Below are positions 1 through 64,000 of a DNA stretch of 64,000 bases, piece after piece; within the stretch, counting starts at the first letter, position 1; each line of letters opens with the position of its first letter. Position numbers and translations under genes: made by a program. Source of the DNA: Salinigranum halophilum (lineage in GTDB: Archaea; Halobacteriota; Halobacteria; Halobacteriales; Haloferacaceae); contig NZ_ML660182.1 in assembly GCF_007004735.1 (NCBI RefSeq), forward strand, positions 248,001 to 312,000. The letters run 5' to 3'. The notes under the pieces are model-generated. The model did no database searches and was not told where the DNA came from. It worked only from the letters and a program-made list of their open reading frames with translations.

Positions 1-1
1 G

Positions 2-214
2 AACGACGTCGCGAGGCGGGCGGGGGCCCCGAGAGACCACGGTGCCGGCGTCGACCTCCACTGCCGCGCCGGCGACACCGTCGAAGCAGGGGAGCCGCTC
101 TGTACCGTCCACGCCGACGTCGATGCCAAACTCGACGACGCCTCGTCGCTCATCGACCGGTCGGAGCTGATTCGCGTCCGCGGGGCGCGAGAGACGCTCG
201 TCGAGCGCGTCTGA
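2..214 (+). CDS. deoA: AMP phosphorylase, C-terminal end (gene starts upstream of window)
   Basis: Only the last 70 codons are present, in an open frame from base 2 to a TGA at 212-214. The translation contains ARRAGAPRDHGAGV followed by GDTVEAGEPLCTVHA. This is the typical C-terminal glycine-rich segment of the thymidine/AMP phosphorylase family. Archaeal members convert AMP and phosphate to adenine and ribose-1,5-bisphosphate. The next gene on the same strand is the isomerase that consumes ribose-1,5-bisphosphate, which favours AMP phosphorylase over thymidine phosphorylase. Confidence 0.8.
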   Translation, partial: NDVARRAGAPRDHGAGVDLHCRAGDTVEAGEPLCTVHADVDAKLDDASSLIDRSELIRVRGARETLVERV

Positions 215-256
215 CTCCCCGTCCAACTTTTCAGCCCCCGCGTGCTAGCCTGATAC

Positions 257-1204
257 ATGGACGTGCACAGGGAGGTCCACGAGACGGCTGCGGCCATCGA
301 CGCCATGGAGACACGTGGTGCCGCGGCTATCGCGGACGCGGCCGCTCGGGCCCTTCGTTCGCAGGCACGGACGAGCGACGCGGAGACGCCCGAGGCGTTT
401 CGAGCGGAGTTACGGGCGGCGGCGCGGACCCTGTTCGAGACCCGCCCGACGGCGGTGAGCCTGCCGAACGCGCTTCGGTACGTGCTCCACGGCGCGGACG
501 GACAGACCGTCGCGGCGCTCCGCGAGTCGGTGGAGACGACCGTCGCGGAGTTCTGCGCCCGCCTGGAGCACGCGCAGGCGGACCTCGGCGAGGTGGGCGC
601 GAACCGGCTCCGCGACGGTGACGTCGTCATGACGCACTGTCACTCGACGGACGCGCTCGCGTGCGTCGAGGCCGCCGTCGACCAGGGCAAGGAACTGAGA
701 GCCATCGTCAAGGAGACTCGACCCCGAAACCAGGGGCACATCACCGCGGAGGCGCTGTCCGAGTTGGGCGTCCCCGTGACGCTCATCGTCGACAGCGCGG
801 CGCGACACTACCTGAACGACGTCGACCACGTCCTCGTCGGCGCGGACTCCATCGCCGCCGACGGGAGCGTCATCAACAAGATCGGCACCTCGGGCCTCGC
901 GGTGAACGCCCGCGACCGGGGGACGCCCATCATGGTCGCCGCCCAGACGCTGAAGCTCCACCCGGCGACGCTCACGGGCCACACCGTCGACATCGAGACC
1001 CGGGACGTCACAGAGGTCATCGACGAGGCGACCCGGGCGAGCATCGGTGCCCCCGACGTGGTGAACCCGGCGTTCGACGTGACGCCCCCGAGATACGTCG
1101 ACGCCATCGTGACCGAACGCGGCCAGTTCCCCCCGGAGAGCATCGTCACGCTGATGCGCGAACTGTTCGGCGAGGGGACGACCCGTCCGTGGGAAGAGCC
1201 GTGA
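257..1204 (+). CDS. Ribose-1,5-bisphosphate isomerase (eIF2B-like fold)
   Basis: This 315-aa cytoplasmic enzyme of the eIF2B alpha/MtnA superfamily converts ribose-1,5-bisphosphate to ribulose-1,5-bisphosphate in the archaeal AMP pathway, which feeds form III RuBisCO. C128 (in THCHS) and D197 (in GADSI) are 69 residues apart, matching the catalytic Cys/Asp pair known for the Thermococcus enzyme. The GADSIAADGSVINKIGT segment is the family signature. It lies 42 bases after the AMP phosphorylase gene. A TATA-like AACTTTTC about 27 bases before the ATG suggests it can also be transcribed on its own, leaderless. An eIF2B-like regulatory protein is the alternative, but the neighbour argues against that. 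Confidence 0.87.
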   Translation: MDVHREVHETAAAIDAMETRGAAAIADAAARALRSQARTSDAETPEAFRAELRAAARTLFETRPTAVSLPNALRYVLHGADGQTVAALRESVETTVAEFCARLEHAQADLGEVGANRLRDGDVVMTHCHSTDALACVEAAVDQGKELRAIVKETRPRNQGHITAEALSELGVPVTLIVDSAARHYLNDVDHVLVGADSIAADGSVINKIGTSGLAVNARDRGTPIMVAAQTLKLHPATLTGHTVDIETRDVTEVIDEATRASIGAPDVVNPAFDVTPPRYVDAIVTERGQFPPESIVTLMRELFGEGTTRPWEEP

Positions 1205-1466
1205 GGTCGTGAGTCGCGACCGGAGGGCCGGCCAGTCGGGGTGGGGGCGCGCGGCTCCGCGGCCTCCGTGCCGCGGGGCGCTCGTGCGAGGGATGAGGAC
1301 ACGAGCGAACGACCGTGAGCGAGTGTCCGAAGCGGCTGGGGAGGGGGTGGGTACACCGCCCTGGCGACTCCGCCGTCGTGTTGCACCGTCGCTGGTCACG
1401 TCGGCGGCGTCATGGTCGTGTTGCACCCCCCTCGCGTGGCCACGTCTACCGCCGTAGCGGAACGGC
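1205..1466. other. Intergenic region between convergent genes
   Basis: This 262-base gap lies between two convergent genes. It contains a 7-base inverted repeat GCTCGTG...CACGAGC near 1278-1304, which could form a terminator hairpin. A 13-base direct repeat GTCGTGTTGCACC occurs at 1375-1387 and again at 1415-1427. No RNA gene or convincing reading frame was seen. Confidence 0.4.
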
Positions 1467-2387
1467 TCACACGAACAGGAACGACGGCAGATACAGCGCG
1501 AGACAGCCGAGCGCCGCCCGGCGGCCGATGCCGCGACGCCAGTAGAACAGTCCGAGCACGAGAAGCGAGACGACGAGCATGTACGCCGCCGCCGACTGGA
1601 CGGCTCCGAGGTCCGTCACGACCACGTCGGTGACGAGCGCGCCGACTCCGAGCGAGAAGACGGGGTCGGTGATGTTGCTCCCGAGAATAGACCCGACGGA
1701 GATGCCCGAATCGCCCCGGTGGGCGGCCAGTCCCGCGACGAAGACCTCCGGTGCCGTCGTCCCGAGGCCGGTGAGGATGCCGATGAGGAACTCCGACACA
1801 CCGACGACACGGGCGATAGCGACTCCGTTGGTCACGAGCAGGTGTCCCCCGACGACGACCAGGGCGAGCCCACCGACGACCAGCGGTAACGCCCGCTCGG
1901 GGGGTTCGGACTCCTCGACGATCTCCTCGGCGACCTCGCTCCCGCCCTCGTTGGTGTACAGCGTGTAGACGAAGTTCACGTACGCGAGCATCATCAACAC
2001 GCCCTCCGACCGCTGGACGACGCCGTCGTCGAGCGTCAGGAGCATCACGACCATCGCGAGCGTCATCGCGCCGCCGTATATCATCACGTTCCGCCGCTCG
2101 GCGACGATGGGTGAGATAAGCGCGACGATGCCGATGGCGAGCGTGATCTGCGCCGTTTCGGAGCCGACGATGTTCCCGACGACGATGTCGCCCGCGCCGT
2201 ACCACGCGCCGTACACCGACGTCACCATCTCCGGTACCGACGTGCCGACCGAGATGAGCGTGACGCCGATGAAGAACGGCGAGATTCCGTAGAACTTGGC
2301 GACTTCGGCCGCGGCCGTCACGGCGCGGTCCGACCCGACGACGAGTGCCGCGAGGCCGACGACGAACAGGGCGAGTTCGACCAGCAT
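1467..2387 (-). CDS. Ca2+/Na+ antiporter, CaCA family (YrbG-like)
   Basis: A 306-aa integral membrane exchanger with about ten hydrophobic helices. The two alpha-repeats that form the ion site are clear: GTSVPE at 48-53 with GNIVGSE at 71-77, and GTTAPE at 208-213 with GSILGSN at 231-237. The acidic residues of the PE motifs are those that bind the cation in this family. An acidic loop at about 146-164 separates the two halves. The protein probably exports Ca2+ (or another cation) in exchange for Na+ or H+; the exact ions cannot be read from the sequence. Its start lies 34 bases from the end of the helicase gene upstream, so a shared transcript is possible. Confidence 0.88.
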   Translation of the reverse strand: MLVELALFVVGLAALVVGSDRAVTAAAEVAKFYGISPFFIGVTLISVGTSVPEMVTSVYGAWYGAGDIVVGNIVGSETAQITLAIGIVALISPIVAERRNVMIYGGAMTLAMVVMLLTLDDGVVQRSEGVLMMLAYVNFVYTLYTNEGGSEVAEEIVEESEPPERALPLVVGGLALVVVGGHLLVTNGVAIARVVGVSEFLIGILTGLGTTAPEVFVAGLAAHRGDSGISVGSILGSNITDPVFSLGVGALVTDVVVTDLGAVQSAAAYMLVVSLLVLGLFYWRRGIGRRAALGCLALYLPSFLFV

Positions 2388-2420
2388 CGTCCGTCGAGAC
2401 GCCGCTCCGTGGGAAAGGTC

Positions 2421-4379
2421 TTACCCGTCCGACACGTCCGGTGCGAGTCGCTCTCGAACGCTCCTGAACGCCGACCCGTCACCGCCGACCACGTCCGCGA
2501 CGGCGGCCGCGGCACCGAGTAGCCACTGCGCGCGCTCGACGCGCGATTCGAGGTCGCCCGGCCCGATGCGGTACTCCTCGACGAGGGCGTCCGTCGACGC
2601 GCCGTCGGCCCACTCGAGCAGGATGCGGGCGGTCTTCACCGCCTCGAGCCACCGCTCGAACCGGTCGGTCGCGCCCATGTCGGTGGTGAGTTCGGCCGCG
2701 TGGCGCCGGGCGAACTGGTACATCGCCGCCCGCTCGCGATTTCCGAGGTAGGTGCCGTGCATGTCCGGCGTGTCGCAGACGACCTCGAGCGCGGTGAGGC
2801 CGGTGACGGTCTCCATCCCCCGCATCGTCTCGATGCCACTGACGACGCGCGCGCCGGTCTGCGGCGCGATGTACTGGCGGGAGACGGCCTCGCCGAGCGT
2901 CGTCGCCGTCAGCGTCTCCGCACCCTCCCCGTTCTGGGCGGCGAGCATCTCCCACTCGACCAGGTCGTCGACCACGCTCTCGACGAGGCCAGCGAGGCCT
3001 TCCTCGGGCCGGTCGTGCGCGTAGAACGTGGCGTCGAGCAGGTCGAGTATCCCTCCCTGGGAGTCGGCGAAGCCCGAGGCGACGATGGCGAGGACGTGGG
3101 TCCGGAGCGCCTCCCGGTCGGCCAGTTGGGACTCGACGGCCTCCGGTTCCGCGCCGACGTATCGGTCTTCCAGTTCCGCCCGTCCGTCCTCGTCGTCGGC
3201 GACCAGCACCGCCTCGCCGTAAGGGTCGAGGTGCGGTCGACCCGCCCGCCCGCACATCTGGTGGACCTCGAGGACGGGGAGCCACTCCATCCCCGACCCC
3301 GTGTAGCGTTGCTGGTCGCGGATGACGACCCGCCGCGCGGGGACGTTCACCCCGGCGGCGAGCGTCGGCGTCGCGCAGATGCACTTCAGCGCTCGGTCCC
3401 GGAAGGCGTTCTCGACGAGAGCGCGGTGTTCGGCGCGGAGGCCGGCGTGGTGGAACGCGACGCCGCCCTCGACGCACTCGGCGAGTCGCCGCCCCGTGTC
3501 GGCCCGGCCGGCGTCTCGAACCTCCTCGCCGAGTTCGTCCGCCGCGGCGGCCGCCCCGACGCCGGCCTCGGCCAGGCGTGCCGCGAGCGTTTCCGCCTCG
3601 CGGCGCGAGCGCACGAACGCGAGGCACTGGCCGCCGTCGTCGATGGCCCCGCGGACGAGTTCGACCGTCGCCGCCGTCCCCGCGTCCTCGTCCCCATCCC
3701 CGTCTCCGTCCGTGTCGACCGCGACCGGCAGGGTCGAGCCGTCGTCGAAGTCGACGCGTCCCTCGGCGTAGACGCCGGTGCGGAGGTCGACGGGACGCCA
3801 CCGGCTCCGGACGAGTTCGGCCCCGAGCCAGTCGGCGATCTCGTCGGGGTTGTCGACCGTCGCCGACAGCGCCACGATCTGGACGTCGGGGGCGCGGCGG
3901 CCGAGCGTCGCCATGGTCACTTCGAGTGTCGGCCCTCTGCCTTTGGAGCCGAGGAGGTGGACCTCGTCGACGACGACGCAGGCGAGGTCGTCGACCCAGG
4001 ACGCCCCGCTTCTGATGGCGGAGTCGACCTTCTCGGCCGTGGCGACGACGACGTCGTACGCGCCGAGTTCCGCCGTCGAATCGAGGTCGCCCGTGGAGAT
4101 GCCGACCTCGACGCCGGGGAGGTCGGAGAACGTCTCGTACTTCTCGCGGGCGAGCGCGCGGAGCGGGACGATGTACAGCGCCGGGCCGCCAGAGGTGAGC
4201 ATCGCGAGCTCGGCGATGAACGTCTTTCCGCTCGCGGTGGGGACGGCGACGACGACGTTCTCGCCGCGGGTGATGCCCGCGTCGACGGCCGCCGCCTGCG
4301 GCGGATAGAGGTCGGTGATACCCGCGGCCTCGTAGTGGGCGACGAGGTCGTCGGCGAGCGGCAGGTCACGAACGCGCAT
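2421..4379 (-). CDS. Hel308/Ski2-like superfamily 2 DNA helicase
   Basis: A 652-aa ATP-dependent helicase. Motifs in order: Walker A PTASGKT at 47-53, DEVH at 138-141, SAT at 172-174, a FHHAGL segment, LAAGVNVPARRVV, and motif VI QMCGRAGR. The RQYIAPQTG...GIETM region resembles the Hel308 helical domain that follows the winged helix. Hel308 unwinds lagging strands at stalled forks. This copy is shorter than usual Hel308 proteins (roughly 700-800 aa), so it may be a haloarchaeal paralogue. A run of Asp/Gly near residues 220-235 is an acidic insertion. A TATA box (CTTTTATACC on the minus strand) about 30 bases before the ATG fits a leaderless transcript. Confidence 0.85.
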   Translation of the reverse strand: MRVRDLPLADDLVAHYEAAGITDLYPPQAAAVDAGITRGENVVVAVPTASGKTFIAELAMLTSGGPALYIVPLRALAREKYETFSDLPGVEVGISTGDLDSTAELGAYDVVVATAEKVDSAIRSGASWVDDLACVVVDEVHLLGSKGRGPTLEVTMATLGRRAPDVQIVALSATVDNPDEIADWLGAELVRSRWRPVDLRTGVYAEGRVDFDDGSTLPVAVDTDGDGDGDEDAGTAATVELVRGAIDDGGQCLAFVRSRREAETLAARLAEAGVGAAAAADELGEEVRDAGRADTGRRLAECVEGGVAFHHAGLRAEHRALVENAFRDRALKCICATPTLAAGVNVPARRVVIRDQQRYTGSGMEWLPVLEVHQMCGRAGRPHLDPYGEAVLVADDEDGRAELEDRYVGAEPEAVESQLADREALRTHVLAIVASGFADSQGGILDLLDATFYAHDRPEEGLAGLVESVVDDLVEWEMLAAQNGEGAETLTATTLGEAVSRQYIAPQTGARVVSGIETMRGMETVTGLTALEVVCDTPDMHGTYLGNRERAAMYQFARRHAAELTTDMGATDRFERWLEAVKTARILLEWADGASTDALVEEYRIGPGDLESRVERAQWLLGAAAAVADVVGGDGSAFRSVRERLAPDVSDG

Positions 4380-4468
4380 TCGTTCGTTTCTGGGGCCGTT
4401 CCGGTATAAAAGTCTCCGCGCCAGTCAGTCGTCACCGTCCCGTTCGGCACGACGGGCGTCGTCGCGCC

Positions 4469-5635
4469 TCAGATGAGGTCGGCCGCGGCGAGGCGGTCGA
4501 CGGCCTCGCGGAGGCGGTCCTCGCTCGCGGCGTAGGAGATGCGGGCGTAGCCGGGCGCGCCGAACGCGCTGCCGGGCACGGTGGCGACCTGCGCCTGTTC
4601 GAGCGCGTCCTCACACCACTGCTGGTCGTCGCCGTCGGGTGCGAACTTCGGCATCATGTAGAACGCGCCGTCGGGGTACGGCACCTCGACGTCGTGTTCG
4701 TCGAACAGTTCGAGGAGCATGTCACGGCGCTCGCGGAAGGCGTCGCGCATCTCGACGACGGTGTCGTCGGTGCGCTCCGACAGCGCCTCGACGCCCGCGT
4801 GCTGGACGAAGTTGACGGCACAGGAGACGGAGTGCGAGTGGACCTTCCCCGCCTGCGAGACGAGTTCCTCGGGCGCGCAGTAGTAGCCGAGCCGCCACCC
4901 GGTCATCGAGAACGCCTTCGAGAAGCCGTTGAGGGTGATGGTGCGGTCTTCCATCCCCTCCAGCGCGCCGAGCGAGGTCGGCTCGACGTCGTAGGCGATG
5001 CGCTCGTAGATCTCGTCGGAGATGACGGCGATGTCGTGTTCGACGGCGAGGTCGCGGACGCCTTCGAGCGCCGCGTCCGTGAACACCGACCCGGTCGGGT
5101 TCGACGGGGAGTTGACGACGAGGAGTTCGGTGTCGTCGCTGACGGCCTCGGCGAGGTCGTCGAGCGCCGGTTCGAGCTGGAAGTCGTACGGGGAGAGGTC
5201 GACGCGCGAGAGGGTGCCACCCGCGAGCTTCACCATCGCCTCGTAGGAGACCCACGCGGGGTCCAGGAGGACGACCTCGTCCCCGTCGTCGACGATTGTC
5301 TGGATGACCTCGAACAGGCCCTGCTTGCCGCCGGGAGTGACGACGATGTTCTCCGACCCACAGTCGATGCCGTTGCCCTGCAGTTTCGTCGCGATGGCCT
5401 CGCGGAGTTCGGGAATCCCGTTCGAGGAGGTGTAACCCGTGTGCCCCGCGTCGATCGCGTCCTTGCCGGCCCGGACGACGTTGTCGGGCGTCGGGAAGTC
5501 GGGTTCACCGACGGAGAGGTCGACGACGTCTTTCCCCTGTGCTTCGAGTTCCGAGGCGAGGTTCGAGATGGCGAGCGTCGCGCTCGGCTCCACCCGCTCG
5601 ACGCGCGCCGCGAAGTCGAATTCGTGTTCGCTCAT
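4469..5635 (-). CDS. Pyridoxal-phosphate aminotransferase, class I/II (aspartate family)
   Basis: A 388-aa fold-type I aminotransferase. SVGEPDFPTPDNV lies near the N-terminus, NSPSNPTG is at 175-182, and the PLP lysine is K240 in NGFSKAFSMTGWRLG. The chosen ATG (5633-5635) overlaps the stop of ribH by the ATGA arrangement, so translation is coupled. A much longer frame extends upstream through the alcohol dehydrogenase gene on the same strand, but it is a shadow. The substrate cannot be decided; archaeal relatives act on aspartate, aromatic or branched amino acids. Confidence 0.9.
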   Translation of the reverse strand: MSEHEFDFAARVERVEPSATLAISNLASELEAQGKDVVDLSVGEPDFPTPDNVVRAGKDAIDAGHTGYTSSNGIPELREAIATKLQGNGIDCGSENIVVTPGGKQGLFEVIQTIVDDGDEVVLLDPAWVSYEAMVKLAGGTLSRVDLSPYDFQLEPALDDLAEAVSDDTELLVVNSPSNPTGSVFTDAALEGVRDLAVEHDIAVISDEIYERIAYDVEPTSLGALEGMEDRTITLNGFSKAFSMTGWRLGYYCAPEELVSQAGKVHSHSVSCAVNFVQHAGVEALSERTDDTVVEMRDAFRERRDMLLELFDEHDVEVPYPDGAFYMMPKFAPDGDDQQWCEDALEQAQVATVPGSAFGAPGYARISYAASEDRLREAVDRLAAADLI

Positions 5636-6036
5636 GCTAGTGCTTCCACCATTTCCACGGCGGCGTATACCGCTTCCGCTCCTTTGTCGACGCGCTCGCG
5701 GGCTTCGGCACCGCTCATCCCCGGCCCGGAGACGCCGAACAGCACCGGCGTGTCCCGGTCGAGGCTCACCTGCGTGAGTCCCTGCGCGGCCGCGTCGGCG
5801 ATGACGCGGTCGTGGTCGGTGTCGCCGGTGACGATGGCGCCCACGACGGCCACGGCGTCGACGTCGTCGCGCCGGGCGAGACGGTCCGCCGCGAGCGGGG
5901 TGTCGTAGCTCCCCGGCACCGAGAGCGTCTCGACGATTTCCGCCTCGTGCTCGGCGGCGGCCTCTCTCGCGCGCGTCTCCATCGGTCCCGTCACCGATTC
6001 GTTGAACTTCGCGACGACCAGTCCCAGTCGAGTCAT
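5632..6036 (-). CDS. ribH: 6,7-dimethyl-8-ribityllumazine synthase
   Basis: This 134-aa enzyme performs the penultimate riboflavin step, condensing 5-amino-6-ribitylamino-uracil with 3,4-dihydroxybutanone phosphate. Family marks include VVAKFNESVT at the N-terminus, VPGSYDTPL, GAIVTGDTDHDRVI with the catalytic His at 75, and PVLFGVS near the end. The length is slightly below the bacterial norm and fits the archaeal form. It is the first gene of a two-gene operon with the aminotransferase. A TATA-like CTTTTACC about 25 bases before the ATG supports a leaderless start. Confidence 0.93.
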   Translation of the reverse strand: MTRLGLVVAKFNESVTGPMETRAREAAAEHEAEIVETLSVPGSYDTPLAADRLARRDDVDAVAVVGAIVTGDTDHDRVIADAAAQGLTQVSLDRDTPVLFGVSGPGMSGAEARERVDKGAEAVYAAVEMVEALA

Positions 6037-6108
6037 ATCGGTGGGTCCGCCGGGGTGGTAAAAGAGGTGTCGTCCCGGGCCCGTCTCCGCCGTCCGTCCT
6101 GGCGACGC

Positions 6109-7176
6109 TCAGGGCTTGACGAGGATTTTCACCTGGTCGCTCTCGGGGTCGAGCAGCGACTCGAAGCCCTCGTCGATGATGTCGTCGAGGTCGATTCGCG
6201 CGGTGATGAGGGGGTCGACGTCCAGCGTGCCGTCCGCGAGCATGTCGATGACCATCCCGTACTCCTCGCCCGACCGTGGCCCGCCGAGGTACGCCAACGT
6301 CCCCTGTATCGAGCGCTCGCCGGTGACGATGCCGAGCGGGTGTGCGCTCGCTTCCTCCTCGAAGATGCTGACGATGGTGGTCGTCCCCTGCGGCCGGGTG
6401 GCCTGGATGGACTGCTTGTACGTCGCCTCGATGCCGGCGACCTCGAACGCGTTGTCGACACCGCCACCGGTGAGGTCGTGTATCTCCTCGACCGCGTCCA
6501 CCTCCGTCGGGTCGACGAGGTGGGTCGCACCGGACTCCGTCGCCAGTTCCCGGCGGGCCTTCCGGGGTTCGGAGACGATGATGTCGCCCGCACCCGCGGC
6601 GCGGAGCGACTGGATGACCGAGAGGCCGATGGGGCCGCTGCCGAACACGGCGACCGAGTCGCCGGCCTGGACACCCGCGCGGCGGACCGCGTGCAGGCCG
6701 ACGGCCAGCGGTTCGACGAGCGCCCCGTGTTCGATGGGGACCCCCTCGGCGAGCGGGACCGCCTGGTGTTCGGCCACGACCACGTTCTCGGAGAACCCAC
6801 CGTCGGCGGCGAGACCGACGAAGTTGATGTCCGCACAGATGTGGTAGTTGCCCTCGGCGCACTGGCGGCACTCGCCGCAGTGGAGGATGGGGTTGATAGC
6901 GACCGCGTCACCCTCGTCGAGCGACTCGACGCCGTCGCCGACTTCGCTCACCACGCCGCTGAACTCGTGGCCCATCGTGATGGGCATCTGCTTGCCCGAG
7001 AGCGGGTGGGGTGCCTCGCCCGGAATGAAGATGGGACCTGCGGCGTACTCGTGCAGGTCCGTCCCGCAGATGCCACAGGTCTCCACGTCGACCCGCACCT
7101 GCCCCCGTCCAACTGTCGCGGGTTCGACGTCTTCGACTCTCACGTCCTTCTGACCGTAGTAAACTGCTGCGCGCAT
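6109..7176 (-). CDS. Zinc-dependent alcohol/2,3-butanediol dehydrogenase, MDR family
   Basis: A 355-aa medium-chain dehydrogenase. CGICGTDLHEY supplies the catalytic zinc Cys, followed by TMGHEFSG. The structural zinc lobe is the four-Cys CGECRQCAEGNYHIC segment. GSGPIGLSVI is the NAD(P) dinucleotide fold. The layout matches butanediol, sorbitol and threonine dehydrogenases. The start MRAAVYYG (7174-7176) was chosen because this family begins there and a TATA-like ATTTATCATT lies about 30 bases upstream; an in-frame start six codons earlier exists. Substrate is unknown. Confidence 0.88.
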   Translation of the reverse strand: MRAAVYYGQKDVRVEDVEPATVGRGQVRVDVETCGICGTDLHEYAAGPIFIPGEAPHPLSGKQMPITMGHEFSGVVSEVGDGVESLDEGDAVAINPILHCGECRQCAEGNYHICADINFVGLAADGGFSENVVVAEHQAVPLAEGVPIEHGALVEPLAVGLHAVRRAGVQAGDSVAVFGSGPIGLSVIQSLRAAGAGDIIVSEPRKARRELATESGATHLVDPTEVDAVEEIHDLTGGGVDNAFEVAGIEATYKQSIQATRPQGTTTIVSIFEEEASAHPLGIVTGERSIQGTLAYLGGPRSGEEYGMVIDMLADGTLDVDPLITARIDLDDIIDEGFESLLDPESDQVKILVKP

Positions 7177-7279
7177 TACGACAGCAGGTACCACGCACCA
7201 AATGATAAATGATTATTATTCATATCTGTCCAGTGTGCCCTGACGAGAACGGGGCCGCACCGAACTCGCACGACGGACC

Positions 7280-7321
7280 CGTGACGGAACACACGGCTCG
7301 ACGCGTCCGTGACGGAACACA
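7280..7321. promoter_or_regulatory. Direct repeat CGTGACGGAACACA, two copies
   Basis: The 14-base sequence CGTGACGGAACACA occurs at 7280-7293 and again at 7308-7321, start to start 28 bases apart. It lies between the divergent alcohol dehydrogenase and membrane-protein genes, 35 bases before the latter. Spacing near three helical turns suggests a regulator bound on one DNA face, which is inference. Confidence 0.45.
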
Positions 7322-7355
7322 AGAGTTGTAACCTGCGGGTGCCCGACTACCACCC

Positions 7356-9095
7356 ATGCGTACCGACGAGGGGCCGCTCGCCTCGAGAACCTTCCTCGCC
7401 CTCCTGGGACTCTCCCTCCTCGCCCTCCTCCTCCGCGTCGTCTCGCTCGGCGGCCGCGTGATGCACTGGGACGAGGGACGCGTCGGCTACTGGATTCTCC
7501 GCTATCAGGAGACGGGGATTCACTCGTACCGCCCCATCGTCCACGGTCCGTTCCTCCCCATCGTCAACGACTACCTCTTCGCCGTCGTCCCCGCCTCTGA
7601 CTTCGCCGCTCGGCTCCCCGTTGCGGTGGTCGGCGGACTCTTGCCGCTGGCCGCGTGGCTGTTCCGTGACTACCTCGACGACGACGAGGTCGTCGCGCTC
7701 GGCGCGCTGTTCGCGCTCAATCCGCTTCTCGTGTACTACTCGCGCTTCATGCGCAACGACGTCCTCGTCGCCGCGTTCTCCGTCGTCGCCCTCGGCTTCC
7801 TCCTCAGACTGCTGGTGACCCGCCGCCTCCCGTATCTGGTCGGGGCCGGTGCCTCCATGGGGCTGGCGTTCACCACGAAGGAGAACGCCCTGCTCTACGT
7901 CCTCTGTTTCCTCGGTGCCGGCGCGCTCCTCCTCGACCACCGACTCGTCCGCGAGGCGCGGGCAGGTACCCGGTTGAGCGACGTCTTCGCCGAGACGTGG
8001 CCCACCGCCGCCTACCGGTGGGTCCGCGGCGAGGAGGGGACGTTCGAGCGCGGCCTCGCCCGAGTCGGCCTCGCCGCCGTCGGGGCCCTCGCGGCGTTCT
8101 TCGTCGTCGTCGTCTTCTTCTACGCCCCGCGCCCGGACCTCTGGACCGCGCTGTCGAACCCGGCGTCGCTGCCCGGCGTGGTCGAGGCCAGTACGGTCGA
8201 ACCCGCAGAACGGCTCTACGGCACCTGGATCGACGGCGGTCACCAGGACAACCCGTACCTCCCGTTCCTGCACGACTATCTGGAGACGCTCGTCTACGGC
8301 GCGCCGGTGGTCCTCGTGTTCGGCCTCGTCGGGTCGGTGGTCGACCGCTACTCGCCCGTCGACCCGGGCTTTCGGCCGCTCGTCGCCTTCGCGGTCTACT
8401 GGGGGCTCGCGAGCGTCGTCGGCTACCCGCTCGCGACGGACATCGAAGCCCCGTGGGCGGTTGTCCACGCCGTCGTTCCCTTCGCGATTCCCGCCGCGGT
8501 CGGCCTCGCGTTCGCCTTCCGCGCCGGCCTCGACGCGCTCGGCGACGACGACCGGGTCTCGACCGGCCTCGCCGCGCTCGTGCTCCTCGCCGCCCTCGGC
8601 GGGACGATGGGGGCGAACGCGGCGTACTGGAACTCCACCGAGGAGGCGGACAAGGCAGTCCTCCAGTGGGCTCAGCCCGGGAACGACCTCCGCGAATCCG
8701 TCGTGGAGATGCGGGCGGTCGTCGAGGCCAACGAGGGGACGGACGTCCTCTTCTACGGGACGACGACACCCGGCGGCGACTCCGTCGAACTGTACGTCTC
8801 CGACGAGTCCTCCGCCGACACGCCACCGCCGGGTGGCCCTGCCTGGCACTCGCGGCTCCCGCTCCCGTGGTACCTCGAACTGTCCGACGCGGAGGTGACC
8901 TCGACCGCGCCCGAGACGCCGCCCGAGGAGGCGCTCGCGGACGCGCCGCCGGTCGTCATCGCACACGACTGGGACCGCTCCGAGGTCGAACCGCACCTCG
9001 AGGGGTACACGGCCCGCGAGCACGCGTTCAAGCTCTGGGGTGAACACATCGTGGTCTTCGTCGACCAGGACGCCCTCCGGCGCGCGACGAGCTAA
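7356..9095 (+). CDS. Membrane glycosyltransferase-like protein, GT-C/PMT type (TIGR03663-like)
   Basis: A 579-aa membrane protein with about ten helices in its first 420 residues and a soluble C-terminal domain. The HWDEGRVGYW motif in the first extracellular loop matches the Asp-Glu loop of lipid-linked sugar transferases (GT39/GT83), and IVHGPFLPIVNDYLF follows it. Such proteins transfer a sugar from a polyprenyl carrier to protein or lipid outside the cell. No other glycosylation genes are close by, so the acceptor cannot be guessed. Confidence 0.72.
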   Translation: MRTDEGPLASRTFLALLGLSLLALLLRVVSLGGRVMHWDEGRVGYWILRYQETGIHSYRPIVHGPFLPIVNDYLFAVVPASDFAARLPVAVVGGLLPLAAWLFRDYLDDDEVVALGALFALNPLLVYYSRFMRNDVLVAAFSVVALGFLLRLLVTRRLPYLVGAGASMGLAFTTKENALLYVLCFLGAGALLLDHRLVREARAGTRLSDVFAETWPTAAYRWVRGEEGTFERGLARVGLAAVGALAAFFVVVVFFYAPRPDLWTALSNPASLPGVVEASTVEPAERLYGTWIDGGHQDNPYLPFLHDYLETLVYGAPVVLVFGLVGSVVDRYSPVDPGFRPLVAFAVYWGLASVVGYPLATDIEAPWAVVHAVVPFAIPAAVGLAFAFRAGLDALGDDDRVSTGLAALVLLAALGGTMGANAAYWNSTEEADKAVLQWAQPGNDLRESVVEMRAVVEANEGTDVLFYGTTTPGGDSVELYVSDESSADTPPPGGPAWHSRLPLPWYLELSDAEVTSTAPETPPEEALADAPPVVIAHDWDRSEVEPHLEGYTAREHAFKLWGEHIVVFVDQDALRRATS

Positions 9096-9181
9096 CCCGC
9101 GCCTCGTCGGACCACACGTCCGTGTCTATCTCGCGGGGCGAGGTGGCAACTCTTATGCACTGACGTACACGACTGACGCGC

Positions 9182-10354
9182 GTGACACTCGACTCCGCCC
9201 CCACCCTCCCCGGGCCGACCCTCGGCGTCGTCGGCGGCGGCCAGCTCGGCCGGATGCTGGCCGAGGCCGCGGCTCCGCTCGGCGTCAGCGTGGTCGTGCT
9301 CGACCCGACCCCCGAGTGCCCCGCGTCGGTCGCTGCCGACCAGGTCGTCGGCTCCTTCGACGACCCCGAGGGGGTCGCCGACCTCGCCGCGCGGTGTGAC
9401 GTCCTCACCTACGAGATCGAACTCGCCGACCCGGACCTCCTCGACGAGGTGAGCCGAGCACACGACGTCCCGGTCCACCCCTCGCCCGACACGCTCCGCG
9501 TCATCGAGGACAAGTTCCACCAGAACCGGATGCTCTCGGACGCGAACGTCCCCGTCGCGCCGTTCCGCCGCGTCGAGAGCGTCGCCGACCTCGAATCGGC
9601 CGTCGACGAGTTCGACGGCGTCATGCTCAAGGCACGCCGCGGCGGCTACGACGGCCGCGGGAACGTGCCCGTGCCGACGCCGGCCGACGCCGCCGACGCG
9701 CTCGACCAGCTCGAGGGGATGGTCATGGCCGAGGCGTTCGTCGACTTCGACCGCGAACTCTCGGTCATCGGCTGTGTCGGCGACGACGAGATCCGAACGT
9801 TCCCCGTCGGCGAGAACGTCCACGAGGAGGAGATACTCAGAGAGACCGTCGTCCCGGCACGGACGACGGACGCGGTGGCCGACCGCGCACAGCGTGTCGC
9901 CCGCGACGTCCTCGCCGAACTCGCGGGCCGCGGCGTCTACGGCATCGAACTGTTCGAGGTCGACGGCAACATCCTCGTGAACGAGATCGCCCCGCGTCCG
10001 CACAACTCGGGCCACTGGAGCATCGAGGGTGCCGTCACCTCCCAGTTCGAACAGCACGTCCGTGCCGTGTTGGGGTGGCCGCTCGGGTCGACTCGACTGC
10101 GCGCGCCGACGGTGTCGGCGAACGTCCTCGGGACCGTCGACGCGCCACGGCCGGCGCGCCTCGGTAACGTCGACGCCGTTCTCGCCGCACCCGGCGCAGC
10201 GCTGCACTGGTACGGGAAACACGAGGTCCGTCCGCTGCGGAAGATGGGCCACGTGACGCTCGTGGGCGACGCCGGCGAGGGAGACGGCGTCGACGACACG
10301 GAGACGCTCCTCTCGCGCGCGAGAGAGACACGCGACAGCCTGACGTTTCACTGA
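9182..10354 (+). CDS. purK: N5-carboxyaminoimidazole ribonucleotide synthase
   Basis: A 390-aa ATP-grasp enzyme that adds bicarbonate to AIR at ATP expense in purine synthesis. It opens with GVVGGGQLGRMLAEAA, the PurK nucleotide-fold signature. It continues with the ATP-grasp lysine strand MLKARRGGYDGRGN and the C-terminal EIAPRPHNSGHWSIEG motif. The GTG start at 9182 was chosen because a TATA-like CTCTTATG lies about 27 bases upstream, giving a leaderless mRNA. PurE, which uses its product, follows after 36 bases. Confidence 0.94.
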   Translation: MTLDSAPTLPGPTLGVVGGGQLGRMLAEAAAPLGVSVVVLDPTPECPASVAADQVVGSFDDPEGVADLAARCDVLTYEIELADPDLLDEVSRAHDVPVHPSPDTLRVIEDKFHQNRMLSDANVPVAPFRRVESVADLESAVDEFDGVMLKARRGGYDGRGNVPVPTPADAADALDQLEGMVMAEAFVDFDRELSVIGCVGDDEIRTFPVGENVHEEEILRETVVPARTTDAVADRAQRVARDVLAELAGRGVYGIELFEVDGNILVNEIAPRPHNSGHWSIEGAVTSQFEQHVRAVLGWPLGSTRLRAPTVSANVLGTVDAPRPARLGNVDAVLAAPGAALHWYGKHEVRPLRKMGHVTLVGDAGEGDGVDDTETLLSRARETRDSLTFH

Positions 10355-10390
10355 CCACCACGCGACACTGACATTTCACCGACCCTGCCA

Positions 10391-11011
10391 ATGACCGACG
10401 AATCCGACCTCATCGACAGACTCCGCGACGAAGCCGCACAGGACCGCCCCGCAGAGGAGACCCCCGACGTGGGCATCATCATGGGCTCCGACTCGGACCT
10501 CCCCGTGATGGCGGGGGCGTACGAGGCACTCTCCGAACTCGGCTTCGGCGAGCAGACAGACTTCGGGGACTCCCCCGAGGAACGGTTCACCTTCGAGAGC
10601 TACGTCGTCTCCGCACACCGGACGCCCGACCTGATGTACGCCTACGCGGACACCGCGGAGGCGCGTGGCCTCGACGTCATCGTCGCCGGTGCCGGCGGCA
10701 AGAGCGCGGACCTCCCGAACATGACCGCCTCCATCGCGTTCCCGGTGCCCGTGGTGGGTGTCCCGGTTCAGGAGAAGTCCGTCGACTCCGTCATCGGGAT
10801 GCCGACCGGCGCGCCCATCACCGCGGTCGACGCGGGCAAGTCGTTCAACGCCGCCCTGTCGGCCGCGCAGGTGCTCGCGCGCGAACACGACGAGGTGAAC
10901 GAGCGACTCGTCGCGTTCCACGAGGGCCAGAAGGAGGGTGTCGCGGACGTCTCCCGGGCCCTCCACGACCTGGGACTCGAGGGGTTCCGCGCGCGCTCCG
11001 ACGAGTCGTAG
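10391..11011 (+). CDS. purE: N5-carboxyaminoimidazole ribonucleotide mutase
   Basis: A 206-aa class I PurE that converts N5-CAIR to CAIR. Key signatures are MGSDSDLPVM, the SAHRTPD loop with the catalytic His, and AGAGGKSADLPNM. Residues 1-28 form an acidic extension absent from bacterial PurE, and there is a short acidic insertion (GEQTDFGDSPEERF) before the SAHR loop, typical of halophiles. It is cotranscribed with purK. Confidence 0.94.
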   Translation: MTDESDLIDRLRDEAAQDRPAEETPDVGIIMGSDSDLPVMAGAYEALSELGFGEQTDFGDSPEERFTFESYVVSAHRTPDLMYAYADTAEARGLDVIVAGAGGKSADLPNMTASIAFPVPVVGVPVQEKSVDSVIGMPTGAPITAVDAGKSFNAALSAAQVLAREHDEVNERLVAFHEGQKEGVADVSRALHDLGLEGFRARSDES

Positions 11012-11131
11012 GCGGCAAACCGCCCGACAGCGGCATCGTCACGTGATATCACATGGCACGACTTTCTGCGAACGCTGTCGCTCCGTGAAGATAGCGGACG
11101 GAGCGGTGTTCGGTCGCCCGCCAGGGCACAA

Positions 11132-11184
11132 ATCAACGCTTATAATGGTGGTGTTCTAACCGACGGACGATAGGAGACTTCCGT
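11132..11184 (+). promoter_or_regulatory. Promoter and ribosome-binding site of the nuo operon
   Basis: A TATA box CTTATAATGG lies at about 11134-11144. It would place the start of transcription near 11165, giving a leader of about 20 bases. TAGGAGAC in this leader is a Shine-Dalgarno match 10 bases before the nuoA ATG. Most other genes in the window appear leaderless, so a true RBS here is notable. Confidence 0.55.
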
Positions 11185-11601
11185 ATGAACGATTGGATAG
11201 CAATCGGCGCGTTGGGCCTCGTCGGAATCGGCCTCCCCCTGGGGATGATGGCCGCTTCGGCGATTCTGCGCCCGACCGTGCCGGAACAAGGCAAGAGCGC
11301 CACCTACGAGAGCGGTGAGGTGCCGACAGGGACGGCGCGCGTCCAGTTCAACATTCAGTACTACATGGTCGCGCTGCTGTTCGTCATCTTCGACATCGAA
11401 ACCGTTCTCATCCTCCCGTGGACCGTCATCTACCGGTCCGCGCTCGAACAGGGCGCGAGCCTGGCGACCGTGTTGCTGCCGATGCTGATATTCATCGGCG
11501 TGCTGGTCGTCGGCCTCGTGTGGGCGTGGCGTAACGGCGCCGTCAGGTGGGTCAAGAGCCCGCGTGCGAGCCGCCGGAAGACAGAGAGACAAGACGCATG
11601 A
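11185..11601 (+). CDS. nuoA: Complex I subunit A
   Basis: A 138-aa membrane subunit with three helices at about 5-27, 60-82 and 89-112. The loop after helix 1 has KSATYESGEVPTGTARVQF, the conserved subunit A loop (S/YECG type) where Ser replaces the usual Cys. FNIQYYMVALLFVIFDIE follows, also conserved. It is the first gene of an 11-gene operon and its stop overlaps nuoB (ATGA). The subunit sits at the junction of the membrane arm with the peripheral arm near the quinone site. Confidence 0.93.
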   Translation: MNDWIAIGALGLVGIGLPLGMMAASAILRPTVPEQGKSATYESGEVPTGTARVQFNIQYYMVALLFVIFDIETVLILPWTVIYRSALEQGASLATVLLPMLIFIGVLVVGLVWAWRNGAVRWVKSPRASRRKTERQDA

Positions 11602-12299
11602 GCAGCGACAACAAACCGTTCGTAACCGACGACGCACAAGTACAGACCGCGACCCGGGACGCCCGGATGGCTGGGGCAGACGACCGGTTCAACTCGACGC
11701 TGCGTGAGGCGTTCGGCTCCTCGCCGTTCATTCTCACGAAGTTCGACCAGTTCATGAACTGGGTCCGCGGGTCGTCGATGTTCATGCTGCAGTTCGGTAT
11801 CGCCTGCTGCAGCATCGAGATGATGCACACCTACGCCGTCAAGCACGACCTCGACCGCTTCGGTGCCGGTGTGCCGCGGGCTTCCCCGCGACAGGCGGAC
11901 GTCATCATCGTCCCCGGGACCATCGTCTCGAAGTTCGCCCCGCGCATGAAGCGCGTCTACGACCAGATGCCCGAGCCGAAGTTCGTCATCGGCATGGGTT
12001 CGTGTACCATCTCCGGTGGGCCGTTCCAGGAGGGGTACAACGTCATCAAGGGCGCAGAGGAGGTCATCCCGGTCGACATCCACGTCCCGGGCTGTCCCCC
12101 GCGCCCCGAGGCGCTCGTCTACGGCGTCGCGAAGCTCCAAGAGCGCATCGCCAACGGCGAGTCCTCGCCGGTGACGGTGAAACCCTACGAACTCGAACAG
12201 TTCGGCGACCTCGAGCGCGACGAAATCGTCGACCAACTGGCCGAGGAGATCGACACCGACGACCTCGTCATGCGCTACAACTGGGGTGACTCGCCATGA
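11598..12299 (+). CDS. nuoB: Complex I subunit B (cluster N2)
   Basis: A 233-aa peripheral subunit that carries the terminal 4Fe-4S cluster N2 and passes electrons to the quinone. Cluster ligands are visible in [17 protein letters not shown] and [12 protein letters not shown] 60-residue N-terminal and a 40-residue C-terminal acidic extension surround the core. The start ATG (11598) gives the ATGA overlap with nuoA. The longer frame upstream is not needed. Confidence 0.95.
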
Positions 12300-13972
12300 G
12301 TCTCGAAGAGCCCGCCGACTCGACGCCAGAACTCGTCGAGGAGTCCCTTCCGACCACGGGCGACGAGCTCGAGGAACTGCTGGGCGAGCACGTCCTCAAG
12401 CGTGACGACCACCTGAACGCGCCCGGCTTCGAGATTCGCCCCGACGCCGTCCAGGACGTCCTCTCGACGCTCAAGCAGGAGGCCGGCTTCGACCACCTCT
12501 CGTGTGTCACCGCACAGGAGTACGAGGACCGCTACGAGTCCATCTACCACCTCACCTCCTACGACGACCGCACGCGGGAGGCGAGCGTCGTCGTCCCCAC
12601 CGCCAAGGACGCCCCCAAGAGCCAGACGGCCGAGCCGGTGTTCCGGACCGCCGACTGGCACGAACGCGAAGCGTACGACCTGGTCGGTATCGAGTACGAG
12701 GGTCACCCCGACCTCCGACGCATCCTCCTCCCCGAGACGTGGCAGGGTCACCCCCTCGGCCTCGACTACGACCAGGACCGCCCGCAGATCGTCACCCTCA
12801 AAGAGCACGCCAACCCGCTGCAGGAAGACCACGCCGACGACGAGGGCAACACGATGTTCGTCAACATCGGCCCGCACCACCCGGCGACCCACGGCGTGCT
12901 TCACGTGAAGACGACGCTCGACGGCGAGCAGATCGCCGACCTCGAGTCCGACATCGGCTACCTCCACCGCTGTGAAGAGCAGCTGTGCCAGCAGGGGACC
13001 TACCGCTATCAGATCATGCCGTACCCCGACCGCTGGGACTACATCTCGGCGGGGCTGCTCAACGAGTGGGCGTACGCGCGCGCGGCCGAAGACATGGCCG
13101 ACATCGAGGTGCCCGAGTACGCACAGATCATCCGGACCCTGGGTGCGGAGGTCTGCCGCATCGCCTCGCACATGCTCGCCGTCGGGACGTTCGCGCTGGA
13201 CGTCTACGGCGACTTCACGGCCATCTTCATGTACGCGGTCCGCGACCGCGAGAAGGCCCAGAACATCCTGGAAGACCTCACCGGACAGCGGCTGATGTTC
13301 AACTACTTCCGGTTAGGGGGAGTGGTCTGGGACCTCCCCGAACCCCGCGAGGACTTCTTCGACAAGATTCGGACGTTCCTCGACGAACTCCCCGAGGCAC
13401 TCGAGGAGTACCACGACATGATCTCGGCGAACGAGATTCTGCAGGTCCGCACCGTCGGGACCGGCGTCTTACCGCCGGAGGTCGCCAAGTCCTACGGCGC
13501 GACCGGGCCGGTCGCCCGCGGGTCGGGCGTCGACTACGACCTCCGTCGGGACGACCCCTACGGCTACTACGACGAACTCGACTGGGACGTCGTCACCGAG
13601 GACGGCTGCGACAACTTCTCGCGCCTGCTCGTGCGCCTGCGCGAGGTCGAGGAGTCGGCGAAGATCATCGAACAGTGCGTCGACCTGCTCGAGGACTGGC
13701 CCGAAGAGGAGCGGAACATCCAGGCGAACGTGCCCCGGACCATCCGCCCGGACGACGACACGGAGATCTACCGGGCGGTCGAGGGGGCGAAGGGCGAACT
13801 CGGCATCTACATGCGCGCCGACGGGACGGACAAGCCCGCCCGATTCAAGATCCGCTCGCCGTGCTTCTCGAACCTCCAGACGCTCCCCGAGATGAGTGAG
13901 GGAGAGTACATCCCCGACATGATCGCCTCGCTCGGCAGCCTCGACATCGTGCTCGGTGAGGTGGATCGCTGA
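12296..13972 (+). CDS. nuoCD: Complex I fused subunits C and D
   Basis: A 558-aa fusion. Residues about 50-185 are the 30-kDa NuoC domain, ending in the family signature around [20 protein letters not shown]. Residues about 190-558 are the 49-kDa NuoD domain with [13 protein letters not shown] and the C-terminal [14 protein letters not shown]. NuoD shapes the quinone cavity; its His pair lies in HHPATHG. The CD fusion also occurs in enterobacteria. ATGA overlap with nuoB and a one-base overlap with nuoH indicate coupled translation. Confidence 0.95.
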
Positions 13973-15039
13973 TGCTCGCGGAGGCGCTCTTACAGTCGAG
14001 CGCGCCGCTCCCCGACGCGATCGCGCGGCTCCTCGGGCTCGACGGTCTCGCGGGTGCCGTCGTCGGCGGCCTCATCGGAGCGTTCATCATCGCGAACCTG
14101 ATGCTGACGATGACGGCCGTCGCCGGCCCCTGGGCGAAGCGGAAGATCACCGCCGCCTTCACCGACAGGATCGCCGTCAACCGTATCGGTCCGTTCGGTC
14201 TGCTCATCATCGTCGCGGACGCGGTCCGACTGCTCTCGAAGGAGCTCATCGTTCCCGAAGGCGTGGACCGGCCGGCGTGGGACCTCGCACCCATCGTCCT
14301 GCCCTTCTCGGCTCTCCTCGGGTTCGCCGTCATCCCGTTCGGGAACGGCATCCAGTTGGCCGACCCCGAGACCGGGCTGGCGTTCGCCTTCGCGGCGGCG
14401 TCGATCGCCTCACTCGGCCTGGTGATGGCGGGCTACGCATCGAACAACAAGTACTCGCTGCTCGGTGGCCTGCGCTCTATCGCACAGAACATCGCGTACG
14501 AGATTCCGCTCCTGATTACGGCCGCGTCGGTCGTCATCTTCACCGGGACGCTTCAGATGAGCGGCATCGTCTCCGCACAGGCGGAGCCGCTCGTCACCGT
14601 CGCGGGCGTGACGATTCCGCAGTGGTTCGCGTTCGTCAACCCGTTCGCGTTCGTCCTGTTCATGGCGGCGAACATGGCCGAGATCGGCCGCAACCCGTTC
14701 GACATCCCGGAGGCGCCGACCGAAATCGTCGCCGGCTACCAGACGGAGTACTCCTCGGTGTACTTCGTCCTCTTCTATCTCGGCGAGTTCATCCACATCT
14801 TCCTCGGCGGCGCGCTCGCCGCCGTGTTGTTCCTCGGCGGGCCGGCCGGCCCGGTCCTGCCGGGCTTCGTGTGGATGATCATCAAGATGTGGGCGTTCTT
14901 CCTGTTCACGCAGTGGTGCCGCTCGGCGGTGCCCCGCGTCCGCATCGACCAGCTCATCGAGATCGGCTGGAAGGGTATGCTCGTCCTTTCGTTTGCGAAC
15001 CTGGTGCTCACGGCCATCATCGTGGGGGTGATCGCGTAA
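13972..15039 (+). CDS. nuoH: Complex I subunit H
   Basis: A 355-aa membrane subunit with eight or nine helices that forms the end of the quinone channel. Conserved loops include DRIAVNRIGPFGLLI, AEIGRNPFDIPEAPTE and EYSSVYFVLFYLGEF. The ATG at 13972 overlaps the nuoCD stop by one base. Confidence 0.95.
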   Translation: MLAEALLQSSAPLPDAIARLLGLDGLAGAVVGGLIGAFIIANLMLTMTAVAGPWAKRKITAAFTDRIAVNRIGPFGLLIIVADAVRLLSKELIVPEGVDRPAWDLAPIVLPFSALLGFAVIPFGNGIQLADPETGLAFAFAAASIASLGLVMAGYASNNKYSLLGGLRSIAQNIAYEIPLLITAASVVIFTGTLQMSGIVSAQAEPLVTVAGVTIPQWFAFVNPFAFVLFMAANMAEIGRNPFDIPEAPTEIVAGYQTEYSSVYFVLFYLGEFIHIFLGGALAAVLFLGGPAGPVLPGFVWMIIKMWAFFLFTQWCRSAVPRVRIDQLIEIGWKGMLVLSFANLVLTAIIVGVIA

Positions 15040-15040
15040 C

Positions 15041-15502
15041 ATGATTGGAATACTCAAAGGAATGGCAGTAACGATGAAACACGCACTCGACGGTCAGACG
15101 TTCACCGTCGAGTACCCCGAAGCGGAACCCGAGGTGAGCCCGCGGTTCAGAGGGGTTCACAAGTTCTCACAGGAGCGGTGTATCTGGTGCCGCCAGTGTG
15201 AGAACGTCTGTCCGAACGACACCATCCAGATCGTCACGGACGACAAGCGCAACGGGGAGCAGTACAACCTCCACATCGGGCAGTGTATCTACTGCCGGCT
15301 CTGTGAGGAGGTCTGTCCCGTCGACGCCATCCTGCTCACGCAGAACTTCGAGTTCACCGCGGACACGAAGAACGACTTCGTCTACAACAAAGAACAGCTC
15401 AAGAACGTTCCCTGGTACAAAGGGATGGACCCGCTCAACGAGCGCAACCCCGACCGCAACGCGTGGGTCGGTGAGAGCGACGGCGAGGTCGACTACCAGT
15501 AA
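15041..15502 (+). CDS. nuoI: Complex I subunit I (2x 4Fe-4S ferredoxin type)
   Basis: A 153-aa iron-sulfur subunit with two classical ferredoxin motifs, CIWCRQCENVCP and CIYCRLCEEVCP, which hold clusters N6a and N6b. With NuoB it forms the electron wire. The ATG right after the nuoH stop is used here; a second Met eight codons in (MAVTMKHAL) is possible. Confidence 0.94.
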   Translation: MIGILKGMAVTMKHALDGQTFTVEYPEAEPEVSPRFRGVHKFSQERCIWCRQCENVCPNDTIQIVTDDKRNGEQYNLHIGQCIYCRLCEEVCPVDAILLTQNFEFTADTKNDFVYNKEQLKNVPWYKGMDPLNERNPDRNAWVGESDGEVDYQ

Positions 15503-15556
15503 TCGCCGAGAGCGTTCTCGAAATCTTCAAAGGGCATCCACAAGGAGACACACACA

Positions 15557-15841
15557 ATGGCTACCGTTTATGAAATGGCCGCGTTCTTGCTGTTCGCGCT
15601 CGTCACAGTCGGGAGCAGCATCGGCGTCGTCCTCGTGCGGGACGTCTGGCACTCCGCACTGTTGCTCGGGGCGGCGCTGTTGAGCGTCGCGGTGCACTAC
15701 GTGATGTTGCAGGCGGAGTTCCTCGCCGCCATGCAGATCCTCGTCTACGTGGGCGGGGTTCTCATCCTCATCACGTTCGCCGTGATGCTGACGCGGACAG
15801 AACCGACAGACGCGGACGAACCGGAGGTGAGCCGCACATGA
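15557..15841 (+). CDS. nuoJ: Complex I subunit J, N-terminal part
   Basis: A 94-aa membrane protein that corresponds to the first three helices of NuoJ, with FLAAMQILVYVGGVLILITFAVML as the recognisable helix. In most bacteria NuoJ is one chain of about 170-200 aa; here it is split into two genes, as in other haloarchaea. A Shine-Dalgarno-like AAGGAG lies 11 bases before the ATG, after a 54-base gap, so translation restarts here. Its end overlaps the next gene (ATGA). Confidence 0.88.
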   Translation: MATVYEMAAFLLFALVTVGSSIGVVLVRDVWHSALLLGAALLSVAVHYVMLQAEFLAAMQILVYVGGVLILITFAVMLTRTEPTDADEPEVSRT

Positions 15842-16257
15842 AACCAACCACACGACCCGAACTCGACCTGGGTTCGCATCTCGTTCCCGGGCTCGCGGCG
15901 GTCGCGCTGTTCGCGGTGATGGCCGGCGCGTTCCTCACCGCACAGTTCCCCGAACCACAGGGCTTCCCGGCCGACGCGAACGTCACCGCGAGCATCGGCT
16001 ACGCGATGTTCAACCTCGACTTCGGCTCCGTCCCCGCGGAGTCGTTCCTCGTGGCGTTCCTCGTCATCGCCATCGCGCTCGACGCGGCGCTCGACGGGGC
16101 GATCATCCTCGCGCGTCGCGAGGACGACGGCAAGACGGTCTCGCTGCTCACCGACGGCGGGCGCGAACTGAAGCGCACCGTCTTCGGCGACGACACCGAG
16201 TCCGAATCCGACACCGACGCCGACGAGGACACAGGCGCATCCGGAGGTGACCGCTGA
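15838..16257 (+). CDS. nuoJ2: Complex I subunit J, C-terminal part
   Basis: A 139-aa protein with two hydrophobic helices (about 18-38 and 64-90) and an acidic soluble tail (TESESDTDADEDTG). Position between nuoJ1 and nuoK, and the split arrangement of haloarchaeal NuoJ, assign it as the second half. Its sequence alone is poorly conserved. ATGA/TGATG overlaps tie it to both neighbours. Confidence 0.8.
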   Translation: MKPTTRPELDLGSHLVPGLAAVALFAVMAGAFLTAQFPEPQGFPADANVTASIGYAMFNLDFGSVPAESFLVAFLVIAIALDAALDGAIILARREDDGKTVSLLTDGGRELKRTVFGDDTESESDTDADEDTGASGGDR

Positions 16258-16559
16258 TGGTGCCGCCGGAGTGGTATCTCCTGCTCTCGGGGGCGGTGTT
16301 CTGCATCGGTCTGTTCGGCATCCTGACGAAGCGCAACGCGCTGCTCTTCTTGATGTCCGTCGAGCTGATGTTGAACGCCGCGAACATCAACCTCGTCGCG
16401 TTCTCTCAGTTCTGGGGGAACGTCACGGGGCAGACGTTCGGGCTGTTCACGATGGCACTCGCAGCCGCCGAGGTGGCGGTCGGTATCGGCATCATTCTCG
16501 TACTGTACCGCAACTTCAAGGACGTCGACGTGACCGTCCCGAAGACGATGAGGTGGTAA
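16257..16559 (+). CDS. nuoK: Complex I subunit K
   Basis: A 100-aa, three-helix subunit. ELMLNAANINLVAF carries the conserved Glu of helix 2 that takes part in proton transfer, and LAAAEVAVGIGIILVLYR carries the Glu of helix 3. The length equals the bacterial protein. Confidence 0.94.
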   Translation: MVPPEWYLLLSGAVFCIGLFGILTKRNALLFLMSVELMLNAANINLVAFSQFWGNVTGQTFGLFTMALAAAEVAVGIGIILVLYRNFKDVDVTVPKTMRW

Positions 16560-16560
16560 G

Positions 16561-18579
16561 ATGGCAGGAATATTCGACTTCGCGCCGGCCATCGTCCTCT
16601 TGCCGTTCTTCTCGTTCGTCATCGCCCTCTTCGCTGGGCGATACATGCCGAAGGGCGGGGCGCTGGCGGGCATCGCGGCGACCGGCGGATCGCTTCTCCT
16701 GTCCATCGGTGTGGCCTTACAGGTCGCCGGTGGCGGGGCGTACAATCAGACGCTCTACACGTGGGCCGAAGGGCTCGATGCGGTCGACCTGACGTTCGGA
16801 CTCCTCCTCGACCCGCTGAGCGCGATGATGCTCGTCATCGTCTCGCTCGTGGCGTTCCTCGTCCACCTCTTCTCGCTGGGGTATATGAACGACGAGGGCG
16901 AGACCGGACTCCCTCGGTACTACGCCGCGCTCGGCCTCTTCAGCGCGAGTATGCTCGGCTTCGTCGTCAGCGACAACCTGCTGATGGCGTTCATGTTCTT
17001 CGAGCTGGTGGGGCTGTGTTCGTACCTGCTCATCGGCTTCTGGTTCCGCGAGGCCGGCCCGCCGTCGGCGGCGAAGAAGGCGTTCTTGGTCACCCGGTTC
17101 GGTGACTACTTCTTCCTCGTCGGTGTCGTCGCCGTCTTCGCGACGTTCGGGACCGCCGCGTTCGCGGGCGAGGGGTCGTTCCCCGTCCTCGCCGAACAGG
17201 CCATCGCGGGCGAGGCGAGCGTCAACACGCTCGGCTTCGCGCCGCAGACGTGGTTCACCGTCGTCGGCCTGCTCGTCCTCGGCGGCGTCATCGGGAAGTC
17301 CGCGCAGTTCCCGCTGCACACCTGGCTCCCCGACGCGATGGAGGGCCCGACGCCCGTCTCCGCGCTCATCCACGCCGCGACGATGGTCGCAGCCGGCGTC
17401 TATCTCGTCGCGCGGATGTACGGCTTCTACGCCGTCTCGCCCACCGCCTTGGCGGTCATCGCCCTCGTCGGTGGGTTCACCGCCCTCGTCGCCGCGACGA
17501 TGGGCGTCGTCAAGCGCGAGATCAAGCAGGTGCTCGCGTACTCGACCATCTCCCAGTACGGCTACATCATGCTCGGCCTGGGCGCGGGCGGCTACGTCGC
17601 CGCGACCTTCCACCTGATGACCCACGCGTTCTTCAAGGCGCTGCTCTTCTTGGGTGCGGGGTCGGTCATCATCGCGATGCACCACAACGAGAACATGTGG
17701 GACATGGGCGGACTCAAAGAGAAGATGCCCGTGACCTACTACACGTTCCTCGCGGGGTCGCTCGCGCTCGCGGGCATCTTCCCGTTCTCGGGCTTCTGGT
17801 CGAAAGACGAGGTGCTCTACGAGACGCTCATCCACGGTCTGGGTGGCTCGCCCATCCTGCTCGCCGCCTACGCGATGGGGCTGTTAGCCGTCTTCTTCAC
17901 CGGCTTCTACACCTTCCGGATGGTGTTCCTCACCTTCCACGGGAAGCCGCGGTCGGAGACGGCGCGTGATCCCCACGGCGTGCGGTGGAACGTGAAGGTC
18001 CCGCTCGTGGTGCTGGGGACGCTCGCGGCCGTCACGGGCGTCGTCAACATGGTGCCGGTGGAGAAGCTCCTCGGCATCGGCGGCATCGACTTCCTCCACC
18101 AGTGGCTCGACGGCGGCTTCGAGTCGCTCACGGCCCACCACTACGGGGACGTCCTGCCCTACAGTTCGGCGTACATCGGCGGCGAGGCGGCGACCGTCGC
18201 CATCGGCGCGGCCGTCTCGCTTGGCCTCGCCCTCGCGGGTGCGCTGCTCGCGTACACGCTGTACAACGTCCCCGAGCCGGTCGAACACACCGACAAGCTC
18301 GGCGGCATCAAGACGCTGCTGTACAACAACTACTACCAGGACGAGTACCAGGTCTGGCTCGCTGAGGACGTCGTCCGGCCCATCGCTCGGGTCGCCGACA
18401 AGTTCGACCAGGGCGTCGTCGACGGCGTCGTCAACGGCGTCTCCTCCGTCAGCCTCATGACCGGCTCGCGGATGCGCCGCATCCAGACGGGTGTCGTCTC
18501 GAACTACGCGGTGCTCTTGACACTCGGGCTGACGGCGCTCTTGGTAGTGTTCGGTCTGATGGGAGGTTGGTTCGCATGA
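16561..18579 (+). CDS. nuoL: Complex I subunit L (antiporter-like)
   Basis: A 672-aa antiporter-like subunit with about 16 helices. Family landmarks are LLDPLSAMMLVIVSLVAFL near the N-terminus, FELVGLCSYLLIGFW with the conserved Glu, KSAQFPLHTWLPDAMEGPTPVSALIHAATMVAAGVYL in segments around the central Lys, and a C-terminal lateral helix region. It pumps protons at the distal end of the membrane arm. Confidence 0.95.
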   Translation: MAGIFDFAPAIVLLPFFSFVIALFAGRYMPKGGALAGIAATGGSLLLSIGVALQVAGGGAYNQTLYTWAEGLDAVDLTFGLLLDPLSAMMLVIVSLVAFLVHLFSLGYMNDEGETGLPRYYAALGLFSASMLGFVVSDNLLMAFMFFELVGLCSYLLIGFWFREAGPPSAAKKAFLVTRFGDYFFLVGVVAVFATFGTAAFAGEGSFPVLAEQAIAGEASVNTLGFAPQTWFTVVGLLVLGGVIGKSAQFPLHTWLPDAMEGPTPVSALIHAATMVAAGVYLVARMYGFYAVSPTALAVIALVGGFTALVAATMGVVKREIKQVLAYSTISQYGYIMLGLGAGGYVAATFHLMTHAFFKALLFLGAGSVIIAMHHNENMWDMGGLKEKMPVTYYTFLAGSLALAGIFPFSGFWSKDEVLYETLIHGLGGSPILLAAYAMGLLAVFFTGFYTFRMVFLTFHGKPRSETARDPHGVRWNVKVPLVVLGTLAAVTGVVNMVPVEKLLGIGGIDFLHQWLDGGFESLTAHHYGDVLPYSSAYIGGEAATVAIGAAVSLGLALAGALLAYTLYNVPEPVEHTDKLGGIKTLLYNNYYQDEYQVWLAEDVVRPIARVADKFDQGVVDGVVNGVSSVSLMTGSRMRRIQTGVVSNYAVLLTLGLTALLVVFGLMGGWFA

Positions 18580-20099
18580 TCATCGAAGCACTCATCGCGT
18601 TCACGTTCGTCGCCGCCCTCGGCGTCCTCGTCGCGCCCGACGAGTACGCCGGTCGGCTGGCGTTCGTGCTCAGTCTGGCCCCGGTCGCCGGGGCGCTCTG
18701 GATGTGGTCACAGTTCGACGCGAGCGGCAACGCCCTGATGGACGGAACCATCGCGTTCGAGACAGACGTCGTCTGGTTCACCCTCGGTGGACTGGACCTC
18801 CACTGGTTCGTCGGGGTCGACGGCATCTCGCTCCCGCTCGTCGTGTTGACGACCATCCTGACGTCGCTCGCCATCGTCTCGGCCTGGACGCCCATCGATA
18901 TGCGGCAGAGCCAGTTCTACGGGCTGATGCTCTTTATGGAGGCGAACCTCATCGGCGTGTTCACCGCGCTGGACTTCTTCGTCTGGTTCGTCTTCTGGGA
19001 GGCCGTCCTCGTCCCGATGTACTTCCTCGTCGGTGTCTGGGGAGGACCTCGGAGAAAGTACGCCGCGATCAAGTTCTTCGTCTACACGAACGTCGCCTCG
19101 CTGGTGATGTTCATCGGCTTCATCGCCCTGGTCTTCGGCCTGGGTGACTCCGTCGGCTCGATGCGCCTGCCGGAGATCGCGATGGCGCTCCGCGCCGACG
19201 AACTCGGCTCCCTGTACGGCATCGCGCCGAGTACGCTCGCCGCGGCCGCCTTCGTGGCGATGTTCATCGGGTTCGCGGTGAAGGTGCCCGTCGCCCCCCT
19301 GCACACGTGGCTGCCCGACGCCCACGTCGAGGCCCCCACGCCCGTGTCGGTGATGCTGGCGGGGGTCCTCCTGAAGATGGGGACCTACGCGCTGCTCCGG
19401 TTCAACTTCACGATGCTCCCCGAGGTCGCCGTCGACTTCGCGGTGCCCATCGCGATTCTGGCCGTCATCTCGGTCATCTACGGCGCGCTGCTCGCGCTGG
19501 CCCAAGAGGACCTCAAGCGCATCGTCGCCTACTCGTCGGTGTCGTCGATGGGGTACGTCATCCTCGGCCTCATCGCCTACACCACCTACGGCGTGGGCGG
19601 CGCGACGTTCCAGATGGTCGCGCACGGCCTCATCTCGGGGCTGATGTTCATGACCGTCGGCGTCGTCTACAACACGACCCACACCCGGATGGTCGGCGAC
19701 ATGTCCGGTATCGCCGACCGGATGCCCGTCACCGCGGGCATCTTCGTCGCCGGCGCGTTCGCCTACATGGGGCTGCCGCTGATGGCCGGCTTCGCGGGCG
19801 AGTTCTTCATCTTCAAGGGCTCGTTCGAGTCGACCACCTTCGCGGGGATGCCGCTGTTCACGGCGGCGGCGATGTTCGGCATCGTCATCGTCGCGGGCTA
19901 TCTCCTCTTGGCGATGCAGCGCACGCTGTTCGGCCCGTTCAGGTTCGACGGCGACTACACCGTCGCAGAGGCACCCGTCCACGACGTGGCGCCGCTGGCG
20001 GTGCTGCTCGCGCTCATCATCGTCCTGGGCGTGGCCCCGGACCTGTTCTTCGGGATGATTCAAGACGCCGTCAACCCCATCCTGGGAGGTGTCTCGTAG
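18576..20099 (+). CDS. nuoM: Complex I subunit M (antiporter-like)
   Basis: A 507-aa antiporter-like subunit. Signatures are GVDGISLPLVVLTTILT, the glutamate helix FWEAVLVPMYFLVG, and VKVPVAPLHTWLPDAHVEA with its Lys/His pair. The start ATG 18576 overlaps the nuoL stop by ATGA. Confidence 0.95.
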   Translation: MIIEALIAFTFVAALGVLVAPDEYAGRLAFVLSLAPVAGALWMWSQFDASGNALMDGTIAFETDVVWFTLGGLDLHWFVGVDGISLPLVVLTTILTSLAIVSAWTPIDMRQSQFYGLMLFMEANLIGVFTALDFFVWFVFWEAVLVPMYFLVGVWGGPRRKYAAIKFFVYTNVASLVMFIGFIALVFGLGDSVGSMRLPEIAMALRADELGSLYGIAPSTLAAAAFVAMFIGFAVKVPVAPLHTWLPDAHVEAPTPVSVMLAGVLLKMGTYALLRFNFTMLPEVAVDFAVPIAILAVISVIYGALLALAQEDLKRIVAYSSVSSMGYVILGLIAYTTYGVGGATFQMVAHGLISGLMFMTVGVVYNTTHTRMVGDMSGIADRMPVTAGIFVAGAFAYMGLPLMAGFAGEFFIFKGSFESTTFAGMPLFTAAAMFGIVIVAGYLLLAMQRTLFGPFRFDGDYTVAEAPVHDVAPLAVLLALIIVLGVAPDLFFGMIQDAVNPILGGVS

Positions 20100-21620
20100 A
20101 TGTTCGCTGACGTCTTCATCCAATCGTCGAGCCTGCCCGACTGGGCCGCCACGGCACCCATCCTGGCGCTCGCCGCGGCGTCGATCGTCCTCTTGCTCGC
20201 GGACACGATCGACCCCGACACGTCGAACAGCACGCTGCTCGCGGCCATCGCCACGGTCGGTTCGCTCGTGTCGTTCGGTATCGCCGGCTGGTACCTCGTG
20301 TCCGGCACGGGCCAGCCCAGTACGGGCGGCGCCATCGAACTGTACGGTGCCTCGCTCGTCGTCGACGGGATGGCGCTGTTCTTCCAGCTCATCTTCGCCT
20401 CCGTCACGGCGCTGGTCGTCATCGCCTCGTACGACTATCTGGAGGGCGAGGCCTACCAGGGTGAGTTCTACTCGCTCGTGCTCTTCGCGGCGACCGGGAT
20501 GAGCCTCATGGCGGCCTCGAACTCCCTCGCGACCGTGTTCGTCTCGCTCGAACTCGCCTCGCTTCCGTCCTACGCGCTCGTCGCGTTCCTCAAGCGCAAC
20601 CGGGGCAGTGTCGAGGCGAGTCTCAAGTACTTCCTCATCGGCGCGGTCTCCTCGGCCGTCCTTGCATTTGGGATCTCGCTCGTCTACGCCGCCACGGGGT
20701 CGCTCGTCCTCGGTGACGTCGCGTCCGGACTGGTGGACGCGACGGGGATGGTCGGTGTCGCCGGCATCGGCGTCTTCATGATCATCGGCGGCTTCGCGTT
20801 CAAGACCGCCTCCGTCCCGTTCCACTTCTGGGCCCCGGAGGCGTACGAGGGCGCGCCCGCGCCCATCTCGGGCTTCCTCTCGTCGGCTTCGAAGGCCGCC
20901 GGCTTCGCGGTCGCGTTCCGCGTGTTCACGGTGGCGTTCCCCGTCAGCGAACTGGTCCCGATGGGTATCGACTGGCCGCTCGCGTTCGCCGTGCTGGCCG
21001 TCGTGACGATGACGCTCGGCAACTTCGCGGCCGCCACGCAGGAGAACGTCAAGCGCATGCTGGCGTACTCCTCTATCGGCCACGCGGGCTACGCGCTCAT
21101 CGGCCTCGCCGCCGTCTCCAGTGGCGGCCCGAACGGTGACGTCATCGGCGCGTCGATGGCGCACCTCCTGGTCTACGGCTTCATGAACACCGGCGCGTTC
21201 ATCTTCATCGCCATGACCGAGTACTGGGGCCTGGGTCGGAAATTCGAGGACCTCAACGGTCTCTCGACGCAGGCCCCGATGGCCTGTATCGCCATGACCG
21301 TCTTCATGTTCTCGCTGGCCGGTCTGCCGCCGTTCGGCGGGTTCCTCTCGAAGTACGCCCTCTTCTACTCGGCCATCGAGGGCGGCTTCTGGTGGCTCGC
21401 GGCCGTCGGCGCGATCAACAGCGCGCTGTCGCTGTTCTACTACTCGCGCGTCGTGAAGGCGATGTGGATCGAAGACCCCATGGGCGACTTCGAGATCGAG
21501 TCGCGTCCCATCGGGCTGTACGTCGCCGTCATGGCCGCCGCGCTCGGAACAGTCCTGCTGCTGCCGGCCTTCGCGCCCGTCGTCGAGACGGCGCAGGCAT
21601 CGGCTGCCGCGCTGTTCTGA
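20100..21620 (+). CDS. nuoN: Complex I subunit N (antiporter-like)
   Basis: A 506-aa antiporter-like subunit and last gene of the operon. It has FVSLELASLPSYALVAF with the key Glu, FKTASVPFHFWAPEAYEGAP and KRMLAYSSIGHAGYALIG. It begins directly after the nuoM stop. No nuoE, F or G homologue follows, so the electron donor to this complex is not encoded here. Confidence 0.95.
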   Translation: MFADVFIQSSSLPDWAATAPILALAAASIVLLLADTIDPDTSNSTLLAAIATVGSLVSFGIAGWYLVSGTGQPSTGGAIELYGASLVVDGMALFFQLIFASVTALVVIASYDYLEGEAYQGEFYSLVLFAATGMSLMAASNSLATVFVSLELASLPSYALVAFLKRNRGSVEASLKYFLIGAVSSAVLAFGISLVYAATGSLVLGDVASGLVDATGMVGVAGIGVFMIIGGFAFKTASVPFHFWAPEAYEGAPAPISGFLSSASKAAGFAVAFRVFTVAFPVSELVPMGIDWPLAFAVLAVVTMTLGNFAAATQENVKRMLAYSSIGHAGYALIGLAAVSSGGPNGDVIGASMAHLLVYGFMNTGAFIFIAMTEYWGLGRKFEDLNGLSTQAPMACIAMTVFMFSLAGLPPFGGFLSKYALFYSAIEGGFWWLAAVGAINSALSLFYYSRVVKAMWIEDPMGDFEIESRPIGLYVAVMAAALGTVLLLPAFAPVVETAQASAAALF

Positions 21621-21733
21621 GGCTGTCGCGTTCACTCCGTTTCTCGTTCGATGTAGAGACGCGCCAGGCGTCGCACTAGCTCTCGACAGCACGATGCGGC
21701 AGGGTTTTTGGCGAGTACTGGCAACCTCCGCTA

Positions 21734-23200
21734 ATGTCGCGGCCAAGCCGTCTGGTGCTCGGATGGAGCCCGGTCGCCCGCGAGGTCGTCCGGTCCGCCC
21801 GGACGCGTCCGGGGACGCTCCACGTCGTCTCGGAGGCCCGGAGTCGCGTGGACTCGCTGCGCGACGACGGTGTCGACGCGAGGGTGGGCGACCCGACCGA
21901 CCCGGAGACGTACCCCGACGACGTGACGACGGTCGTCGTCGCGGGCACGGACGGCGAACGCAACCGTGTCGCCGCCGAGGTCGCACGTGAGCAGTTCTCG
22001 GACGCGCTCGTCGTCGCGTACGCGGGTGACGACCCACACGAGGAGACCGTCGCCGCGCTCGACGCCGTCGCCGACCGCGTCGTCGACCCGCACGGGTCAG
22101 TGGCGAGGGCGTTCCTCGACACCGCGACGGGGGAGACGGTGACGCGCGTCACCCGACTCCTGCGCGTCCTCCGGACCATCGACGGGACGCTGGCCGTCGT
22201 GATGCACGACAATCCCGACCCGGACGCTATCGCGTCGGCGCTCGCACTCGTGCGCATCGCGGACCTGGTCGGTATCGACGCCGTCCCCTGTTACTTCGGC
22301 GAGGTCTCTCACCAGGAGAACCGGGCGCTCATCAACCTGCTCGACCTCTCGCTCCGGAACCTCGAACCGGGCGCGACGATGGACGAGTACGACGGCATCG
22401 CCCTCGTCGACCACTCGCGCCCCGGCGTCAACGACGGGCTCGCACCCGACACGCGCGTCGACATCGCCATCGACCACCACCCCCCGCGCGCGCCGGTCGA
22501 AGCGCGCTGTCTCGACCTGCGGAGCGGGGTCGGCGCGACGAGCACGCTCCTGACGGAGTATCTGCGTCGGCTCCGCATCGAACCCGACACGACGCTCGCG
22601 ACCGCCCTGTTGTTCGGAATCCGCATCGACACGAAGGACTTCTCGCGGGAGGTGTCGAACGCGGACTTCGAGGCGGCGTCGTTCCTCAGTCCGTACGTCG
22701 ACCACTCGGCGCTCGACCGCATCGAGGCCCCGAGCATGGGACCGGAGGTCCTCGACACGCTCGCGCGGGCCATCCGTAACCGCGAGGTGCGTGGCGACGC
22801 GCTGGCGACGAACGTCGGTGAAATCGCCGACCGCGACGCGCTCGCGCAGGCGGCCGACCGTCTCCTCGACATGGAAGGCGTTCGCCTCACGCTCGTCTAC
22901 GGCTACCGCGACGACACCCTCTACGCCTCCGGCCGCGCCCGCGGGACCGCCGTCGACCTCGGCGAGACGCTGCGCGACGCGTTCGGCTCCATCGGGAGCG
23001 CCGGCGGCCACGCCGACATGGCCGGCGCGCAGGTCGACCTCGGCGTCTGGGACGCGGCGTACGTCGAGGGCGACGATGAGTTCGAAGAACTCGTCACGGA
23101 GGTCATGAACGCCCGCTTCTTCGAGACGCTCGAGACCGCGCCGGCGTCGCTGTCGAGCGTCCACAGCGAACTCGGGTTCGAGTACCCCTTCGAGCGGTGA
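21734..23200 (+). CDS. DHH-family phosphoesterase with N-terminal TrkA-N/RCK-like domain
   Basis: A 488-aa protein with two parts. Residues 1-125 form a Rossmann-like domain resembling the RCK/TrkA-N nucleotide-binding fold. Residues 150-488 are a DHH/DHHA1 phosphoesterase with MHDNPDPDAIASA, ALVDHSRPG, the name-giving IDHHPPR and GSAGGHADMAGAQ. Metal-binding Asp/His residues are all present. The architecture occurs widely in haloarchaea and suggests hydrolysis of a cyclic dinucleotide or oligonucleotide under nucleotide or potassium control; the actual substrate is inference. A TATA-like GGGTTTTTGG lies about 28 bases upstream. Confidence 0.84.
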   Translation: MSRPSRLVLGWSPVAREVVRSARTRPGTLHVVSEARSRVDSLRDDGVDARVGDPTDPETYPDDVTTVVVAGTDGERNRVAAEVAREQFSDALVVAYAGDDPHEETVAALDAVADRVVDPHGSVARAFLDTATGETVTRVTRLLRVLRTIDGTLAVVMHDNPDPDAIASALALVRIADLVGIDAVPCYFGEVSHQENRALINLLDLSLRNLEPGATMDEYDGIALVDHSRPGVNDGLAPDTRVDIAIDHHPPRAPVEARCLDLRSGVGATSTLLTEYLRRLRIEPDTTLATALLFGIRIDTKDFSREVSNADFEAASFLSPYVDHSALDRIEAPSMGPEVLDTLARAIRNREVRGDALATNVGEIADRDALAQAADRLLDMEGVRLTLVYGYRDDTLYASGRARGTAVDLGETLRDAFGSIGSAGGHADMAGAQVDLGVWDAAYVEGDDEFEELVTEVMNARFFETLETAPASLSSVHSELGFEYPFER

Positions 23201-23255
23201 GCGTTCGCCCCCGGCGTGGGGTAGGGTTTTCTTCCCCCTCGGCGTACGACGCTCC

Positions 23256-24038
23256 ATGCCCGGGAAGGCGACCGTCCAGGAGTACATGACCCGTGACGTC
23301 GCGACGGTCTCACCGACGGACACCGTCGCCGCCGTCGCGCGGCGTATCGTCGAGAGCGACGGCCACAACGGCTTCCCCGTCTGTGAGGCGCGCAAGGTCG
23401 AGGGGTTCATCACCGCGAGCGACCTGCTTCTCGCCGCCGACGACGCCCTCATCTTCACCGTGATGACGGAGGACCTCATCGTCGCCCATCCGGATATGGA
23501 CATCAACGACGCCGCGCGCGTCATCCTCCGGTCGGGCATCCGCAAACTGCCCGTCGTCGACGACGCCGGCAACCTCGTCGGTATCATCTCCAACACGGAC
23601 GTCATCCGCTCACAGATCGAGCGCGCGACGCCCGAGAAGGTGGGGAAGCTGATGCGCACCCTCGAACAGATACACGGTATCAAGGTCCACGAGGAGCGAA
23701 ACGTCGTCCCGCTCGACGGCCTCATCCCGACGCAAGCGCGTGTCTACGCCGACGAACTCGAGGGCAGACAGTACGAACTCGAGCGGGGGCTCGCCGAACC
23801 GCTCGTCGTCATCGACAACGCGGGGACAAACCTGCTCGCGGACGGCCATCACCGGGTCATGGCGGCCGACAGGCTGGGCATCGAGGAGATGGACGCCTAC
23901 GTCATCGTCGTCGACGACCCCGTCGAGTTGGGGATGGAGCGAACCGCGCGGAAGGAGGGGCTCGAGTCGATTCGCGACATCGAGGTCGTCGACTACGCCC
24001 GTCACCCGCTCGTGGAGACGACGCGTCGACTCCAGTGA
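23256..24038 (+). CDS. CBS-pair protein with ParB-like domain
   Basis: A 260-aa protein. Two CBS motifs fill about residues 8-125 (MTRDVATVSPTDTV, MTEDLIVAHPDMDI), forming an adenine-nucleotide sensor. Residues about 140-215 are a ParB/sulfiredoxin-like domain with PLDGLIPTQ and the signature LADGHHRVMAA. The gene is in the same orientation as the DHH gene, 55 bases downstream, but with its own TATA-like GGGTTTTC. Family members are common in haloarchaea and their role is unknown; a nucleotide-sensing NTPase or serine-kinase activity is possible. Confidence 0.8.
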   Translation: MPGKATVQEYMTRDVATVSPTDTVAAVARRIVESDGHNGFPVCEARKVEGFITASDLLLAADDALIFTVMTEDLIVAHPDMDINDAARVILRSGIRKLPVVDDAGNLVGIISNTDVIRSQIERATPEKVGKLMRTLEQIHGIKVHEERNVVPLDGLIPTQARVYADELEGRQYELERGLAEPLVVIDNAGTNLLADGHHRVMAADRLGIEEMDAYVIVVDDPVELGMERTARKEGLESIRDIEVVDYARHPLVETTRRLQ

Positions 24039-24045
24039 CTGCGCT

Positions 24046-24279
24046 TTACCGCTCCGCGACGTCGTACGTCTCCCGCCACTCGGCGGCAACTCGCTCGGCC
24101 TCGTCGCGGGTCTCGGCGCGCTCGTCGAGGTACAACGACCCCTCCGGAGCCTGCGTGAGTCGGTCGAGGCGGACAATCCACCCGTCGTGGCGCGTTCGGA
24201 GGCGGATGGTCGCCCAGCCGTCGTCGCGCACCCACTCGGTGTGTACGTTCCGTTCGTCGTTCGTCTCGGTCCAGGTCAC
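24046..24279 (-). CDS. Hypothetical haloarchaeal protein
   Basis: A 77-aa acidic soluble protein with several Trp residues and a C-terminal helix DEAERVAAEWRETYDV. No motif identifies it. It is convergent with the CBS gene, seven bases away. The composition is that of a real haloarchaeal protein, and the competing frames here are Arg/Ser-rich shadows. Confidence 0.6.
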   Translation of the reverse strand: MTWTETNDERNVHTEWVRDDGWATIRLRTRHDGWIVRLDRLTQAPEGSLYLDERAETRDEAERVAAEWRETYDVAER

Positions 24280-24331
24280 GTGGGCTCGGTCGCACCCGAC
24301 GGGCCTGTAGCTTACTCTCTGCGTCTCCAGC

Positions 24332-25321
24332 TCACGACGACCGCCCCACGAAGTCCAGTCGTTCGTCCAGTCGCCCCAGGAGCGCCAGCCCGTAGTACCG
24401 GAAGTAGGTCACGACGGGCACCTGCACGACGACGCTCAAGACGGCGACGAGCAGCGTGAACCCGACGGCGAGGACGCCGAGGACGACCAGGCCGATCCCC
24501 TGGACCCCGACGGTAGCGACGACGCCGCCGCCGACGAGTGCGAAGGGAATCGCGACGACGAGCGCACCGAGACCGACGGCGAGGCCGACGACGACGGCGG
24601 CGGCCGCACCGAGGACCAGTCGGACGACGAGGTAGAGCGCGACCTCACGCCACGCCGCCCGACAGAGCGGGGCGAACCGACGCCACGCCGACAGGAGTGT
24701 CCGTCCCTCGCCGACCATCGTCGGGACGACGAAGTCCGTCGTGAGTCGGAGGACGAGCGCCCCGACGAGCCAGACGACGCCGACACCAGCGAGCAGAAGC
24801 GGGAGGAGCACGACACGCCAGCCGGCCCCGGCGACGGGAGCCGGGCTGATGAAGAAGGCGACCGGGATGGCGGCGCTGGCGAGCAGTCCGAGGAGGACGA
24901 GCGTCCGGAAGGCGAACAGGCGGAGTCCGGGGACGAGGAACTGACGGAACGGCCGTCGGAGGTCGACCTGCCGCGTCCGCAACGACTCGACGAGGACGAA
25001 CTCCATGACCGCCCCGGCGACCACGTAGCCGAGCGCGAGGACGACGGTGATGGCGACGATGACGACGATGAGCGCACCCACGCGCTCGGGCGCGAGCGTC
25101 GGCACCGGGGGCAACTCGAGGCTGTGCAGGGCGGTCTCCGGCGGCGACGGCGAGGAGACGGCTCCCTGTGCCGCCTGCCCTGCACCGCCACCACCGCCGA
25201 CACCACCGACGAAGAACGTCACGACGACGAGTCGGAGCCACGTCCGCCACGAGAGGGGGAGAAGCAGCGACTCCGTCGCGGCCCGAGCGTCGTCGAGCGA
25301 GTCGACCGCGTTCCACGACAT
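24332..25321 (-). CDS. Polytopic membrane protein, unknown function
   Basis: A 329-aa protein with about six hydrophobic segments (roughly 28-48, 80-105, 135-165, 170-195, 225-260, 270-300). Polar stretches such as ESLRTRQVDLRRPFRQFL lie between them. It resembles haloarchaeal membrane families of unknown function, of the kind with a repeated pair of helices. A Gly-rich stretch (GGVGGGGGAG) lies near residue 40. Confidence 0.68.
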   Translation of the reverse strand: MSWNAVDSLDDARAATESLLLPLSWRTWLRLVVVTFFVGGVGGGGGAGQAAQGAVSSPSPPETALHSLELPPVPTLAPERVGALIVVIVAITVVLALGYVVAGAVMEFVLVESLRTRQVDLRRPFRQFLVPGLRLFAFRTLVLLGLLASAAIPVAFFISPAPVAGAGWRVVLLPLLLAGVGVVWLVGALVLRLTTDFVVPTMVGEGRTLLSAWRRFAPLCRAAWREVALYLVVRLVLGAAAAVVVGLAVGLGALVVAIPFALVGGGVVATVGVQGIGLVVLGVLAVGFTLLVAVLSVVVQVPVVTYFRYYGLALLGRLDERLDFVGRSS

Positions 25322-25397
25322 TCACTCGCCGTGACGCTCGCGGGCTACAAAAGTCGCAGGGAACAGCTACTTGCGCTCGTGGGTGAAACAGCGTCGC

Positions 25398-26510
25398 GTG
25401 ACTGTACACGAGCGACGAACCAGGGCCTGTCAGGAGCGCCTTCGGGAGCGGGGAGCGGCCCTCGCCGTGCTCGCGCCCGGCGCGAACCTCCGGTACCTGA
25501 CCGGCGTGGCGGAGACCCCCTCCGAACGGCTGTTCTGCTGTCTCCTCCCCCCGACCGGCGACCCCGCCTTCGTCGTCCCCGAACTCTCGAGCGAACAGGT
25601 TCGCGAGGCGACCTGGGTCTCGACCGTACGAAGCTGGCGCGACGGCGACGACCCGGTGGACACGCTCGACGCCGCGGTCGACGAGTGTGTCGCCGACGCG
25701 GGGCGGGTGCTCCTCGACGGGACGATGTGGGCGCGACACACCCTCGACGTCCAGTCCGTCCTCGGCGGCCGGACGTTCGGCCTGGCCGAGGAGGTACTCG
25801 GCCCGCTCCGGGCCCGAAAAGACGAGACGGAACTCGACGCGCTGCGCCGCGCCGGTGCCGTCGCCGACGAGGTGATGGCGAGCCTCTTCGCCGATGCCGG
25901 CTCCCTCGTCGGCGAGTCGGAGGCCGCACTCGCGCGCGAGGTGGAGCGCCGACTCGTCGACGCCGGCGGCGAGGGCGTCTCCTTCGAGCCCATCGTCGCC
26001 GCCGGACCGAACGGCGCGAAGCCACATCACCACCACGGGACACGGACCGTCGAACCGGGCGACCCCGTCGTCTTCGACTTCGGGACGCGCGTCGATGGCT
26101 ACCCGAGCGACACCACCCGGACGGTCGTCCTCGATGGCACACCGTCGAGCGAGTTCGAGGCGGTCCACGAGGTGGTTCGAGCGGCACAGGCCGCGGCCGT
26201 CGAGGCCGTCGACCCCGGCGTCGAAGCCCGTGCGGTCGACCGGGCCGCCCGCGACGTCATCGAGGCCGCGGGGTACGGCGAGCAGTTCGTCCACCGGACC
26301 GGCCACGGCGTCGGGCTCGACGTCCACGAGGAGCCGTACGTCAGCGCGGACTCGACGGCGACGCTCGAGCCGGGGATGGTGTTCAGCGTCGAACCCGGCG
26401 TGTATCTGCCCGACGAGTTCGGCGTCCGCATCGAGGACCTCGTCGTCGTCACCGACGACGGCTGTGAGCGACTGAACGACTCGTCGCGCGACTGGCGAGT
26501 CGGCGGCTAG
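25398..26510 (+). CDS. M24-family aminopeptidase (Xaa-Pro dipeptidase-like)
   Basis: A 370-aa creatinase-fold metallopeptidase. After an N-terminal domain (1-130), all five metal ligands are visible: the two Asp in VVFDFGTRVDGYPSDTTRTV, the His in HRTGHGVGLDVHEEP, and the two Glu in VFSVEPGVY and GVRIEDLVVV. It probably removes N-terminal residues ahead of proline or splits X-Pro dipeptides. The GTG at 25398 (MTVHERRTRACQERL) is preferred; an ATG nine codons earlier is possible. Confidence 0.87.
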   Translation: MTVHERRTRACQERLRERGAALAVLAPGANLRYLTGVAETPSERLFCCLLPPTGDPAFVVPELSSEQVREATWVSTVRSWRDGDDPVDTLDAAVDECVADAGRVLLDGTMWARHTLDVQSVLGGRTFGLAEEVLGPLRARKDETELDALRRAGAVADEVMASLFADAGSLVGESEAALAREVERRLVDAGGEGVSFEPIVAAGPNGAKPHHHHGTRTVEPGDPVVFDFGTRVDGYPSDTTRTVVLDGTPSSEFEAVHEVVRAAQAAAVEAVDPGVEARAVDRAARDVIEAAGYGEQFVHRTGHGVGLDVHEEPYVSADSTATLEPGMVFSVEPGVYLPDEFGVRIEDLVVVTDDGCERLNDSSRDWRVGG

Positions 26511-26516
26511 CCGTCA

Positions 26517-26556
26517 CGCTCACGAGCGCTCACGAGCGCTCACGGGCGTTCGCGAG
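26517..26556. repeat. Four tandem 10-base repeats between convergent genes
   Basis: The unit GCTCACGAGC occurs twice exactly, then as GCTCACGGGC and GTTCGCGAGC, within about 40 bases. It straddles the 3' end of the sensor kinase gene and the gap to the peptidase gene. It probably arose by slippage; GCGCTC/GAGCGC symmetry could let it fold as a terminator for both transcripts. Confidence 0.5.
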
Positions 26557-28140
26557 CGGGAGGCGGAGGGTGACGACGCTTCCGGTCGGGTCGTTCTCGC
26601 CGAACGAGACTGTCCCTCGCGACTCCGAGACGATCCAGTTGACGAGCCAGAGCCCGATGCCGCTCCCGTGTTCGAGCGGCGTCTCCCGCCCGTCGACCAG
26701 CACGTTCCGTTCTTGCGGCGGGATGCCGGGGCCGTAGTCCGCGACGGCGACCTCGACCGCCGAGTCGCCGACACGACGGACCGCCACCTCGACCGTCGGC
26801 GAGAGCGACGTCGTGTGGATGACGGCGTTCTCGAGGAGGTTGTCGAGCGCCACGCCGAGCAGGTCACTCGACTGCACCACGACCGGCTCGTCGGGGACGT
26901 CGAGTGCGAACTCGGCGAACGGTCGCTCCCGGCGCGCCTCGGTGACGCGCTCCGTGACGAGGTCGCCGACGTCGACCGCAGTGACGAGGCGGTCGGTCCG
27001 CCCGAGCGTCTGTTCGGCCTCGCGGACCTTCGTGGCGAGGTCGACGAGGCGGGTCGCCTTCGACCGGATGACCGCCGAGGAGTCCGCCGTGGCCGAGGGG
27101 TCCGTCGCGATGAGTTCGGCGTGGCCCTGGATGACGTTCAGGTCGTTCCGGAGGTCGTGTCGGAGGATGCGGTTGAGCACCGCGAGCCGTTGCTGGTGGC
27201 GGTACGTCCGGGTGACGTCGCGTATCGTGACGAGCCGACCGCTGACGAGGCCGCGGAGGTGCTCGAACGACGACTCCCGGAGTTCGTACCGACGGCGCTC
27301 GCCGTCCCGGGTGAGTTCGACCTCGGTCGGGAGGTTCGCGAGGTGGTCGTCGAACGAGTCGAGGGTCGCGAGGAGGTCCTCGGCGACCCGGTTCGTGTCC
27401 AGCACGCGGCCGTCCTCCGAGAGGACGACGACGCCGTCGTCCATCGTCTCGATGACCGCGTCGCGGGCGACCTCGCGGGCGACGGGGAGGCTGTCGAACA
27501 GGCCCCACTCGGCGAGCGACACGGTGAGGACGACCCCGGTGACGACGAAGCCGAACGGCGTCGGGTCGAGGGGGAGGTCGACCGTCCCCGAGAGGAAGAG
27601 GGCGTTCGCCATCCAGGGGACGGCGACGGCCGCGAGGACGGCGAGAGCGTGCCGCGAGCGGTCGCTCGAAACGACGTACATCAGCACGAACAGGACCGTC
27701 CCGGCCCCGAGCAGCAGATACGAGTACGCGGCGTGTACCCAGAACCACGGGCCGCGGCCCGTCGTCAGCACGTCCCCATCGGCGGGTGCGAGAAGGAGCG
27801 GGTGTCCGGCGACGGCGAGGGCGGCCGTCACCGTCGGGACCACGAGGAGCGCGACAGCCAGCCGCGGCGTCACGCGCGGCCCGCGTCCCGTGTACTCGAC
27901 GGCGAAGACGAGCCACGCGACCGGGACGTACGCGACGGCGACGAGCGAGACGTGCGAGAAGCGACGTCGAACGACCGCGTCGGCCGCGAACAGTTCGCCG
28001 CCGTAGCTGACACACCACGCGGCGACGAGCAGCATCAACACCGCGAGTGGGGTTCCTGCGACGACGGCTCGCTCTCGGACGGCCGCGACGGCGACGCCGA
28101 CCGCGAGCGCGACGGCGGCCAGGAGCGACGCTGCTACCAT
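26530..28140 (-). CDS. Sensor histidine kinase with 7TM-type N-terminus and PAS domain
   Basis: A 536-aa membrane sensor. About seven hydrophobic helices occupy residues 1-235, as in the His_kinase 7TM N-terminal domain. A PAS domain follows (VIETMDDGVVVLSEDGRV), then the kinase core. The phospho-acceptor is the His in LRHDLRNDLNVIQGH. The N box is DNLLENAVIHT and the G boxes are ADYGPGIPP and GSGIGLWLV. The start MVAASLL begins just before helix 1; a start 48 codons earlier exists but adds a polar leader. No response regulator is adjacent, typical of haloarchaeal orphan kinases. Confidence 0.85.
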   Translation of the reverse strand: MVAASLLAAVALAVGVAVAAVRERAVVAGTPLAVLMLLVAAWCVSYGGELFAADAVVRRRFSHVSLVAVAYVPVAWLVFAVEYTGRGPRVTPRLAVALLVVPTVTAALAVAGHPLLLAPADGDVLTTGRGPWFWVHAAYSYLLLGAGTVLFVLMYVVSSDRSRHALAVLAAVAVPWMANALFLSGTVDLPLDPTPFGFVVTGVVLTVSLAEWGLFDSLPVAREVARDAVIETMDDGVVVLSEDGRVLDTNRVAEDLLATLDSFDDHLANLPTEVELTRDGERRRYELRESSFEHLRGLVSGRLVTIRDVTRTYRHQQRLAVLNRILRHDLRNDLNVIQGHAELIATDPSATADSSAVIRSKATRLVDLATKVREAEQTLGRTDRLVTAVDVGDLVTERVTEARRERPFAEFALDVPDEPVVVQSSDLLGVALDNLLENAVIHTTSLSPTVEVAVRRVGDSAVEVAVADYGPGIPPQERNVLVDGRETPLEHGSGIGLWLVNWIVSESRGTVSFGENDPTGSVVTLRLPLANARERS

Positions 28141-28313
28141 CGGCCATCCACCGACGACGGACGCCCCGAACGCTGGCCCCACGGTTAGTGAGAGCGCGTC
28201 TGTCCGGTAGTTGAACGTATCGCACGGGGTATCAGTCCTGAGAGTCGTCCATCGACTGCCGGGGAGCGGTCTCCGCCCAAACACTCTCTATCTCTGGGTG
28301 TCTGGGTGGTGTC

Positions 28314-29444
28314 ATGCCACGGCTCTCTTCCGCGGACCGTGACCGACTCCGTGCCGCGTTCGACCGACAACTCGACGTCGGCCTCCACGACGGAGCCCAG
28401 TTGGCCGTCTACGTCGACGGGGAACTCGCCGTCGACTTCGCCGGCGGGACCGACGGTCGCGGCGGCGAGACCACTGCGGACACGCGCCACCTCGTCTTCT
28501 CGTGCACGAAACCGTACGCGGGCGTGGGCCTCCACCAGCTCGTCGAGGCGGGCGAACTCGCTTACGACGACCCCGTCGTCGACCACTGGCCCGACTTCGC
28601 CGACGAGGGGAGCGAGAAGGCCGAAATCACCGTCCGACAGGTGCTGAGTCACACTGCGGGCATCCCCGCGAGTGACCTCGACACCCAGCCCGAACTGTGG
28701 GGTGACTGGGACGCCGTGGTGGAGGCGATGGAGGCCGTCGAGCCGCAGTTCCCTCCGGGTGAGCAACCGGCGTACCACACGTTCAACTACGGCTGGCTGG
28801 TGGGCGAACTCATCAGGCGAGTGAGCGGCCAACCCGTCGAGGAGTACGTCGCAGAACACGTGTTCGACCCGCTGGGGATGGACCGGACGTCCATCGGTCT
28901 GCGTGCCGACGAGGAGGACGACGTCGCTGCCCTCTCGGGCTTCGAGGTGTTCGACCGGTGTCGCGACCCCGGTGAGGGGCTCGGTATCCCGGCGTCGGAG
29001 TCGGCGGCCGCGTTCAACGACGAGGCGGTCCACCGCGCCGTGATGCCGGCCGCGAACGGTATCGGGACCGCCCGCGACATGGCGCGCTTTTACGCCTGTG
29101 TCGCGAACGGGGGCGAACTGGACGGGACGCGACTCCTCTCCGAGGAGACGGTCGAAGAGGCGACCCGGACACACGCCGAGACCGACAGCGACGGGACCCT
29201 GTCGCGGCCGGCGCGGTACGCGCTCGGCTTCTGGACCGGCGGCCTCGCGAACGACATGTTCGGGTCGGTCAGCCACGAGCGGATGGTCGGTCACGCCGGC
29301 CTCGGGAGCATCTTCGGGTGGGCGGACCTCGACGCGAACGTGGGGTTCGCCTACGTCACGAACGGTATCCGCGAGGAGTCGTGGGAGCACGCGGCGCGCG
29401 TGGCGGAGCTGTCAGACGCGGTGCGGCTGTTGCTCCGGCGCTGA
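28314..29444 (+). CDS. Serine beta-lactamase-like hydrolase (class C/esterase type)
   Basis: A 376-aa soluble protein of the beta-lactamase/penicillin-binding superfamily. The nucleophile motif is SCTK at 63-66, a Tyr motif lies in TFNYGWLVGE, and VGHAGLGS corresponds to the third (KTG-like) box. Haloarchaea lack peptidoglycan, so it is more likely an esterase or D-amino-acid amidase than an antibiotic resistance enzyme. There is no signal peptide. Confidence 0.82.
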   Translation: MPRLSSADRDRLRAAFDRQLDVGLHDGAQLAVYVDGELAVDFAGGTDGRGGETTADTRHLVFSCTKPYAGVGLHQLVEAGELAYDDPVVDHWPDFADEGSEKAEITVRQVLSHTAGIPASDLDTQPELWGDWDAVVEAMEAVEPQFPPGEQPAYHTFNYGWLVGELIRRVSGQPVEEYVAEHVFDPLGMDRTSIGLRADEEDDVAALSGFEVFDRCRDPGEGLGIPASESAAAFNDEAVHRAVMPAANGIGTARDMARFYACVANGGELDGTRLLSEETVEEATRTHAETDSDGTLSRPARYALGFWTGGLANDMFGSVSHERMVGHAGLGSIFGWADLDANVGFAYVTNGIREESWEHAARVAELSDAVRLLLRR

Positions 29445-29451
29445 GCCCGAC

Positions 29452-30594
29452 CTACGCCTCGTCCGCGTCTTCGTCCTCGGCGTCGGCGTCGCTGCCGTCG
29501 TTCGCGTTCGCGTCCGCAGTCGCTGCGCCGACGAGCGAATCGACGTCGGTGTGTTCGAACAGGAGGGTGCGCATCTGTTCGACCGTCTCCGTGTCGCGGG
29601 TCCGTCCGCTGTGGACGACGTCTTCACACCGTTCGACGACCGAGAGGGTGTCGCCGCTGACCATGAGGACGGGGACGCCCTTCTGTTCGGCCTTGCCGAT
29701 GACCGCACCCGGCGGGCGGTGCGCCCCGGTGAGGAGCAGACACTTCACGCCCGGTGCCTCCAGCGCGGCCGTGTGTATTTCCGCGCGGTCACCGCCGGTG
29801 ATGACCGCGGCGTCCTTCGTCCGCCGGAAGTACCGCAGCGCCTCGTCGCCGCCCATCGCCCCGACGAGGAAGCGCTCGACGAACGCGCCGGTCGGCGCGT
29901 CGTTGACGATCTCGGCCCCGAGTTCGGAGGCGAGGTCGGCGACGGTGACGCCGGCCAGTTCCTGCACGCGCGGGACGAGGCCGACGACCGGGACGCCGCG
30001 CGATTCGAGGAACGGGACGACGTCGTTCTCGAGTTCGTCGTACGCGGAGTCGGAGACGCGGTTGAACAGGACGCCAGCCAGCCGGTCACCGATGTCGGAC
30101 GTGGCCGCGAGGACGTCGTCGAGATCGCCCGGGTCCGCGTAGTCGGCGACGAGAAGCACTCGTGCGTCGAGGAGGTCGGCGACCTGCGGGTCGGTGAGGT
30201 CGACGATGCCCCCGGTGGTGTGGTGGCCGCCACCCTCGACGAGCATAAGGTCTCGCCCCTCGGCGAGCGCGTCGAACTGTTCGCGGACGTTGTCGGCGAG
30301 CGCGCCGGGCTCTTCGTGGCCGCGGATAGCGCCCTGGACGAACGTCGGCGAGTAGACGATGGGCTCCATCTGGTGCATCTCCGAGTCGAGGTCGAGCAGG
30401 TCGCGCGCGAGCATCGGGTCGCGGTCGAGCGTCTTGCCGACGTTCGACTGCAGGCGCGTCCCTTTCGGCTTCATGTAGCCGACGTCGCGGCCACGCTCTT
30501 TCGCCAGGAGGCCGAGCGCGAGGGTGATGGCCGTCTTGCCTGTGCTCTCTCCGGTCGAGGTGACGAGTAGTGTCTGGGTCTGGGGTTCAGTCAT
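29452..30594 (-). CDS. P-loop (CobB/BioD-like) plus DRTGG-domain protein, Pta N-terminal type
   Basis: A 380-aa protein. Residues 1-215 form a P-loop domain of the dethiobiotin synthase/CobB family, with GESTGKT at 15-21. Residues 220-335 form a DRTGG-type domain like the regulatory part of long bacterial phosphotransacetylases. The catalytic phosphotransacetylase domain is absent. The ATG (30592-30594) overlaps the stop of the ADP-forming acyl-CoA synthetase by ATGA. Coupling to that enzyme suggests a regulatory or accessory role in acetyl-CoA/acetate conversion, which is inference. The last 30 residues are an acidic tail. Confidence 0.82.
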   Translation of the reverse strand: MTEPQTQTLLVTSTGESTGKTAITLALGLLAKERGRDVGYMKPKGTRLQSNVGKTLDRDPMLARDLLDLDSEMHQMEPIVYSPTFVQGAIRGHEEPGALADNVREQFDALAEGRDLMLVEGGGHHTTGGIVDLTDPQVADLLDARVLLVADYADPGDLDDVLAATSDIGDRLAGVLFNRVSDSAYDELENDVVPFLESRGVPVVGLVPRVQELAGVTVADLASELGAEIVNDAPTGAFVERFLVGAMGGDEALRYFRRTKDAAVITGGDRAEIHTAALEAPGVKCLLLTGAHRPPGAVIGKAEQKGVPVLMVSGDTLSVVERCEDVVHSGRTRDTETVEQMRTLLFEHTDVDSLVGAATADANANDGSDADAEDEDADEA

Positions 30595-32744
30595 TGGTCT
30601 GGCTCCGTGAGGGGCTTGTCGGTCTCCGATTCGGTCGGTTCGGCGGGCCGCTCCAGTTCGTCGAGGTCGACGGTGAGCCGAACGTCCACGGCCTGTGCGC
30701 CGTCGGGCATCGCCACGAGCGGGTTGATGTCGAGTTCGAGGATGGCGGGGAAGTCGGTCACGAGTTGTGAGAGGCGCTGTATCGTCTCGGCGACGGTGTC
30801 GACGTCGACGGGGTCGCGCCCGCGTGCACCCCTGAGGAGCGGTGCCGCGTCGATTTCGCCGGTCATCTCGGCCGCTTCGGTCTCGGTGACGGGTGCGACG
30901 CGGAACGTCGTGTCCTCCAGTACCTCGACGAAGATGCCGCCGAGGCCGAACATCATGAGCGGGCCGAACTGCGGGTCGCGGTTCATGCCCACGATGGTCT
31001 CCACGCCGGAATCGAGGTCGACCATCTCCTGGACCTGGACGCCGAGTATCTCGGCGTCGGGCTGGTAGTTCCGCGCCCGCGTGATGAGGTCCTCGTAGGC
31101 GTCGTACACCTCCTCGTTCGGGACGCCGACGCGGACGCCGCCGATGTCGGACTTGTGGAGGATGTCGGGTGAGACGATCTTCATCACGACGTCGCCCTCG
31201 ATGGGCTGTGCGAGGTCGAGCGCCTCGGTCGGGTCCGTCGCGATGCCGCCCTCCGGTGTCGGAATCCCGTAGGCGTCGAGGAGGTCCATCGCCTCGACAC
31301 CCAGCCTGGGCTCGTCGCGCTCGGCGGCGCGGCCGAGAATCTCGCGGGCGGCCTCGCGGTCGACGTCGAACGTCGTCGGGGTGTCGTACTCCCGCGTGGA
31401 GAGCTCCTTGAACCGGACGAGCGCGTCGAGACCCTCGATGGCGCGGGCGGGGTCGAAGTAGTTCGGGATGCCGGCCTCGCCCAGGACGCCGGCGGCCTCG
31501 TCGACCCGCGCACCGCCCATGAAGCAGGCGGCGACGGGCTTGTCGTGTTCTTTCTGGAGTGTCACCGTGTCGCGGGCGAGCTGCTCGTAGTCGAGGACGG
31601 CGGTGGGACACGAGAGGACGAGCGCGCAGCCGACGTTCTCGTCGGCGAGGGCGACGTCGAGCGCCTCCGCGAACCGCTCGTTGTCCGCGTCGCCGACGAT
31701 GTCGACGGGGTTGTAGATGTTCCCCTCCTCGGGGAGGCTCTTCGAGAAGGCGTCGAGCGTCTCCTCGGAGAAGGACGCCATCCCGAGTCGGGAGTCGCCG
31801 ACGGCGTCGGTCGACATGACGCCGGGGCCGCCGGCGTTCGTGATGATGGCCACGTTGTCGTTATCGGGGAGTGGCTGTGACTCGAGGACGCGCGCGGCGT
31901 CGAACAGTTCCTGGACCGAGTCGGCGCGGATGACGCCCGCCTGGTCGAGGCCGGTCTCGTACGCCTGCTCGCTGCCGGCGAGCGTCCCGGTGTGTGAGGA
32001 GGCGGCCTGTGCGCCCGCGTCGGTCCGCCCGGACTTGACGAGGACGACCGGCGTGTCCTTCGTCACCTCGCGGGCGGTGTCGATGAACTGCCGCCCCTCC
32101 TCGATGCCTTCGAGGTAGCCGATGATGACGTCGGTCTCGGGGTCGTCACCCCACTCGTTCACGAAGTCGGCCTCGTCGAGGACGGCCTTGTTCCCCAGTG
32201 AGACGACGTCTTTGAAGCCGATTCCCTGGTCGTTGGCCCAGTCGAGGACCGCCGTGATGAACGCCCCCGACTGAGACATGAACGACATGTTCCCCGCGAG
32301 GGCGTTGTCCGGGCCGAACGTCGCGTTCATCCCTCGCCGCGTCGAGAGGACGCCGAGGGAGTTCGGCCCGACGAGGTTCAGTTCGTACTCCTCGGCGACG
32401 GCGCGCAACTCTTCTTCGCGCGCTGCCCCGTCGCTGCCGGTCTCACCGAAGCCGGCGGTGATGACGACGACGTTGTCGATGCCGTTCTCGCCCGCCTCGC
32501 GGACGACCTCGACGGCGACAGAGGGCGGGACGACGACCACGGCGAGGTCGGCGTCGGCCTCCGCGAGCGACGAGACGCAGGGGCGGCCGAGCACCTCCTC
32601 GCGCTTCGGGTTCACGGGAACCACCGTGCCTTCGAAATCGGCGAGGAGGTTCTCCGTGATGGCGCGGCCGACCGACCCCTCGCGGTCTGTGGCGCCGACC
32701 ACGGCGACACGCTCTGGGGCAAACAGTGCAGCTAGCTCTCCCAT
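30591..32744 (-). CDS. acd: Acetate/acyl-CoA ligase, ADP-forming, fused alpha-beta
   Basis: This 717-aa cytoplasmic enzyme makes ATP from acetyl-CoA (or another acyl-CoA), ADP and phosphate, releasing the acid. Order: CoA-binding domain (VAVVGATDREGSVG), succinyl-CoA ligase-like domain with the phospho-His in SSHTGTLAGS, flavodoxin-like domain, and an ATP-grasp domain with ILHKSDIGGVRVGV. Alpha and beta subunits are fused, as in Halobacteria. The start MGELAALF was chosen because a TATA box (GTTTTAATTC on the minus strand) lies about 28 bases upstream. It is first in an operon with the P-loop/DRTGG gene. Confidence 0.92.
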   Translation of the reverse strand: MGELAALFAPERVAVVGATDREGSVGRAITENLLADFEGTVVPVNPKREEVLGRPCVSSLAEADADLAVVVVPPSVAVEVVREAGENGIDNVVVITAGFGETGSDGAAREEELRAVAEEYELNLVGPNSLGVLSTRRGMNATFGPDNALAGNMSFMSQSGAFITAVLDWANDQGIGFKDVVSLGNKAVLDEADFVNEWGDDPETDVIIGYLEGIEEGRQFIDTAREVTKDTPVVLVKSGRTDAGAQAASSHTGTLAGSEQAYETGLDQAGVIRADSVQELFDAARVLESQPLPDNDNVAIITNAGGPGVMSTDAVGDSRLGMASFSEETLDAFSKSLPEEGNIYNPVDIVGDADNERFAEALDVALADENVGCALVLSCPTAVLDYEQLARDTVTLQKEHDKPVAACFMGGARVDEAAGVLGEAGIPNYFDPARAIEGLDALVRFKELSTREYDTPTTFDVDREAAREILGRAAERDEPRLGVEAMDLLDAYGIPTPEGGIATDPTEALDLAQPIEGDVVMKIVSPDILHKSDIGGVRVGVPNEEVYDAYEDLITRARNYQPDAEILGVQVQEMVDLDSGVETIVGMNRDPQFGPLMMFGLGGIFVEVLEDTTFRVAPVTETEAAEMTGEIDAAPLLRGARGRDPVDVDTVAETIQRLSQLVTDFPAILELDINPLVAMPDGAQAVDVRLTVDLDELERPAEPTESETDKPLTEPDQ

Positions 32745-32814
32745 CCTCTGGCCGTTCACTCGCGACGGAATTAAAACCGCCGAGTCTTCTCGCGCCGTGA
32801 GAGCCGTCCGCAGG

Positions 32815-33126
32815 TCACACGAGGTCGTCGGGGTCGTTCGCCGCGCGGACGCGCTGTGCTTCGGCGGCGTAGCGCTCGCGCGTCTCCCGGTCCTCGACGC
32901 GACCCAGTGTGCCGGGCGACACCTCGACGGCGGCCGTGGTGTCGCGGTGGTCGGAGAAACTCACCAGCGCCCGTTCTTTACGGTAGTACCGCGTCCCGTC
33001 GGGCGTCGCGTACACGAGGATGATGATGTTCTGTTCGTCGTCCGAGTACGTCCGCTCGACGAGCCACACGCGAACGGGCTCGGCAGGGTCTGTCGCCTCT
33101 GACTCGGGGGTCATCCCTGTGTCCAT
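32815..33126 (-). CDS. Hypothetical protein
   Basis: A 103-aa acidic soluble protein with a beta-rich core (VRVWLVERTYSDDEQNIIILVYATPDGTRYY in parts) and a charged C-terminal helix (REDRETRERYAAEAQRV-like). No known motif. The start MDTGMTPES was chosen; a longer frame upstream runs into the Tat lipoprotein gene and looks like a shadow. Confidence 0.6.
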   Translation of the reverse strand: MDTGMTPESEATDPAEPVRVWLVERTYSDDEQNIIILVYATPDGTRYYRKERALVSFSDHRDTTAAVEVSPGTLGRVEDRETRERYAAEAQRVRAANDPDDLV

Positions 33127-33166
33127 ACACTCCGTTCCCCCGCGACGCGCAAAAGTTCCGGCGTGG

Positions 33167-34474
33167 CTACCACTGTGTGAGAACCGACTCGACCTCGCCC
33201 GCGCGGGAGGCTGCGACCCGGGCCGCGTGGTAGTCGACCCACGCCTCCGTGTACGCGCGGGCTGGGTCGACGTCGTCGTGTCGGTCGAAGTACCGCAGGG
33301 TGAGGTCACCGTTCTCGACCGCTTCGCGTGCGTGCCGGAGATGGTCGCGGACGAGCGGTGATGGATTCGAGTCGAGTCGTTCCCGGAGCGCCTCCCGTGC
33401 TGTGCGCTTCTCTTCGAACACGCTGTCGGCGTCGGGTGGGGACTCGGGGTCGAGCGTCTCCAGCGCGTCGACGAACGCGTGGATATGGACGAAGCCTTCG
33501 GCGACTTTCGCCGCGCCGAACGCCGGGAACTCCGTCGTCCGATACGCTCCCTCGTTCACCCCGTTGCGTCCGCGCATTCCGCGGGTCCAGATGCCGTCGG
33601 CGAAGGCGGCCGGGTACTCCTCGTGTTCCTCCTCGAACGTCTCGAAGCGCTCGACGAGCGGGTCGAGGTCGGAGACGAGTGTCTCGACGTTACGGGTGAG
33701 CTGCTCGCCGAAGGGTCTGCGCTCTCCGTCCGGCGAGCCGTCTCCGAGCGGCTGTTTGCGGGCGACCGCCCGGTACTGCCGGACGTCGAGGAGTCGCGCC
33801 TGGGCCGTCGCGTGCTGGCCGGCGAGCGAGGCTTTGCCCTCGGGCGTCGAGCGGTCCGCCCCCGACCGCACCTCGCCACCGGGGACGACGGCGTCGGCGT
33901 CGCGCTGGCCCCACCACCGCTGGTGGTCGATGCGGCGGGCGTAGGGGAGATACCGCCCCGGGTCGGCGCAGGCGTGGTCGACGGTGAGTGACTCGAACGC
34001 CGCGAGCGTCTCGTCCGCCTCGCGATAGAGCGCGTCGACGTCGAACGACCCCTCGAGCGCCACGGCGTACGCGAGTGCGCCGACGGCGTCGTCGACGCGC
34101 CACAGCGCCTCCTCGACGGTGTCGGAGGTCCGCGGTCTCGAATCGAGGTCGTCGAGAAAGGCGCGGGCCTCCTCGACGTCGTCGCGGGTGTACGCGGGGA
34201 AGTCCGGCAAACTGTCGGGGTCGATGTCTTCCCATCGCTTCTCGGCCGCCGGCACGGCCTCGGCGAGTCGCGCCCGGTAGGCGTCGACGTGGCTCTCCAG
34301 CACGGGCACGGTCGGCTCGACAGGCGGGACGGGAATCGTGCGGGTTCGTGCCCGGACCACGACGGGTGGGAGTGGGCCATTGGGAACGGACGCACAGCCG
34401 CTCAGGCCGGCGAGCGCCGCCGTCGTCAGTGCGAGAAAGCCGCGCCTGGAGGGGAGAGGCGAGCGGTGGGACAC
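33167..34474 (-). CDS. Predicted Tat-exported lipoprotein, unknown function
   Basis: A 435-aa protein with a twin-arginine signal and lipobox, SRRGFLALTTAALAGLSGC, so Cys27 is probably lipid-anchored on the outside of the membrane. The mature part is helical and rich in Asp/Glu/Arg with repeated His/Trp positions (DHQRWWGQRDAD). No enzyme motif was recognised. Haloarchaea commonly export folded lipoproteins through Tat. Confidence 0.75.
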   Translation of the reverse strand: MSHRSPLPSRRGFLALTTAALAGLSGCASVPNGPLPPVVVRARTRTIPVPPVEPTVPVLESHVDAYRARLAEAVPAAEKRWEDIDPDSLPDFPAYTRDDVEEARAFLDDLDSRPRTSDTVEEALWRVDDAVGALAYAVALEGSFDVDALYREADETLAAFESLTVDHACADPGRYLPYARRIDHQRWWGQRDADAVVPGGEVRSGADRSTPEGKASLAGQHATAQARLLDVRQYRAVARKQPLGDGSPDGERRPFGEQLTRNVETLVSDLDPLVERFETFEEEHEEYPAAFADGIWTRGMRGRNGVNEGAYRTTEFPAFGAAKVAEGFVHIHAFVDALETLDPESPPDADSVFEEKRTAREALRERLDSNPSPLVRDHLRHAREAVENGDLTLRYFDRHDDVDPARAYTEAWVDYHAARVAASRAGEVESVLTQW

Positions 34475-34522
34475 GACAGGCGCTTGTAGAAGCGAGGAAA
34501 TGTGTGTTCTGGTCGTCGCCGG

Positions 34523-34999
34523 TCAGTCGGTCACCTCGACGACCCGCGCGTCGGCGAGCGCTCGAATCTCGTCGGGGGCCATCGGGAAGACGGCCTCGGG
34601 CGTGCCCGCCGCAGCCCACACCGTCTCGTGAGTGAGGAGGGTCTCGTCGAACAGGACTGGGACGGCCGTCGCATGACAGAAGGGCGGGACGCCGCCGATA
34701 GACCACCCGAGCGTGTCGGCGATTCGGCCCGGGTCGGCCATCGTCACCTCGTCCGCGCCGACCCCGAGGTGGTCGGCGAGGCGGGCCTCGCTCACCCGGT
34801 TCGCTCCGCTGGTGACGACGACGACGAGCTCCCCGTCCGTAGCGAACGCGAGGCTGCTGGCTATCTGCGCCACGTCACAGCCGACGGCGTCGGCGGCGTC
34901 GGCGGCGGTCTTCGTCCCCTCGGGGAACTCCTCGACCGCGAGGTCGACGCCGTATCGCTCTCTCGCCTGTGCCGTGAACTCCGTCGCGCGTGGGTGCAT
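34523..34999 (-). CDS. YbaK/EbsC-family aminoacyl-tRNA deacylase
   Basis: A 158-aa protein of the YbaK/ProX editing fold. TKTAADAADAVGCDVAQIASSLAF contains the conserved Thr-Ala helix and the Ile/Lys position, and SIGGVPPFCH is the family GxxPP loop. It probably hydrolyses mischarged tRNA (Cys-tRNAPro or Ala-tRNAPro). The N-terminus MHPRATEFTAQARE fits family starts. Confidence 0.85.
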   Translation of the reverse strand: MHPRATEFTAQARERYGVDLAVEEFPEGTKTAADAADAVGCDVAQIASSLAFATDGELVVVVTSGANRVSEARLADHLGVGADEVTMADPGRIADTLGWSIGGVPPFCHATAVPVLFDETLLTHETVWAAAGTPEAVFPMAPDEIRALADARVVEVTD

Positions 35000-35196
35000 A
35001 GTCTCGAGATGGTAGAGGGGGGACAAAACTCCTGTCGACTGGACGGTCTCACCCCGTGGGTAGCTGTGTGACCCGACGCCGGTCGAGACGGCCGTCGCCA
35101 CGCGGCGCGCCAACGGGGCGGACCCGTGTGTCCACCGTGGTCGACGCGGAACCGCGAGACCGCACCTTCTTAGCCCCCCGTCTCGGAGATGAAGCC

Positions 35197-35244
35197 ATGA
35201 GACCGGTCCGCCAGCGAACGCCCTCTCGACCGCGCCATCGATGA
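35197..35244 (+). CDS. Possible 15-codon leaderless upstream reading frame
   Basis: An ATG at 35197 opens a frame of 15 codons (MRPVRQRTPSRPRHR) that ends in TGA overlapping the ATG of the next gene (ATGA). A TATA-like TTCTTAG centred about 26 bases before it would place the transcription start on this ATG. If translated, it would deliver ribosomes to the PH-domain gene by coupling. Evidence is positional only. Confidence 0.3.
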   Translation: MRPVRQRTPSRPRHR

Positions 35245-35699
35245 ACCGCCTCCACCCGCGCGTCCGACTCGTCTGGGTCGCCCGCGCCGTCGTGAGCGCG
35301 ACGGTTCTCGGCGTCGTCCTCGGCGTCGCCGCTCGAATCGTCCCGTTCGTACCCACCGACGTCGTCGCGCTCGCCGGTGTCGTGCTCCTCTTCGGGGTCG
35401 TCCACGCCGTGCTCCGGTACCGCTCGTGGCGTTACGAGATCCGCGACGACTCCATCTACCTCGAACGCGGCGTCCTCACGCGCGTCCGGACGGTCGTCCC
35501 GTTCGTCCGCATCCAGCACGTCGACTCCTCGCGCAGCCCCGTCGAGCGCGCCGTCGGCCTGGGGCGTGTCGTCGTCTACACCGCGGGGTCGCGCGGCGCG
35601 GACGTCTCCGTCCCGGGACTCACGCCGGTGGCCGCCGACGACCTGCGCGAACGACTGAAACGCCTCGCCATCCGCGCGGAGGGCGACGACGCCGTATAG
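35241..35699 (+). CDS. Bacterial-PH-domain membrane protein (YdbS-like)
   Basis: A 152-aa protein with two membrane helices (about 12-33 and 37-55), followed by a bPH2 domain (RYEIRDDSIYLERGVLTRVRTVVPFVRIQHVDSS, in parts). The pattern of a helix pair then RIQHV is the YdbS/YdbT hallmark. It is directly followed by the larger YdbT-like gene. Function in archaea is unknown; bacterial relatives have been linked to membrane homeostasis. Confidence 0.82.
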   Translation: MNRLHPRVRLVWVARAVVSATVLGVVLGVAARIVPFVPTDVVALAGVVLLFGVVHAVLRYRSWRYEIRDDSIYLERGVLTRVRTVVPFVRIQHVDSSRSPVERAVGLGRVVVYTAGSRGADVSVPGLTPVAADDLRERLKRLAIRAEGDDAV

Positions 35700-37451
35700 A
35701 TGAAGCTCTCCCCGCTCTCGGTCCCGTATCGCGTGCTCGAACGCGGCGGGAGCCTCCTCGTCGCCGCGGCGTTCATCGTCTTCTCGGGCGGATCGATGCT
35801 CGACGGGTTGGCGGGCCCGCTGACGCTGTTCGCCCTGCTCGGCGTCGGCGTCCTCCTCCTGGTCGGCTACGAGGTCGCGTACTACCAGCGGTACGAGTAC
35901 GAACTCACGGCCGACACGTTCGACATCCACTCGGGCGTGTTCGCCCGGCGCGACCGAGAGATTCCGCTTCGCCGTATCCAGAACGTCGACATCTCGCGTA
36001 ACGTCGTCCAGCGCGTCCTCGGCCTCGCCGCGGTCGACTTCGAGACCGCCGGCGGCAGCGAGACCGAAGCGTCGCTTCGGTTCGTCTCGTTCGAGGAGGC
36101 GAAACGCCTCCAGCGCGAGGTTCCGCGGCTGAAGCGCAGCACGGCCGGCGAGGAACCCGAGGAGCCGGAGCCGGCGACGGAGCTGTTCGCGCTCTCGGAC
36201 CGCGAACTCGCGCTCGTCGGCCTCCTCTCGTTCGACTTCCGGGTGCCCGGTGTGCTCGCGCTGGTGCTGTCGGGGTCGGTGCCGGTCGTCAGCTCCGTGC
36301 TCCCGAGTCGCGGTGCGCTCCCGGTCGCCGCGTTCGTCCTCCTGCTCGTCGTCGGCGTCTTTCTCTTCTCGTGGATCGCCGGTGCCGTCGCGGCCGTCGT
36401 CAACTACTACGATTTCCACCTCGTGCGCGCGGGCGACGAACTCCAGTACGAACGCGGGTTGCTCCAGCGGTACGACGGCTCGATCCCGTTCGACAAGCTC
36501 CAGACGCTCACCGTCGAGGACACGCCGCTGAAGCGCGCGTTCGGGTACGCGACGCTCCTCATCGAGACCGCGGGCTACGCACCGGGACAGTCGTCGGGTG
36601 GGGGTCGCGGGTCGGAGGCCGCCATCCCGCTGGCCGAGCGCGACCGCGTCTTCGAACTCGCGAACGCCATCGACGCCTTCGGCGACCCCGAACTCACGCG
36701 ACCGCCGAAGCGGGTCCGTCGTCGCTACGTCGTCCGCTACCTCCTCGTGGTCGGCACGCTCGTCGCCGTCCTGTTCGGCGTCGACGCTGCCCTGGCCGGT
36801 GTGGCCGGGCTCGGTCCGCTCCCGTTCCCGTGGTACCTCCCGCTGGTGTTCGTCCTCGTCATCCCGCCGGCAGCCCACCTCAAGTGGACCCACCGGGGGT
36901 ACTGGCTCGGCGAACACCACGTCGTCACGCGCAACGGCGTGTTGAAGCGACAGACGAAGGTCGTCCCGTACGACAGGATTCAGACCGTCATCGACACCCG
37001 CACGGTCTTCCAGCGGCGGTGGAACCTCGCGACGGTGACGGTCGACACGGCGGGGTCGCTCTCCATCACGGGCGGTGACGCCGCTGCCGTCGACGTCGAC
37101 GACGCCGTCGCCGACGACCTCCGTGCCGAACTCGACGAGCGACTGCGCGAGGCGCTCGCCGAACGGCGGCGGACGCGACAGTCGCGCCGCGCCCGCGCGG
37201 ACGCGCTCGGCGGCACCGCTACGGGGGCGACGGAACGCGACTCGTCGGATGGACAGGAATCGGACGACACGTCGGCGGGGTTCGTCTGGGGGGAATCGCT
37301 CGACGGCGGGTCGTCCGACAGCGAGCAGGGACCTGAGAGCGGGGACGAAGGCAAGGGAGAGGACGATGCCGGCGTGACCGGCGGCGACGGGGACGACGCG
37401 GAACCGACGCCGGGCCCGGACACGGAAGGGCCGAACCGCGACCACACCTGA
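35700..37451 (+). CDS. Membrane protein with three bacterial PH domains (YdbT-like)
   Basis: A 583-aa protein with three copies of the helix pair plus bPH2 unit. The marks are IPLRRIQNVDIS in the first, IPFDKLQTLTVED in the second and VPYDRIQTVIDTRT in the third. The last 110 residues are an acidic, low-complexity tail, unusual for bacterial YdbT. It starts immediately after the stop of the small PH-domain gene, so the two form an operon and probably a complex. Confidence 0.83.
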   Translation: MKLSPLSVPYRVLERGGSLLVAAAFIVFSGGSMLDGLAGPLTLFALLGVGVLLLVGYEVAYYQRYEYELTADTFDIHSGVFARRDREIPLRRIQNVDISRNVVQRVLGLAAVDFETAGGSETEASLRFVSFEEAKRLQREVPRLKRSTAGEEPEEPEPATELFALSDRELALVGLLSFDFRVPGVLALVLSGSVPVVSSVLPSRGALPVAAFVLLLVVGVFLFSWIAGAVAAVVNYYDFHLVRAGDELQYERGLLQRYDGSIPFDKLQTLTVEDTPLKRAFGYATLLIETAGYAPGQSSGGGRGSEAAIPLAERDRVFELANAIDAFGDPELTRPPKRVRRRYVVRYLLVVGTLVAVLFGVDAALAGVAGLGPLPFPWYLPLVFVLVIPPAAHLKWTHRGYWLGEHHVVTRNGVLKRQTKVVPYDRIQTVIDTRTVFQRRWNLATVTVDTAGSLSITGGDAAAVDVDDAVADDLRAELDERLREALAERRRTRQSRRARADALGGTATGATERDSSDGQESDDTSAGFVWGESLDGGSSDSEQGPESGDEGKGEDDAGVTGGDGDDAEPTPGPDTEGPNRDHT

Positions 37452-37500
37452 CGCGCCCCGTCGGGAGCAAAGCTATACTGTCGGGGGCCGAGATACTCCC

Positions 37501-37944
37501 GTGCGCGTTTACGAGACGACCACCGTCGACTGGGGCGACCTCGACACGGAGACGCGCGCGTCGCTCGCGTGGACCGGGATGGCGGCCTTTCAGGTCCTCG
37601 ACGGCGTCTCACCCCCGGAGGTCGACCCCATCCAGGCGTACGCGCCACACCGGGTCGACGTCGGTCGCGGCGGGAGCCAGGAACTCGTGCTCGTCTACAC
37701 GGAGCGACGACCGTCGTCGTTTCCGCACTCCTCGGGCGTGACCGTCGCGGACCTCGACACCGTCGTCGAGGACGCCCTCCGGGAGGACGAGACGCGGGTT
37801 CTCAGACGGCTCCGCGACGACGAGGCGTTCCGAGCGCTCCTGCGTCGGCACCTCTCCGCCGAGGCCCGCACGTCGCTGGTCGAGGAGTACGGTCAGGACC
37901 CGGACGCGGCGGGCTACGTCCAGCGGTTGCTCGACACTACCTAA
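37501..37944 (+). CDS. Hypothetical protein
   Basis: A 147-aa soluble protein starting at GTG 37501, with a TATA-like CTATACTG about 27 bases before. It has a beta-rich first half and a helical second half with charged repeats (LRRLRDDEAFRALLRRHL). No known motif. Confidence 0.55.
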   Translation: MRVYETTTVDWGDLDTETRASLAWTGMAAFQVLDGVSPPEVDPIQAYAPHRVDVGRGGSQELVLVYTERRPSSFPHSSGVTVADLDTVVEDALREDETRVLRRLRDDEAFRALLRRHLSAEARTSLVEEYGQDPDAAGYVQRLLDTT

Positions 37945-38086
37945 TTGCGGCACTCGAAGTCGGGGGTCCGTCCCAGTCGGCCATGGCGTGTGAGGTCGCG
38001 CACGCATTAGCCTGTCTAGCGTGGTCACCGACGAGACGAGGACACCGTTGCTCTCCGGGTCGAGACCGACGATGAAGTATGAGTGT

Positions 38087-38403
38087 GGACAGTGGGATTG
38101 CCCGGCGTTCCGGCACGGGTAGTCCCGGTTGCCTCCTCCACCCCGCACCCCGTCGAGCGGCGCACGTCCAGTGGTGGGCTGCTCACTTCCGTGCCTGACC
38201 CGATTCCACCGACGAACCACGGACGACCACCCCTGCGGATGGGGCCCGTGGGCCGCTGCCCCCGACGGACGAGGCTTCTCAGTCGGCTCCCGGGGCCCGT
38301 GTCGGTCTGACCGGACGCCCCCGGGTTCGGTCCCCGCTAAAGACCTATTTCACGGGTGACGAGCAGGGCCTAACTGCCCGACCTAGTCCATCCCATCCTA
38401 TCC
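38087..38403 (-). ncRNA. Signal recognition particle RNA (7S RNA)
   Basis: The minus strand contains GTCAGGCACGGAAGTGAGCA followed by GCCC at about 38178-38202. This is the helix 8 signature GUCAGG...GGAA...AGCAGCC that binds SRP54. The two ends pair as helix 1: GGATAG and TGGGAT near 38403 with ATCCCA and CTGTCC near 38087. TAGGTCGGGCAGTTAGGCC near the 5' end fits the helix 2-4 loop domain of archaeal SRP RNA. Boundaries are taken from helix 1 and are uncertain by about 15 bases. A CTTATG box lies only about 10 bases upstream of the deduced 5' end, so the promoter is unclear. The RNA scaffolds SRP19/SRP54 for membrane targeting. Confidence 0.88.
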
Positions 38404-38446
38404 CGGTGCCACATAAGGGCCTTTCGGCTTGGATTGCAGACCCAAA

Positions 38447-38854
38447 TCAGAGGACGGCACGGGCGTACGCACCCGCGCTCAGCGGGACGAAGGCGGTGAG
38501 GCCGACGACGACCCAGCGGTGGTAGCCCATCCAGGCGGCGGAGAAGTTGAACACGAGTTCGGGGTCGACGGCGAACGCCCACGAGGCGGCCAGCCCGAGC
38601 ATCCCCAGGCCGAGAACGAGCGTGAGACCGGCCGCGGTCACCGGGTCGGTCCGCCCGCGTCGGCCCGCGAGGAAGACGACGACGGCGATCGGTGCGAGGA
38701 ACCCGAGCACGGTCCCGCCGGCCGGACCAGACGCGTAGTAGAGCCCGAGTTCGGTCCCCGGGTTCGAGACGAGCACGAACGGTGCGACGAGCGCAGCGAC
38801 GACGGCGCCACAGGCGACACTGCCGACGAGGGGCGCGACGTCTTCGACGTCCAT
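38447..38854 (-). CDS. Four-helix membrane protein, unknown function
   Basis: A 135-aa protein with four hydrophobic segments (about 8-30, 40-65, 75-95, 110-132). The start MDVEDVAP was chosen because a TATA-like GTTAAGACC lies about 26 bases upstream. It is located just upstream of the SRP RNA gene in the same orientation; no functional link is evident. Confidence 0.65.
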   Translation of the reverse strand: MDVEDVAPLVGSVACGAVVAALVAPFVLVSNPGTELGLYYASGPAGGTVLGFLAPIAVVVFLAGRRGRTDPVTAAGLTLVLGLGMLGLAASWAFAVDPELVFNFSAAWMGYHRWVVVGLTAFVPLSAGAYARAVL

Positions 38855-38979
38855 GTTCCAACCCCTGTCCGCCGTGGTCTTAACAGGTCTGAAACGGCGC
38901 TCGCGCTCACGGCGGCGGCGGTCGTCTCGCGCAGGCAGAAAGTGGAAAGAAGTAAGCGGGACGGTGCGCCTCGTCCTGT

Positions 38980-40131
38980 ATGGAACGCGTTGCAATCATC
39001 GGCGCATCGATGACCCAGTTCGGGCAACGGGACGCCTGGCTCCAGGAGCTACTCGCCGAGGCGGGGCAGGCCTGTCTCGACGACGCGGGCGTCTCCGCCG
39101 ACGAGATCGACCACCTCTACCTCTCGAACATGGCGAGCGGCGAGTTCGAGGGGCAGACGGGCTCGATGAACTACCTGGCGCACGACCTGGCCGCGATGCC
39201 GTCGTACACCCAGCGCATCGACCAGACCTCCTCCTCCGGCGGGGCGGGCGTCTACGCCGCGTACCAGTCCATCGCGTCGGGCGCGAGCGAGATGACGCTG
39301 CTCGTCGGCGGGGAGAAGATGACCCACTGCACCACCGCGGAGGCGACCGACGTCATCGCGTCCATCACACACCGTGCGGAGTACAAACACGGCCTGACGC
39401 TCCCCTCTTTCGCCGGGCTGACGGCGCGGCTGTACCTCGACCAGTACGACGCCCCACGGGAGTCGCTCGGAAAGGTCGCCGTCAAGAACCACAAGAACGG
39501 CGTCCACAACCCTCACGCGCAGTTCCAGAAGGAGGTCGACCTCGAGACGGTGCTGGAGTCGCCCATAGTCGCCGACCCGCTCCGCCTGTACGACTTCTGT
39601 CCCATCACCGACGGCTCCGCAGCGCTCCTGTTCTGCCCCGAGTCCGTGGCGGAGCAGTACACCGACGACTACGCCGTCGTCGCCGGCGTCGGCGGCGCGA
39701 CGGACACCCACGTCGTCCACGAGCGGGCCGACCCGACGACGATGCGCGGCGTCGTCGAGTCCTCCGAAATCGCCTACGAGATGGCCGACATGGGCCCCGA
39801 CGACATCGACGTGGCCGAACTCCACGACATGTTCACTATCCTCGAGTTCCTCCAGTCGGAGGACCTCGGCTTCTTCGAGAAGGGCGAGGGCTGGAAGGCC
39901 ATCGAGGAGGGCAAGACCGAGTTGGACGGCGAGATTCCGGTCAACCCCTCGGGCGGGCTGAAGTCGAAGGGTCACCCGCTCGGTGCGTCGGGGGTCGCAC
40001 AGGTGTACGAGATATACAAGCAGGTCATCGGTGACGCCGATACCCAACAACTGGACGCGGACGTCGGGCTCGCGTGCAACGTCGGCGGCTTCGGCAACTG
40101 CGTCATCACCACCATCCTGGAGGGTCAGTGA
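38980..40131 (+). CDS. bktB: Beta-ketothiolase catalytic subunit (BktB alpha type, Ser nucleophile)
   Basis: A 383-aa thiolase of the SCP-x-like group that condenses two acyl-CoA molecules to 3-ketoacyl-CoA. The usual catalytic Cys is replaced: the nucleophile motif reads DQTSSSGGAG, putting Ser84 where CSSGG is expected. The two catalytic His are in ELHDMF and GHPLGASG. The final Cys, present in CNVGGFGNCV, is retained. A Ser-His-His haloarchaeal thiolase with an OB-fold partner is known for PHBV synthesis in Haloferax; this gene and its neighbour have that arrangement. A TATA-like AAGTAAGC lies about 27 bases upstream. Confidence 0.83.
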   Translation: MERVAIIGASMTQFGQRDAWLQELLAEAGQACLDDAGVSADEIDHLYLSNMASGEFEGQTGSMNYLAHDLAAMPSYTQRIDQTSSSGGAGVYAAYQSIASGASEMTLLVGGEKMTHCTTAEATDVIASITHRAEYKHGLTLPSFAGLTARLYLDQYDAPRESLGKVAVKNHKNGVHNPHAQFQKEVDLETVLESPIVADPLRLYDFCPITDGSAALLFCPESVAEQYTDDYAVVAGVGGATDTHVVHERADPTTMRGVVESSEIAYEMADMGPDDIDVAELHDMFTILEFLQSEDLGFFEKGEGWKAIEEGKTELDGEIPVNPSGGLKSKGHPLGASGVAQVYEIYKQVIGDADTQQLDADVGLACNVGGFGNCVITTILEGQ

Positions 40132-40132
40132 G

Positions 40133-40516
40133 ATGTCCGATTCTGAGCACACACACGAACTGGAGGCGTACCGCTACTCCGACGGGAGCATCACCTACCC
40201 CGGCCACCCGGTCGGCCCCGACGGGAGCGAGCCCGAGGGGACGGTCGACCTGAGCGAGTACACGGCGACGGTCATCACGTGGACGACGTCGATGGCGACG
40301 CCGCCGGGCGTCCGCCAGCCGAACACCATCGCCATCGTCGAGTTCGACGTCGACGGCGAACCCGTCCGGGCCGTCGGACAGGTCACCGAGGGTGCCGAGG
40401 TCGACATCGGCGACGAGGTTCGCGCGGTGTACTGTGAGGAACTCCGCGAACCCGGTGCCGGTATCCGCCATCCCGACAGCCAAGAGTGGGACGGGTTCAG
40501 GTTCGAACCGGTCTGA
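40133..40516 (+). CDS. OB-fold subunit of beta-ketothiolase (BktB beta type)
   Basis: A 127-aa DUF35/OB-fold protein: RYSDGSITYPGHPVGPDGSE, then a beta barrel around VITWTTSMATPPGVRQPNTIAIVEFD. The usual Cys-rich rubredoxin-like zinc finger of DUF35 proteins is missing; only one Cys is present. It starts one base after the stop of the thiolase gene, so the pair forms one operon. Such OB-fold partners are required for the matching thiolase or HMG-CoA synthase. Confidence 0.8.
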   Translation: MSDSEHTHELEAYRYSDGSITYPGHPVGPDGSEPEGTVDLSEYTATVITWTTSMATPPGVRQPNTIAIVEFDVDGEPVRAVGQVTEGAEVDIGDEVRAVYCEELREPGAGIRHPDSQEWDGFRFEPV

Positions 40517-40678
40517 CGCCGCCACGTGTGGCTCCGGTGTGAGACGGCGTGCGGGCCGCGGAACGGGTCAGCGCTCTCGTTCGATGCGAACGACGGGCGA
40601 CGACCTCGGGCGGTGAGCGAAGACAGCGGAGCACGGCAGTGCGAGAGAACGAGACGGCGGCGGTTCGCCGGCGAACCC

Positions 40679-41149
40679 CTACTCGGCCGCCACCGCGCGC
40701 GGCGACGCCTCGAGGGTCTCGAGTTCGTCGAGGCAGTCCTGCACCGTAATCGTATTACTCTCTCTCACGTTCGGCGCGACGGTCGCGATCCCGTCGTCGG
40801 TCCGCACTTCGAGACACATCACTGGTAAGACGAGTTCGCGCGCGACGCCGTCGACGAACGACTCGCGCTCGCGGACGGTGAAGAACGGGTCGATGTCGAC
40901 TCCCACCGTGTCGGCCCACGCGTCGAACGCCTCGTACGCGGCGACGGCTGGCGGTTTGTGGCCCTCGTCCTCGGTCAGCCGGACGCGCCCGTTCCACACC
41001 GAGACGTCGTACGTGCCGATTCGGCCCGACGCCTCCAGTTCACGGAGTCGCCTCACGACCGCGTTCTGCTGGTCGTTGGCTCCGAACATATCTCCCCTGA
41101 CGTAAAGCGTGACGCGCGGTGTCGCAGTCTCGCTGTGTATGGCGCACAT
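40679..41149 (-). CDS. Hypothetical HTH-like haloarchaeal protein
   Basis: A 156-aa soluble protein. RVTLYVRGDMFGANDQQNA followed by VVRRLRELEASGRIGTYDVSVW is characteristic of a haloarchaeal family usually annotated as HTH-domain proteins. The C-terminal half has PVMCLEVRTDDGIATVAP. The start at 41149 (MCAIHSETATP) was chosen. The adjacent genes belong to PHA metabolism but no link is shown. Confidence 0.62.
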   Translation of the reverse strand: MCAIHSETATPRVTLYVRGDMFGANDQQNAVVRRLRELEASGRIGTYDVSVWNGRVRLTEDEGHKPPAVAAYEAFDAWADTVGVDIDPFFTVRERESFVDGVARELVLPVMCLEVRTDDGIATVAPNVRESNTITVQDCLDELETLEASPRAVAAE

Positions 41150-41311
41150 CGTGGTGTCCCCCTGCAAGGAGAATGTCGAGCAATCTATGAAAGCGTTTTC
41201 CTGATTCTCCGTTGATGCGAGAGCGTGGACGAGCGCCCGGATGATGCGGGTGTCGTGGCTCGGCATTCGTCGCGGCCGGACTGGAGAAGAGCGTTCCCCG
41301 CGGAGTCGCCG

Positions 41312-41950
41312 TTACTGCGACTCGGGCGCGGGGTCGATGAGCACGACCGCTTCACCGTCGATGACCGTCGTCTCGTCGGCCGTCTCGACGGTCGTGTCCA
41401 GCCGGTATCGTCGGTCGCCGAGGTCCTCGACGATCTCGACGGTCGCGGTGAGTTCCGAGCCGATGTCGACCGGCTTCAGGAAGCGGAGGTCCTGTGAGAG
41501 GTAGACGGTCATCCCCGGGAGTCGCGCGAGCGCGGAGCTGATGAGGCCCGAGGCGAGCGTCCCGTGGACGATTCGCCGGCCGAACCGCGTCTCCTCGGCG
41601 AACTCGTCGTCGAGGTGGAGCCGGTTGGTGTCCCCGCTGATGCCCGCGAAGGCGAGGACGTCCTCCTCGGTGATCTGTTTCGTGAAGCTGACGACGTCGC
41701 CGACGCCGAGCTCCTCGTCGGCGTCGACGGAGCGCTCCATCGACCACGACTCCTGGCTGTACGCGACGGAGTCGACCTCCGGCTCGCGTACCTCGCTGGC
41801 GCCGTTCTGACTCGCCAGCATGGCTCGATTGGCTTCGGCGACGTTGGAGTACATGCGGACGAAGCTCTTCGAGACGTGCTTGGACGACTTGAGCCACGCG
41901 GAGGTCATTCCGCGGACTGGTGCAGTCATGTCCATCGCGCTATATTCCAT
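41312..41950 (-). CDS. maoC: MaoC-family (R)-enoyl-CoA hydratase
   Basis: A 212-aa hot-dog-fold hydratase that can supply (R)-3-hydroxyacyl-CoA to PHA synthesis. The hydratase-2 motif is visible in FAGISGDTNRLHLDDEFA with its Asp and His, followed by FGRRIVHGTLASGL. A 75-residue N-terminal extension rich in Ala, Ser and Lys precedes the domain. The start at 41950 agrees with a TATA-like CTGTTATG about 29 bases upstream. It is divergent from phaR, as in the Haloferax mediterranei PHA cluster. Confidence 0.85.
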   Translation of the reverse strand: MEYSAMDMTAPVRGMTSAWLKSSKHVSKSFVRMYSNVAEANRAMLASQNGASEVREPEVDSVAYSQESWSMERSVDADEELGVGDVVSFTKQITEEDVLAFAGISGDTNRLHLDDEFAEETRFGRRIVHGTLASGLISSALARLPGMTVYLSQDLRFLKPVDIGSELTATVEIVEDLGDRRYRLDTTVETADETTVIDGEAVVLIDPAPESQ

Positions 41951-42106
41951 GCTCCGTGTGAACGTCTACAACATTCATAACAGTTGTGAAAGTCCGCTTC
42001 GGCTCGACTCGTACCTCCGCCCTCGAAACCATCTGGTGGCATTGAATGGTATTAGGTGGTCAGAGTAGTAAACTTTATCCACTCACGGGGGCTACGAGAA
42101 GACGAG
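41951..42106. promoter_or_regulatory. Divergent maoC/phaR promoter region
   Basis: A 156-base gap that must hold both promoters. The phaR side has ACTTTATCC about 31 bases before its ATG; the maoC side has CTGTTATG. Between them lies a partial repeat, CCATCTGGTGG and GGTATTAGGTGG. PhaR-type AbrB regulators are known to repress their own promoter in Haloferax, so an operator is expected here, but its exact position is not visible. Confidence 0.5.
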
Positions 42107-42415
42107 ATGACAGACGACCCGGACGATGCAACGCCCATGTGGTCGCCCGCCGCGTTCGCGAAGCAGATGCAGGAGGCGTCCCAGCAGGCCACCAAGAGCC
42201 AGCAGGAACTGCTCAAGCAGTTCATGCAGGCGTCTTCGGGAGGCATGGACGGCTTCTCACAGCTGAACGCGATGAGTATGGGCAGCGCGATGTTCAAGAC
42301 GCGCGTCCAGAGCGGCGGCCGCATCTCCATCCCCGACGCCGAGCGCGAGGCGCTCGACATCGAGGAGGGAGACATCGTCCAGGCGATCGTCATCCCCGTC
42401 AAACGAAACCGGTGA
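42107..42415 (+). CDS. phaR: PHA regulator with AbrB-like DNA-binding domain
   Basis: A 102-aa protein. The C-terminal 45 residues form a SpoVT/AbrB swapped-hairpin domain (RVQSGGRISIPDAEREALDI, then EGDIVQAIVIPV). The N-terminal half is Gln/Met-rich and amphipathic, resembling phasin sequences, so it may bind granules as well as DNA. Order phaR-phaP-phaE-phaC with maoC divergent matches the known haloarchaeal PHA locus. Confidence 0.82.
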   Translation: MTDDPDDATPMWSPAAFAKQMQEASQQATKSQQELLKQFMQASSGGMDGFSQLNAMSMGSAMFKTRVQSGGRISIPDAEREALDIEEGDIVQAIVIPVKRNR

Positions 42416-42421
42416 TTCACC

Positions 42422-42874
42422 ATGTCCGCTAACCCCTTCAGCACCATGTTCGACATGCAACGCACGTACATCGAAGCCAGCCACTCCGCGTTCGAGAGCT
42501 CGCTCAAACTCCAGCAGGTCGCGTCCGACGCGTTCCTCGGGAGCTTCGAGTCGACGAAGTCCCTGCAGAAGCGCGGCGTCGACCTGACGAAGCGCGCGAC
42601 GCTCGCCAACCTCGACGCGGTCGAGGAGGCGCTGCCCGCCGACGTCGTCGCCGACCTCCGCTCGGCCGTCGACGAGCAGTACGCCGCCCTCGACGAGGCC
42701 CACGACGACGCCTGGGACGCCTTCGAGCGCTCCGCCGAGGACGTCGTCGACTCCTACGACGAACTGACCGAGGCGCAGGCCGAGATGGTCGACGAGCTGT
42801 ACGAGTCGCTCATGCAGGCCAACGCCGAGGCCGCCGACGTCGCCGACGAGGCCGCAGACGTCGTCGAGCAGTAA
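42422..42874 (+). CDS. phaP: Phasin, PHA granule-associated protein
   Basis: A 150-aa, almost wholly helical, acidic protein lacking Cys. It has FDMQRTYIEASHSAFESSL and long heptad-like stretches ending in EAADVADEAADVVEQ. Phasins coat PHA granules and control their size and number. The assignment rests mainly on its place between phaR and phaE and its composition. The gap to phaR is six bases. Confidence 0.78.
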   Translation: MSANPFSTMFDMQRTYIEASHSAFESSLKLQQVASDAFLGSFESTKSLQKRGVDLTKRATLANLDAVEEALPADVVADLRSAVDEQYAALDEAHDDAWDAFERSAEDVVDSYDELTEAQAEMVDELYESLMQANAEAADVADEAADVVEQ

Positions 42875-42914
42875 ATCCGACGGATTTTCCCACCCGCTCT
42901 TCGTATTTGAGACC

Positions 42915-43469
42915 ATGGCTAACGACACATTCGACATGACAGACATGACCGACGCAACGCAGATGGAGTCGTTCTTCGAGCAGCTCTCGGAGACCTACTC
43001 CGAGGCACTCAAACGCAACATGGACGCTCAGGCGGCGTTCGCCGACCAGTGGATGGAATCGATGGAGGAGGCGATGTCCGAAGAGCGACTCGACGACGCG
43101 TCCGACGGTGCCGTCCAGGCCTACGAGGCGTGGATGAACGCGGCCGAGTCCTCGTACGAGCGCGTCGGCGACGCGCTCGAGGGTGAGGACGTCGACCCCG
43201 AGGAGTTCCGCGACATCTGGTTCAACGCCGCCAACAAGGCGTTCAAGGAGTCGATGTCGACGACGGCGTTCGCCGCCGCGACGGGCCAGAACGTCGAGGA
43301 CGTCCTCGACTTCCAAGAACAGCTGAACGACGCCGCACAGGACACCCTCCACGGCATGGGCTTCGCCACGACTGGCGACGTCCGCGAAGTGGGCGAGCGC
43401 CTCGTCGAAATCGAGCGCCGCCAGCACGCCATCGAACAGAAGCTCGACCAGCTCCTGGAGCAACAGTAA
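42915..43469 (+). CDS. phaE: PHA synthase subunit PhaE
   Basis: A 184-aa helical acidic protein, the non-catalytic partner of class III PHA synthase. Family features are the central [17 protein letters not shown] and the C-terminal coiled coil [20 protein letters not shown]. Haloarchaeal PhaE is much shorter than the bacterial subunit (about 350 aa) and this one fits. The PhaC gene starts one base after its stop. Confidence 0.85.
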
Positions 43470-43470
43470 G

Positions 43471-44862
43471 ATGAACCCCTTCACCGCACCGTTCGAGGCA
43501 CAGCGGAAGATGCTCGACTCGTGGACAGAGGCCGTCGAGACGGCCGAAGCCACGCCCGAGGGTCTCGAGACGATGGCCTCGGTCGACGTGGGTGAGACGC
43601 CGAGCGAGGTCGTCTACGAGGAGAACAAGCTCAAGCTGCTCCGCTACGACGCCGAGGCGGCCGGTATCGAGCCCGAGGAGACCCACGACGTCCCCATCCT
43701 CATCGTCTACGCGCTCATCAACCGGCCGTACATCCTCGACCTCCAGCCGGATCGGTCGGTGGTCCGGCGACTCCTCGAAGCGGGCTTCGACGTCTACCTC
43801 ATCGACTGGGGCGAACCCTCCATGCTCGACCAGTCGCTGACGCTCGACGACTACGTCAACCGCTACATCGACAACTGCGTCGACGAGGTCGCCGAGCGGG
43901 CGGGGCTCGACGCCATCAACCTCCTCGGCTACTGCATGGGCGGAACGATGAGCGTCATGTACGCCGCGCTGCACCCCGAGAAGGTCCGGAACCTCGGCCT
44001 GATGGCCGCGGGGCTGTGTTTCGCTGGCACCGGCGGCATCCTCGAAGAGTGGGGCGACGACGAGTACTACTCGCCGCGCGACGTCACCGGTGCGTTCGGA
44101 AACGTCCCCGCGGAGTTCCTCGACGTCGGCTTCGCCCTGATGGACCCCGTCAACAACTACGTCTCGAAGTACACCACGCTGTACGACAACCTCGACAACG
44201 ACGACTTCGTGCAGAACTTCGCCCGGATGGAGCGGTGGCTCTCGGACGGCATCGACCTCGCCGGCTCGACGTACGTCCAGTTCCTCGAGGACGTCTACCA
44301 GCAGAACAAGCTGTACGAGAACGAACTGGAACTCGACGGCAAGCACGTCGACCTCGGCGAACTCACGATGCCGGTCCTCCAGATCGTCGGACAGTACGAC
44401 CACCTCATCCCGCCGGAGGCGTCCCGCCCGTTCAACGACGTCGTCCCGTCGGACGACACCACGCTGATGGAGGAGTCGACGGGCCACATCGGCCTGTCAG
44501 TGTCGAGCAAGTCCCACGCGAACCTCTGGCCGAACGCCGCCGCGTGGTTCGCCGAGCGGTCGCGCCTCGACGACGAGAGCGAGGCCGTCGACATCGAACT
44601 CGACGACCCCGACTCCGAGAGCGACGAGGCCGTCGACGCGGAGAACGGCACCGCTCACGTCGACGACGAGGCGTTCGACGACACGGACCTCGACCAGGTC
44701 CGCGGCGTCGGTCCCGCCTACGCCGACCGACTGCGCGAAGCGGGTGTCGGGACCGTCTCCGAACTCGCCGCGGCCGACCCCGACGAACTCGCCGCGAGCA
44801 TCGACGTCTCGACGTCGCGGGTCGCCGACTGGGTCGACCACGCGACCGAACTGACGTCCTGA
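43471..44862 (+). CDS. phaC: PHA synthase subunit PhaC (class III), with C-terminal HhH extension
   Basis: A 463-aa alpha/beta hydrolase that polymerises (R)-3-hydroxyacyl-CoA. The lipase-like box is GYCMGG at 153-158 with Cys155 as nucleophile. The Asp lies in [10 protein letters not shown] and the His in GHIGLSV. After the hydrolase and an acidic linker, residues 406-463 form a helix-hairpin-helix domain ([20 protein letters not shown]) of the kind used for DNA or protein contacts. Haloarchaeal PhaC proteins are known to be C-terminally extended; the HhH identity here is read from the motif. Confidence 0.92.
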
Positions 44863-45078
44863 CACGCGCGTTCCGGACTGACCACGGCTAGCGGACGCTG
44901 GGCTGACCAGCCACCATCGCCGTCGTTCCGGCGGGCGGTCGCCGCTTGGAACGAGTGAGACCGGTTCTCGTGTCGGCTTCGAGACCTGAACTATTATACG
45001 CTGCTTCCGAGTGTCACCAACTGTGAGTCACCGTCACCGCGTCGACAGGCTGTCGGCGTCGTGGCGCTCACTTCGAAC

Positions 45079-45822
45079 ATGAAACTCGAAGACAGAACCT
45101 GTGTCATCACGGGCGCATCGAGGGGGATTGGCCGCGGTATCGCGGAGGAGATGGCCGGCGAGGGCGCGAACGTCGTCGTCAACTACCGCTCATCGGAGGC
45201 GGAGGCACGGGACGTCGTCGAGACCATCCGCGACGCCGGCGGTGACGCCATGGCGGCGCAGGCCGACGTCACCGATTACGAGGCCGTCGGGCAGATGTGC
45301 GACGAGGTCCACGAGACGTTCGGCCCCGCGGACATCCTCATCAACAACGCCGGCATCACGAAGGACACGTCGTTCGCACGCATGAGCCCCGAGGAGTGGA
45401 AGACCGTCATCGACGTCAACCTCAACGGGACGTTCAACGCGACGAAGGTGTTCTTCGACGACATCAAGCAGTCCGACCAGGGGAGGCTCATCAACATCTC
45501 CTCAATCGTCGGTAAACAGGGCAACTTCGGGCAGGCCAACTACGCGACGGCGAAGTCGGGCATCTTCGGTTTCACCCGGACCATCGCGCTCGAACTCGCC
45601 CCGTCGGGGTCGACGTCGAACTCCGTCGCCCCCGGCTTCACGCGCACGGACATGCTCGACGAGGTCCGCGAGGACATCCAAGAGCAGATTCTCGAACAGA
45701 TTCCGATGGGCCGGTTCGCCGAAGTGGAAGACGTCTCCCACATCGTCAAGTTCCTCGCCAGCGAGGAAGCGTCCTACATCACCGGCGAGGTCATCGACGT
45801 CAACGGCGCGATGGACCTCTGA
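45079..45822 (+). CDS. phaB: 3-ketoacyl-CoA/ACP reductase (PhaB/FabG type)
   Basis: A 247-aa short-chain dehydrogenase that reduces acetoacetyl-CoA to (R)-3-hydroxybutyryl-CoA. The NAD(P) motif TGASRGIG, the NNAG motif, the catalytic Ser in NISSIVG and YATAKSG (Tyr and Lys) are all present. Start ATG 45079 gives the standard family N-terminus; a GTG six codons earlier is possible. A TATA box CTATTATACG lies at about 44990-45000, so it has its own promoter with a leader of about 60 bases. Confidence 0.88.
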   Translation: MKLEDRTCVITGASRGIGRGIAEEMAGEGANVVVNYRSSEAEARDVVETIRDAGGDAMAAQADVTDYEAVGQMCDEVHETFGPADILINNAGITKDTSFARMSPEEWKTVIDVNLNGTFNATKVFFDDIKQSDQGRLINISSIVGKQGNFGQANYATAKSGIFGFTRTIALELAPSGSTSNSVAPGFTRTDMLDEVREDIQEQILEQIPMGRFAEVEDVSHIVKFLASEEASYITGEVIDVNGAMDL

Positions 45823-45851
45823 GGCAGCTGCCCGCCTCCTGTGTGAGTCGT

Positions 45852-45908
45852 ATACAAGGACATAATATCCTGTATTAACGATATACATAGTATATGTCCA
45901 TGTACAAG
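45852..45908. promoter_or_regulatory. Operator-like nested inverted repeats upstream of the small HTH gene
   Basis: GGACATA at 45858-45864 and TATGTCC at 45893-45899 form inverted arms. Inside them lies a perfect palindrome ATATAC-ATA-GTATAT at 45881-45895. TACAAGG occurs at both outer ends (45853 and 45902). The region is AT-rich in a GC-rich genome and lies 40-95 bases before the regulator ATG; the TATA-like GTTTAAGTGG at about 45912 lies between. It fits autoregulation of the HTH gene. Confidence 0.6.
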
Positions 45909-45947
45909 GTAAGTTTAAGTGGAATCGAGTCAACGTACTGAGTAGAC

Positions 45948-46184
45948 ATGACCCAGCAACTCCTCACCCGCAGTGCGGACGAGACGACGCCCGACCTCCC
46001 GACCGAACTCGACTCGACCTCGTCGAAACTGGTCTACCTCTACCTTCGCGCCGCGGGGGCGTGCACCGTCGACGAACTCCAGGCGTCGCTGGATATGAAG
46101 AAGATCTCGCTGTACCCACTCCTCAAGAGCCTCTCGAAGAAGGGACTCGTCGACAGCGAGGGCGAGACCTACCGGCTCGCCTAG
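45948..46184 (+). CDS. Small TrmB-like winged-helix regulator
   Basis: A 78-aa protein. LVYLYLRAAGACTVDELQAS then LYPLLKSLSKKGLVDSEGETYRLA is a complete TrmB/MarR-like winged helix, without any sensor domain. Proteins of this size in haloarchaea act as stand-alone DNA-binding regulators. The upstream operator-like repeats suggest it binds its own promoter. Confidence 0.8.
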   Translation: MTQQLLTRSADETTPDLPTELDSTSSKLVYLYLRAAGACTVDELQASLDMKKISLYPLLKSLSKKGLVDSEGETYRLA

Positions 46185-46190
46185 GGCGGC

Positions 46191-46925
46191 TCAGACTGCC
46201 CCGTCTCCGTCCCCGTTCTCGCGGTTCCCCACCTCGTCGCTTTCGTCGTCGCCCTCGTCGCCCCCCGCCGACTCCGCTCGCACTTCGTCCCGAATCGACT
46301 CGAGCTCCGCGTCCACGTCGACCGCCGCGTCGTCGTGTTCGGCACCCGCGTCGTCCACGTCGGCCTCCGGTTCGTTCCGCCCGTCGGCCGTCTCGTCGTC
46401 GACCGGGATGACGACGCTCCGTCGCTCGTCCCCCGAGCGTCGTGACCGCGACGGCGACTCCCGCCCCGCCTCCCGCGCGGCGGCCAGTCGCGACTCGATT
46501 TCGCCGGTGAGGTCGCGCGCCTCCCTGAACACGTCCCGTGCGACCGGGTCCGTCGGCTCCTCGGTCCCGGTGAGCGCCCGCCGCAGGTCGTCGAGCGCAC
46601 GCTCGGTCCCCTCGACGACCCGCCGGTCGACCCCGTCGAGACTCCCTGTCCCCTCCCCTCGGAGGCTCCGCTCGGGGTCCGCCAACCTGAGGACGCCGCG
46701 CAGCAGTTCGAGCGACTGGATCGTCGTCTCGAGGATGGCGATGACGGTCGGGATGGTGTACTCCTCGGTGAACCTGACGACGTCGCTCCCGCGCGGTGGC
46801 TCGCGTCGAGCGGGTCGCCGGTCGCGCCCGTCGTCGGTGTCGAGCGTCCGTTCGAGGTCGTCGAGCGTCGTCCGGAGGTCGGAGAGGAGGGTCGCGAGGT
46901 CGTCGCGGTCGGGGTCGTGGCTCAT
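46191..46925 (-). CDS. Hypothetical acidic coiled-coil protein
   Basis: A 244-aa protein with helical first half (DLATLLSDLRTTLDDLERTL; IPTVIAILETTIQSLELLRG) and a very acidic, low-complexity tail from about 165. No enzymatic motif. A TATA-like GTTTTTGTC lies about 27 bases before the start. It ends seven bases from the convergent HTH gene. Confidence 0.65.
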   Translation of the reverse strand: MSHDPDRDDLATLLSDLRTTLDDLERTLDTDDGRDRRPARREPPRGSDVVRFTEEYTIPTVIAILETTIQSLELLRGVLRLADPERSLRGEGTGSLDGVDRRVVEGTERALDDLRRALTGTEEPTDPVARDVFREARDLTGEIESRLAAAREAGRESPSRSRRSGDERRSVVIPVDDETADGRNEPEADVDDAGAEHDDAAVDVDAELESIRDEVRAESAGGDEGDDESDEVGNRENGDGDGAV

Positions 46926-46973
46926 ACACCACGTTGGGGCGGCGAGGACAAAAACGTCCGCGCCCGCCTCGGC

Positions 46974-48062
46974 CTAGCGACGCGCCGCGCGCTGGTACTG
47001 CGGCGGCCACGCCGCGTCGCGCCCGAGTTCGGACGCGGCACGATGTGTGAAGTACGGGTCGCGGAGGTGTTCACGCCCCAGGAGCACCACGTCGGCCCGG
47101 CCGTTGCGGACGAGTGCGTCCGCGTGCTGTGCTGTCGTAATCGCGCCGACGGCCGCGACGGGCAGGTCGACCGCCGTCCGAACCCGTTCCGCGTACGGGA
47201 CCTGGTAGCCGGGCCCGACGTCGGGGAGTTCCTGTTCGGGGTGGATGCCGCCGCTGCTGACGTCGACGAGGTCCGCCCCACAGTCGGCGAGGTCGCCGGC
47301 GAGGCGGACCGTGTCGTCTACCGTCCACGAGTCACGGTCGGGGAGCCAGTCCGTCGCGGAGACCCGGACGAACACCGGCCGGTCGTCGGGCCACACGTCG
47401 CGGACGGCCGTGGTGACCTCCCTGACCAGCCGCGTGCGTCCCGCGAAGTCGCCGCCGTACTCGTCGGTCCGTCGGTTGGTGACGGGCGAGAGGAACTCGT
47501 GGAGGAGGTAGCCGTGAGCGGCGTGGACCTCGGCGACGAGGAACCCGGCGTCGAGTGCGCGCTCGGCGGCCGCGACGAAGTCGTCGACGACGCCGCTGAT
47601 GTCGGCCGTCGAGAGCGCGTGGACCGGCGGCGACTCGTGGTCCTCGTAGGGCCACGGGACCTCGCTGGGCGCGACGACCTCCCAGCCGCCGTCGGCCGGG
47701 CCGATGGGAGCCCCGCCCTCCCAGGGTCGGCGCGTGCTCGCTTTCCGCCCGGCGTGTGCCAGTTGGATGCCGGGCACCGCGCCCTGGTCGCGGACGAACG
47801 AGGCGAGACGCCGGAGCGCGGTCGCCTGCTCGTCGGTCCAGATGCCGAGGTCCTCGGGTGAGATGCGCCCCTCGGGGGCGACGGCGGTCGCTTCCGTCAT
47901 CACGAGACCGGCCCCGCCCACGGCTCGACTGCCGAGGTGGACGAGGTGCCAGTCGGTCGCGACCCCGTCGACTGCAGAGTACTGACACATCGGGGAGACC
48001 CCGATTCGGTTCGGTATCGTCGTCTCGCGCAGGGAGAGCGGGGAGAACAGCGATGGGCTCAT
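46974..48062 (-). CDS. NADH:flavin oxidoreductase, old yellow enzyme (YqjM-like)
   Basis: A 362-aa FMN-dependent TIM-barrel ene-reductase. GVSPMCQYSAVDGVATDWH carries the YqjM-class Cys. QLAHAGRK supplies flavin contacts, and EVHAAHGYLLHEFLSP with NRRTDEYGG is the central signature. It reduces activated C=C bonds; the natural substrate is unknown. A shared AT-rich TATA element (GATAATTATACG, near 48090) sits between it and the divergent small gene. Confidence 0.9.
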   Translation of the reverse strand: MSPSLFSPLSLRETTIPNRIGVSPMCQYSAVDGVATDWHLVHLGSRAVGGAGLVMTEATAVAPEGRISPEDLGIWTDEQATALRRLASFVRDQGAVPGIQLAHAGRKASTRRPWEGGAPIGPADGGWEVVAPSEVPWPYEDHESPPVHALSTADISGVVDDFVAAAERALDAGFLVAEVHAAHGYLLHEFLSPVTNRRTDEYGGDFAGRTRLVREVTTAVRDVWPDDRPVFVRVSATDWLPDRDSWTVDDTVRLAGDLADCGADLVDVSSGGIHPEQELPDVGPGYQVPYAERVRTAVDLPVAAVGAITTAQHADALVRNGRADVVLLGREHLRDPYFTHRAASELGRDAAWPPQYQRAARR

Positions 48063-48128
48063 TACACCGTGTTGGTGCTTGGATAATTATACGTTGTGTT
48101 CGACGTGTTTTAGGCGAGCCAAAAACTT
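48063..48128. promoter_or_regulatory. Divergent promoter, shared AT-rich element
   Basis: GATAATTATACG at about 48083-48095 can act as a TATA box in both directions: 29 bases before the oxidoreductase ATG on the minus strand, and about 39 before the small gene on the plus strand. A second T-rich element GTTTTAGG lies at about 48107-48114. Confidence 0.45.
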
Positions 48129-48338
48129 ATGACCGACGCTCACTCAGACGGGTGTATGAGCGGACCCGATGCGGAAGCCTCACCTGACACCCGCGCGAAC
48201 GAGACCAGTCGGAACGCGGACACGCCGCGCGTGTCGGCACTCCACACCTCCCCGGACCGCCTCGTCCTCACCGAAGCCGGGAACACGGACGGGTGGTTGG
48301 CGAGCGACGGCGCTGTCGCGCTCGACGAGATCGTATAA
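48129..48338 (+). CDS. Small hypothetical haloarchaeal protein
   Basis: A 69-aa acidic protein with a flexible N-terminal half and a conserved-looking C-terminal core, DRLVLTEAGNTDGWLASD. This ending is typical of a widespread family of small haloarchaeal proteins of unknown function. A second Met is found at codon 10. Confidence 0.6.
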   Translation: MTDAHSDGCMSGPDAEASPDTRANETSRNADTPRVSALHTSPDRLVLTEAGNTDGWLASDGAVALDEIV

Positions 48339-48391
48339 GCGAATCGCCCGAACCGCAGCGTCACCGCGGTCGCGTCCGCGCGCCAGGTCGT

Positions 48392-48928
48392 CTATTCGGT
48401 GACGAGCGAGTCGTCTTCGAGGTAGTGCTCGACGTGGTGGGCCGCCTCTTCGACCTCGATGAGGTTCTCTCGGAGCATGTGAGCGGTCGTGGGGTCGCCG
48501 AGGTTCTCGGCGAGTTCGATGTGCTCGCGGAGCGTCTCGATGATGTCCCCGTACAGTTCCACGTCGTTCTCGAGGGACGTCCGGATGTCGTAGACGTCGT
48601 CACCCTCGGGTTCGACTGGTGCGTGTTCCTCGTGGTTCTTCCCCCCCGAGAGCGGAACGCCGCCGAGCGCCTGGGCCCGCTCTGCGAGTTCGTCGGCGAA
48701 CTCCTCGGCCTCCTCGGCGGCCTCGCCGAGGAAGACGTGGATGTCACGGAACTCCGCACCCTCGACGTTCCAGTGGTGTTTCTTCAGCTGGTGGTAGAGG
48801 ACGTACGTCGCCGCGAGGTCGGTGTTGAGGGCATCGACGAGCTGTTCTGCACGGTCGGCATCGATGCGGAGCGCGTCGCTTCCTTCGACGCTCCCGGCGC
48901 GCTGTCGGACGGACTGCTGAGTGCTCAT
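48392..48928 (-). CDS. dpsA: DpsA, ferritin-like DNA-protecting iron-storage protein
   Basis: A 178-aa Dps-type ferritin. The ferroxidase residues are visible in LKKHHWNVEG and IHVFLGEAAEEAEEFADEL, with LGG at the usual position. It forms 12-mers that oxidise and store iron with H2O2 and protect DNA. Start at MSTQQSVRQR was chosen; a TATA-like GTATTTTTGC near 48985 would give a leader of about 30 bases. An upstream in-frame Met (MKWLLSL) would fall on the transcript start itself. Confidence 0.92.
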   Translation of the reverse strand: MSTQQSVRQRAGSVEGSDALRIDADRAEQLVDALNTDLAATYVLYHQLKKHHWNVEGAEFRDIHVFLGEAAEEAEEFADELAERAQALGGVPLSGGKNHEEHAPVEPEGDDVYDIRTSLENDVELYGDIIETLREHIELAENLGDPTTAHMLRENLIEVEEAAHHVEHYLEDDSLVTE

Positions 48929-49259
48929 TACACTACGACGTAGGGAGAGAAGCCACTTCATGCTTGTGTTTTAGCAAAAATACTTTCTGTAAAGAAAAGA
49001 AAAACACTCGTTATGATACATCGTGGGGGGCCGTCTCCTGTGAGAGAGTCACACACATATGTGTCGAGCACGTAGTCTCCCCGCTGGTCTCACTGGACCA
49101 GCACGGCGACCGCAAACGACGTGGGTTCTGTCATGGTTTCCCACGGGGTAGGCCTGCGGTCGCCTCCCACTGTCGTCCCCGTTTCGACCCCGACGGGCGG
49201 ACGTCCGACGGAGAGACGAAGGGAAACGCTCTTTTCGCCCACGGCCGCAGTTTCGACGT
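48929..49259. other. Intergenic region between dpsA and HEAT-repeat gene
   Basis: This 331-base divergent gap contains an AT-rich stretch at 48966-49020 (the dpsA promoter) and a perfect 12-base palindrome ACACATATGTGT at 49053-49064. A TATA-like CGCTCTTTTCG lies about 27 bases before the HEAT gene. No gene or RNA was recognised. Confidence 0.45.
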
Positions 49260-50558
49260 ATGAGTGACGGGGACGACGCCGCCGATTCGTCTGGGTCGGA
49301 CGAGGAGCCCACCGCAGAGAGCCTCGAGGAACGCCTCACCGCCGTCGAAGAGGAGCTAGACGCCGCCGAGACGGAGGCCGACCTCGACGAGGTCGAAGCC
49401 ACCATCGACGACATCGAGAGCGACCTCGAACGCGCGGACCTGCCGGAGCCCGACGAGGACGACGACGACGCCGAGGACCCCCGCGCGGACCTCGAGTCGA
49501 AGGTCGACGCGCTCCGCGACGCGCTCGAGGAGGCCCGCGGCCCCTACGGCGAGGACGTGGTGGCCGAGATAGACGAGGCCAAGAGCACCATCGAGGACAC
49601 CCGCTGGACCGAGCAGGGCGAAGGTGAGGTCGCGGAGGCCGTCGCGACCTTCACCGACGCCGCCGCGGAGACGCTCGACGGCTCGTTCTCGGCCGACGGT
49701 GCCGACACCGACTCGCTCGTGGCCGCACTCGATTCCGTCGCCGAGGCAGTCACCGAGGCCGGTTTCGACGCCGACGACGACGCCGAAGAGATCGCTGCGC
49801 TCCTGGAGGCGACCGACGCGCTCTCGACCGGGCTCGAGGAGGCCCAGGAGTGGGACGACCTGCTCGTGAACGAGCAGTTGGAGGCGCTCGGCTTCTACGA
49901 CTGCCTCGGCCACTACAAGGACTTCCCGCCCGAGTGGTCCGCGGTCAAGGAGTGGGAGAAGCAGGGGAACGTCGAGATGGTGTTGCTCGCGCTCGACAAA
50001 CTCGGCGACTCCGGCTTCATGGAGGAGCACTGCCTCGAAGCCATCACACGCATGGGCGACCCGGGCGCGTTCGACGAGATGCACGCTCGCGCGCAGAAGC
50101 GCGGCAAGCCCGCGATCAAGGCGCTCGGAAAGATGGGTGCCGACGCCGAGGACGCGGTGGAGACGCTCGTCGACTACGTCGACGCCGACTCCGACCCGGC
50201 CCTCCAGAAGGTGACGTTCAAAGCCCTCGGTGAGATTGGCTCCGAGGAGGCCACCCAGGCGCTCGCGGACAAACTCGCCATGGACAACGACAACGTTCGC
50301 CCGCACGCGGCCCGTGCGCTCGGGCTCGTCGGGGACACCCGTGCGGTGAAGCCCCTGACTGACGCCCTGACCGACGACGAACACGACAAGGTCCGCGCCG
50401 CTGCGGCGTGGGCACTCCGACAGATCGGCACCGAAACCGCCCTCGAAGCCGCCGCCGGAGCCGCCGACGACACGGCGTTCGTCGTTCAGCACGAGGCCGA
50501 ACGCGCCGCCGAGACGCTCGCGTCCTCCGACACGGACGCCGAAGCCCCGACGGCGTAA
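49260..50558 (+). CDS. HEAT-repeat protein with acidic coiled-coil N-terminus
   Basis: A 432-aa protein. Residues 1-150 are strongly acidic with coiled-coil character (EERLTAVEEELDAAETEADL). From about 215 there are six or so HEAT/PBS-lyase-type helical repeats (EHCLEAITRMGDPGAFD; AIKALGKMGADAEDAVE; VRPHAARALGLVGDTRAV). Such proteins serve as protein-binding scaffolds. No partner is evident. Confidence 0.8.
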   Translation: MSDGDDAADSSGSDEEPTAESLEERLTAVEEELDAAETEADLDEVEATIDDIESDLERADLPEPDEDDDDAEDPRADLESKVDALRDALEEARGPYGEDVVAEIDEAKSTIEDTRWTEQGEGEVAEAVATFTDAAAETLDGSFSADGADTDSLVAALDSVAEAVTEAGFDADDDAEEIAALLEATDALSTGLEEAQEWDDLLVNEQLEALGFYDCLGHYKDFPPEWSAVKEWEKQGNVEMVLLALDKLGDSGFMEEHCLEAITRMGDPGAFDEMHARAQKRGKPAIKALGKMGADAEDAVETLVDYVDADSDPALQKVTFKALGEIGSEEATQALADKLAMDNDNVRPHAARALGLVGDTRAVKPLTDALTDDEHDKVRAAAAWALRQIGTETALEAAAGAADDTAFVVQHEAERAAETLASSDTDAEAPTA

Positions 50559-50615
50559 CGGCGCTCCTTCTTCCCGTCCAAGAGTTCATAACAGAAGACG
50601 CGGCCACCACGCGGC

Positions 50616-51389
50616 GTGTTCCGCACGCGCCGCCCGACCGTCCGGCTCCTACTCGTCTGTGCGCTGCTCGTCGTGGGGACGACACCCGCGGTGGTCGCCG
50701 CCGAACCGACGTCCGCTCCTCGGCTCGTGTCGGTGTACCCGAATCCCCTCGCCGACGGCGACGCCGGGGAGTTCGTCGTCGTCACCACGACAGGGCCGCA
50801 GAACCTCACCCTCGCTGACGGCGAGGGGGCCATCGAACTCTCGCTCCCCGGCGGCCCGGTCGCCATCTCGGCGGACCCGACTGCGACGAAGGCGCTCACC
50901 GACCGCCCGGTCGTCGCCGTCTCGGGACTCGAACTCGCCAACGGCGGCGAGCGACTCGTGCTCAGCCGCGGGGGGAGAACGGTCGACACCGTCGTCTACG
51001 AGGACGCGCCGGCCGGCGAACGACTCCTCGTCGACGGGGACGGACGGGAGTGGCGTCCGCTCGGGTACGAGCCCCGTCCGGTTCTCGCTCACGGGGGCGC
51101 GCAGGTGACGGCGTTCGTCCTCCCCGACTCGCCCGACGTCGCGCTGGACACGATTCGGGCGGCCGACGACCGCATCCTCCTCGCGGGCTACACCTTCACC
51201 TCGCCGCGCGTCACGCGCGCCCTCGTGGACGCCTCCGAGCGCGGGGTCCGCGTTCGTCTCCTCGTCGACGACGCGCCCGTCGGTGGCCTGACGACTCGGG
51301 AGGCCCGGATGCTCGACCGACTCGCTCGGGCGGACGTGGAGGTTCGCGTCATCGGCGGCGAGGGTGCACGCTTCGCCTTTCACCATCCG
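50616..51389 (+). pseudogene. Phospholipase D-like secreted protein, 3' part lost at mobile-element border
   Basis: The GTG at 50616 (TATA-like TTCATAAC about 30 bases before) starts a protein with a signal peptide (1-29, LLLVCALLVVGTTPAVVAA). A lamin-tail-like beta domain follows, then the first half of a PLD domain (ADDRILLAGYTFTSPRVTRAL; GVRVRLLVDD). The frame reads ARFAFHHP, the start of the catalytic HxK motif, but Lys and all following PLD residues are missing and the next codons are unrelated. About 50-60% of a normal protein remains. The 3' part probably lies beyond the right end of the element, outside the window. Confidence 0.78.
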
Positions 51390-51564
51390 TGGTCACGAGA
51401 ACCAAATGCGGCCGAAACACCCCCGTCGCCTTCGCCTGGAGACCGACCGACGGCGCGGGGCGGTTCCGCCATTGAGGCCAGTTCCGCCGCGCACTGGGAT
51501 TCGTTAAGTGGGTCGCGGCCCTCGCCACGAATGCGGCCGTCGGCGGGGCGGCCCGGAGACGAAG

Positions 51565-52374
51565 ATGAAAGACGAAGAAACGACGAGCGACGGCTATGAA
51601 AAGCGCCTCGGCGACCTCGCCGAGGAGATGAAGAGGCACATCGAGAAGTCGGACGACGGATGGGCTGCGGCGCGGGACATGGTGCTGCTGGCCAGCGACA
51701 TCGACAACCTGCCGGCCGTGAAGAGCGGGGCCAGCAACCCCATGAAGGTGTACTGGAACCCCGTTCACCACATGCTGGCCGAGGGCGACGGGTCGTACCT
51801 GGCGGCGTTCGGCCTGGGCGACGGAACAAGGGCGGTCCTCGGAGGAGGCTGGGGGATAGAGGACAGCAACAAGCAAGACCTCGCCGCGTCCGTGGCCGCC
51901 ATGGGATTCGAGGACCCAGAACACCTCGATAGACATTGGAAGAACATGCAGGGCAACGACGGCGCCGAGGGTGGCCGAGGAGGCCGAGCGCCGGACGAGA
52001 CAGGTGACAAGCAGCGGCTCCGCCCGCTGCTCGACATGGAGCAGGACAGCGCGTACAACGGGACGGACTGGGAGGCCACGGACGCCCAGAAGGCCGGCGA
52101 GGCACTGCTATGGGCGGCCGACGAGTACGGCCTCGGCCTCGAGGACAGGCTCCGCGCCCTCGCGCACGCCTTCGAGCGCACCGACCGGTGGCGGAACAGC
52201 ATCATGTCGCCGCGGGCCCTGTGGCTCCTCCTCGGGCGCAAGATGCGCGACGAGGACCTGTACGTACAGACCAAGGCGGAGGCCGGCGAGCTCGACGACG
52301 AGCTGCTCAGCCACGCCGAGAACATCGAGGTCGAGGCCGAGTGCCGGGCCGAGCGGCTGCGGGGGCTGCTGTGA
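51565..52374 (+). CDS. Element protein of unknown function
   Basis: A 269-aa protein, hydrophilic and rich in Asp, Glu, Ala and Trp (NPVHHMLAEGDGSYLAAFGLG; DRLRALAHAFERTDRWRN). No motif was recognised. The ATG at 51565 (MKDEETTSDG) was preferred; an upstream ATG at 51508 adds an Arg/Gly-rich leader. The next gene overlaps its stop, so they form an operon. Confidence 0.6.
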   Translation: MKDEETTSDGYEKRLGDLAEEMKRHIEKSDDGWAAARDMVLLASDIDNLPAVKSGASNPMKVYWNPVHHMLAEGDGSYLAAFGLGDGTRAVLGGGWGIEDSNKQDLAASVAAMGFEDPEHLDRHWKNMQGNDGAEGGRGGRAPDETGDKQRLRPLLDMEQDSAYNGTDWEATDAQKAGEALLWAADEYGLGLEDRLRALAHAFERTDRWRNSIMSPRALWLLLGRKMRDEDLYVQTKAEAGELDDELLSHAENIEVEAECRAERLRGLL

Positions 52375-52652
52375 CGGGCGACTGGCTGAGCGTCGACGAT
52401 CGGACGGCCGAGACGGACGCACTCTGGCACGCCGACTCCGCCATGGCCAGCGCCGAGCTGGGGGCGAGGCTCCTGGACGGCATGGTGCGCGACGTCGGTA
52501 ACTGGAGGACGGCGTGGCTGCTCATCGGGTATGCGGCGGAGAGGGAGTACGGCATGTTCCTCCGGGACGAGGAGTACCGCGAGCTGGAGGACGACCTCGC
52601 GTCCCTTGAGGGGGGCTTCGAGCCGGCCGGCGTGCTGCGCGACAGGCTATAG
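52371..52652 (+). CDS. Small element protein of unknown function
   Basis: A 93-aa acidic helical protein (WRTAWLLIGYAAEREYGMFL) that begins at GTG 52371, overlapping the upstream stop (GTGA). No motif. Confidence 0.55.
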   Translation: MTGDWLSVDDRTAETDALWHADSAMASAELGARLLDGMVRDVGNWRTAWLLIGYAAEREYGMFLRDEEYRELEDDLASLEGGFEPAGVLRDRL

Positions 52653-52868
52653 CCGCGGCGGCCGAGCGCGGCCTCCTTGCCGTGGTGGACGATTTTCGCG
52701 ATGCTATAGACGCCTCGTTCGCACCGGACCCGTAGCCACATGTCTGGTGCCGTTCGTCGGTCCGGACGAGGGCCGTCTGACGGGCCTCCAGACCCTGATA
52801 TTCCGGGGATACGGGGTTTGTACGCAGAATATTTCTCGAAAAAAGCCAGGGCCGGCACACCGGCGCCG

Positions 52869-52939
52869 CAACCGCCACCCTTAGACGCACCGGACGGCGT
52901 CCCCGATATGCGATATGGGTCGAAAAACGGCGTGCGGGG
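52869..52939 (+). repeat. Element repeat, copy A
   Basis: Imperfect 71-base copy of a sequence also found at 59612-59681 in the same orientation. The shared blocks are CAACCG-CACC, GACGCACCG, GATATGCGATAT (52905-52916) and AAACGGCGTGCGGGG (52925-52939). Weaker similarity continues for about 30 bases further. The core ATAT-GCG-ATAT is itself symmetric at its ends. Confidence 0.75.
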
Positions 52940-53088
52940 TTGGGATGGCCCTCTCGACCAGGTCATCGGTAGCCCAGTGGACGCACAATCAATCTGTGGC
53001 CACATGGGTGTGGTGTGCTCCAGGCAGGCACGAGGTGTGGTTTGAGTTATTCAGCGGCCCTTGGACAGGCTACGAGTGGGACCGGTCA

Positions 53089-53126
53089 AGCCTTTATATA
53101 GCGGGGCCAGACGGTTCTTTAAATAG
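53089..53126. promoter_or_regulatory. Two strong TATA-like boxes in origin region
   Basis: CCTTTATATAGC (53091-53102) and TCTTTAAATAGC (53117-53128) are the best TATA matches in the element. They can be read on either strand. No gene starts at the expected distance, so they may drive a small RNA or help melt the DNA. Confidence 0.4.
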
Positions 53127-53450
53127 CTGACTGGGCCCTGGTCGGCCTCCTGCCTGGGGTGAAAACGCGGTGCGGGGACAGCCTGTCTGGGGCGGTCGGG
53201 CCATTTCGGTAACTTTTACCCTCCCCGGGAGGCCCCGTAGGTGGACCGGTGCAGACGTAGACGAGAGAGACATGTGGTCAGGATAAAGCACGCACGGGCA
53301 CACGCTCACGAAAAACAAATTGAGCCTACCCCCCAGACAGCCCGACCAGGCCGTCCCCGTACGTCGGTTTACCCCCAGACAGGCCCCCAGTCAGGGGCCC
53401 AGACATTGCCCGACCACCCCTATTAAAAGGGCCCAGACGGGTCTATTGCA
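53103..53450. repeat. Iteron-like repeats, candidate replication origin
   Basis: CCAGAC occurs at about 53107, 53334, 53375, 53399 and 53433 and once inverted (GTCTGG, 53185). The longer form CCCCAGACAG occurs at 53331, 53372 and inverted at about 53180, often followed by CCCGACC. Between the copies are short AT-rich stretches (AAAAACAAATTG, CTATTAAAAGGG). The cluster lies immediately beyond the 3' end of the replication gene. This layout is typical of iteron origins, but no binding data exist. Confidence 0.55.
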
Positions 53451-53476
53451 CGCAGGAAAACAAACCGCAGAAAAGT

Positions 53477-55963
53477 CTACTCGAGGTCCTGTTGGACGGC
53501 GCCCTGTTGCGCTATGCCGAGCCACCGTCTGCCGTCCTCGTTCAGCTCGATACCGCGGTAGCAGCGCTTTCTGCCGCCGCCGTGTGAGACGCGGCTGACC
53601 TCGACGTCGAACTGGTCTACCCGCTTGAGCTTGGTGGTCAGCTGTCCCTTGGAGAGCTCGGTGACACCCTCGTGGTCGGCCCACGCGTTGTAGGCGTTGA
53701 GCATCTGGTCCTTGCCGACCCACTCGCCGTGGTCGCAGAAGAGCTCGGCGAACGCTTGGACCGGGTTGGCGTTCGTGTCGTACCCCCTCCGTATCTCCGC
53801 CGCGGACTTCTCGTGCTGCAGCGCGAGCGCGTTCCGCTCCTTCACCCTGTCGAAGGCATCGACGGCGCGGTTGAGGATGCCGGAGAGCTCGGTCTCGGTG
53901 GTCATCATCGCGACCGCCTCGTGCTTCATCAGGTCCTCGTCGGTCTCCGCCTCCATGTCCACACCCATGTGGACGGGCACGAGCCTCCGCGACATACCCT
54001 TGGAGTCGTCGGCGAACTCCGGAGGTTCGTTCGCCGCGCCGATTATCTGCGCCTCGTTGCTGAAGGCGAACTTCTTGCCGTACTTCTCCCTCGCGCTGAC
54101 GGTGTTGCCGTCGGTGAGCTCCTTCAGCACGCCGGTGTTCTTGATGACCCCCGAGTCCATGTCCCCGATGATGTTCGCGCGTTTGCCGTACAGCTGGGCC
54201 TTGCTCGCGTCCGCGTCGTAGCCGGTCAGGTCCCGGAGGCTCTCGGACGAGACCGAGTCGCCGACGAACTCACGGACGACGTCCAGGAGGGTCGTCTTGC
54301 CGTTCGCGCCGTCCCCGTGCAGGATGACGAAGTTGGCCACGGGGTACCCGGGCGAGATGCAGAGGGCGACGGCGTCGTAGACGGTGTCGATGAGCGTCTC
54401 GTCGCCCTCGAGCGCCGTGCGGAGGAACGCGTCGAACGCCTCCGGCTCCACGCCCGGGTCGTACCGCACCGGGATGGACTCCAGCAGCATGTGCTCCGGG
54501 GAGTGGTCGAGCAGTTCGCCGGTCTCGAGGTTCAGGGTGCCGTTCTCGCAGGCCACCAGCGGCTCGTCGAGGCTCGCGCCTATCTCGTCCTCGTCGACCT
54601 TTGTGGCGCTGAGGTGGTACTCGACCTTGTTCTGCTCGTTCTCCGAGGCGTACTTGCCCAGTTTGTCCGCGAGTATCTCGTGCAGCCTGTTCTCGCCGTC
54701 GCTCTTCCACGTCCCGGTGCTCGGGTCGTAGCGGAACAGGTCGCCGCTCTGCTCGTGGGAGAACCAGTCGTGGTCCTCGCGGAGCAGGTCGGCGGCGATC
54801 ATCCGCGCGTCCACGAAGTTGCCGTTGTCGTAGTTCCACCTGACGGTGTCCCAGTCGGTGACGCCATACCCGCCGTCCTCCTTGTCGACGGCGCGCAGGA
54901 CGCTCCGCTTGTAGCTCTCGCCCTTCCGCGGCCACTTCTTCAGCGCCGGCGGGTCGACGGCGTCGGGCAGGTTCCGCCCGTCCATCGCGTCCCGGACGGC
55001 GCCCTTGTCGCCGTCGAACCACCACGCGAGATTTCCGGCGAGCGCCGTCTCCGCGCTCGACCTGTCGTCGAAGCCGCTGTAGTTGCCCGACCAGAGCGCC
55101 TGCAGGCTCTCGGAGTCGCTGTCCACGACGGCCTTCTCGAGCCTGTCCCGGTACTCCGCCCGGGACACGGAGGAGGATGTGGACACATCCTCCCGTCCCG
55201 TGTCGGGAGCCGGCTCCGGCGCGTCCCTCTCGGGCACCAGCGCGAGCAGCGTCTCCGCGTCGACCTCGAGGATGGGAGCGTCGTTGGCGAGCGCGTACTC
55301 GCCCTCGCCGTCCTCGGAGCAGTCGTGGTCGTCCTTGTCGCACGCCGCGAGGGTCGAGCCGGGGCCGACGGTGAACTGGTTGTCTACGCGTATCTCGCCC
55401 CACTCCACTTTCGGGTTCCTCGCGCCGCACTTCTGCTCGAAGCGGTCCGCGATGTCCGCCGGGCCCTTCACGTAGAGGTGGCCCTCGTGCGGACCGGCGT
55501 GCGGGGAGGCGACCGAGAGGGTGTCGGCGAGCTCCTCAAGCTTGTCGGGGAGCCCGTCGCCGGCGTCGTCCACGTCGATGTCGACGAGCCCGTCGCCGCC
55601 GTACACGCCGTAGTTTCCCGACAGCTCCTCCGCGGTGGGCCCGTACCGGTCGTGCCGCCCGACCGGCTTCTTCCACCCGTCGTGGACGTCGATGAAGCGC
55701 CCGTAATCGAGGTCGGCCTCCATGAGCCGCTTGGCGAACGCCCTGCGGTCCCGCTTCGTGTCCGGGCTCTCGTGGGACCACACGAGGCCTGCGCAGTCGT
55801 CGCACGCGTCCTCGCCGCCGAGGACGGACGATGTGGCCGGCTCCCCGCAGAAGTAGCACGGGTCCGACTCGCCGGAGCCGAACATTCCCGCGCACTCGTC
55901 GCAGACCTGTTCGCCCGCGACCTCCGTCGTCTCCCGGTCCGATTCGCACACATGGCAGCTCAT
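53477..55963 (-). CDS. Replication protein: zinc ribbons, PrimPol primase-polymerase, SF3 (D5-like) helicase
   Basis: An 828-aa multidomain protein. Two CxxC zinc ribbons fill residues 3-24 and 36-57. The archaeo-eukaryotic PrimPol domain follows, with motif I DIDVDD at 128-133, SPH at 153-155 and GEIRVDN at 189-195. A helical primase-C-terminal-like segment lies at about 285-330. The SF3/D5 helicase has Walker A GDGANGKT at 550-557, Walker B IIGDMD at 598-603, sensor 1 IIGAANEPP at 640-648 and Arg finger at 659-660. A winged helix near 745-815 ends it. It probably primes, extends and unwinds at the element origin. It is the last gene of a minus-strand operon (ATGA overlap with the gene before it). 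Confidence 0.9.
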   Translation of the reverse strand: MSCHVCESDRETTEVAGEQVCDECAGMFGSGESDPCYFCGEPATSSVLGGEDACDDCAGLVWSHESPDTKRDRRAFAKRLMEADLDYGRFIDVHDGWKKPVGRHDRYGPTAEELSGNYGVYGGDGLVDIDVDDAGDGLPDKLEELADTLSVASPHAGPHEGHLYVKGPADIADRFEQKCGARNPKVEWGEIRVDNQFTVGPGSTLAACDKDDHDCSEDGEGEYALANDAPILEVDAETLLALVPERDAPEPAPDTGREDVSTSSSVSRAEYRDRLEKAVVDSDSESLQALWSGNYSGFDDRSSAETALAGNLAWWFDGDKGAVRDAMDGRNLPDAVDPPALKKWPRKGESYKRSVLRAVDKEDGGYGVTDWDTVRWNYDNGNFVDARMIAADLLREDHDWFSHEQSGDLFRYDPSTGTWKSDGENRLHEILADKLGKYASENEQNKVEYHLSATKVDEDEIGASLDEPLVACENGTLNLETGELLDHSPEHMLLESIPVRYDPGVEPEAFDAFLRTALEGDETLIDTVYDAVALCISPGYPVANFVILHGDGANGKTTLLDVVREFVGDSVSSESLRDLTGYDADASKAQLYGKRANIIGDMDSGVIKNTGVLKELTDGNTVSAREKYGKKFAFSNEAQIIGAANEPPEFADDSKGMSRRLVPVHMGVDMEAETDEDLMKHEAVAMMTTETELSGILNRAVDAFDRVKERNALALQHEKSAAEIRRGYDTNANPVQAFAELFCDHGEWVGKDQMLNAYNAWADHEGVTELSKGQLTTKLKRVDQFDVEVSRVSHGGGRKRCYRGIELNEDGRRWLGIAQQGAVQQDLE

Positions 55964-56427
55964 AGTCGGCCCGCCTCCGGCTCGTGGGCCTTCCTCGCGT
56001 GCTGAATCATGCCCCTGCGGCCGGCGTACTCGCCGTTGCAGACTGGACAGACGCCGTCGTCGGGCAGCTGGTGGAAGCTCTGACCGGTGTGGTCGACGGC
56101 GAGGTGGGCGTACAGCCGCGGGACGCGCCGCCCGCAGAACCCGCAGTCCTCGCCTACGACCTCAAGCCGCCCCTCGGGGAAGGCATAGGTGGCGCACGGC
56201 GGCGCCTCGGTGTGGTAGCGGGTCCGCCACTCCCAGCCGGCGTCCTCGGCCATGTTGACGAACACGACCTCCACGGCCCGCTCGTCGGGATCGCAGCCGG
56301 TGGCCTCGTGCACGGTCATGCCGTCGTAGGCCTCCGTCTCGGCGCACGTGCCCGGGACGGCCACCACGACCGCCGTGTCCGGGTCGCCGTCTTCGGAGTC
56401 GACCACGATGTCGCCCGGCTCAGGCAT
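55960..56427 (-). CDS. Element zinc-finger protein
   Basis: A 155-aa protein. The C-terminal third has two metal-binding fingers: CGFCGRRVPRLYAHLAVDH and CPVCNGEYAGRRGMIQHARKAH, both C2H2-like. The N-terminal part has beta-strand character (PGDIVVDSEDGDPDTAVVVA). It overlaps the replication gene by ATGA and may assist replication or its regulation. C2H2 fingers are common in haloarchaeal virus and plasmid proteins. Confidence 0.75.
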   Translation of the reverse strand: MPEPGDIVVDSEDGDPDTAVVVAVPGTCAETEAYDGMTVHEATGCDPDERAVEVVFVNMAEDAGWEWRTRYHTEAPPCATYAFPEGRLEVVGEDCGFCGRRVPRLYAHLAVDHTGQSFHQLPDDGVCPVCNGEYAGRRGMIQHARKAHEPEAGRL

Positions 56428-56719
56428 GGGCCACCTCCAAGTCGCGCCCGACGTCGCACGGCTCCGCGTTGCAGTACAGATAGCCGCGGTTGGGCTCGTC
56501 GTACCAGTCGGGGTCGCTCACGACCAGCTGTGGGTACCTCTCGGCCATGCTCTCGACCATGTCGGGGCTCCCGGTGAGCATGAGCGGGCTGCCGCACTCG
56601 GGGCAGCTCTCGCCCATGTCCATCACGCTGGCGCCGTCGTACGCGAGGGCGTACAGCGCCGCCGCCTCGCGCTGCCCCGGGTCGTCTGCGTCGTACGACC
56701 ACACGATGTCTTGGGTCAT
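56420..56719 (-). CDS. Small element zinc-ribbon protein
   Basis: A 99-aa protein with CPECGSPL in the middle and CNAEPC near the C-terminus, four Cys that could bind one zinc. It overlaps the next gene by eight bases and the previous gene by ATGA. No other motif. The ATG at 56719 (MTQDIVW) was chosen because of this overlap. Confidence 0.7.
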   Translation of the reverse strand: MTQDIVWSYDADDPGQREAAALYALAYDGASVMDMGESCPECGSPLMLTGSPDMVESMAERYPQLVVSDPDWYDEPNRGYLYCNAEPCDVGRDLEVAHA

Positions 56720-56916
56720 CGCTTCACACCCCCGCGGTTGGAGATGTCGTTGCCGACGAGCTCGTGCGCCTCGCGCCACGAGCCGAACCGCCGGATGTAC
56801 GTCTCCGGTGCCGCTTGTCCGTTCCGTCTATACTCCGCCATCGTCACGGGTCGTCCGAGCTCCTCGCAGACCCGCTTGAGGTCCGAGATGAGCTCGTCTT
56901 CTTCGTAGTTCCTCAT
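56716..56916 (-). CDS. Small protein with homing-endonuclease-associated repeat
   Basis: A 66-aa protein that is essentially one HNH-associated DNA-binding repeat: ELISDLKRVCEELGRPVTMAEYRR, then YIRRFGSWREAHELVG. Such repeats accompany HNH nucleases, but no nuclease domain is present here, so it is likely a stand-alone DNA-binding protein. It overlaps the next gene by ATGA. Confidence 0.75.
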   Translation of the reverse strand: MRNYEEDELISDLKRVCEELGRPVTMAEYRRNGQAAPETYIRRFGSWREAHELVGNDISNRGGVKR

Positions 56917-57029
56917 GCTTGCGCTCCACGACGGGAGAAGAAGGGCTTATTTTCCGGGAGCGCGTATCCAAACACACTGGTTCTGTGCTTGGGCGCTCCG
57001 GCGTCCTCCTTCCAACCGTCTACTCTCAT
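56913..57029 (-). CDS. Possible 38-codon leader gene of the replication operon
   Basis: A frame from ATG 57029 (MRVDGWKEDAGAPKH) ends in TGA overlapping the next ATG (ATGA), the same junction type as the rest of this operon. A TATA-like TTTAATAT lies about 20 bases before the ATG, slightly too close for a leaderless start, so either the start is further inside or this is leader sequence. An upstream in-frame ATG at 57152 would lengthen it to 79 aa. Confidence 0.35.
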   Translation of the reverse strand: MRVDGWKEDAGAPKHRTSVFGYALPENKPFFSRRGAQA

Positions 57030-57332
57030 GTACGCCCTGTGCCATATTAAATCCGTCACTGAAAGACTAAATTCAAGTCTTGGTAGTTCTGGATTCTTTA
57101 TTTTCAGGGCCTGAGCTGCCGGTTCTCTGTTTCCGGAGCCCGCAGGACGCACTCGTGACGACGTGCGGAACCCACTAAATCGTTCCGAGAGCGTAGGTCG
57201 TCCTCAGGAGTCCATATTCGGCCCATGCCAGGTCCGGTCACGGGGACGACCGAACGCAAGGGCCGGCCAGAGAAGTCCGGATCTGTGAGAATGTGGAGAC
57301 GAAACAGTGTGATGAGCGAGAGGCGGGAGCGC
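57030..57332. other. Non-coding region with promoter of the replication operon
   Basis: This 303-base stretch contains the AT-rich segment 57044-57110, with TTTAATAT on the minus strand at 57045-57052 as the likely TATA box of the replication operon. The rest shows no convincing frame; a plus-strand frame from 57225 overlaps the small gene opposite and was not accepted. Confidence 0.4.
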
Positions 57333-57491
57333 TCAGCCCATCATGCCCTTCAGTTCCTCAGCGGGCGGGACCCCGGCCTCGTCGAGGAGCCTCCCGACGG
57401 CACCAGTCTGCGTGTTCATGATCATGAGCTTGTAGTAGTTCAGCCGCAGCATCTCGTCCTCCGAGACGCGCACCCTGCTCTTGTTCACCAT
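57333..57491 (-). CDS. Small element protein, 52 aa
   Basis: The frame reads MVNKSRVRVSEDEMLRLNYY and ends AGVPPAEELKGMMG. Composition is that of a real protein (mixed charged and aliphatic residues, no Arg/Ser runs), and codons such as CTG, AAG and AGG match the element. A TATA-like TGATAAG centred about 25 bases before the ATG fits a leaderless mRNA. It may be a small DNA-binding or regulatory protein; nothing more can be said. Confidence 0.6.
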   Translation of the reverse strand: MVNKSRVRVSEDEMLRLNYYKLMIMNTQTGAVGRLLDEAGVPPAEELKGMMG

Positions 57492-57706
57492 GCCGTATTA
57501 TACGATTCGCGGGCTTATCAGACCTTCCCGCCGGGATCAGCGGCTCCGACGGTCTCAGGTTAGGCGCACGGCCCGTATAGAATTATTTACGCGCGTTGTC
57601 GAAGAAAGTCCGACCAACTTCGACCGTTGGTAAAATCGACCAAGTGGACCTGGGAGGATGGGGTGTCCCAATGGGGTCGTCATCGGAAATGGGGTGCGAG
57701 AAGGCA

Positions 57707-57726
57707 ATCGCATATCGGAGAGGCCT
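57707..57726 (-). repeat. Element repeat, partial inverted copy C
   Basis: On the minus strand AGGCCTCTCCGATATGCGAT matches copy B in 19 of 20 positions, in the opposite orientation to copies A and B. It lies in the gap downstream of the resolvase operon, just past a hairpin. Similarity does not extend into the GGCGTGCGGGG block. Confidence 0.6.
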
Positions 57727-57751
57727 GAGGGACGCCGGAAGGGCAGGGGTT

Positions 57752-57772
57752 CGGGGACCGGTTCAGTCCCCG
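57752..57772 (-). terminator. Hairpin at the end of the resolvase operon
   Basis: CGGGGAC at 57752-57758 pairs with GTCCCCG at 57766-57772 around a seven-base loop. It spans the stop codon of the small Cys-rich gene. A seven-pair GC stem at the end of a transcript suggests a terminator or RNA-stability element. Confidence 0.45.
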
Positions 57773-57969
57773 ACGATCCTCGTGGGCGTCCACTTGCGAG
57801 TCAGGCTGAGCAAGGAGGCCTCGTCGGGGCCGCATCCCCAGGTGCACTCCACGTCGGTGACGGTCCTGGCCGTGCAGGACCTCTCGACTTGAACCTGCAC
57901 GAGCCCGCCGCACGCGTGGGACGGGCACGGCCGGAGGAACACCTCGGTGATGCGGGCGCAGTCAGTCAT
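57763..57969 (-). CDS. Small Cys-rich element protein
   Basis: A 68-aa protein with LRPCPSHACGG in its first third and CTARTVTDVECTWGCG in the middle. The Cys/His spacing could bind zinc. Its ATG overlaps the resolvase stop by eight bases, so it is cotranscribed and may act with the resolvase. Confidence 0.65.
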   Translation of the reverse strand: MTDCARITEVFLRPCPSHACGGLVQVQVERSCTARTVTDVECTWGCGPDEASLLSLTRKWTPTRIVGD

Positions 57970-58546
57970 CGTCCCTCAGCCCCATCCGGTCCAGACGGTC
58001 GTACACCGTGTTGCGGGACACGTCCAGCTCCTCGGCGAGGTACGAGACGTTGGCGCCCTTCTCGTACTTGTCCCTGAGCCACTCGAGGTCGACGTCCTCC
58101 TCCGGCCTGCCGACCCGGCCCTCGCGCTGCGCCTCGCGGTAGCCGCGCTCCATGCGCTCCCTGATGATCTTGCGCTCGTACTCCGCTATCGAGGAGAGCA
58201 GGTTGAACAGCAGCTCGCCCTCCTTGTTCGAGGTGTCAATGCTCTGCTCGGTGACCACGATGTCGATGCCGCGCTCCTCAAGGTCGGCCGCCCATGTGGA
58301 CAGCTGGTTCACGCTCCGCCCGAACCTGTCCAGCTTCGTGAAGGCGACGGCGTCGAAGTCCCCGATGCGGCTCATCATGTAGTCGAAGCCCGGCCTCTCG
58401 TCCGCCACGGCCGAGACGCCGTCGTCCTCGAACACCTCGTAGTCGACGCCCTGGTACTCCGCCCAGTCTACCAGCCTCTGCCTCTGCGGTCCGATGTCCT
58501 GGTTGACGGTGGACACCCGGGCGTACAGCGCAACCTTTCCTTGCAT
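57962..58546 (-). CDS. Serine recombinase (resolvase/invertase family)
   Basis: A 194-aa recombinase. It starts MQGKVALYARVSTVNQD with the nucleophile Ser12, continues with AFTKLDRFGRSVNQLS (Arg residues of the active site) and the long E helix RKIIRERMERGYREAQREGRVGRP. It ends with a helix-turn-helix at about 160-190 (VSYLAEELDVSRNTVYDRL). This is the standard size of small resolvase/invertase proteins, not large serine integrases. An ATG two codons earlier is possible. The gene lies between repeat copies A and B, which are candidate target sites (inference). Confidence 0.92.
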   Translation of the reverse strand: MQGKVALYARVSTVNQDIGPQRQRLVDWAEYQGVDYEVFEDDGVSAVADERPGFDYMMSRIGDFDAVAFTKLDRFGRSVNQLSTWAADLEERGIDIVVTEQSIDTSNKEGELLFNLLSSIAEYERKIIRERMERGYREAQREGRVGRPEEDVDLEWLRDKYEKGANVSYLAEELDVSRNTVYDRLDRMGLRDDD

Positions 58547-58711
58547 GCGCATCTATCTTGGATTTATATCCTAATATGCCCTTTTATCCTGTTGATGATG
58601 TATCTTAGGATTTCCCAACAGAGGACGGGAGCCCGACACCGCCTTCTTGGTTACATCCGCTGATATTCAGGACAAAGAATTTATCAATACTTCTGATAGA
58701 CTGGAATCTAT
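58547..58711. promoter_or_regulatory. Divergent promoter with repeated TTAGGAT motif
   Basis: AT-rich gap between the resolvase and the small membrane protein. GATATAAATCC and GATAAAAGGG on the minus strand are TATA candidates for the resolvase; GAATTTATCA at about 58678-58687 serves the plus-strand gene. ATCCTAA near 58568-58574 and TTAGGAT near 58606-58612 are inverted copies. TATCTTGGATTT and TATCTTAGGATTT form a direct repeat. This may be an operator for resolvase autoregulation. Confidence 0.5.
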
Positions 58712-58978
58712 ATGAGAGCGAAGGTGAAGTACGGCGCCCTGATAACGGGCGTAGGACTACTGCTCTGGTTTGGCGGCATCGAGATTGGTGGCGCCGACGT
58801 GCTGATGTACGGCGGAATGACAGGAATAGTGGTCGGCGGCCTGATGCTCTACCTCGCCTATGAGAAGTGGTACTGCGCCGCCTGCGGGCAGGTCCTCTCC
58901 CGCGGCAGCAAACCCGACCGGTGCGAGCGGTGCGGGAGCAATCGCGTGACCACCAAGGACCCGGGTGCGGTCCGCTGA
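58712..58978 (+). CDS. Small membrane protein with zinc ribbon
   Basis: An 88-aa protein with two membrane helices (about 7-25 and 31-50), then a cytoplasmic or external zinc ribbon CAACGQVL...CERCGS. A TATA-like GAATTTATCA about 30 bases upstream supports the start. Function is unknown. Confidence 0.72.
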   Translation: MRAKVKYGALITGVGLLLWFGGIEIGGADVLMYGGMTGIVVGGLMLYLAYEKWYCAACGQVLSRGSKPDRCERCGSNRVTTKDPGAVR

Positions 58979-58986
58979 GTCCTCGT

Positions 58987-59148
58987 TCAGCCGAGGAGCG
59001 AGTGGAACACTACAAGGGTGCCGGCGGCGATGCCGGCCATCGAAATAGCGACGATTATTTCTAGCGGACCGTGCGGGATGTGGCCCGACACCACGAGCAC
59101 CACGACCATCAACACCGTCAGGTAGAGCCAGTCGTCGTACTTACCCAT
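58987..59148 (-). CDS. Small membrane protein, 53 aa
   Basis: The frame begins MGKYDDWLYLTVLMVVV and ends VFHSLLG. It has two hydrophobic helices separated by SGHIPHGPLE. Its ATG lies inside the end of the preceding gene (8-base overlap), showing it belongs to the same minus-strand operon. Confidence 0.65.
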   Translation of the reverse strand: MGKYDDWLYLTVLMVVVLVVSGHIPHGPLEIIVAISMAGIAAGTLVVFHSLLG

Positions 59149-59356
59149 CAGAGAACACCCCGGCCGGCGCGATCCGCACGTCCGTGATTCCGAGCCTCAA
59201 CTCAAGCTGACGCTCCAGCTCCTGCGCCTCCAGCACGTCGTCGCAAACCGCCATCACGTACGTGTGGTCGTCGTCCATCCACACCCTGGCGTCGACGGCG
59301 GCACGGACTGTGGCCACATCCTCTTCGCTTCGGCCGACGATCGCCACTCGGGTCAA
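59141..59356 (-). CDS. Small soluble element protein
   Basis: A 71-aa protein with a ferredoxin-like beta-alpha-beta pattern: TRVAIVGRSEEDVATVRAAV, then THTYVMAV-like strand and LEAQELERQLELRLG helix. The TTG start overlaps the stop of the preceding ribbon-helix-helix gene by TTGA; a GTG three codons later is also possible. No known family recognised. Confidence 0.55.
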   Translation of the reverse strand: MTRVAIVGRSEEDVATVRAAVDARVWMDDDHTYVMAVCDDVLEAQELERQLELRLGITDVRIAPAGVFSDG

Positions 59357-59505
59357 CGGCGCTCGCGCACATGGTCCATATCCTCCCTGCGGTCCAGCTC
59401 CTTGGCCACCGCGTACTTAATGAACGAGCCCGCGTCGTCGAAGCCGGCGTCGCCCATGACGCCCTCAATTCGGTCCTGCATCTCGTCCGGGATTCTCGGT
59501 CTCAT
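59353..59505 (-). CDS. Small ribbon-helix-helix-like protein, 50 aa
   Basis: The frame reads MRPRIPDEMQDRIEGVMGDA, then GSFIKYAVAKELDRREDM. The pattern, a short strand with Arg/Pro followed by two helices with FDDAGSFIKYAV, is that of CopG/Arc-type repressors. A TATA-like CTTTTAAGT about 30 bases before the ATG fits a leaderless mRNA. It heads a three-gene operon and probably represses it. Confidence 0.65.
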   Translation of the reverse strand: MRPRIPDEMQDRIEGVMGDAGFDDAGSFIKYAVAKELDRREDMDHVRERR

Positions 59506-59611
59506 GTTCGGATCCAGATACGTTCCGCACACTTAAAAGGCCGACTACCGCATCGGCCCCAGAACGGCTCCGGAGGGCTCAGAAACGGCCTGTGTGGCAT
59601 TTCCACGTACA

Positions 59612-59681
59612 CAACCGTCACCTCGGACGCACCGAGAGGCCTCTCTGATATGCGATATTGGGCCGGAAACGGCGTGCGGGG
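59612..59681 (+). repeat. Element repeat, copy B
   Basis: The 70-base partner of copy A at 52869-52939, in the same orientation, 6.74 kb away. Identical blocks: CAACCG, CACC, GACGCACCG, GATATGCGATAT (59647-59658) and AAACGGCGTGCGGGG (59667-59681). One one-base gap is needed near the start. Downstream, ACCAG and TGG positions also match. Confidence 0.75.
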
Positions 59682-59823
59682 CGACGGCCGGGCTGTCAAC
59701 CAGAGAGTTGGGGCGTCGGTGGTCAGAGCTTACTCGATGTACGGTGCACTCGTTGTTGAAGTTTCACACGAATTGATTAGAACTCATACACACGCCCCGC
59801 GCGATAATAATCCACCACAGACG

Positions 59824-59875
59824 GGCTTGGAAGAAGCCTCGAGGAGACAGCATACGTCCCCTCGGCCCGTATGCT
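59824..59875 (+). promoter_or_regulatory. Two hairpins in the leader of the coiled-coil regulator gene
   Basis: GGCTT-GGAAG-AAGCC at 59824-59838 forms a short stem. AGCATACG at 59849-59856 pairs perfectly with CGTATGCT at 59868-59875 across 11 bases. A TATA-like GATAATAATCC lies at about 59802-59812. Another, GCTTAACTTC, lies about 28 bases before the gene at 59926. The larger inverted repeat could be an operator or an RNA structure. Confidence 0.5.
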
Positions 59876-59925
59876 CCCGTCCCGCAGCGGAAGAGCTTAA
59901 CTTCGAAGGACGCGAACCACGCACC

Positions 59926-60426
59926 ATGGTCACCACGGTATCGACCTACCCGACCGAGGAGCAGAGGGACAGGTGGCGCGAGCGGGCCGAGGAGCTGGGC
60001 ATGACCCAGTCCGACCTCGTCGCCTCGATGGTGGAGGCGGGCCTGAAGGCGTCGGAGGGCTTCGAGCCAGGCGTCGGCATGGACGAGACGGAGGCCGACC
60101 TCCGCGAGCAGCGCAACGAGCTCCGCGAGGAGCTGGAGCGTGAGAGGGCCCGCGTCGCCGACCTCGAGGAGCGGGTCTACCGCGGCGAACGGTGCGAGGC
60201 CGAGCGCTTCGTGTCCGAGAACCCCGGGTGCTCGCACTCCGAGCTCATCAACCACCTGCAGTCCACCGTGCCCGGCCGCATGGACAGGCTGACGGAGGGG
60301 CTGGTGGCCGACGAGACGCCAGACGGGGGCGAGGGCTGGTACCTGCCGGGCGACGAGGGCACCGGCGGCGGCTCGAGCGCGCCGTACGTCGCCGGGACCG
60401 GCCTGCCGATCGAGGGGGACCGCTGA
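59926..60426 (+). CDS. Putative DNA-binding protein with coiled coil (ribbon-helix-helix plus winged helix)
   Basis: A 166-aa protein. The N-terminus TVSTYPTEEQRDRWRERAEEL followed by GMTQSDLVASMVEAGLKA is a ribbon-helix-helix-type start used by a family of haloarchaeal element proteins. A coiled coil follows (EADLREQRNELREELERERARVADLEERV). A winged-helix-like end has FVSENPGCSHSELINHLQSTV then GLVADETPDGGEGWYL. It is first in an operon with the two integrase-type genes, and may control excision. Confidence 0.72.
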   Translation: MVTTVSTYPTEEQRDRWRERAEELGMTQSDLVASMVEAGLKASEGFEPGVGMDETEADLREQRNELREELERERARVADLEERVYRGERCEAERFVSENPGCSHSELINHLQSTVPGRMDRLTEGLVADETPDGGEGWYLPGDEGTGGGSSAPYVAGTGLPIEGDR

Positions 60427-60878
60427 TGGCCGGCAACAGGCCCACCGAGCCCGGCGAGCTGCTCGGCGTGTACCGGCGGCCCGCCGACGTGCCCGACCGG
60501 CACCGCCTGGCCCACCACGCCCCGGCCTACGAGGGCCGCGACGTCATCGGGGAGTGGCTGGCCGAGCACGTCCTGTCGGGCTGCGGGACCGACAACGCAA
60601 GGGAGAAAGCGCTGAGGCACGGCCGCAGGTGGCGCGATCATGCCGAGGGCCGGGGCGTGCACCACGCCCTCGCCGGGCCCGGTGACGTCGAGGCCTACGC
60701 CGCCTCCCTGTCCGGCAGCGACCGCACCGTGGCCAGGTACTGGAGGCGGCTCGTCGCGTTCTACGAGCACCTCCTGACCAGCCCGGACCACCCCCACCTG
60801 TACTCGCCGGTCTACATGGCCGCCGACATGGGAGGGGCGGCGCGCGAGGCCTGGGACACGGCGGCGGGGGTGCGGTGA
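60426..60878 (+). CDS. Integrase core-binding-domain-like protein without catalytic domain
   Basis: A 150-aa protein resembling the SAM-like N-terminal (core-binding) domain of haloarchaeal tyrosine integrases: VHHALAGPGDVEAYAASLSG, then RTVARYWRRLVAFYEHLL, then PHLYSPVYMAA. The catalytic domain is absent. It overlaps the full integrase gene by one base (TGATG) and the upstream gene likewise. It could be an accessory subunit that competes for or shares binding sites with the integrase, or a directionality factor; both are inference. Confidence 0.72.
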   Translation: MAGNRPTEPGELLGVYRRPADVPDRHRLAHHAPAYEGRDVIGEWLAEHVLSGCGTDNAREKALRHGRRWRDHAEGRGVHHALAGPGDVEAYAASLSGSDRTVARYWRRLVAFYEHLLTSPDHPHLYSPVYMAADMGGAAREAWDTAAGVR

Positions 60879-61942
60879 TGTCCCGCGAGGACGTGGCCGC
60901 CGCCTTCGGCCGCGGCCTGGACCCGCTGGCGGAGCACGCACCGGTGTTCGAGGACCTCGGGCTCGACGTCTTCGAGGCCTTCCTCGGGGAGACGGGCCCC
61001 AGGGCGCCGAACACGGAGCGCAACTACCGCAACAGCTTCCGGCACTGGCGGAGCTTCATGGAGTCCGAGGGCCGGCACCCCGCCTGCCCGTCGCGGTCCC
61101 ACGTCGAGCGGTACGTCCGGGCCCGCGCCGACGACGGCGTGCGGGCGTCCACCATCAGGACCGAGCTCGTCCACGTCGGCGCCGCGCACTCGTACTGGTG
61201 CAGGGACGAGGCGTACCCGCACACCGCCGACTTCGACCCGTTCGACGTGGACCCGCCGTCCGACGCCAGGGCGCCGGTGGACGACTACCCCAGGGTGACG
61301 CTCGACGACCTGCGGGCCGCGGTCTCGTCGACCGGCCACTACCTCGACCGGGCCGTGCTGGTGCTCCAGCTGAAACTCGGGCTCAGGGCGACGGAGCTCT
61401 GCAATGTGCGGATGGCGGAGGTGAACCCCGACCACGGCGGCCTGCGCGACTTCTACCCCGACATCGGCACGCACCCGGAGGTGGCGGACAGGCCGGGATC
61501 GCTGTACGTGCCGACCGGCAGGGAGGGCAACAAGTCGAAGCGCGCCCGCGTGCTGCCGCTGGACGACGAGGCCAGGCGGTGCCTCGCGCGCTACCTGCTC
61601 GTGCGGCCGACCTGCGGGCGGGGCGGCGTGTTCCTGAGCAAGCGGGAGAAGGTGCCGCTGACGAACAAGCACGTGTCGCGCGTCTGGAGGGCGGCCATGA
61701 CGGGCCGCCTCGCCGACCCCGACGGCAAGCGGCCGGTGCGGAGCCACTACGGCCGGCACCACTTCACGACGTACTGGGACGTGCACCGCGACTGGAACTC
61801 GGAGCTGGTGGCGTACATGCGGGGCGACGCCGCCGGGAGCAGGAACGCCGGCGGCTCGGACTCGATGAGCCACTACCTGCACGCGCACTACGAGGACATC
61901 GAGGCGCCGTACCGCGAGCAGGTGTTCAAGCTGGGGGTGTGA
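60878..61942 (+). CDS. Tyrosine recombinase/integrase
   Basis: A 354-aa XerC/D-like integrase. Its own SAM-like N-domain covers about 15-110 (NTERNYRNSFRHWRSFMESEG). In the catalytic domain Arg170 lies in KLGLRATELCNV, the beta-hairpin Lys in REGNKSKRARVLPL, and HxxR at 290-293 in SHYGRHHF. The nucleophile is most likely Tyr333 in SMSHYLHAHYED. The usual LGH motif before the Tyr is replaced by a longer MRGDAAGSRNAGGSDS loop. It probably integrates the element. Its end is five bases from the convergent gene. Confidence 0.9.
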   Translation: MSREDVAAAFGRGLDPLAEHAPVFEDLGLDVFEAFLGETGPRAPNTERNYRNSFRHWRSFMESEGRHPACPSRSHVERYVRARADDGVRASTIRTELVHVGAAHSYWCRDEAYPHTADFDPFDVDPPSDARAPVDDYPRVTLDDLRAAVSSTGHYLDRAVLVLQLKLGLRATELCNVRMAEVNPDHGGLRDFYPDIGTHPEVADRPGSLYVPTGREGNKSKRARVLPLDDEARRCLARYLLVRPTCGRGGVFLSKREKVPLTNKHVSRVWRAAMTGRLADPDGKRPVRSHYGRHHFTTYWDVHRDWNSELVAYMRGDAAGSRNAGGSDSMSHYLHAHYEDIEAPYREQVFKLGV

Positions 61943-61946
61943 CGGG

Positions 61947-62477
61947 CTACAGGAACCTCTCCTCAAGCTCCGGGTGCTCGAAGTCGTCGTCGAGGGTGTC
62001 GGCCCGGAAATCGTGTTCGAAGTACAGGAGGACCCGTGAAACGACGCGGCGGACCTTCACGGCGTTGACGCTGCATATCTTGAGCCTGACCTCGTCCTGC
62101 ACGAGCTCGTAGTCCCTGACGCCATGGTCACCGTCTATCTCGTCCAGGGCCGACCTGAGCTCGGCGCCGTTCTTTTGCGAAAGCAGGTGGCGGACCGTCG
62201 TCTGCCGTGTGGCCTCGTTGAGATGAACCGACGGGTGGAGCTTCAGGGAGACGTCCGACCGCGGCGGGACGAAGGACACCCTGTGCAGGAGCGGCCTGAC
62301 GCTGATCCTCATCGGGCCATAGACCGGGGCCAGCTGCTCGAGGGACTCGCGAATGCCCGCGCGCTTTTGCGAGAGAAACGAAACGCCGCTGATGACTATC
62401 GTGACGAGCAGGAGGAGGAGCTGCACCACGTCAATGAGGGCCAGTTGTCCGAGGGTGTCCAGCACCTGGTTCAGCAT
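61947..62477 (-). CDS. Single-pass membrane protein of the three-gene cassette
   Basis: A 176-aa protein with one strong membrane helix (about 16-36, VVQLLLLLVTIVISGVSFL) and a 140-residue cytoplasmic domain rich in beta strands (PMRISVRPLLHRVSFVPP; DEVRLKICSVNAVKVRRVV). No family recognised. It is the third gene of an operon after the nuclease gene, with a 31-base gap. It could be a membrane effector or anchor. Confidence 0.65.
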   Translation of the reverse strand: MLNQVLDTLGQLALIDVVQLLLLLVTIVISGVSFLSQKRAGIRESLEQLAPVYGPMRISVRPLLHRVSFVPPRSDVSLKLHPSVHLNEATRQTTVRHLLSQKNGAELRSALDEIDGDHGVRDYELVQDEVRLKICSVNAVKVRRVVSRVLLYFEHDFRADTLDDDFEHPELEERFL

Positions 62478-62508
62478 CGGTCGAGAGTCACGGTGGATGG
62501 GCGAGGCG

Positions 62509-63084
62509 TCATCCCAGGCGTGCTATCGGGCTCAGCCTGTCCTGCTCGACGACGTAGACCTCATCCCCGTACCTGTCGGGCCAGAGCCTGCGGGACCTGC
62601 TGAATCTGAAGGTGGACGAACGCCTGACAACCGGCCTCGGTGCGCACCCGAAGACCCTGTACTCGCGCCTGTTGAGCTGCTGTACGAGGATGTAGTAGTC
62701 GGCGGTGAGCTCGCCGTGAGTGGAGACATGGAGGCGCGGGCTATTGACGCGCGGGCCGACGGTCTTAACGTCGACACGCATTCCCCTGTACCGGAGGTCG
62801 AATCCGGGGTCGCCCCCCTCGTATATCTCGGTGTCGAACTCCCCCGTCACGCCGAGGTGCTTCGACACTGCGTACTCCCCCAGCGCGCCGCGCTCGTGAT
62901 TGGGTATCGTCCCCCTGCCGTCCCTGGCGCGCATGGCACCCAGCTCCGCGAGGGCCTCGACGCGCCCCGGCTCGAGCCTCACAACCGGCAGCTCTGCGGC
63001 GTCCAGCTCCGAGACCGGGACCAGCGGCTTGAGGAACCGCAGGATGTCGTCGCCGGCCAGGGCTGCCCTGCCGTCCCCGCTCAT
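62509..63084 (-). CDS. PD-(D/E)XK-fold nuclease-like protein
   Basis: A 191-aa protein. The restriction-endonuclease-like core is clear: helix with Glu in NHERGALGEYAVSKHLG, strand GDPGFDLRYRGMRVDVKT with the catalytic Asp and D-V-K, and a following strand DYYILVQQLNRREYRVFGC. These are the metal and cleavage residues of the PD-(D/E)XK superfamily (GFD then DVK). It overlaps the winged-helix gene by ATGA. It probably cuts DNA or RNA as part of a conflict system; the target is unknown. Confidence 0.8.
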   Translation of the reverse strand: MSGDGRAALAGDDILRFLKPLVPVSELDAAELPVVRLEPGRVEALAELGAMRARDGRGTIPNHERGALGEYAVSKHLGVTGEFDTEIYEGGDPGFDLRYRGMRVDVKTVGPRVNSPRLHVSTHGELTADYYILVQQLNRREYRVFGCAPRPVVRRSSTFRFSRSRRLWPDRYGDEVYVVEQDRLSPIARLG

Positions 63085-63866
63085 GTCCCACCCCCGCTGA
63101 TTCGCTTGAGGATTGAGTCTCTCACGTTATCTTCCAGCTCGTCGGCCCGGACGTGTATGTGGATGTGGGTCACCGTCTCGCCGTCTGTTTGTACGTCCGC
63201 TCCGGTCCTGGCTGCGACGGAATCCTGTGCGGGCTCCTCCTCTGCGCCCTCTGCTTCCTCCTCCTCCGGCTTGTCGTCATCGTCGGGTGTGTCTTCGCTC
63301 GGCAGCGGGTACTCCTCAACGAGCTCGGACGCGTAGGACTCAAAGTCGTCGCTCAGGGCGAGCCTCGTCTGGTATCCCCTCCTTCCGGCCTTGTATTCAC
63401 CGAGGCCAGCGGCCTGGGCGGTCTTGATGAGGACGTTGACCTCGCGGTCCTCGACCTCCGCCCGGACGGATTTCTGCAATTCCTCCCTGAAGCTGTCCTG
63501 CGAGACGGCCGGGACATCCTTGATGACGTCAATTTTGCCCGACGCGTAGGCGCCCGCTATCGCCTCCCGGTAGGGTTCGTAGTCCTCGATGGCCTCGCGG
63601 AATATGCCCTCCACGGACTCCTGACCCTCGAATTTCGGAGAGTACGCCAGACCCGATCCCGGGCTAGTGAGACCAAACACGTCATCATCCTCCTCGAGGA
63701 ATCCGAGAAGGACGCCGTAGTGGAGGGTCCGACGGACCGTCTTCTGGTTCTCGTCGAATCTGTCGTAGATTTCCGACCTGCCCATCCTGCCGCTCTCCCT
63801 GATTAGCCTGGTGATTTCGTGGAGGAGCTCGGGTTTGGCCCTGTGAGGTAAGCCGGCGGATGTCAT
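63081..63866 (-). CDS. Winged-helix protein, first gene of the nuclease cassette
   Basis: A 261-aa protein. Residues about 12-65 are a winged helix (RSEIYDRFDENQKTVRRTLH then YGVLLGFLEEDDDVFGLT). Residues 75-190 form a helical domain with GLGEYKAGRRGYQTRLALSD at its end, resembling domains attached to conflict-system regulators. An acidic linker (DDDDKPEEEEAEGAEEE) and a His-rich strand HIHIHV follow. A TATA-like CGTTAATAC lies about 34 bases upstream. It may sense or repress; the C-terminal HIHIHV could bind a metal. Confidence 0.7.
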   Translation of the reverse strand: MTSAGLPHRAKPELLHEITRLIRESGRMGRSEIYDRFDENQKTVRRTLHYGVLLGFLEEDDDVFGLTSPGSGLAYSPKFEGQESVEGIFREAIEDYEPYREAIAGAYASGKIDVIKDVPAVSQDSFREELQKSVRAEVEDREVNVLIKTAQAAGLGEYKAGRRGYQTRLALSDDFESYASELVEEYPLPSEDTPDDDDKPEEEEAEGAEEEPAQDSVAARTGADVQTDGETVTHIHIHVRADELEDNVRDSILKRISGGGT

Positions 63867-63933
63867 CTGCCTCGTACATCAATCCGCGGCGCCTTAGTAT
63901 TAACGGTCCGGACCTCTTTCTGAACGGCGCCCA

Positions 63934-63951
63934 TTGTCCACATGTAGACAA
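63934..63951. promoter_or_regulatory. 18-base palindrome upstream of the nuclease cassette
   Basis: TTGTCCACATGTAGACAA is symmetric at 16 of 18 positions about its centre. It lies 68 bases before the winged-helix gene start, beyond the TATA-like box, so it may be the operator of that operon or of a gene beyond the window. Confidence 0.55.
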
Positions 63952-63961
63952 CCGCCTTCAC

Positions 63962-63978
63962 GGGGCCACTCGAGCCCC
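63962..63978. terminator. GC hairpin at the right edge of the window
   Basis: GGGGC at 63962-63966 pairs with GCCCC at 63974-63978 across seven bases, followed by an AT-rich stretch. It may end a plus-strand transcript or start a minus-strand leader; the neighbouring gene is out of view. Confidence 0.35.
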
Positions 63979-64000
63979 AATTTGAGCATTCGATATTTGA

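Follow-up and report, generated by a model that had tools for sequence, protein, structure and literature searches.

Element borders and gene content

An integrated element of approximately 15 kb begins near position 51390 of the window (the whole 64,000-nucleotide stretch of DNA that was analysed) and ends near 66425, past the window end. It interrupts a PLD-family gene whose halves lie at 50616-51390 and about 66425-67165, approximately 15 kb apart. The left junction falls at 51379-51391 (+ strand), where the gene is split after the codons HHP. Three genomes of the genus have the same gene intact, and the open frames of its relatives are 559-661 aa long. That the region is an integrated element, as originally predicted, is borne out by this split target gene and by two tyrosine recombinases encoded in the element. 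The element is best read as an integrated haloarchaeal plasmid of the P4-type PrimPol kind.

The first gene considered here, left of repeat copy A, encodes a 269-aa protein of no recognized family (51565-52374, + strand). The PrimPol operon is on the opposite strand. Its main product is an 828-aa PrimPol-D5/P4-type primase-helicase (53477-55963, - strand) with Prim-Pol, D5_N, DUF5906 and VapE-like regions, which matches PF09250, PF08706, PF19263 and TIGR01613 above cut-off. The operon also encodes a small protein with a weak zinc-finger resemblance below Pfam cut-offs (55960-56427, - strand) and a small ORF with no family above cut-off (56420-56779, - strand). A further small protein (56716-56916, - strand) has the HNH_repeat domain (PF18780, homing-endonuclease associated repeat; E-value: 1.6e-16). 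A 196-aa small serine recombinase of the resolvase/invertase type (PF00239; E-value: 1e-37) is encoded at 57962-58552 (- strand), and its 3' end is overlapped by a 68-aa ORF with no Pfam match (57763-57969, - strand). Next are an 88-aa ORF with a weak zinc-ribbon resemblance, below cut-offs (58712-58978, + strand), a 71-aa ORF with a TTG start (59141-59356, - strand) and RHH50, a 50-aa CopG/RHH-like small ORF that was assigned by eye and has no Pfam match (59353-59505, - strand). An integrase operon follows on the + strand: RHH166, a DNA-binding-type protein (59926-60426), p150 (60426-60878) and the tyrosine integrase Int1 (60875-61942; PF00589 and PF02899). Cargo genes and the second tyrosine recombinase are located further right.

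No relatives of the element as a whole were found in helicase and repeat-pattern scans of genome contigs, and scans of viral contigs with the recombinase, Int1 and the repeat pattern returned nothing related; an alignment scan recovered one distant contig. PrimPol matches in a plasmid collection are only about 22-32% identical, and the closest PrimPol relatives found are about 30-33% identical. The PrimPol-D5 domain order is the same as in the P4-type primase plasmids, satellites and integrated elements of archaea and bacteria, which likewise integrate using a tyrosine recombinase and have origin-type repeats beside the primase gene. Compared with these elements, the one described here additionally has a serine recombinase and the remote repeat copies A, B and C.

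The direct repeat pair A/B and partial copy C

Two imperfect copies of a sequence of approximately 70 bases are present in the same orientation, as originally described. A 17-kb self-comparison aligns copy A (52869-52939, + strand) with copy B (59612-59681, + strand) at 79% identity across 71 columns (E-value: 1.7e-9), and their starts are 6742-6743 bp apart. With gaps allowed, the alignment reaches 52961/59703; its score is 87, and the best of 200 shuffles scored 46. The longest core common to both is 12-15 bp, and the conserved blocks are CAACCG.CACC, GACGCACCG, GATATGCGATAT and AAACGGCGTGCGGGG. B is intergenic, flanked by the diverging RHH50 gene (- strand) and RHH166-p150-Int1 operon (+ strand). 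The PrimPol gene, the serine recombinase gene and an iteron-bearing inverted repeat were all found between A and B, as originally described. A third, partial and inverted copy near the recombinase operon was also confirmed: C (AGGCCTCTCCGATATGCGAT; 57707-57726, - strand) lies just 3' of this operon and matches the middle of B at 19/20 bases. Because its alignment scores against A and against B exceed those of all 500 shuffles, C is probably a relative of A and B, though a short one.

The repeat appears to be unique to this element. A and B contain the only two exact occurrences of GATATGCGATAT in the 4.2 Mb genome, and a BLAST search of this genome with B gave nothing further beyond chance-level G+C-rich fragments (best E-value: 0.05). 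The search of other haloarchaea put forward in the original prediction gave no match: nothing comparable to B was found in 170 family genomes, and a repeat-pattern scan of GTDB r220 contigs gave 11 matches, none of them haloarchaeal. The same scan of IMG/VR gave no matches.

The differences between A and B fall in blocks with fixed spacers and have no codon-position bias, and both copies are in non-coding DNA, in keeping with the earlier view that the copies lie where there are no convincing genes. As coding sequence, no frame convincingly concentrates its changes at third positions as a conserved peptide would; the frame in which 6 of the 11 changes are third-position ones is not an open gene common to the two copies. 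An RNA element was also considered. Rfam gave no match worth noting, and single-strand folding was no better than z -1.7 relative to shuffles.

Candidate iteron origin beside PrimPol

A comparison among the non-coding parts of the element identified a 364-bp imperfect inverted repeat at 53080-53443, at the 3' end of the PrimPol gene. Its Smith-Waterman score is 88, against a maximum of 53 in 200 shuffles. It contains converging TGTCTGGGG-type iterons at 53151 and 53184 (+ strand) and at 53331, 53373, 53385 and 53397 (- strand), all pointing to the centre. By position and structure, this inverted repeat is a candidate replication origin.

Inverted arrays are directly beside the PrimPol gene in five relatives (L154, L156, L159, L160 and L168). 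In L154 and L156 the array is on the 3' side of the gene and has AAGTGTCTTT boxes (z 4.8 and 12.9, respectively), and in L159 it is on the 5' side (z 5.3). The L160 array, also on the 5' side, has 108-bp arms that are 74% identical (BLAST E-value: 5e-12). The L168 array is on the 3' side and carries GTGCGGGG iterons and a perfect 20-base inverted pair, ATGTGCGGGATGTGCGGGGT (BLAST E-value: 8e-5). As L160 and L168 are not above simple shuffles, the evidence for these two arrays is the BLAST pair. Each of the five arrays is likely to be the origin of its element. Because comparable arrays are present in these relatives, the candidate origin at 53080-53443 is well supported by position and structure, as is the original prediction of a candidate iteron origin inside the bracketed module. 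No clear inverted array was found in the ten other PrimPol loci tested (L157 is equivocal, with upstream direct repeats), so the arrangement is common beside PrimPol and not universal. A limited literature search found no description of the origins of haloarchaeal PrimPol-helicase plasmids, which appear to be little defined so far. The inverted iteron arrays beside PrimPol in six genomes, including that of this element, thus give the family a concrete signature of its origins that can be tested.

The candidate origin can be compared with those of the Orc1/Cdc6 type, which in haloarchaea are defined by inverted origin recognition boxes (ORBs) with G-strings (PMC3528665). It has inverted boxes ending in G-runs, as do oriC1 and oriC2 of Haloarcula hispanica (PMC3936714, PMC3528665), and in both cases the boxes flank a less G+C-rich centre. 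This likeness is one of layout. Unlike Orc1/Cdc6 origins, the candidate adjoins a PrimPol-helicase gene, and no orc1/cdc6 match was found among the element genes scanned against Pfam.

The PrimPol element of L168 is flanked by 65-bp direct repeats (6046-6110 and 14042-14106; 98% identity). By eye, these resemble a tRNA 3' end, as in an ordinary tRNA-integrated element.

A box shared by the repeats and the origin

The 12-base pattern AAACNNNGTGCGGGG is matched by AAACGGCGTGCGGGG, the block at the right end of A and B. This pattern occurs three times in the 4.2 Mb genome: in A, in B and in the left arm of the candidate origin at 53163, as part of the box AAACGCGGTGCGGGG (53163-53177, + strand). 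The right arm contains a version of AAACNNNGTGCGGGG with two mismatches. For a genome as large as this one and with its composition, we calculate that chance would give about one match, which makes coincidence an unlikely cause of a third copy inside the origin. Over a longer stretch, local alignment of the origin arm with A or B gives a p-value of only about 0.01. The match spans one of the four conserved A/B blocks, and GATATGCGATAT is absent from the origin. A TCTGGGG iteron is also found at 59557 (- strand), 55 bp left of B. Remote copies of a relative's own origin boxes were found in none of the PrimPol relatives examined; the A/B/C arrangement is therefore not conserved.

The recurrence of the right-hand block in the origin arm makes origin-type or operator sites the best reading of A and B, ahead of recombination sites. 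In H. hispanica, a box-rich region separate from the origin can restrain oriC2, likely by titration of the initiator (PMC3936714). Given this precedent, the shared box and the TCTGGGG iteron near B, a binding role linked to replication is favoured. A, B and fragment C are quite possibly element-specific protein-binding sites tied to the origin, and this tentative assignment is weighed below against four other explanations.

The serine recombinase and alternative functions of the repeats

The serine recombinase has intact catalytic motifs (YARVST and KLDRFGR) and aligns to gamma-delta resolvase up to residue 187 (PDB E-value: 2e-20). In Pfam its Resolvase domain is strong and its HTH matches are weak, and its best PHROG match is described as a DNA invertase. 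At an E-value of 1e-12 or lower it is matched in 43 of 394 genomes of the class, its own included. Its domain layout, length and catalytic motifs are the same as those of small serine resolvases and invertases (gamma-delta/Tn3, Gin). Unlike these systems, the element has no recognizable res or gix-type site; AT-rich dyads seen by eye upstream of the recombinase gene are not above shuffles.

The original prediction was that A and B are the sites of this recombinase and that recombination between them releases a self-replicating circle of 6.74 kb, in effect a plasmid inside a plasmid. The bracketed module itself stands, as PrimPol, the candidate origin and an intact small serine recombinase are all encoded between the copies. 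In addition, the copies are directly repeated and contain several conserved blocks, similar to res sites with multiple subsites, and C adjoins the recombinase operon. A role of A and B in releasing a circle is not supported. Their 79% identity, which would be unusual between sites of one recombinase, falls short of the near-identity of an att or res pair; the direct repeats flanking the PrimPol element of L168 are 98% identical. Resolution between direct repeats is normally irreversible, and resolvases efficiently delete the intervening DNA. An active resolvase would thus be expected to have deleted the module, yet the module is intact in the assembly, and BLAST of the genome found no separate copy. 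No dyad above shuffles is present in A, B or C, a weak test that is equally negative upstream of the recombinase gene. No step in GC3 occurs at A or B. At L170, the locus of the best near-full-length recombinase homologue, no repeat pair with this spacing surrounds the gene. Resolvase action on A and B is thus not supported, and the nested circle is improbable. Alternatively, the enzyme could be an invertase that acts on B and C and flips the 1.9-kb segment 57707-59656. These two copies are inverted relative to each other, match at 19/20 bases and enclose the recombinase gene, and the best PHROG match would fit. The homology of B and C is limited to about 20 bp with no dyad, and inversion would turn whole operons around without an obvious switch, which makes this the most improbable of the explanations considered.

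A and B could instead mark where an old cointegration or exchange of modules took place: a replicon with PrimPol, the origin and the recombinase would have fused with an integrative element through a sequence common to both, and the copies left on either side would have diverged and have no present activity. They closely bracket the replication and recombinase genes, and B is located where the conserved RHH166-p150-Int1 operon starts. The upstream neighbours of this operon in its relatives are unrelated, which places a module boundary at 59.5-59.9 kb. Against this, composition does not change at the copies: GC3 is 0.94 for the PrimPol and recombinase genes inside, 0.89 for the 269-aa gene and 0.95-0.99 for the Int1 operon outside (the smallest ORFs of the module have values of 0.81-0.91). 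The blockwise conservation with fixed spacers also suggests selection and not a decaying scar, and module exchange is accordingly considered unlikely. Another explanation is that A and B, together with C, are operators through which an RHH-type regulator (RHH50 or RHH166) controls the flanking operons, without a role in replication. B is between two divergent operons that are each led by an RHH-like gene, and GATATGC-GATAT has a 7-bp direct periodicity, as in some RHH operators. RHH folds also head the structure matches of RHH166, which are weak and non-significant. Neither A nor C is close to a gene start, no such repeat is present upstream of the RHH166 homologues, and the match to the origin arm would be left unexplained. 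Operators of this kind are thus a rather doubtful explanation, more so than module exchange.

Proposed role of the repeats in replication control

The reading of A, B and C as origin-linked binding sites leads to the following model. The plasmid would replicate from the inverted-iteron origin at 53080-53443 using the PrimPol-D5 helicase. A adjoins this origin, B is in the divergent promoter region of RHH50 and RHH166-p150-Int1, and C is at the end of the recombinase operon. The boxes GATATGCGATAT and AAACGGCGTGCGGGG would be bound by at least one protein of the element, the candidates being the RHH proteins and PrimPol. We infer that binding would couple the initiation of replication to operon expression through autoregulation, titration or handcuffing. 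The serine recombinase would more likely be a multimer-resolution or inversion enzyme acting at a site of its own. With remote copies of an origin box at the integration and recombinase operons, one protein might even coordinate replication, integration and recombination, an extension of the model that we regard as unlikely. The A/B repeats would show whether PrimPol plasmids couple replication control to integration.

The integrase operon and the segment to its right

RHH166 has an RHH-like N-terminus, a long coiled-coil helix and an HTH-like C-terminus. Its structure model (mean pLDDT 68) weakly resembles RHH folds. Homologues of RHH166 are 35-44% identical, and those of p150 adjoin Int1 in seven loci. 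The complete RHH166-p150-Int1 operon is found in at least six other haloarchaeal loci (L151, L152, L153, L161, L162 and L163), with the p150-Int1 pair only in L164, and Int1 relatives are present in 61 of 394 genomes, its own included. Widespread in haloarchaea, this operon thus combines a tyrosine integrase with a small protein and a DNA-binding-type protein that has a coiled coil. It is similar to the SNJ2-type integrase operon (Int with the accessory proteins Orf2 and Orf3; PMC8371274), in which a tyrosine integrase is likewise encoded with two small proteins, one having a coiled coil and DNA-binding features. Gene order is different in SNJ2, and the likeness is one of gene content. A and B were also considered as the att site of Int1 and rejected, the seven relatives of the Int1 operon having no B-like sequence upstream and no repeat of the Int1 3' end within their loci.

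In this element, a direct repeat of the Int1 3' end (61880-61942) lies at 65026-65088 (L047:1026-1088), with 62/63 bases identical (98%). The 63-bp repeat includes the stop codon and encloses a 3.1-kb segment with lower-GC3 genes and no integrase; right of Int1, GC3 drops to 0.64-0.87. A 28-base right-end motif, CATCCAGTTTCTGAGCCCACCACC, is present at the true right junction (66409) and recurs less exactly at 64073 (24/28) and 65004 (20/28). Together, the Int1-end repeat and the recurring right-end motif suggest serial accretion of DNA between 61.9 and 66.4 kb, and the motif in particular suggests that inserts were added in tandem at one attachment-type sequence. These compositionally distinct accretions would be better candidates for nested mobile DNA than the region between A and B. 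The accreted segment also includes a gene similar to TIR effectors (L047:218-973; PADLOC Effector TIR, E-value: 2e-11).
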